A stretch of DNA of 16,935 nt, from contig JAEUMU010000132.1 of assembly GCA_016791325.1 (NCBI GenBank), forward strand, positions 1 to 16,935. Reading direction: 5' to 3'. The DNA comes from Hyphomonadaceae bacterium. Its GTDB lineage: Bacteria > Pseudomonadota > Alphaproteobacteria > Caulobacterales > Aquidulcibacteraceae. The notes beneath the pieces were generated by a model. That model saw only the letters and a program-made list of their open reading frames with translations. It was not told the origin of the DNA and ran no database searches. Each line of letters opens with the position of its first letter. Position 1 is the first letter of the stretch. The translations under genes and the position numbers were made by a program. Shown here in pieces: positions 1 to 16,935 of this stretch.

Positions 1-759
1 AGCTGGCCGTTCATGCGCAGCGGCGAGCGCTGGGACTTTGTGATCGAACCCGTGGTCACCGCCGCCTACGCCAGCGAAAACGCCGCAGACCCGCGCATTG
101 TCAACGAAGACAGCCTTGGCTTCGAACTAGACAACACCAGCCTGTTCCGCCCCAACGGCGCGCCAAATTATGATCTTTGGGAGCCTGGCGGGCGCATCAG
201 CGCGGGGATCCGCGCCACCGCGCGGGCGCGCACCGGCCAAACCGCCTCTTTAGTATTCGGCAGGCGCTGGCGGGAGGAGCCAGCCCCTGGCTTCACCCCG
301 CGCAGCAATTTGAACCAGCAAGCATCCGACTATGTTGGGTCGGTGAATGTGAACTTGGGCCGGGTGTTTTCCACCGACGCCCGCTTCCGGCTGGATTCAG
401 AGACTTTGGCGGTTCAGCGCATCGATCTCGGCGTCTCGGGGGCGATCAGCCGGTTTTCCTTGGGCGCAAGATACTACCGCATTGAGGAATCCTTCGCCCC
501 CGGCCTGCCGAATGAGCAGGTGAGCTTCATGGGCGGGGTCGACCTGGCCCGCGGCTGGCGCCTTACGGGGTTCGTCAACCGCGACCTCCAAACGGACATA
601 AATCTACGTCAAGGCGTAAGCGCGATTTATGAGGACGATTGCACCTTCCTCGAAATCGCCTACACCCGCACCGAAACTCAGATCGGCACGCTAGGCCCCG
701 ACGAAAGCATCCAAATTCGGATCGGGTTGCGCTCGTTGGGTGTATTCAGCGGGCAGTGA
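1..759 (+). CDS. lptD: LPS-assembly protein LptD, C-terminal part (5' end outside window)
   Basis: Outer-membrane beta-barrel that inserts lipopolysaccharide into the outer leaflet, normally plugged by the lipoprotein LptE. Only the last 252 codons are present: the frame is already open at base 1 and ends with TGA at 757-759, so the internal ATG at 13 is not the start. The visible protein is a series of alternating beta strands typical of the barrel's C-terminal half, beginning with a segment (FVIEPVV) that resembles the conserved 'EP' strand of LptD, and ending in a strand with the terminal residues LRSLGVFSGQ. The N-terminal OstA/LptA-like domain and the disulfide cysteines cannot be judged. 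Identification rests on this strand pattern plus the well-known alphaproteobacterial order lptD-surA-pdxA-rsmA that follows directly. The next gene starts 12 bases downstream, so co-transcription is very likely. Confidence 0.88.
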   Translation, partial: SWPFMRSGERWDFVIEPVVTAAYASENAADPRIVNEDSLGFELDNTSLFRPNGAPNYDLWEPGGRISAGIRATARARTGQTASLVFGRRWREEPAPGFTPRSNLNQQASDYVGSVNVNLGRVFSTDARFRLDSETLAVQRIDLGVSGAISRFSLGARYYRIEESFAPGLPNEQVSFMGGVDLARGWRLTGFVNRDLQTDINLRQGVSAIYEDDCTFLEIAYTRTETQIGTLGPDESIQIRIGLRSLGVFSGQ

Positions 760-771
760 GCGGAGTACAGA

Positions 772-2010
772 ATGAACTGGAAGCATTGGACCGCCGCAGC
801 AGTGCTGGCAGCGCTGGTGGCCGGAACGGCGGCCCCGGCGGCAGCCCAGCTCTCTGAGGGCGTGGCAGCGATCGTCAACGATCGCGTCATTTCCACTTAT
901 GACGTTCGCCAGCGCGCACACCTGCTGCTGGTTTCCGCCGGCATCCAGGCGACCCCGGAAATGCTGCAGCGCGCCCGTGCGCAGGCCTTGCGCGATCTGG
1001 TTGATGAGCGCCTGCAGATGGAAGAAGCCCAGCGCTTTAACGTCAATGTGACGTCCTCCAGCGTCGACCAGCGGATCAACGACATCGCGCGCGGCAACAA
1101 CACCTCGGTCGAGGCGTTGGCCCAAGCGCTGGCCGCAGGCGGCACCTCGCTCACCTCGCTGCGCCAGCAAATCGAAGCGGAGATCGCCTGGCAGCGGATC
1201 ATCAACGGGCTTTATGGATCGCGCGTGCGCGTTTCCGAGGTCGAGATCCGGGAGACTCAAGAGCGCATCGCCGCCAACGCGACGCGGCCGAATTATCTGA
1301 TTTCGGAAATTTTTCTGCCCGCCAACAGCGAGCAGGAATTTGCTGAAATGGAAGCCGGCGCTCGCCGGTTGATCGAGGAAATGCAGCGCGGCGCGCCCTT
1401 CCCGCTCGTCGCTCGCCAATTCTCACAATCGCCATCGGCTGCGGCTGGCGGCGACATCGGCTGGATCGCCGACCGCGAATTGGCGCCTGAGCTTCAACCC
1501 GTCGCCGAACGCCTGCAGCCGGGGCAAGTTTCGCTGCCGGTGCGTACGCCGAACGGCGTTTACATCATCGCCCTGCGCGAGCGCCGCGCGGGCGCGGCCG
1601 CGGGCTCTAGCACGCTGGTCTCGTTGCGCCAGATTTCAGCGCCGGCGGCGCGCTCAGCGGCGCTGGAACGCGTGCAGCGGCGCGTGCAAGGCTGCGCCGG
1701 CCTCGACCGCGAAGCCTCCAGCATCGAAGGCGGCAGCGTGATCGACCTGGGCCAAACCACCGAGTCCGAACTCTCTCCGGCCATCCGCGCGCGCATTGAC
1801 GGCGTGGCGGTCGGCGCGGCGACGCCGGTGCAGGTTTCAGGCGAGCAAGCCAGCTTGCTGGTGGTTTGCGCGCGCGAGACGGGTGGCTCGGGCGTGCCCA
1901 GCCGCAGCGATGTGGAAGCTCGCCTGCGCGACGCCGAACTGACGATGCTGGCGGATCGCTACCTGCGCAACCTGCGCCGCGAAGCCACCATCATAACCCG
2001 CACGCAATGA
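772..2010 (+). CDS. surA: Periplasmic chaperone / peptidyl-prolyl isomerase SurA
   Basis: Periplasmic chaperone that escorts unfolded outer-membrane proteins, LptD among them, to the BAM machinery. The 412-residue product starts with a clear Sec signal peptide (hydrophobic core about 7-22, cleavage probably after APAAA near residue 25). The SurA N-terminal helical domain follows (VAAIVNDRVISTYDVRQRA at about 31-49, through about 165). One recognisable parvulin domain lies at about 172-272 (ISEIF, GGDIGW and TPNGVYIIAL blocks). A second parvulin-like region at about 282-368 is degenerate, and the C-terminal helix (about 378-407) is the part that packs on the N-domain in SurA. A GGAG element lies 7 bases before the ATG. 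The gene sits 12 bases after lptD and 1 base before pdxA. Paralogous PpiC/PpiD proteins are an alternative, but the N-domain and synteny favour SurA. Confidence 0.9.
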   Translation: MNWKHWTAAAVLAALVAGTAAPAAAQLSEGVAAIVNDRVISTYDVRQRAHLLLVSAGIQATPEMLQRARAQALRDLVDERLQMEEAQRFNVNVTSSSVDQRINDIARGNNTSVEALAQALAAGGTSLTSLRQQIEAEIAWQRIINGLYGSRVRVSEVEIRETQERIAANATRPNYLISEIFLPANSEQEFAEMEAGARRLIEEMQRGAPFPLVARQFSQSPSAAAGGDIGWIADRELAPELQPVAERLQPGQVSLPVRTPNGVYIIALRERRAGAAAGSSTLVSLRQISAPAARSAALERVQRRVQGCAGLDREASSIEGGSVIDLGQTTESELSPAIRARIDGVAVGAATPVQVSGEQASLLVVCARETGGSGVPSRSDVEARLRDAELTMLADRYLRNLRREATIITRTQ

Positions 2011-2011
2011 C

Positions 2012-3019
2012 ATGAAACCGCTGGCGGTTTCGATGGGCGATCCGGCGGGGATCGGCCTCGAACTGGCCGCACGCGTCTGGGCCGATCCCGCCGCAGCACC
2101 GCCCTTCTTCCTGGTGGGAGATGCTGGCGCGTTCGAGCGCGCGTGCGGCCGCCTAGGGCTAAGCGCGCCAGCCCTCAATATCGTGGAGGACGCAGCGTCG
2201 GCCACGGCTGACCCCGCGCGGCTGTGCGTGCTGCACACGCCGCTGGCCATGGAAGAGACGCCGGGCGCGCCCGATCCCGTCAACGCGAACGCCATCATCG
2301 CCGCCATCGAGCGCGCAGCCGGCGCCGCGCGTAGCGGCGCGGCGGCGGCGCTTGTGACGCTCCCGATCGCCAAATCCGTGCTGCATACGGCGGGCTTCGG
2401 CTTTCCCGGGCACACGGAATTCATCGCCCATTTGACGGCGCAAGATACGTGGGGCGGGACGCGCGGGCCGGTGATGATGCTGGCCGGCGCTTCACTCAAA
2501 GTGGCGTTGGCGAGCATCCATACGCCGCTGGCGCGGGTCGCCGGTGAATTGACACGCGAACGCATCGTGGCGACGGGACGGGTGGTTGGCGAAGCGCTGC
2601 GGCGCGACTTTGGCGTCCGCGCGCCGCGCATCGCCTTGTGCGGGCTGAACCCCCATGCCGGTGAGCATGGGCACATCGGTCTGGAGGAAATCGAAATCAT
2701 CAATCCCGCGGCTGCGCAGTTGCGCGCGGAGGGCTGGGATGTGGGCGATGCGCGTTCCGCGGATGCGCTGTTTCACGAGCAAGCGCGGGCGACATATGAC
2801 GCCGTGATTGCGCTCTATCACGATCAGGGCCTTATCCCGATCAAGACGCTGCATTTCTGGGATGCTGTGAACGTGACGCTTGGCCTGCCAATCGTGCGCA
2901 CCTCGCCCGACCATGGCACAGGCTTCGACATCGCAGGCCAAGGCGTGGCGCGCGCTGAAAGCTTCCGCGCCGCGCTGCAGATGGCGTGGAACATGGCTGC
3001 CCGGCGCGCGAGCGCATGA
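2012..3019 (+). CDS. pdxA: 4-hydroxythreonine-4-phosphate dehydrogenase PdxA
   Basis: Cytosolic NAD-dependent enzyme of the DXP-dependent pyridoxal 5'-phosphate pathway. It oxidises 4-phosphohydroxy-L-threonine, and the decarboxylated product is used by PdxJ. The 335-residue length is normal for the family. Family motifs run in order: SMGDPAGIGLE (7-17), LPIAKSVLH (117-125), GHTEF with metal-ligand His134, NPHAGE with His215, and YHDQGLIPIK with His270. The region ending in RTSPDHGTGFDIAG (296-309) is also typical. All three metal-binding histidines expected for PdxA are present. It starts 1 base after the surA stop and has no good Shine-Dalgarno, so translation is probably coupled to surA. 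Its TGA overlaps the rsmA start (ATGA). The product supplies the PLP cofactor that alanine racemase, at the other end of the window, needs. Confidence 0.96.
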   Translation: MKPLAVSMGDPAGIGLELAARVWADPAAAPPFFLVGDAGAFERACGRLGLSAPALNIVEDAASATADPARLCVLHTPLAMEETPGAPDPVNANAIIAAIERAAGAARSGAAAALVTLPIAKSVLHTAGFGFPGHTEFIAHLTAQDTWGGTRGPVMMLAGASLKVALASIHTPLARVAGELTRERIVATGRVVGEALRRDFGVRAPRIALCGLNPHAGEHGHIGLEEIEIINPAAAQLRAEGWDVGDARSADALFHEQARATYDAVIALYHDQGLIPIKTLHFWDAVNVTLGLPIVRTSPDHGTGFDIAGQGVARAESFRAALQMAWNMAARRASA

Positions 3020-3846
3020 ACGCTGACGATCTGCCCAAGCTGCGTGACGAATTGGAGGCGCATGGGCTTTGGGCCAACAAAGGCCTGGGTCAGCACTTTT
3101 TGCTCGACCTCAACATTAGCCGGCGCATTGCCCGCGTGGCGGGAGACCTCGCCGGCCGCGCCGTGATCGAAGTAGGCCCCGGCCCCGGCGGGCTGACGCG
3201 TGCGTTGCTGGAAGCCGGCGCAGTGGTCACGGCGATCGAGAAAGACGCGCGCTTTCTACCGCTGCTGGAACCACTGATTGCGTGGAGCGAAGGGCGCTTG
3301 CGCATTGTGCATGGCGACGCGCTGCAGGCCGATGAAGCGGCGCTCCTAAACGGGTCGCGCGCGGCCATCATCTCCAACTTGCCCTACAATGTGGGCACGC
3401 CGCTGCTGGTGAAGTGGCTGAAGGCAGACGCTTGGCGGGGCGACATGACGCTGATGTTTCAGAAGGAAGTGGCCGAACGCATTGTCGCCAAACCGGGTTC
3501 GGACGCCTACGGGCGCCTCGCCGTGCTGGCGCAGGCGCAGTGCGCGTGCCGGCTGGAGTTCGTTGTGCCGTCGCGCGCATTCACGCCGCCGCCCAAGATC
3601 GCTTCGGCCATAGTGCGGCTAACCGATCTCGCCATGCCCTATGCCGATCTCGACGCTTTGGAACGCGTGACGGCGGCGGCTTTCGGACAGCGGCGCAAAA
3701 TGCTGCGCAGCGCGCTCAGGGCGCTAACGCCCAATGCAGAAGCGTTGCTGCTGAAAGCCGGCCTGCCCCCGACAGCGCGGGCGGAGGAAATCGACCAAAC
3801 CGGCTTCCGTGCGCTCGCGGACGCTTGGCGTGCAAACGCTGCTTAG
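3016..3846 (+). CDS. rsmA: 16S rRNA dimethyladenosine transferase RsmA (KsgA)
   Basis: S-adenosylmethionine-dependent enzyme that dimethylates two adjacent adenosines in the helix 45 loop of 16S rRNA during late 30S assembly. The chosen start overlaps the pdxA stop as ATGA and gives 276 residues. An earlier in-frame start at 2986 would add ten non-conserved residues. Motifs: KGLGQHFLLD (22-31), SAM-binding motif I EVGPGPGGLTRALLE (52-66), acidic EKDARF (75-80), catalytic NLPYNVGTPLL (121-131), FQKEV further on, and the C-terminal helical domain with FGQRRKMLRSAL. It is the last gene of the lptD operon in the window. Its TAG overlaps the TAA of the convergent lipoprotein gene, which leaves no terminator between the two runs. 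Confidence 0.96.
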   Translation: MNADDLPKLRDELEAHGLWANKGLGQHFLLDLNISRRIARVAGDLAGRAVIEVGPGPGGLTRALLEAGAVVTAIEKDARFLPLLEPLIAWSEGRLRIVHGDALQADEAALLNGSRAAIISNLPYNVGTPLLVKWLKADAWRGDMTLMFQKEVAERIVAKPGSDAYGRLAVLAQAQCACRLEFVVPSRAFTPPPKIASAIVRLTDLAMPYADLDALERVTAAAFGQRRKMLRSALRALTPNAEALLLKAGLPPTARAEEIDQTGFRALADAWRANAA

Positions 3847-4337
3847 TCGGCGCAAGCTGCGGTTTCTGCGGGGGCGAGCACAAGAATCCGATCATCGCTG
3901 GCGGCGAGATCGGGGCTGAAATCATTTGGGCCCTCCGCCTCCAGGCGCGTGAGGCTAAGGCGGAGGCTTTGCCCATCATGGGCGAGCGTAAACGCGCCAC
4001 CATCGCCTTCCACCGTGCAGGTCGCGCCCTCACCCTCCGCCGCGCAGGCCGCGACGCCGCTATAAACATCAGGCGTGCCGCGGAGGCGGAACCCGAACGC
4101 GACATGAAACTGGCCCGGCCCCGCCACCGGACGCCAAGCTGGCCCGGCATCGCGAAGGTAGAAAGAATCCACACGCTGTTGAGGGTGCGCGGCCAAATGC
4201 GCCGCGTCATGGCTGCGAGCGTAACAGGCGCCGGCCGCGATAAAAGCGGGCGAAGATATCGCGGCGTCTTCCTGTGGCGCTTCCTGGCTACACGCACCCA
4301 GCGCGAACGCGGAAACAACCAAAGCCCATGCGCGCAT
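3843..4337 (-). CDS. Small hypothetical lipoprotein
   Basis: No family recognised. The 164-residue product starts with a short hydrophobic stretch and a lipobox (FALGAC, lipidated Cys16) followed by Ser, so it should be a lipoprotein; Ser at +2 predicts transfer to the outer membrane by Lol, if the enterobacterial rule holds. The mature part is soluble, with several cysteines (ACYARS, AACAAE, ATCTVE, TAACAD) that could form disulfides, and a beta-rich middle. The start used is the ATG at 4335-4337, two bases after the gmk stop. A TTG two codons upstream (4343) is possible but would overlap that stop. It ends the fabD-to-gmk run and overlaps the rsmA end by 4 bases tail to tail. Cell-envelope function is inferred only from the lipobox. 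Confidence 0.72.
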   Translation of the reverse strand: MRAWALVVSAFALGACSQEAPQEDAAISSPAFIAAGACYARSHDAAHLAAHPQQRVDSFYLRDAGPAWRPVAGPGQFHVAFGFRLRGTPDVYSGVAACAAEGEGATCTVEGDGGAFTLAHDGQSLRLSLTRLEAEGPNDFSPDLAASDDRILVLAPAETAACAD

Positions 4338-4339
4338 GA

Positions 4340-4978
4340 TCAAATCCCCTGTCTCAGACGCTCGACATGCAATTTCAGCCAGAGCTGGCGATGACGCTTT
4401 AAACGCTCGGCGGCGAGTATCTGCTTCACTTGCGCGAGAGTCTGTTCGAGCAGCGTGTTGACCAGAACATAATCGTATTCTTCCCAGTGGCTGATCTCGT
4501 TGAGCGAACGAGCCATGCGCTGGGCGATCACATCGGCGCTATCTTCAGCTCGCGCATGCAGGCGCCGCTCAAGCTCGGCCATTGAGGGGGGCAGGATGAA
4601 GATGCCGACGACATCTTGCGGCTCGGCGGCGCGCAAAGCGCGCGCGCCCTGCCAATCGACGTCAAACAGAACGTCCTTGCCCTGGATCAACATGGCCTCC
4701 ACCGGCGCGCGCGGCGTGCCGTAATGATTGCCGAACACCATCGCATGTTCGAGAAACTCGCCGCGATCGGCCATTTCTTCGAACTGTTGCTTGCCAAGAA
4801 ACTTGTACTCGCGGCCATCGACCTCGCTGGGGCGGGGCGCGCGCGTGGTGGCGGAGACGGAGAGCGACATATTCGCATCCTCCTCCAAAAGCTTGCGCGC
4901 GAGCGTGGATTTGCCGGCCCCGGAGGGGCTGGACAGCACGAACATCAGGCCGCGCCGCGCGACGTGTTCATTCAACAT
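4340..4978 (-). CDS. gmk: Guanylate kinase
   Basis: Phosphorylates GMP to GDP with ATP, an essential step in GTP/dGTP synthesis and in recycling cyclic-di-GMP breakdown products. With the start at 4978 the protein has 212 residues, normal for Gmk. The P-loop SGAGKST is at 19-25, followed by SATTRAPRPSEVDGREY (42-58, GMP-binding), FLEHAMVFGNHYGTP (75-89), DVLFDVDWQGA (102-112) and the lid/C-terminal part RMARSLNEISHWEEYDYVLVN (154-174). The 4978 start is favoured over longer frames to 5029: AAGGAG occurs 10 bases upstream and the ATG lies 11 bases inside the 3' end of yicC, giving translational coupling. The C-terminus carries a basic extension (ERLKRHRQLW...), common in alphaproteobacterial homologues as far as I recall. 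Confidence 0.96.
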   Translation of the reverse strand: MLNEHVARRGLMFVLSSPSGAGKSTLARKLLEEDANMSLSVSATTRAPRPSEVDGREYKFLGKQQFEEMADRGEFLEHAMVFGNHYGTPRAPVEAMLIQGKDVLFDVDWQGARALRAAEPQDVVGIFILPPSMAELERRLHARAEDSADVIAQRMARSLNEISHWEEYDYVLVNTLLEQTLAQVKQILAAERLKRHRQLWLKLHVERLRQGI

Positions 4979-5858
4979 TGGCGGCCTGCTCCTTGATCTG
5001 ATCGACCACGGCTTTGAGATCGAGGCCAATCCGCGTGAGTTCGAGATCGGCGGATTTCGAGCACAGCGTATTGGCTTCGCGGGTGAGTTCTTGGCTCAGA
5101 AAATCGAGCCGACGGCCGGCGGGTTCGGGCTTTGCGAGCAGCGCGCGCAGTTCGTGCGCGTGAGCTGCGAGGCGTTCCAATTCTTCCTGCACGTCGGCCC
5201 GGGCGGCGGCGATCGCGGCTTCCTGCGCCACGCGCGCGGGATCGAGCTTGGTTTCCGGTGCGAGCGATTCAAGACGCTGGCGGATGCGCTCAAGCGCGGC
5301 GGCCGGCGCAGTGGCGGCGCTGGCGCGCGCGGCGGTGATGAGGGCGTCCATACGATCGCCAGCTTCGCTCAAGGCGGCGGCCAGCATGCGCCCTTCACTC
5401 TGGCGGGCTTCGGCCAGGGCATCGAAGGCGCGCTCAAGCCCGGCGAGTAAAGCGGCATCAAGCGCTGCGCGCTCTTCCTCCGACTGTGCGACGCCCTCCT
5501 CGCTTTGCACGACGCCGCGCACGGCCAGCAGCCCATCCCAGCTTGGCTTGCGGACACGCTTGGCTTCGATCAGCGGCGCACCGGCTTCGAGCAGGCGCTC
5601 GATCAAGCCGATGTCGATCTTTACGGGGGCGGCCGCGGCGGCGTCGCGCGTAAGCGTGAGCGCGGCCTGCACCGAACCGCGCTTGAAGCGGGCGCTGGCG
5701 GCGGCGCGGGCGGGAGGTTCGAGCGCATCGAAACCCGGCGGCAAGCGCAGCTTCAGATCGAGCCCGCGCCCATTGACGCTTTTCAGCTCCCAAATCCAGC
5801 GCTGGCCCTGGTGCTCGCCCTCGGCGCGGGCGAAGCCGGTCATGCCTGATATGCTCAT
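4968..5858 (-). CDS. yicC: YicC-family endoribonuclease
   Basis: YicC proteins are a conserved bacterial family; members have been reported as endoribonucleases, one of them acting on small-RNA stability in E. coli. The 296-residue product has the family's N-terminal signature MTGFARAEG (6-14) and ELKSVNGRGLDLKLRLP (24-40), a long alanine-rich helical middle (about 90-200), and the C-terminal DUF1732-type block with RRLDFLSQELTREANTLCSKS (about 249-269) and DLKAVVDQIKEQAANVE at the end. Adjacency to gmk is a classic association for this family. Start MSISGMTGF at 5858 is used; starting at the second Met (5843) is also possible. It overlaps gmk by 11 bases and lies 41 bases after mltG. Confidence 0.9.
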   Translation of the reverse strand: MSISGMTGFARAEGEHQGQRWIWELKSVNGRGLDLKLRLPPGFDALEPPARAAASARFKRGSVQAALTLTRDAAAAAPVKIDIGLIERLLEAGAPLIEAKRVRKPSWDGLLAVRGVVQSEEGVAQSEEERAALDAALLAGLERAFDALAEARQSEGRMLAAALSEAGDRMDALITAARASAATAPAAALERIRQRLESLAPETKLDPARVAQEAAIAAARADVQEELERLAAHAHELRALLAKPEPAGRRLDFLSQELTREANTLCSKSADLELTRIGLDLKAVVDQIKEQAANVE

Positions 5859-5899
5859 AGGGGCTGATTACAGCGGAATCGGCCGCGAAGCACGCGCTC

Positions 5900-6976
5900 T
5901 TAAGGCGCCGCGCGTTGCTGAGCCAAGCGCTGGGCTTCGATCTCGCGCCAACGCGCGACGTTGGCGTTATGCTCGGCCAAAGTGCGCGCGAAGATATGGC
6001 CGCCGGTTCCGTCTGCGACGAAGAACAGCGCGTCCGACTGCGCGGGGTTGGCGGTGGCTTCGAGCGCGGCGCGGCCAGGGTTGGATATCGGCGTCGGCGG
6101 CAGGCCATCGATACGATAGGTGTTGTAGCCGGTATCGAGCGCGATTTCGCTTGCGCGGATAGTGCGGCGCTGGCCTTGCGCATTGACCAGACGCCCATCG
6201 TTGCAGCGATCGGGGTGGCGCAAGCAGACGCCGTAAATGATGGTCGGATCGGTTTCGAGCCGCATCGGCACGCGCAGGCGATTGATGAAAACCGCCGCCA
6301 CCATCGGCCGCTCTTCCGGCACGCCGGTTTCGCGTTCGACGATCGAGGCGAGATTGACCAATTGCTCGGGCGTGGTGATGGGCAGGTTCGGGGCGCGGTT
6401 GGCCCAAATCTCCGCCACCGCGCGATCATGCGCCTCACGCATCAGCTGCAACAGGGCCGCGCGCGTCATGCCGCGCTGGATGTGGTAGGTGTCGGGCAGG
6501 ATCGAGCCCTCGGGCGGGGCTTCGGGCATATCGCCGGTCAACACATCGGACTGTTCGATGATGCGCATGGCCGCGGCGATTGTGATGCCTTCCGGAAACG
6601 TGATGGCGTGCATAAGCGCTTCGCCGTCGGCCATCATACGCACGATTTCACGCAACGGCGCGCCAGCCGGAATCTGATACTCGCCGGCTTGCAGCCCGCG
6701 GCCATCTGCATAGGCGCGCGAAGCGAGACGGAACATGAGCGCGCTTCGGATCAGGTGCTGCTCTTCGAGCGCTTGGCCGATCGCGGCTGCGCTGGCGCCG
6801 CGCTCCACCATGAAGGCGGCGGGTTCTGTGGAGGGGCCGGGGCGGCTTGTATCCACCACGAACCAGAGCGCGCCGAGCACAGCCGCAGCCGCCGCCATGA
6901 ACGCCAGAGAAAACAGGATCGAAAGCAAACCGCCGGACCGTCGCGGCCGGGGCGGCGGCGCGGAGCGGCGCGCCAT
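5900..6976 (-). CDS. mltG: Endolytic murein transglycosylase MltG
   Basis: Inner-membrane lytic transglycosylase that cleaves nascent glycan strands and is thought to end peptidoglycan polymerisation. The 358-residue protein has an N-terminal proline/arginine-rich cytoplasmic tail (1-16), one membrane helix (about 17-41) and a periplasmic YceG-like domain with a LysM-like start (about 54-120). The catalytic region reads NLASIVERETG (208-218) with Glu214 as the catalytic glutamate by family alignment, then AAVFINRL (227-234), MRLETDPTIIYG (238-249), YNTYRIDGLPPTPISNPG (284-301) and the C-terminal FFVADGTGGHIFARTLAEHN. Its ATG shares one base with the fabF stop (TGATG), which indicates translational coupling. 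The fabF-mltG neighbourhood is common in Proteobacteria. Confidence 0.95.
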   Translation of the reverse strand: MARRSAPPPRPRRSGGLLSILFSLAFMAAAAAVLGALWFVVDTSRPGPSTEPAAFMVERGASAAAIGQALEEQHLIRSALMFRLASRAYADGRGLQAGEYQIPAGAPLREIVRMMADGEALMHAITFPEGITIAAAMRIIEQSDVLTGDMPEAPPEGSILPDTYHIQRGMTRAALLQLMREAHDRAVAEIWANRAPNLPITTPEQLVNLASIVERETGVPEERPMVAAVFINRLRVPMRLETDPTIIYGVCLRHPDRCNDGRLVNAQGQRRTIRASEIALDTGYNTYRIDGLPPTPISNPGRAALEATANPAQSDALFFVADGTGGHIFARTLAEHNANVARWREIEAQRLAQQRAAP

Positions 6977-8280
6977 CAGCTCACCGCGGTCAGGATGACG
7001 GCGGCGTTCGTGCCGCCGAAACCGAATGAATTGGACATTGCCGCCTTCACCGGCCGTTTCTTGGCGGTCTTGGGCGTCAAATCTATGGCGGTTTCCACGG
7101 ACGGATTGTCGAGATTCAGCGTCGGCGGGATGATGCCGTCGCGGATGGCGAGGGCGCAGAAAATCGCTTCCACCGCGCCGGCGGCGCCAAGCAGATGGCC
7201 GATCGCGGACTTAGTGGAGGAGAGCGAAAGGTTGGCGGCGGAATTGCCGAACAAGCGCTCCACCGCTTTCAACTCGATCTCATCGCCTAGCGGCGTCGAG
7301 GTGCCGTGGGCGTTCACATAATCGATATCGCCCGGGCTGAGGCCCGCATCCTTAAGTGCGGCGCTCATCGCGCGGAACCCGCCGTCGCCATCCTCGGCGG
7401 GGGCGGTGATGTGGTAGGCGTCGCCTGAGAGGCCATAGCCTTTCACCTCGGCGTAAATCTTTGCGCCGCGCGCCTTGGCGTGCTCGTACTCTTCGAGCAC
7501 CAAGCAGCCGGCGCCTTCGCCCATGACGAAGCCATCGCGATCTTTGTCGTAGGGGCGCGAAGCCTGCTCGGGGGTTTCGTTGTAGCCGGATGAGAGCGCC
7601 CGCAGCGCGCAGAAACCAGCCATCGCCAGCCGGCACACGGCCGCTTCCGCCCCGCCCGCCACCATTACCTCGGCATCGCCGTAACGAATGAGGCGCGCAG
7701 CGTCGCCCACCGCGTGCGCGCCAGTCGCGCAGGCGGTGACGACGGAATGGTTCGGGCCACGGAAGCCGTGGCGAATTGAAACCTGGCCGGAAGCCAGATT
7801 GATCAATGCACTGGGAATGAAGAAAGGCGAGATCTTGCGCGGACCGTCCTTCTCGAGAATGAGCTGATTGGCGCCGATGGCTTCAATGCCGCCAATGCCG
7901 GAGCCGATCAGCACCCCGGTACGGTTCTTCTCTTCGTCGCTCTGCGGTTGCCAACCGCTATCGGCCACCGCTTCGTCCGCAGCGGCTATGGCGAAGAGGA
8001 TAAAATCCTCGATGCGCCGGCGTTCCTTCGCCGACATGGTCTTGTCGGGATCGAACGCGTGCGCATCGCCTGCGCCGCCGCCGCGGCCATCGACGCGCGG
8101 TACGACGCAGGCGATCCGCGCGGGCAGATCGTCCACCTTGAAGTGCTCAATCTTGTTGGCGCCGGATTTGCCGGCCACCAGGCGCTCCCACGTGGCCTCG
8201 CGCGATGCGGCCAGCGGGGTGACGAGCCCGATGCCAGTAATGACGACACGCCGCGCCGCGGGGGGTGTTCCGCCCGACAT
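6976..8280 (-). CDS. fabF: 3-oxoacyl-[ACP] synthase II (KAS II)
   Basis: Condensing enzyme that elongates acyl-ACP with malonyl-ACP and controls unsaturated fatty-acid chain length. It has 434 residues, about 20 more than the E. coli enzyme. The extra length is a short N-terminal extension (MSGGTPPAA) and a Gly-rich loop (VDGRGGGAGDAHAF, 63-76). The catalytic set is complete: nucleophile Cys184 in VTACATGAHA, His325 in NAHGTSTPLGD, Lys357 in SSTKSAIGH and His362 in the same block, plus the terminal SNSFGFGGTNAAVIL. It follows acpP by 10 bases without an obvious Shine-Dalgarno and is coupled to mltG. FabB is the main alternative; position next to acpP and mltG points to FabF. Confidence 0.97.
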   Translation of the reverse strand: MSGGTPPAARRVVITGIGLVTPLAASREATWERLVAGKSGANKIEHFKVDDLPARIACVVPRVDGRGGGAGDAHAFDPDKTMSAKERRRIEDFILFAIAAADEAVADSGWQPQSDEEKNRTGVLIGSGIGGIEAIGANQLILEKDGPRKISPFFIPSALINLASGQVSIRHGFRGPNHSVVTACATGAHAVGDAARLIRYGDAEVMVAGGAEAAVCRLAMAGFCALRALSSGYNETPEQASRPYDKDRDGFVMGEGAGCLVLEEYEHAKARGAKIYAEVKGYGLSGDAYHITAPAEDGDGGFRAMSAALKDAGLSPGDIDYVNAHGTSTPLGDEIELKAVERLFGNSAANLSLSSTKSAIGHLLGAAGAVEAIFCALAIRDGIIPPTLNLDNPSVETAIDLTPKTAKKRPVKAAMSNSFGFGGTNAAVILTAVS

Positions 8281-8290
8281 CGCGCGGGCG

Positions 8291-8527
8291 TTAGCCCTGC
8301 TTCTCCGAGATAAACTTCACCGCGTCGCCCACGGTTTGGATGTGCTCGGCGGCGTCATCTGGAATTTCGATGCCGAATTCTTCTTCGAACGCCATGACAA
8401 GCTCGACGTTATCCAAGCTATCGGCGCCCAGATCGTCGATGAAGGACGCCTTTTCGGTCACCTTCTCCGGCGGGGCCTCGAGGTGCTTGATCACGATCGC
8501 CTTCACGCGCTCAAAAACTTCCGACAT
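8291..8527 (-). CDS. acpP: Acyl carrier protein
   Basis: Small acidic carrier of growing fatty-acyl chains. The 78-residue protein has the invariant DSL motif at 36-38, with Ser37 as the 4'-phosphopantetheine site in the segment [20 protein letters not shown], and a typical acidic end ([19 protein letters not shown]). The start at 8527 gives standard length; longer frames to 8614 add non-conserved residues. A GAGG sequence lies 5 bases upstream of the ATG. It is separated from fabG by a 122-base gap, the largest within this gene run, so it may have its own promoter or mRNA-processing site, in line with the high ACP demand of cells. Confidence 0.97.
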
Positions 8528-8649
8528 GCACGCCTCGCCAGTGCTGAAATATTGGTAACGCCCTGATCGGGCGCTTGTGAGCGGCCTTTTGACCACAGGT
8601 GCGCCAAGGCGCAAGCTTTTTTCGCGCCGCCCGCCCCCCGGAAGCAGCC
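8528..8649 (-). promoter_or_regulatory. fabG-acpP spacer, 5' region of acpP
   Basis: This 122-base gap holds the acpP ribosome-binding region and two small inverted repeats. CGCCC/GGGCG (8559-8563 with 8569-8573) would form a 5-bp hairpin with a 5-base loop in the acpP 5' untranslated region. The second, TGCGCC-AA-GGCGCA, is at 8600-8613. I do not see a convincing -35/-10 pair for acpP, so a promoter here is only an inference from the gap and from the need for extra acpP message. Confidence 0.3.
8600..8622 (+). terminator. Terminator-like hairpin facing against the fab operon
   Basis: On the plus strand TGCGCC-AA-GGCGCA (8600-8613) is followed by AGC and six T (8617-8622), the layout of a short intrinsic terminator. 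No plus-strand gene precedes it, so if it works it would stop antisense transcripts. The loop is tight: realistically 5 bp with a 4-base loop. On the minus strand the A-run precedes the stem, so it is not a terminator for fabG. Confidence 0.3.
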
Positions 8650-9390
8650 CTAAATCATGGCCATGCCGCCATTCACATGGAGCGTTTGGCCGGTGATGTA
8701 GCCCGCCTCCTCGCTGGCCAGGAAAACCGCAGCGGCGGCCACATCCGCGCCCTCACCCAGCCTGCCGGCGGGAATCTTGCCCAAAAGCGCTGCCTTTTGC
8801 GTCTCGTTCAGGACATCCGTCATTGGAGAGGCGATGAAGCCGGGCGCGATGCAATTGGCCGTCACGTTGCGGCTGGCGACCTCGGCGGCCAGCGCCTTGG
8901 TGAAGCCGATCATGCCAGCCTTGGAGGCGGCGTAGTTCGCCTGACCGGGGTTTCCCGTGACGCCTACAACCGAGGTGATGCCGATAATGCGGCCCCAGCG
9001 GTTTTTCATCATCGTCTTCAGGGCTGCGCGCGAGAGGCGGAAATAGCCCTCCAGGTTGATCCGCAGGACGCTCTGGAAATCCTCATCCTTCATGCGCAGC
9101 AGCAGGCCATCCTTGGTGATGCCGGCGTTGGCGACCAGGATGTCGAGCTTGCCGCCCAAGGCGGCCTCCGCTTGGCCCACGAGCCCATCCACCGCGGCCG
9201 CGTCGGACAGATTACACGGCGTGATCACGTGTTCGCCGCCGAGTTCGGCGCGCACTTTTTCCAGCGCTTCGACGCGCGTGCCCGAAAGCGCAACGCGCGC
9301 GCCCTGGACGGCCAGCGCCTTGGCGATCGCGCCGCCGATGCCCCCGGAAGCGCCCGTAACGAGCGCGGTTTTGCCTTGGAGATTAAACAT
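8650..9390 (-). CDS. fabG: 3-oxoacyl-[ACP] reductase
   Basis: NADPH-dependent short-chain dehydrogenase that carries out the first reduction of the fatty-acid elongation cycle. The 246 residues are the standard length. The Rossmann nucleotide motif TGASGGIG is at 12-19, NAG at 88-90, and the catalytic tetrad is Asn112, Ser140, Tyr153 and Lys157 (YAASK). The C-terminal part with [12 protein letters not shown] and [15 protein letters not shown] is characteristic of FabG within the very large SDR family, and the position between fabD and acpP settles the role. AGGA occurs 8 bases upstream of the ATG. It lies 25 bases after the DUF1697 gene. Confidence 0.97.
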
Positions 9391-9415
9391 GGCGCATCCT
9401 TATTTTCAGCCCGGC

Positions 9416-9931
9416 TTATTCGCCGCCGGCCAACGCCGCAAGCTTGGTGACCGTGTTCCAGTTGCGCGCGGTGGAGAGCTTGGGGGATTTGAGCTTGGAG
9501 GGGCCCTGACCGTTGGGAAACTTGATGTAGAGGCAGCCTGGCCCCTGCTTCCATTCCTCGCCTGTTTCGGCGCTGGCGGCCATGGCGGCAAGCTCGGCGG
9601 CTGAGGCCGGCGCCCGCATGAAGGCCGCCACCATGAAACTCGGGCTCGCCTTCGCGAACGCTTTGAACGGGTTGGCTGCGACGACGGCCGCAAGTTCTGC
9701 GCCGGTGCGAACGTGGATGTCAGTCTTCAAACCTAAGCCGGCGTGGATCATTTTCTCCAATGCGGCTTCGAGTTTGGCCCCCTTCTCACGCGCATCCAGG
9801 ATGAGGTTGCCGCTGGCGAGCAACGTCGTGACGTTGGTGTAGCCGGCGCGCTCAGCCAACGCGCGCAGCTCGGACATGATGAGCTTGCGTTTGCCGAGAT
9901 TGACGCCGCGAAGCAGCGCGACCTGGCGCAT
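9416..9931 (-). CDS. DUF1697 family protein
   Basis: A 171-residue cytosolic protein of the uncharacterised DUF1697 family. The N-terminal signature ALLRGVNLGKRKLIMSELRA (5-24), the ASGNLILDA stretch (39-47) and the C-terminal TARNWNTVTKLAALA block are what I recognise. No catalytic function is known to me for this family. It is inserted between fabD and fabG, which are adjacent in the usual cluster order, so its presence is lineage-specific. The start is set by a 17-bp tandem duplication: the ATG at 9931 overlaps the stop of a five-codon minicistron whose own ATG overlaps the fabD stop. An earlier start is impossible, since the upstream copy's frame closes after five codons. No Shine-Dalgarno is evident, so translation probably depends on reinitiation after fabD. 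Confidence 0.85.
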   Translation of the reverse strand: MRQVALLRGVNLGKRKLIMSELRALAERAGYTNVTTLLASGNLILDAREKGAKLEAALEKMIHAGLGLKTDIHVRTGAELAAVVAANPFKAFAKASPSFMVAAFMRAPASAAELAAMAASAETGEEWKQGPGCLYIKFPNGQGPSKLKSPKLSTARNWNTVTKLAALAGGE

Positions 9932-9951
9932 CAGGCGACCTGGCGCATCAG
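9918..9951. repeat. Perfect 17-bp tandem duplication at the fabD / DUF1697 junction
   Basis: The unit gcgacctggcgcatcag occurs at 9918-9934 and again immediately at 9935-9951. On the coding (minus) strand each unit carries the same start sequence ATGCGCCAGGTCGC. The copy nearer fabD overlaps its TGA as TGATG, which is probably the ancestral start of the DUF1697 gene; the other copy is the start now in use. Confidence 0.95.
9931..9948 (-). other. Five-codon minicistron MRQVA between fabD and the DUF1697 gene
   Basis: ATG-CGC-CAG-GTC-GCC-TGA. The ATG overlaps the fabD stop (TGATG) and its TGA overlaps the DUF1697 start (TGATG again). A ribosome finishing fabD could reinitiate here, make five residues and reinitiate once more. 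It is a by-product of the tandem duplication; whether it is translated is inference. Confidence 0.5.
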
Positions 9952-10889
9952 ATAGTCTTGGCGAAGGCTTCGAGATCAGCCGGTTCGTTCAAGGCCACGG
10001 CTTCCGCATCGGGCGCATTGCGCTTGACCATGCCGGAGAGCTGCTTGCCGGCGCCGATTTCGACGAAGCGGGTGACACCGCCATCGGCGGCCATCCACTC
10101 GATGCTTTCGCGCCAGCGCACGCGGCCCGTAACTTGCTCGACCAGGAGTTTGCGAATGAGCGCCGGCTCGTGCACGGGACGCGCAGTAACATTGGCCACC
10201 AGCGGCGAGGCCAGCGGCGCGAACTCAACACTCTGCAGCGCTTCGGCCATCGCCTCGGCGGCGGGCTGCATCAACGGGGAATGAAACGGCGCGGAGACGT
10301 TCAATGCGATCGCGCGCGCGCCCTTCTCCTTCGCCGCGGCGAGCGCGGCGTCGATCCCAGCCTTTGAGCCTGAGATCACGACGTTGCCGACATTGTTATC
10401 GTTCGCGACCACGACCACACCCGCGGCGGCGCCCGCCGCTGCGATTTGCTCCGCCAAGGCCACATCCACCTTGCCGATGAGAGCGGCCATTGCGCCTTCG
10501 CCTACCGGAACCGCCGCCTGCATGGCGTCGCCGCGGATGCGCAGGAGACGCGCGGTATCGGCCAAGCCCAGTGAACCAGCCACGGCCAAGGCGGAATATT
10601 CGCCAAGCGAATGGCCGGCGACGAAGGCGGCCTTCGACGGCGCAACCCCGAATTCACGCTCCAGCACGCGCGCGGCTGCGACGCTGACCGCCATCAAAGC
10701 CGGCTGGGCGTTGGCGGTTAGGGTGAGTTGCTCGGCCGGCCCCTCGAAAATGAGTTTGGACAGACGCTCTCCCAGCGCTTCATCGACTTCCTGAAACACC
10801 TCGCGCGCAGAGGCGAAGGCGTCGTTAAGGCTCTTGCCCATGCCCGGGGCCTGGCTGCCCTGGCCGGGAAAAATGAAAGCTGTTGTCAT
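9948..10889 (-). CDS. fabD: Malonyl-CoA:ACP transacylase
   Basis: Loads malonyl groups from CoA onto ACP, providing the extender unit used by FabF. The 313 residues match the family's length. FPGQGSQAPGMGK is at 7-19, the nucleophile elbow GHSLGEYSAL has Ser94, the conserved malonate-binding Arg119 is in RIRGDAMQ, and catalytic His203 is in SAPFHSPLM. The C-terminal segment FVEIGAGKQLSGMVKR is also typical. It is the first gene of the minus-strand run and starts divergently from the VPEID-CTERM gene, 188 bases away. No clear Shine-Dalgarno precedes the ATG, although the N-terminal MTTAFIFPGQG fits the family start exactly. Confidence 0.97.
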   Translation of the reverse strand: MTTAFIFPGQGSQAPGMGKSLNDAFASAREVFQEVDEALGERLSKLIFEGPAEQLTLTANAQPALMAVSVAAARVLEREFGVAPSKAAFVAGHSLGEYSALAVAGSLGLADTARLLRIRGDAMQAAVPVGEGAMAALIGKVDVALAEQIAAAGAAAGVVVVANDNNVGNVVISGSKAGIDAALAAAKEKGARAIALNVSAPFHSPLMQPAAEAMAEALQSVEFAPLASPLVANVTARPVHEPALIRKLLVEQVTGRVRWRESIEWMAADGGVTRFVEIGAGKQLSGMVKRNAPDAEAVALNEPADLEAFAKTI

Positions 10890-11077
10890 GGCGCGTCGCT
10901 AGCGCAGAGGCGCGCCGACGGCAAGGAACTGCGAATAAGACGAAACCCCGCGCGAGCTCGGAACGGCGGCAAACCCTCGCTGGAGAAATTAAGCTTGAGG
11001 CGCGAGCGCTCACGGGGAGCGCGCTGGACCCCACGACGCCAATTGAGGTGCAATCTCCCAAACTCTGGGAGGATGAC
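10890..11077. promoter_or_regulatory. Divergent intergenic region fabD / VPEID-CTERM gene
   Basis: This 188-base region must hold the promoter of the long fabD run on the minus strand and that of the sorting cassette on the plus strand. It contains a small A/T-rich patch (10984-10994), an inverted repeat GCGCTC-ACGGG-GAGCGC (11006-11022, overlapping the 8-base palindrome GAGCGCTC), and a second inverted repeat at 11055-11071 next to the cassette's start. I could not identify a convincing -35/-10 pair in either direction. Confidence 0.5.
11054..11072 (+). promoter_or_regulatory. Hairpin masking the Shine-Dalgarno of the VPEID-CTERM gene
   Basis: CTCCCA (11055-11060), loop AACTC, TGGGAG (11066-11071), extendable by a T-G pair (11054/11072). 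The 3' arm contains the Shine-Dalgarno GGGAGG (11067-11072), five bases before the ATG at 11078. In RNA the ribosome-binding site would be paired, which would lower translation unless the hairpin is opened. The geometry is seen in the sequence; the regulatory role is inferred. Confidence 0.6.
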
Positions 11078-11344
11078 ATGACGAACATCACCAAGACGAT
11101 CACTGGCGCGGCTGCAGCTTTCGCCGCCATGACCAGCGCGGCCTCCGCGAGCACGATCTGCATCTTGGGAATCTGCATCAACCTCGGCGGCGGCGGTGGT
11201 GGCGGCGGTGGCGGGGGCGGTGGCGGCGGCGTGCCCGCGGCCCCAGAGATCGATGTCAGCCAGGGCTTTGCGGCGCTTGCCATCGTGCTGGCGGCGGCGT
11301 TGTTCGTGCGCGAGCATTTCAATCGCCGACGCGCGCAACGTTAA
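11078..11344 (+). CDS. VPEID-CTERM sorting-domain protein, poly-glycine type (XrtE substrate)
   Basis: An 88-residue exported protein and likely substrate of the exosortase encoded 30 bases downstream. In order it shows: a signal peptide (1-24, cleavage probably after AASA); a short segment with two cysteines, C28 and C33 (TICILGICINL); 15 consecutive glycines (37-51); VPAAPEIDVSQG (52-63), which contains the PEID core of the VPEID-CTERM tripartite sorting signal; a membrane helix (about 64-79); and a basic tail (HFNRRRAQR). If both signals are removed, only about 30 residues remain, half of them glycine. The start at 11078 is supported by GGGAGG five bases upstream; the frame is open further back to 10883, but that part is not signal-like. 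The Shine-Dalgarno lies in a hairpin. The function of the mature peptide is unknown: structural surface material or a processed peptide are both possible. Confidence 0.85.
   Translation: MTNITKTITGAAAAFAAMTSAASASTICILGICINLGGGGGGGGGGGGGGGVPAAPEIDVSQGFAALAIVLAAALFVREHFNRRRAQR
11186..11230 (+). repeat. GGN trinucleotide tract encoding 15 glycines
   Basis: Fifteen successive GGN codons (11 GGC, 3 GGT and 1 GGG, apparently drifted from a GGC repeat). Such a tract can change length by slippage in steps of three, lengthening or shortening the glycine linker without a frameshift. The antisense strand reads as poly-proline, which produces a spurious ORF there. Confidence 0.9.
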
Positions 11345-11374
11345 GACCTGCAAGCGAGAGCCCAGGGGGCGGGC

Positions 11375-13015
11375 GTGAGCGCCATTGGCATCGGAGAGCA
11401 GACCCGCGCTTGCGCGCCGGGCGCGTGGCGGGTGTTTCTCCGCGCCGCCGCGATAATCAGCTTCGTGCTGCTGCAACTCGCGCTCATCGACCGCTACTAC
11501 CATTATCCATGGGCTGTGACCGCGCCCGACCCGCTTTGGAGCGGAGCGAACACGGCGCTGAAATGGATGTGTTACGCAGCCATTTTCGGAGCCGCGGCGT
11601 TCGCGTTGCTGGTACTGGCGCGGGCGCAGGAGACGGCGCGTATGTGGCTTGCCGCCGCGCAGAGGCGGCGCTGGGGACGCTGGTTGGCGGGCGAATGCGC
11701 TTTGCTTGCCGTGCTGGTGGCGATGCTGCCGATATTCCGCACGCCGCATGAACACGCGCCTTGGGCGGCGTTTGCAATCTGGCTCGGCGTGGGGGCGGCG
11801 ATGTTGGCGTGCGCGGCGCTGGCGCTGGCGCCGTTTTCGTTCTGGCGCACATTCCTGGCGCGCAACACCAGCGCCTACGTAGTGGCGCTGCTGACAGGCG
11901 GATTGACCTTCGCAGCGTTGCCGCTTTCGCAGAATTCCTGGGACGCGCTCTCCTCAGCGACGCTGCACGCATCCTATTTCATCTTGAGTCTGTTCGACGA
12001 CGCCGCGTTCGTCGATCCTGCCGCCCGCCATTTGGGCGCTGGCGATTTCGTGGTGCGCATAGATGCGGCGTGCTCAGGCTATGAAGGCATTGCCCTCGTG
12101 CTCGCGATGTTCAGCCTCTACATCTTTGCGTTCCGCAAGGATCTGCGCTTTCCGCACGTGTTTCTACTGCTGCCGCTGGCGGTGGCGGCGATCTGGATAT
12201 CCAACGCGCTGCGCATTGCCGCGCTGATCGGCGTCGGCGCTTATATTTCGCCAGAGATCGCGCTTGACGGTTTTCATGCGCAGGCGGGTTGGGTGATGTT
12301 CCTGGCGGTGACGCTTTCGTTGATGGCGGCCACTCATCAGATCGCTTGGTTTCGCGCGGAGCGCGCGCCTGCCAGGCCCGTGAACGATCCTGCACTTGTG
12401 CTGGCAGGCGCGCTGCTCGCGCCGTTTGTGGCGCTGATGGGCGCGCGCATCGCCGGGGGCATGTTCGGCCCGGAGGCGTATTGGATAGGCGCGGCGGCGA
12501 TCCTGGCGCCGGCGGGTGTGATCTGGGCCTGTTGGGGGCGGATCAAGCCGTTACTGGGGGGACTCACGCTCGAGCCGATCTTGATCGGGCTGATGGTGGG
12601 AGCACTTTGGATCGCGACGGAGCCCGCAATTGAGGGCGACGCGCTAGGCGCGTGGCTGGCGGGGTCGCCCCCCGGCGAGGCCGCGGCCTGGGTGGCGCTG
12701 CGGCTGTTTGGTTTCGTTCTCATCGTGCCGCTGGCGGAGGAGCTGGTCTTTCGCGGCTACCTGCATCGCGCGCTGGTGAAGCGCCGGTTCGAGCACGCCG
12801 CGCCCGCCGCGTTCGGATGGGCCGCCTTCCTCGTCACCAGCCTGCTGTTCGGAGCCATGCACGGGCGCTGGCTGGCGGGAGCGCTGGCGGGCGCTGCGTT
12901 TGCGGTTACGCTTTACCGCACCCGATCGCTGACGGGGCCTATTGCCGCGCATGTGGCGGCCAACGGCCTGATCGGGGCTTATGCAGTGGCGACGGAAACC
13001 TGGGCGCTCCTCTGA
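11375..13015 (+). CDS. xrtE: Exosortase E / CPBP intramembrane protease fusion
   Basis: Polytopic inner-membrane enzyme that recognises VPEID-CTERM proteins. The 546 residues have many membrane helices. The exosortase domain (about 165-325) carries all three active-site residues: Cys233 in DAACSGYEGIAL, Arg280 in WISNALRIAAL and His301 in DGFHAQAGW. The C-terminal CPBP (Abi) protease domain (about 400-540) carries EELVFRG (Glu455, Glu456, Arg460), FGAMHGRW (His496) and HVAANGL (His526, Asn530). This two-domain arrangement defines the XrtE type; stand-alone exosortases lack the protease part. The N-terminal 160 residues are extra membrane segments. The start is GTG at 11375, 30 bases after the substrate gene, so both are probably one operon. 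The next gene, rpsF, has its own leader. Which half performs the cleavage is not visible from sequence. Confidence 0.92.
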   Translation: MSAIGIGEQTRACAPGAWRVFLRAAAIISFVLLQLALIDRYYHYPWAVTAPDPLWSGANTALKWMCYAAIFGAAAFALLVLARAQETARMWLAAAQRRRWGRWLAGECALLAVLVAMLPIFRTPHEHAPWAAFAIWLGVGAAMLACAALALAPFSFWRTFLARNTSAYVVALLTGGLTFAALPLSQNSWDALSSATLHASYFILSLFDDAAFVDPAARHLGAGDFVVRIDAACSGYEGIALVLAMFSLYIFAFRKDLRFPHVFLLLPLAVAAIWISNALRIAALIGVGAYISPEIALDGFHAQAGWVMFLAVTLSLMAATHQIAWFRAERAPARPVNDPALVLAGALLAPFVALMGARIAGGMFGPEAYWIGAAAILAPAGVIWACWGRIKPLLGGLTLEPILIGLMVGALWIATEPAIEGDALGAWLAGSPPGEAAAWVALRLFGFVLIVPLAEELVFRGYLHRALVKRRFEHAAPAAFGWAAFLVTSLLFGAMHGRWLAGALAGAAFAVTLYRTRSLTGPIAAHVAANGLIGAYAVATETWALL

Positions 13016-13020
13016 GACCC

Positions 13021-13048
13021 TTGCTTCCGGGACGGAAATGAGTATTTT
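13021..13048 (+). promoter_or_regulatory. Possible rpsF operon promoter
   Basis: TTGCTT (13021-13026) and TATTTT (13043-13048) are spaced by 16 bases, right after the xrtE stop and about 110 bases before the rpsF start. Both boxes are imperfect, so this is only a candidate. A 5-bp repeat TTCCG-GGA-CGGAA (13025-13037) overlaps it. Confidence 0.3.
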
Positions 13049-13066
13049 CCGCGCCTTCGCGACTGG

Positions 13067-13128
13067 CGGCCCCGAGGCAAATCCTTGTGCTCGGGGTCCA
13101 TCGTTTTGGCGGGCCATCTTCCCCCGCC
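13067..13128 (+). promoter_or_regulatory. Structured rpsF mRNA leader, candidate S6:S18 autoregulatory element
   Basis: The 144-base leader of rpsF can form two hairpins. One is CCCCGAG (13070-13076) with CTCGGGG (13090-13096), extendable by a G-T and a G-C pair and with an inner CAA-ATCC-TTG stem. The other is GGCGGG (13108-13113) with CCCGCC (13123-13128). Many bacterial rpsF leaders bind the S6:S18 complex to repress the operon, through a structure with a conserved CCG. I cannot confirm that this leader fits that consensus. Confidence 0.4.
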
Positions 13129-13159
13129 GAGGCGCCGCCCGTCCATCCGGAAGGACACA

Positions 13160-13564
13160 ATGGCTTATTACGAACACGTGCTTATTGCGCGGCCGGAAAT
13201 CTCGCCGCAGCAAGTCGACGCTCTTGTCGAAGATATCACCAACACCGTGAAGGAGTTGGGCGGCCACGTCGGCAAGACCGAGTATTGGGGCCTGCGCAAT
13301 CTCGCTTATCGCATCCGCAAGAACCGCAAGGGCCACTACGCCCTGCTCAACCTCGATTGCCCGCCGACCGCGGTGGCCGAACTCGAGCGCCGGCTCAAGA
13401 TCAACGAAGACGTGATGCGCTACAAAACCATTCGCGTTGAAGCGCTCGACGAAGAGCCCTCGCCGATCCTAGCGCGCCGCGATCGCGAAGAGCGCCGCCG
13501 CGCCCGCCGCGAAGGCCGCGAGGGCGAAGAGTTCGGCGGCGATTTTGAAGGCGGGGAGGAATAA
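13160..13564 (+). CDS. rpsF: 30S ribosomal protein S6
   Basis: Binds the central domain of 16S rRNA as a heterodimer with S18, encoded next. It has 134 residues: the S6 ferredoxin-like core is about 1-96 ([53 protein letters not shown]), then a charged tail rich in Arg, Glu and Gly (about 100-134), a C-terminal extension that is common in Alphaproteobacteria. The start at 13160 has AAGGA four bases upstream; the frame is open back to 13085 but that stretch is not S6-like. It is the first gene of rpsF-rpsR-rplI, with rpsR two bases downstream. Confidence 0.97.
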
Positions 13565-13566
13565 TC

Positions 13567-13836
13567 ATGTCGCAAAAAGGCGCCCCCAAGTTCAACATCT
13601 CCAACATTCCCGCGCGACGCCCGTTCGGCCGCCGGCGTAAAGTGTGCCCGTTCTCGGGCTCGGCTGCGCCGAAGATCGACTACAAGGACGTGAAGCTGCT
13701 CCAGCGCTACATCAGCGAAAAGGGCAAGATCGTTCCTGCGCGCATCACCGCCGTCTCGGCCAAGAAGCAACGCGAACTCGCCCGCGCCATCAAGCGCGCG
13801 CGCGAATTGGCGCTGCTGCCGTTCGCGGTTCAGTAG
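13567..13836 (+). CDS. rpsR: 30S ribosomal protein S18
   Basis: Partner of S6 on the 30S platform. The 89-residue basic protein shows the S18 pattern: [15 protein letters not shown] (17-31), [43 protein letters not shown] in the centre, and LALLPFAV at the end. A strong GGAGGAA lies six bases before the ATG and overlaps the end of rpsF. It is followed by rplI 12 bases later. Confidence 0.98.
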
Positions 13837-13848
13837 GAGGCTCACACT

Positions 13849-14430
13849 ATGCATGTCATCCTGCTTGAACGCGTGGAAAATCTCGGCGCCATTGGCGACG
13901 AGGTGAAAGTCCGCGACGGCTTCGCACGCAACTTCCTGCTTCCGCAGAAGAAGGCCCTGCGCGCGACCGAAACCAACCGCAAACTGTTCGAGGCGCGCCG
14001 CGCCGACATCGAAGCGAAGAACGCCGCCGCCCGCGCCGACGCTGAGAAGGCTTCCGGCAAAATCGACGGCCAATCCTACGTGCTGATCCGCCAGGCGGGC
14101 GAAGCCGGCCAGCTCTATGGCTCGGTTTCTTCTCGCGACATCGCCGACGAGATCGTCAAAACCGGCGCGAAGGTGGAACGTAGCTCGGTGGTGCTGGACA
14201 AGCCGATCAAGACGATTGGCGTTTATGATTTGCGCGTGCGCCTGCATGCGGAAGTTTATGCCAACATCAAGGTGAACGTGGCCCGCTCGACCGATGAGGC
14301 CGAGCGCCAGGCGCGCGGCGAGAATGTCATCGCTTCGGCGGTGGAAGCTCAACGCGCCGACGCCGAAGCGCAAGCCAAGGAATTGGCGGCTGCTTCAATC
14401 GCCAACGATCCGGCCGCGCGCGCCGAATAA
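13849..14430 (+). CDS. rplI: 50S ribosomal protein L9
   Basis: Binds 23S rRNA near the L1 stalk and helps reading-frame maintenance. The N-terminal RNA-binding domain carries the L9 signature MHVILLERVENLGAIGDEVKVRDGFARNFLLP (1-32), then the connecting helix (about 40-75) and the C-terminal domain (LYGSVSSRDIADEI, HAEVYANIKVNVAR). At 193 residues it is longer than E. coli L9 (149) because of an acidic, alanine-rich tail (about 150-193), as usual in Alphaproteobacteria. AGGAGG is found 8 bases upstream. A strong intrinsic terminator follows 26 bases after the stop. A DUF2232 membrane gene sometimes found between rpsR and rplI is absent. Confidence 0.97.
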   Translation: MHVILLERVENLGAIGDEVKVRDGFARNFLLPQKKALRATETNRKLFEARRADIEAKNAAARADAEKASGKIDGQSYVLIRQAGEAGQLYGSVSSRDIADEIVKTGAKVERSSVVLDKPIKTIGVYDLRVRLHAEVYANIKVNVARSTDEAERQARGENVIASAVEAQRADAEAQAKELAAASIANDPAARAE

Positions 14431-14456
14431 AGCGAGGCATCCGCAAACACGTTGCG

Positions 14457-14486
14457 AAAGCCCGCGCCGTAAGGCGCGGGCTTTTT
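14457..14486 (+). terminator. Intrinsic terminator of rpsF-rpsR-rplI
   Basis: A perfect 12-bp stem, AAAGCCCGCGCC (14457-14468) with GGCGCGGGCTTT (14473-14484), has a GTAA loop and runs into five T (14482-14486). It is the clearest terminator in the window and separates the ribosomal operon from dnaB. Confidence 0.95.
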
Positions 14487-14606
14487 GCTGCGCGAGGAAT
14501 CGCGGCGGCGTATCCGTTTCACGTCAACAACAAAGGCAGGTGGAGGACTCAGCAAAATCCGCGTCAAGATTTCGGCCCGTGAACGATTGCCGCCGCGAAT
14601 CGCGCC
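14487..14606 (+). promoter_or_regulatory. dnaB upstream region with three GANTC sites
   Basis: This 120-base gap must contain the dnaB promoter, since a terminator precedes it. GANTC, the CcrM methylation site of Alphaproteobacteria, occurs at 14497-14501 (GAATC), 14546-14550 (GACTC) and 14597-14601 (GAATC), much denser than in the rest of the window. A purine-rich AGGTGGAGGA is at 14538-14547, too far from the start to act as its Shine-Dalgarno. I see no clear -35/-10 pair. Confidence 0.45.
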
Positions 14607-16079
14607 ATGGTCCCGGCGATGACGAGCCAACCATCGCTCCCGCTTTCAGCCCCAGCCGCGGCGCCGCAACCGCGCGCCATGCCCCATGACCTTGAGGCCG
14701 AACAAGCGCTGCTCGGCGCCATCCTGCACGATAACGAGACCTACAACCGCATCACGCCGCAGCTGCAAGACAAGCATTTCTACGATCCGGTGCACGGGCG
14801 CATCTTTGCGGCATGCGTTGAGCGTATCGCGCGCGGCGAGCTTGCCGATGGCGTGACCCTGAAGGAGCGCTTCACGCGCGACGGCGGCATTCAGGAGATC
14901 GGCGGTGCGATCTATTTGATGAAGCTGCTCGATGCGGCCGCGCCCCTCTCCGCGCAGGCGCAATCCTATGCGCAGCTGATCTATGATTTGGCGTTGCGGC
15001 GCGAACTTATCCGTATCGGCACGGTGATTACCGATCTCGCAGAAAATCCGCCCGACGACCACAAGGCCAGCGACATCATCGAAGAAGCTGAGCGCACGCT
15101 GTTCACATTGGCCGAAACCGGGACCGGGCACCGCGGCTTCCAGGATTTCAAGAGCGCAATCACCGCTTCCATCGAAGTTGCGACAGCGGCGAAAAACCGG
15201 GGCTCTGACGTTTCCGGGATCGGCACCGGCTTTCGCGATCTCGACCATTTGCTGGGCGGTCTGCACAAATCTGACCTGATCATCCTCGCCGGGCGCCCTT
15301 CCATGGGCAAAACCGCGCTGGCGCTGAATTTGGCGATGAACGTTGCGCGGGCGAAGCAGAAGGCCGGCAAAAGCACCGAGCATACGGGTGGCACGGTCGG
15401 GTTCTTCTCGCTGGAAATGTCCGGCGAACAATTGGCCACGCGCCTGCTCTCGGATTTCGCAGGCATCGAATCCCACCGCATTCGTCAGGGCAAGATCGAC
15501 ACGGGCGAGTATGGCCGGCTGGTCGACGCCGCCGCCGAGTTGCACACGCTGCCGCTCCACATCGATGAAACCGGAGGCATTTCCATCGCCCAGCTGCACA
15601 GCCGGGCGCGCCGGCTCAAACGCACATCGGGCCTCGATCTGGTGGTGGTGGACTATCTGCAGTTGGTGACGACGAGTTCACGCAAGAGCGATGGGCGTGT
15701 GCAGGAGGTGAGCGAGGTCACCCAAGGGCTGAAGGCGCTGGCCAAGGATCTGCACGTGCCGGTGATCGCGCTCTCACAGCTCTCGCGGCAAGTGGAATCG
15801 CGCGACGATAAACGCCCGCAGCTCTCCGACCTGCGCGAATCTGGCTCTATCGAGCAGGACGCCGATATCGTCATGTTCGTCTATCGCGAGGAATACTATC
15901 TAAGCCGCGCCGAACCCGAGCGCGGCACCGAAGCGCACATGACCTGGCAGGCTAAGAAGGACGCCGTTGCCAATCGCGCCGAGCTGATTGTAGGCAAGAA
16001 CCGCCACGGCCCCATCGAAACGGTGCATCTCAATTTCCACGGCCAGTTCACCCGCTTCAGCTCCATCTCCCGCGCCTAG
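14607..16079 (+). CDS. dnaB: Replicative DNA helicase DnaB
   Basis: Hexameric 5'-3' helicase of the replication fork, partner of DnaG primase. It has 490 residues with the start at 14607; an ATG at 14619 gives 486, and neither has a good Shine-Dalgarno. The N-terminal domain (about 26-130) begins with PHDLEAEQALLGAIL. The RecA-like domain has Walker A GRPSMGKT (229-236), FFSLEMSGEQLATRLL (266-281), Walker B LDLVVVDYLQL (343-353), ALSQLSRQVESR (388-399) and DLRESGSIEQDAD (408-420). No intein is present, unlike in some dnaB genes. The gene is set off from rplI by a terminator, followed almost at once by alr, the usual alphaproteobacterial order. Confidence 0.97.
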   Translation: MVPAMTSQPSLPLSAPAAAPQPRAMPHDLEAEQALLGAILHDNETYNRITPQLQDKHFYDPVHGRIFAACVERIARGELADGVTLKERFTRDGGIQEIGGAIYLMKLLDAAAPLSAQAQSYAQLIYDLALRRELIRIGTVITDLAENPPDDHKASDIIEEAERTLFTLAETGTGHRGFQDFKSAITASIEVATAAKNRGSDVSGIGTGFRDLDHLLGGLHKSDLIILAGRPSMGKTALALNLAMNVARAKQKAGKSTEHTGGTVGFFSLEMSGEQLATRLLSDFAGIESHRIRQGKIDTGEYGRLVDAAAELHTLPLHIDETGGISIAQLHSRARRLKRTSGLDLVVVDYLQLVTTSSRKSDGRVQEVSEVTQGLKALAKDLHVPVIALSQLSRQVESRDDKRPQLSDLRESGSIEQDADIVMFVYREEYYLSRAEPERGTEAHMTWQAKKDAVANRAELIVGKNRHGPIETVHLNFHGQFTRFSSISRA

Positions 16080-16080
16080 A

Positions 16081-16935
16081 CTGGCGCGGCTGCGCGTCGA
16101 CCAAGAGGCGATCGCTGAGAATTGGCGCTTCTTCAAGAAACGCGCGCCCAGCGCGGCGGTTGCGGCTGTCGTGAAGGCAAACGCGTACGGGCTCGGCGCC
16201 GATGATGCGGCGCGGACGCTGGCGAAGGCGGGGGCGCGTGTTTTCTTCACCGCCACCGCGAACGAGGCGCTGGCCGTGCGCGCAGCGCTTGGCGAGGGAC
16301 CGCAAATTCTGGTGCTGAACGGGCCCGGCGATAATGACGCGGGCGAGTTCGGCGCGGCGAAACTGACCCCGGTTTTGAACTCGCTGGCGCAGATCAAACT
16401 TTGGGCCGCGCGCGGCCCTGCGGCGCTGCACATAGATACGGGCATGAACCGTTTAGGTGTCGGGCCGGAGGAAATGGCGCAAGCGGCGGTGGCGCTCAAG
16501 GGCGCTTCGTTGGTGCTGGTGATGAGCCACCTCGCCTGCGGGTCGACGCTCGATCACGCAATGAACGGCGTCCAACGCCAGCGCTTCATCGATGCGGCCA
16601 GCCTTTTCCCGAAAGCTCCCCTGAGCCTCGCAGCGACAGCGGGCGCGTTGATGGGAGCGGACTATCATTTCGATCTAATCCGCCCCGGTGTCGGGTTGTA
16701 CGGATCGGCGGCGCTCGACAGCGGCAATCCCCCGCTCGCGACGGCGGCGACCATTGACGCGCCGATCTTGCAGGTGCGCGAGGTGGAGGCTGGAGAAACG
16801 TTCGGCTACGGCGCCACCTGCACCGCACCGCGGAGAATGCGCGTCGCTACCGTCGCGCTCGGTTACGCTGACGGCTACTTGCGGACGCTATCGGGCCGTG
16901 GCTATGGCTTCTTGGCGGGAGCCAGACTCCCCATT
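16081..16935 (+). CDS. alr: Alanine racemase, N-terminal part (3' end outside window)
   Basis: PLP enzyme that interconverts L- and D-alanine for peptidoglycan. About 285 residues are visible of roughly 360. Counting from the CTG at 16081, the PLP-binding lysine is Lys32 in VVKANAYGLG. HIDTGMNRLG, MSHLACGS, RPGVGLYG, FGYGATC (expected catalytic tyrosine) and LGYADGY follow in the normal order. The start is a problem: in this frame there is no ATG, GTG or TTG between a TAG at 15991-15993 and the GTG at 16171, which directly precedes the PLP lysine. The homologous N-terminus (RLARLRVDQEAIAENW) begins at about 16078, so CTG at 16081 or 16090, one or ten bases past the dnaB stop, is the best guess. 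A non-AUG start further upstream inside dnaB, or a sequence error, are alternatives. The family assignment itself is secure. Confidence 0.9.
   Translation, partial: MARLRVDQEAIAENWRFFKKRAPSAAVAAVVKANAYGLGADDAARTLAKAGARVFFTATANEALAVRAALGEGPQILVLNGPGDNDAGEFGAAKLTPVLNSLAQIKLWAARGPAALHIDTGMNRLGVGPEEMAQAAVALKGASLVLVMSHLACGSTLDHAMNGVQRQRFIDAASLFPKAPLSLAATAGALMGADYHFDLIRPGVGLYGSAALDSGNPPLATAATIDAPILQVREVEAGETFGYGATCTAPRRMRVATVALGYADGYLRTLSGRGYGFLAGARLPI

Follow-up and report, generated by a model that had tools for sequence, protein, structure and literature searches.

An exosortase E/VPEID-CTERM cassette between fabD and rpsF and the fixed spacing of its sorting tail

A tiny gene with a C-terminal sorting signal, directly followed by a gene for a fusion of an exosortase and a CPBP protease, raises the questions of whether the two form an enzyme-substrate pair, what such a pair would make, and what the fused protease would contribute. 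Here, we address these questions for a locus in a window of 16,935 nucleotides (the whole stretch of DNA analysed) from a Hyphomonadaceae bacterium. An earlier note, made from the letters of the window, had read the locus as a self-contained exosortase E (XrtE)/VPEID-CTERM pair with a single substrate.

Enzyme and substrate in the window and their genomic site

The features of the locus, all on the + strand, are as follows.

11067..11072, +, GGGAGG, a Shine-Dalgarno-like sequence 5 bases ahead of the substrate start (read directly)
11078..11344, +, VPEID-CTERM substrate of 88 aa, from ATG at 11078 to the stop at 11344 (TIGR04161 match)
11078..11149, +, predicted signal peptide of 24 aa, with A-S-A preceding the site (AxA rule-of-thumb script)
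11159..11176, +, Cys28-x4-Cys33 in the predicted exported segment (read directly)
11186..11230, +, run of 15 consecutive glycine codons (read directly)
11243..11254, +, PEID motif, Pro56 to Asp59 (profile match and sequence)
11309..11314, +, Arg78-Glu79, in which Glu79 is the acid at +23 from Pro56, at the predicted cytosolic helix end
11324..11341, +, basic tail RRRAQR (read directly)
11375..13015, +, XrtE, a fusion of exosortase and CPBP glutamic intramembrane protease, 546 aa, from GTG at 11375 to the stop at 13015 (TIGR04162)
12053..12340, +, exosortase core, residues 227-322 (TIGR04178), with Cys233 at 12071-12073, Arg280 at 12212-12214 and His301 at 12275-12277
12689..12967, +, CPBP/Rce1-like domain, residues 439-531 (Pfam PF02517)
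12737-12742, 12860-12862, 12950-12952 and 12962-12964, +, the CPBP residues Glu455-Glu456, His496, His526 and Asn530 (positions checked)
13016..13154, +, rpsF leader, adjoining the XrtE stop, with 88.5% identity to the gap between fabD and rpsF in a cassette-less relative

Several lines of evidence support the pairing. First, the large reading frame scores 216.8 bits (E 6e-64) against the exosortase E model TIGR04162, which has a cut-off of 150, and 217.4 bits in the genome frame, bearing out its assignment to this family. It also exceeds the cut-offs of TIGR04178 and TIGR03008 (the general exosortase/archaeosortase signature and the exosortase-associated CAAX-protease model), and Pfam finds Exosortase_EpsH and an Rce1-like domain in it (PF02517, 58.1 bits). 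The seven residues named in the earlier note (Cys233, Arg280, His301, Glu455, Glu456, His496 and His526) all lie where it had placed them, and its coordinates for both genes and the 30 bases that separate the substrate stop from the XrtE start were right. Second, the small protein begins with a hydrophobic stretch and an AxA site, a signal peptide as predicted by a simple script, and ends with an APEID motif, a helix and a basic tail, the VPEID-CTERM layout by both profile and direct reading. The profile match spans residues 55-85 and profile positions 1-30 of 31. The elements of the matching sorting signal are thus present as claimed, but the 88-aa protein alone scores 30.8 bits (E 2.2e-7), just under the curated TIGR04161 cut-off of 33; in the genome-frame search it reaches 32.5 bits, rated at the cut-off with frame neighbours counted. 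Third, neither of the two outcomes that the earlier note had named as refuting its reading was seen: the enzyme matches the exosortase E model, and the signal is present in orthologous small proteins. Altogether, judged from the sequence, the window holds a genuine and complete XrtE/VPEID-CTERM cassette of a system that is already annotated. The minimal enzyme-target pair is thereby supported, but an arrangement of this kind is not new, passages of two earlier papers having described one (PMC3237569, PMC11980579).

The description of the substrate as single holds for an assembly that is 65.29% complete, in which no second convincing VPEID-CTERM tail was found, but relatives often have 2 to 4 paralogues. 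The scan for further tails, covering about two thirds of the genome, returned one other TIGR04161 match, of 12.9 bits and with a stop inside, and the PEP-CTERM model TIGR02595 has no match at E 0.01 in this genome. The predicted exported part of the window's substrate comprises 31 residues, with CxxxxC and the 15 glycines. CxxxxC is common to both substrates of a congener (G132, locus L081), and in the L033 substrate the Cys pair is spaced one residue wider; the exported parts of the L080 and L082 substrates have no Cys pair.

AlphaFold predicts the enzyme well, substrate residues 1-70 at under 50 pLDDT and the substrate helix with moderate confidence at best. Foldseek found nothing similar in the PDB at E 0.001, nor did a PDB sequence search at 0.01. 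No promoter-like sites were found. Terminator-like sites number six against 2.7 expected, five of them inside XrtE, and Rfam and tRNA scans gave no match. A natural fusion of substrate and XrtE by read-through of the substrate stop was considered and set aside: the two genes share a frame in the window, L080 and L082, with a chance expectation of 1/3, L080 has a second stop, and in L081 they are out of frame.

The cassette lies between fabD and rpsF. Among the 17 other window genes scanned with Pfam (up to position 16079), 16 match families (an LptD fragment at the window's start, SurA, PdxA, KsgA-type, guanylate kinase, YicC, YceG, FabF-type, acyl carrier, FabG-type, DUF1697, FabD, S6, S18, L9 and DnaB) and one has no match; none is a polysaccharide synthesis gene. 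XrtE exceeds its cut-off in 15 of 299 genomes of the order; in the window's genus these are G000, G117, G132 and G271, with XrtE split in two frames in G207. Of 30 genomes of the genus, 26 have an rpsF match. In 17 of the 26, fabD lies ≤1.5 kb upstream of rpsF with no XrtE between them, in two (the window and G207) XrtE stands between the two genes, and in seven, G132 included, neither arrangement occurs within the stretch. The right edge of the cassette is sharp, since the first 139 bases after the XrtE stop match the cassette-less fabD-rpsF gap at 88.5%. In G117, fabD adjoins rpsF and the cassette is on another contig; in G132, the cassette follows fabD and two more genes precede rpsF. From this comparison of sequences, the fabD-rpsF gap is a site at which the cassette is gained or lost.

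Three further observations concern this site and its occupants. The two G132 genes between cassette and rpsF (L081:11705-13276) encode a collagen-repeat protein and an OmpA-domain protein. The rpsF leader (window 13016-13154) shows good conservation among the relatives that were compared; a ribosomal-protein leader structure may lie in it, although no Rfam family is over threshold there. The XrtE match of L033, from a Terricaulis MAG, equals that of L083 (G207, the window's genus) and falls in two overlapping pieces in different frames, through error or decay. This split copy is 61% identical to the window's XrtE, and the closest full-length row in the tree is 51% identical.

Tails and exported parts across XrtE loci

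To ask what else the small proteins share, we scanned 67 XrtE loci for tails: 22 from the order and other searches, five plasmid loci and 40 from a single family that was searched later and gave 42 positives among 394 genomes. L083 and L033 are identical in sequence and figure as two loci only in the count of neighbours at 69 loci described below. L148 is part of that count and of the active-site table and is left out of the tail count, its enzyme scoring 139.5, under the XrtE cut-off. A tail of PE, helix and basic residues was found within the fetched stretch at 63 of the 67 loci, 94 tails in all; the four loci without one are L068, L185, L199 and L201, the last with XrtE at a contig end. The scans required PE, a hydrophobic stretch and basic residues and left the distance to the +23 position free. 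Because PE was a search criterion, its constancy in the tails proves nothing.

The spacing behind PE is nearly constant. Counted from the PE proline, exactly position +23 holds an acid in 91 of the 94 tails, from 63 loci, or in 86 of 89 distinct tails. When these are clustered at 70% identity, every member of 16 of 19 clusters has it, two clusters alone holding 38 and 28 distinct tails. In the first set, Glu is at +23 in 49 of 53 tails, at the inner helix end and preceded by Arg or Trp. The loci of the second set were added once this had been observed, and there 40 of 41 tails, from 37 loci, have the acid (a false motif match in L212 had been dropped before these counts). Ala occupies +10 in 86 of 88 tails. 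Of 11 PEP-CTERM tails, taken from six of the genomes, none has an acid beyond offset 5 when counted from the last PxP, and their first basic residue lies at 18-21. The +23 spacing is probably implicit in the 31-position VPEID-CTERM model. Tails at L034, L204 and L150 are without the acid, as is that at L148, and the CPBP sites of their enzymes are intact; thus, the acid is not strictly required for the protease. L148, on a Novosphingobium plasmid, encodes an exosortase-CPBP fusion (139.5) followed by a 205-residue frame ending in PEID and a helix, and is perhaps a sister system.

As to controls, 14 of 15 related genomes with a full or split XrtE have a tail match at E 1 and two of the 15 exceed the TIGR04161 cut-off, which therefore seems to be a strict one in this lineage. 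It is not exceeded by any of 22 same-genus genomes lacking a full XrtE, a weak negative control since 13 of the 15 XrtE genomes also stay below. The best control match, a 35-aa frame in G246 without PEID that covers profile positions 8-29, reaches 18.6 bits and so outscores the true tails of G117 (17.9) and G271 (18.0). The motif scan gave 42 matches in 40 XrtE loci (442,271 bases), one of them false and dropped, and seven in 69 other loci (207,587 bases), of which five are PEP-CTERM proteins fetched as such; the +23 acid is present in none of the seven. Thus, the motif scan separates XrtE loci from others better than the model score does.

The exported parts, by contrast with the tails, vary. 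Their lengths rest on rule-of-thumb signal-peptide predictions by the first of two rules tried, the second having given some odd sites. The predicted exported part is ≤62 residues in 80 of 84 proteins and ≤12 in 44 of the 84, mostly from family f5, in which arrays of two to four substrate copies are usual. In the first set, all 47 are ≤62 residues and 36 are ≤12, 32 of the 36 from f5; the other 11 range over 26-62 residues, with six in the window's genus (30-62), where these parts are rich in Gly or His, one each in G626 (36) and G320 (32), and three in f5 (26-30). In the second set, in which 37 of 41 tails could be given a start and hence a length, 8 of 37 are ≤12 residues and 33 are ≤47, with four at 80-183, three of them from G1160; a length of 2 at L187 reflects a poor signal-peptide call. 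A cargo of ≤12 residues, seen in most of the first set and in a minority of the second, was therefore abandoned as a general rule; the predicted lengths indicate that exported parts of a few residues are characteristic of f5 and occur here and there outside it. They also indicate that a folded domain would usually not fit into the exported part of XrtE substrates, with larger cargo possible. A PEP-CTERM search in 12 of these genomes gave 11 matches in six, in frames of 157-404 aa.

Some loci depart from the common form. At L215 (G1160), three proteins of 187-243 aa (starts uncertain) carry a PE...WE tail at one XrtE locus, a large-cargo exception. The arrays of L073, L074 and L078 each hold one longer substrate, with 26-30 exported residues and two far-apart cysteines, beside copies of 6-8 residues. 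On three Rhodobacterales plasmids (L144:242-3139, L145:1139-3160, L147:118-3087), the tiny substrate and xrtE are immediately preceded by a gene for a protein of 673-989 aa; each of the three proteins ends in DCLC, and two have an SdrD B-like annotation.

Active sites, proposed working and rival readings

Of 66 enzymes, 63 retain all eight active-site residues, among them L148, which is under the XrtE cut-off; L033 and L082, which have frameshifts, were excluded from this table. The exceptions are L217, a split frame, L078, in which His526 is Leu, and L068, which is without Cys233, His496 and Asn530. The one joint loss, in L068, and the otherwise strict joint conservation argue that the two sites serve one pathway. 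The L068 protein itself (L068:10222-11925, G026) is an XrtE homologue of 317 bits in a genome without a VPEID match, with the three residues replaced, and possibly a dead or repurposed copy. Just upstream, a 116-aa frame keeps the helix and RER and has no PE, and is possibly a remnant.

The charges of the loops between the AlphaFold helices alternate, Lys/Arg-rich loops marking the inner side. This places Cys233 in an outer loop and Glu455-456 and His526 near inner loops; the inner position of the whole CPBP site is uncertain, since His496 lies at the outer end of its predicted helix. The sequence supports the pairing, the conservation of the motifs, a ruler-like tail and the joint conservation of both sites.

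We suggest the following working, each step of which we infer. The small protein would be exported and signal peptidase would remove about the first 24 residues, leaving a short Cys/Gly-rich peptide on one membrane helix. XrtE would bind this helix in the manner of a ruler, PE lying on the periplasmic side close to Cys233, Arg280 and His301 and the +23 acid on the cytosolic side. Cys233 would then cleave near PEID and hand the peptide over to an amine of an acceptor in the envelope, for which an aminolipid is the likeliest candidate; the product would thus be an envelope-displayed peptide rather than a folded enzyme. The fused CPBP site (Glu455-Glu456, His496, His526 and Asn530) would trim or remove the leftover helix. 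That the cassette transfers such a peptide to an acceptor in the envelope, possibly an aminolipid, while the protease acts on the leftover helix, is in our estimation not far short of an even bet. A bolder and wider form, which we regard as unlikely, would make XrtE a two-ended enzyme in general, with an outer Cys site at PE and an inner glutamic-protease site marked by the +23 acid, acting on one helix of fixed length; its usual products would be short peptides joined to aminolipids, of a few residues in one family, ribosomal lipopeptides that replace sorted proteins.

The aminolipid is the leading guess for the acceptor on three grounds. First, a fatty acid hydroxylase (FA_hydroxylase) gene adjoins 13 of 69 XrtE loci: 11 of 11 in f5, one in f57 (G350) and one in f27 (G1031). 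Fourteen of these proteins served to build the search profile; the G1031 case was not one of them. All four neighbours scanned with Pfam match PF04116, and the two scanned with NCBIfam, out of 16 hydroxylase frames found, have OlsE as their best model at 97.2 and 68.3 bits, far below its cut-off of 475. Second, archaeosortase genes adjoin lipid-headgroup genes in some species and archaeosortase substrates are lipid-anchored, according to passages of PMC7157517. Third, a title in the reference list of an aminolipid review (PMC11631085) links N-acyl amino acid synthases to PEP-CTERM/exosortase. The hydroxylase as a required partner was considered and rejected for the window: it is absent at the window locus, and the genus's higher-scoring homologues occur in genomes without XrtE.

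XrtE could instead be a hydrolase that releases the short peptide, in which case the small genes would encode peptides for secretion, signals for example. In other bacteria, relatives of the CPBP protease take part in peptide processing. Exported segments of ≤12 residues in 44 of 84 proteins are too small to fold, and the paralogues of one array share the tail and differ ahead of it. The window's 15-glycine segment is unlike a signal, however, and the substrates of the archaeal relatives are lipid-anchored in the part of PMC7157517 that bears on them; we consider release unlikely.

We rate as similarly improbable a transfer of the kind proposed above with a surface polysaccharide as the acceptor. 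An acceptor other than a lipid would fit the two plasmid loci, in Leisingera and Alloyangia, in which polysaccharide genes stand next to xrtE, and epsH lies nearly always amid polysaccharide genes in the sections of the founding PEP-CTERM paper that treat it (PMC1569441). Against this, the 17 scanned window genes include no polysaccharide synthesis gene, the nearest genes being fabD and rpsF, and the neighbour at 11 of 11 f5 loci is a fatty acid hydroxylase.

It is less probable again that the small protein is a partner or regulator of XrtE rather than its substrate. It consists mostly of a membrane helix and tail, and the fixed tail length and conserved small residues (Ala at +10, 86 of 88) are as in helix packing; yet up to four variants per locus, and the same tail on three large proteins at L215, fit a signal that is carried by substrates. 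That the helix tail is itself the product, the CPBP site freeing a self-acting hydrophobic peptide and the exported stub being waste, would agree with a conserved tail and a variable stub, but an exported part of 30-62 Gly- or His-rich residues in the window's genus is odd for waste, and we regard this as very improbable. Because the exported part is a short peptide, of 5-12 residues in many relatives, the product would be a small molecule that could be identified directly when lipid or polysaccharide extracts are analysed by mass spectrometry. Concrete residues with which to ask about the role of the fused protease are provided by the fixed spacing and by the conservation of both sites together.

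Comparison with known systems

The cassette most closely resembles exosortase E/VPEID-CTERM (TIGR04162/TIGR04161), with a fused exosortase-CPBP enzyme over the cut-off and an adjacent protein with PEID, helix and basic tail. In plasmid records, xrtE is the annotated name in 12 of 13 matches, and the small protein is named VPEID-CTERM in two of the five annotated loci examined. The window differs from this known system in its fabD-rpsF site, in that no polysaccharide synthesis genes were found, and in a substrate that by itself is just under the cut-off. In the collection of papers searched, none of the matches listed names VPEID-CTERM; the three papers that contain the letters VPEID deal, by their titles, with fimbriae binding, coal outbursts and PHB production. 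We know of no bacterial exosortase whose product has been identified.

MrtJ/JDVT-CTERM and myxosortase also use a CPBP sorting protease. To our knowledge, neither includes an exosortase domain. The window's CPBP domain scores 40.6 against the MrtJ model, below its cut-off of 75. The relevant passages of PMC11980579 describe a neighbourhood of only MrtJ and one target, and a JDVT-CTERM signal with an invariant Cys, unlike that of the window. Archaeosortase A shares the enzyme superfamily and the use of a C-terminal signal. We know of no fused protease in it. A further difference is that its signal is PGF and its targets are surface glycoproteins, as given in part of PMC7157517.

PEP-CTERM/EpsH has in common with the window a signal peptide, a short motif, a helix and a basic end; none of its 11 tails from six related genomes has the +23 acid, and the frames that they close are longer. 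A passage of PMC1569441, from 2006, records four cases in which EpsH-like and CAAX-protease-like domains are fused. The cassette itself belongs to a known system; the features brought out by comparison give a sharper form to the question of what exosortases make.
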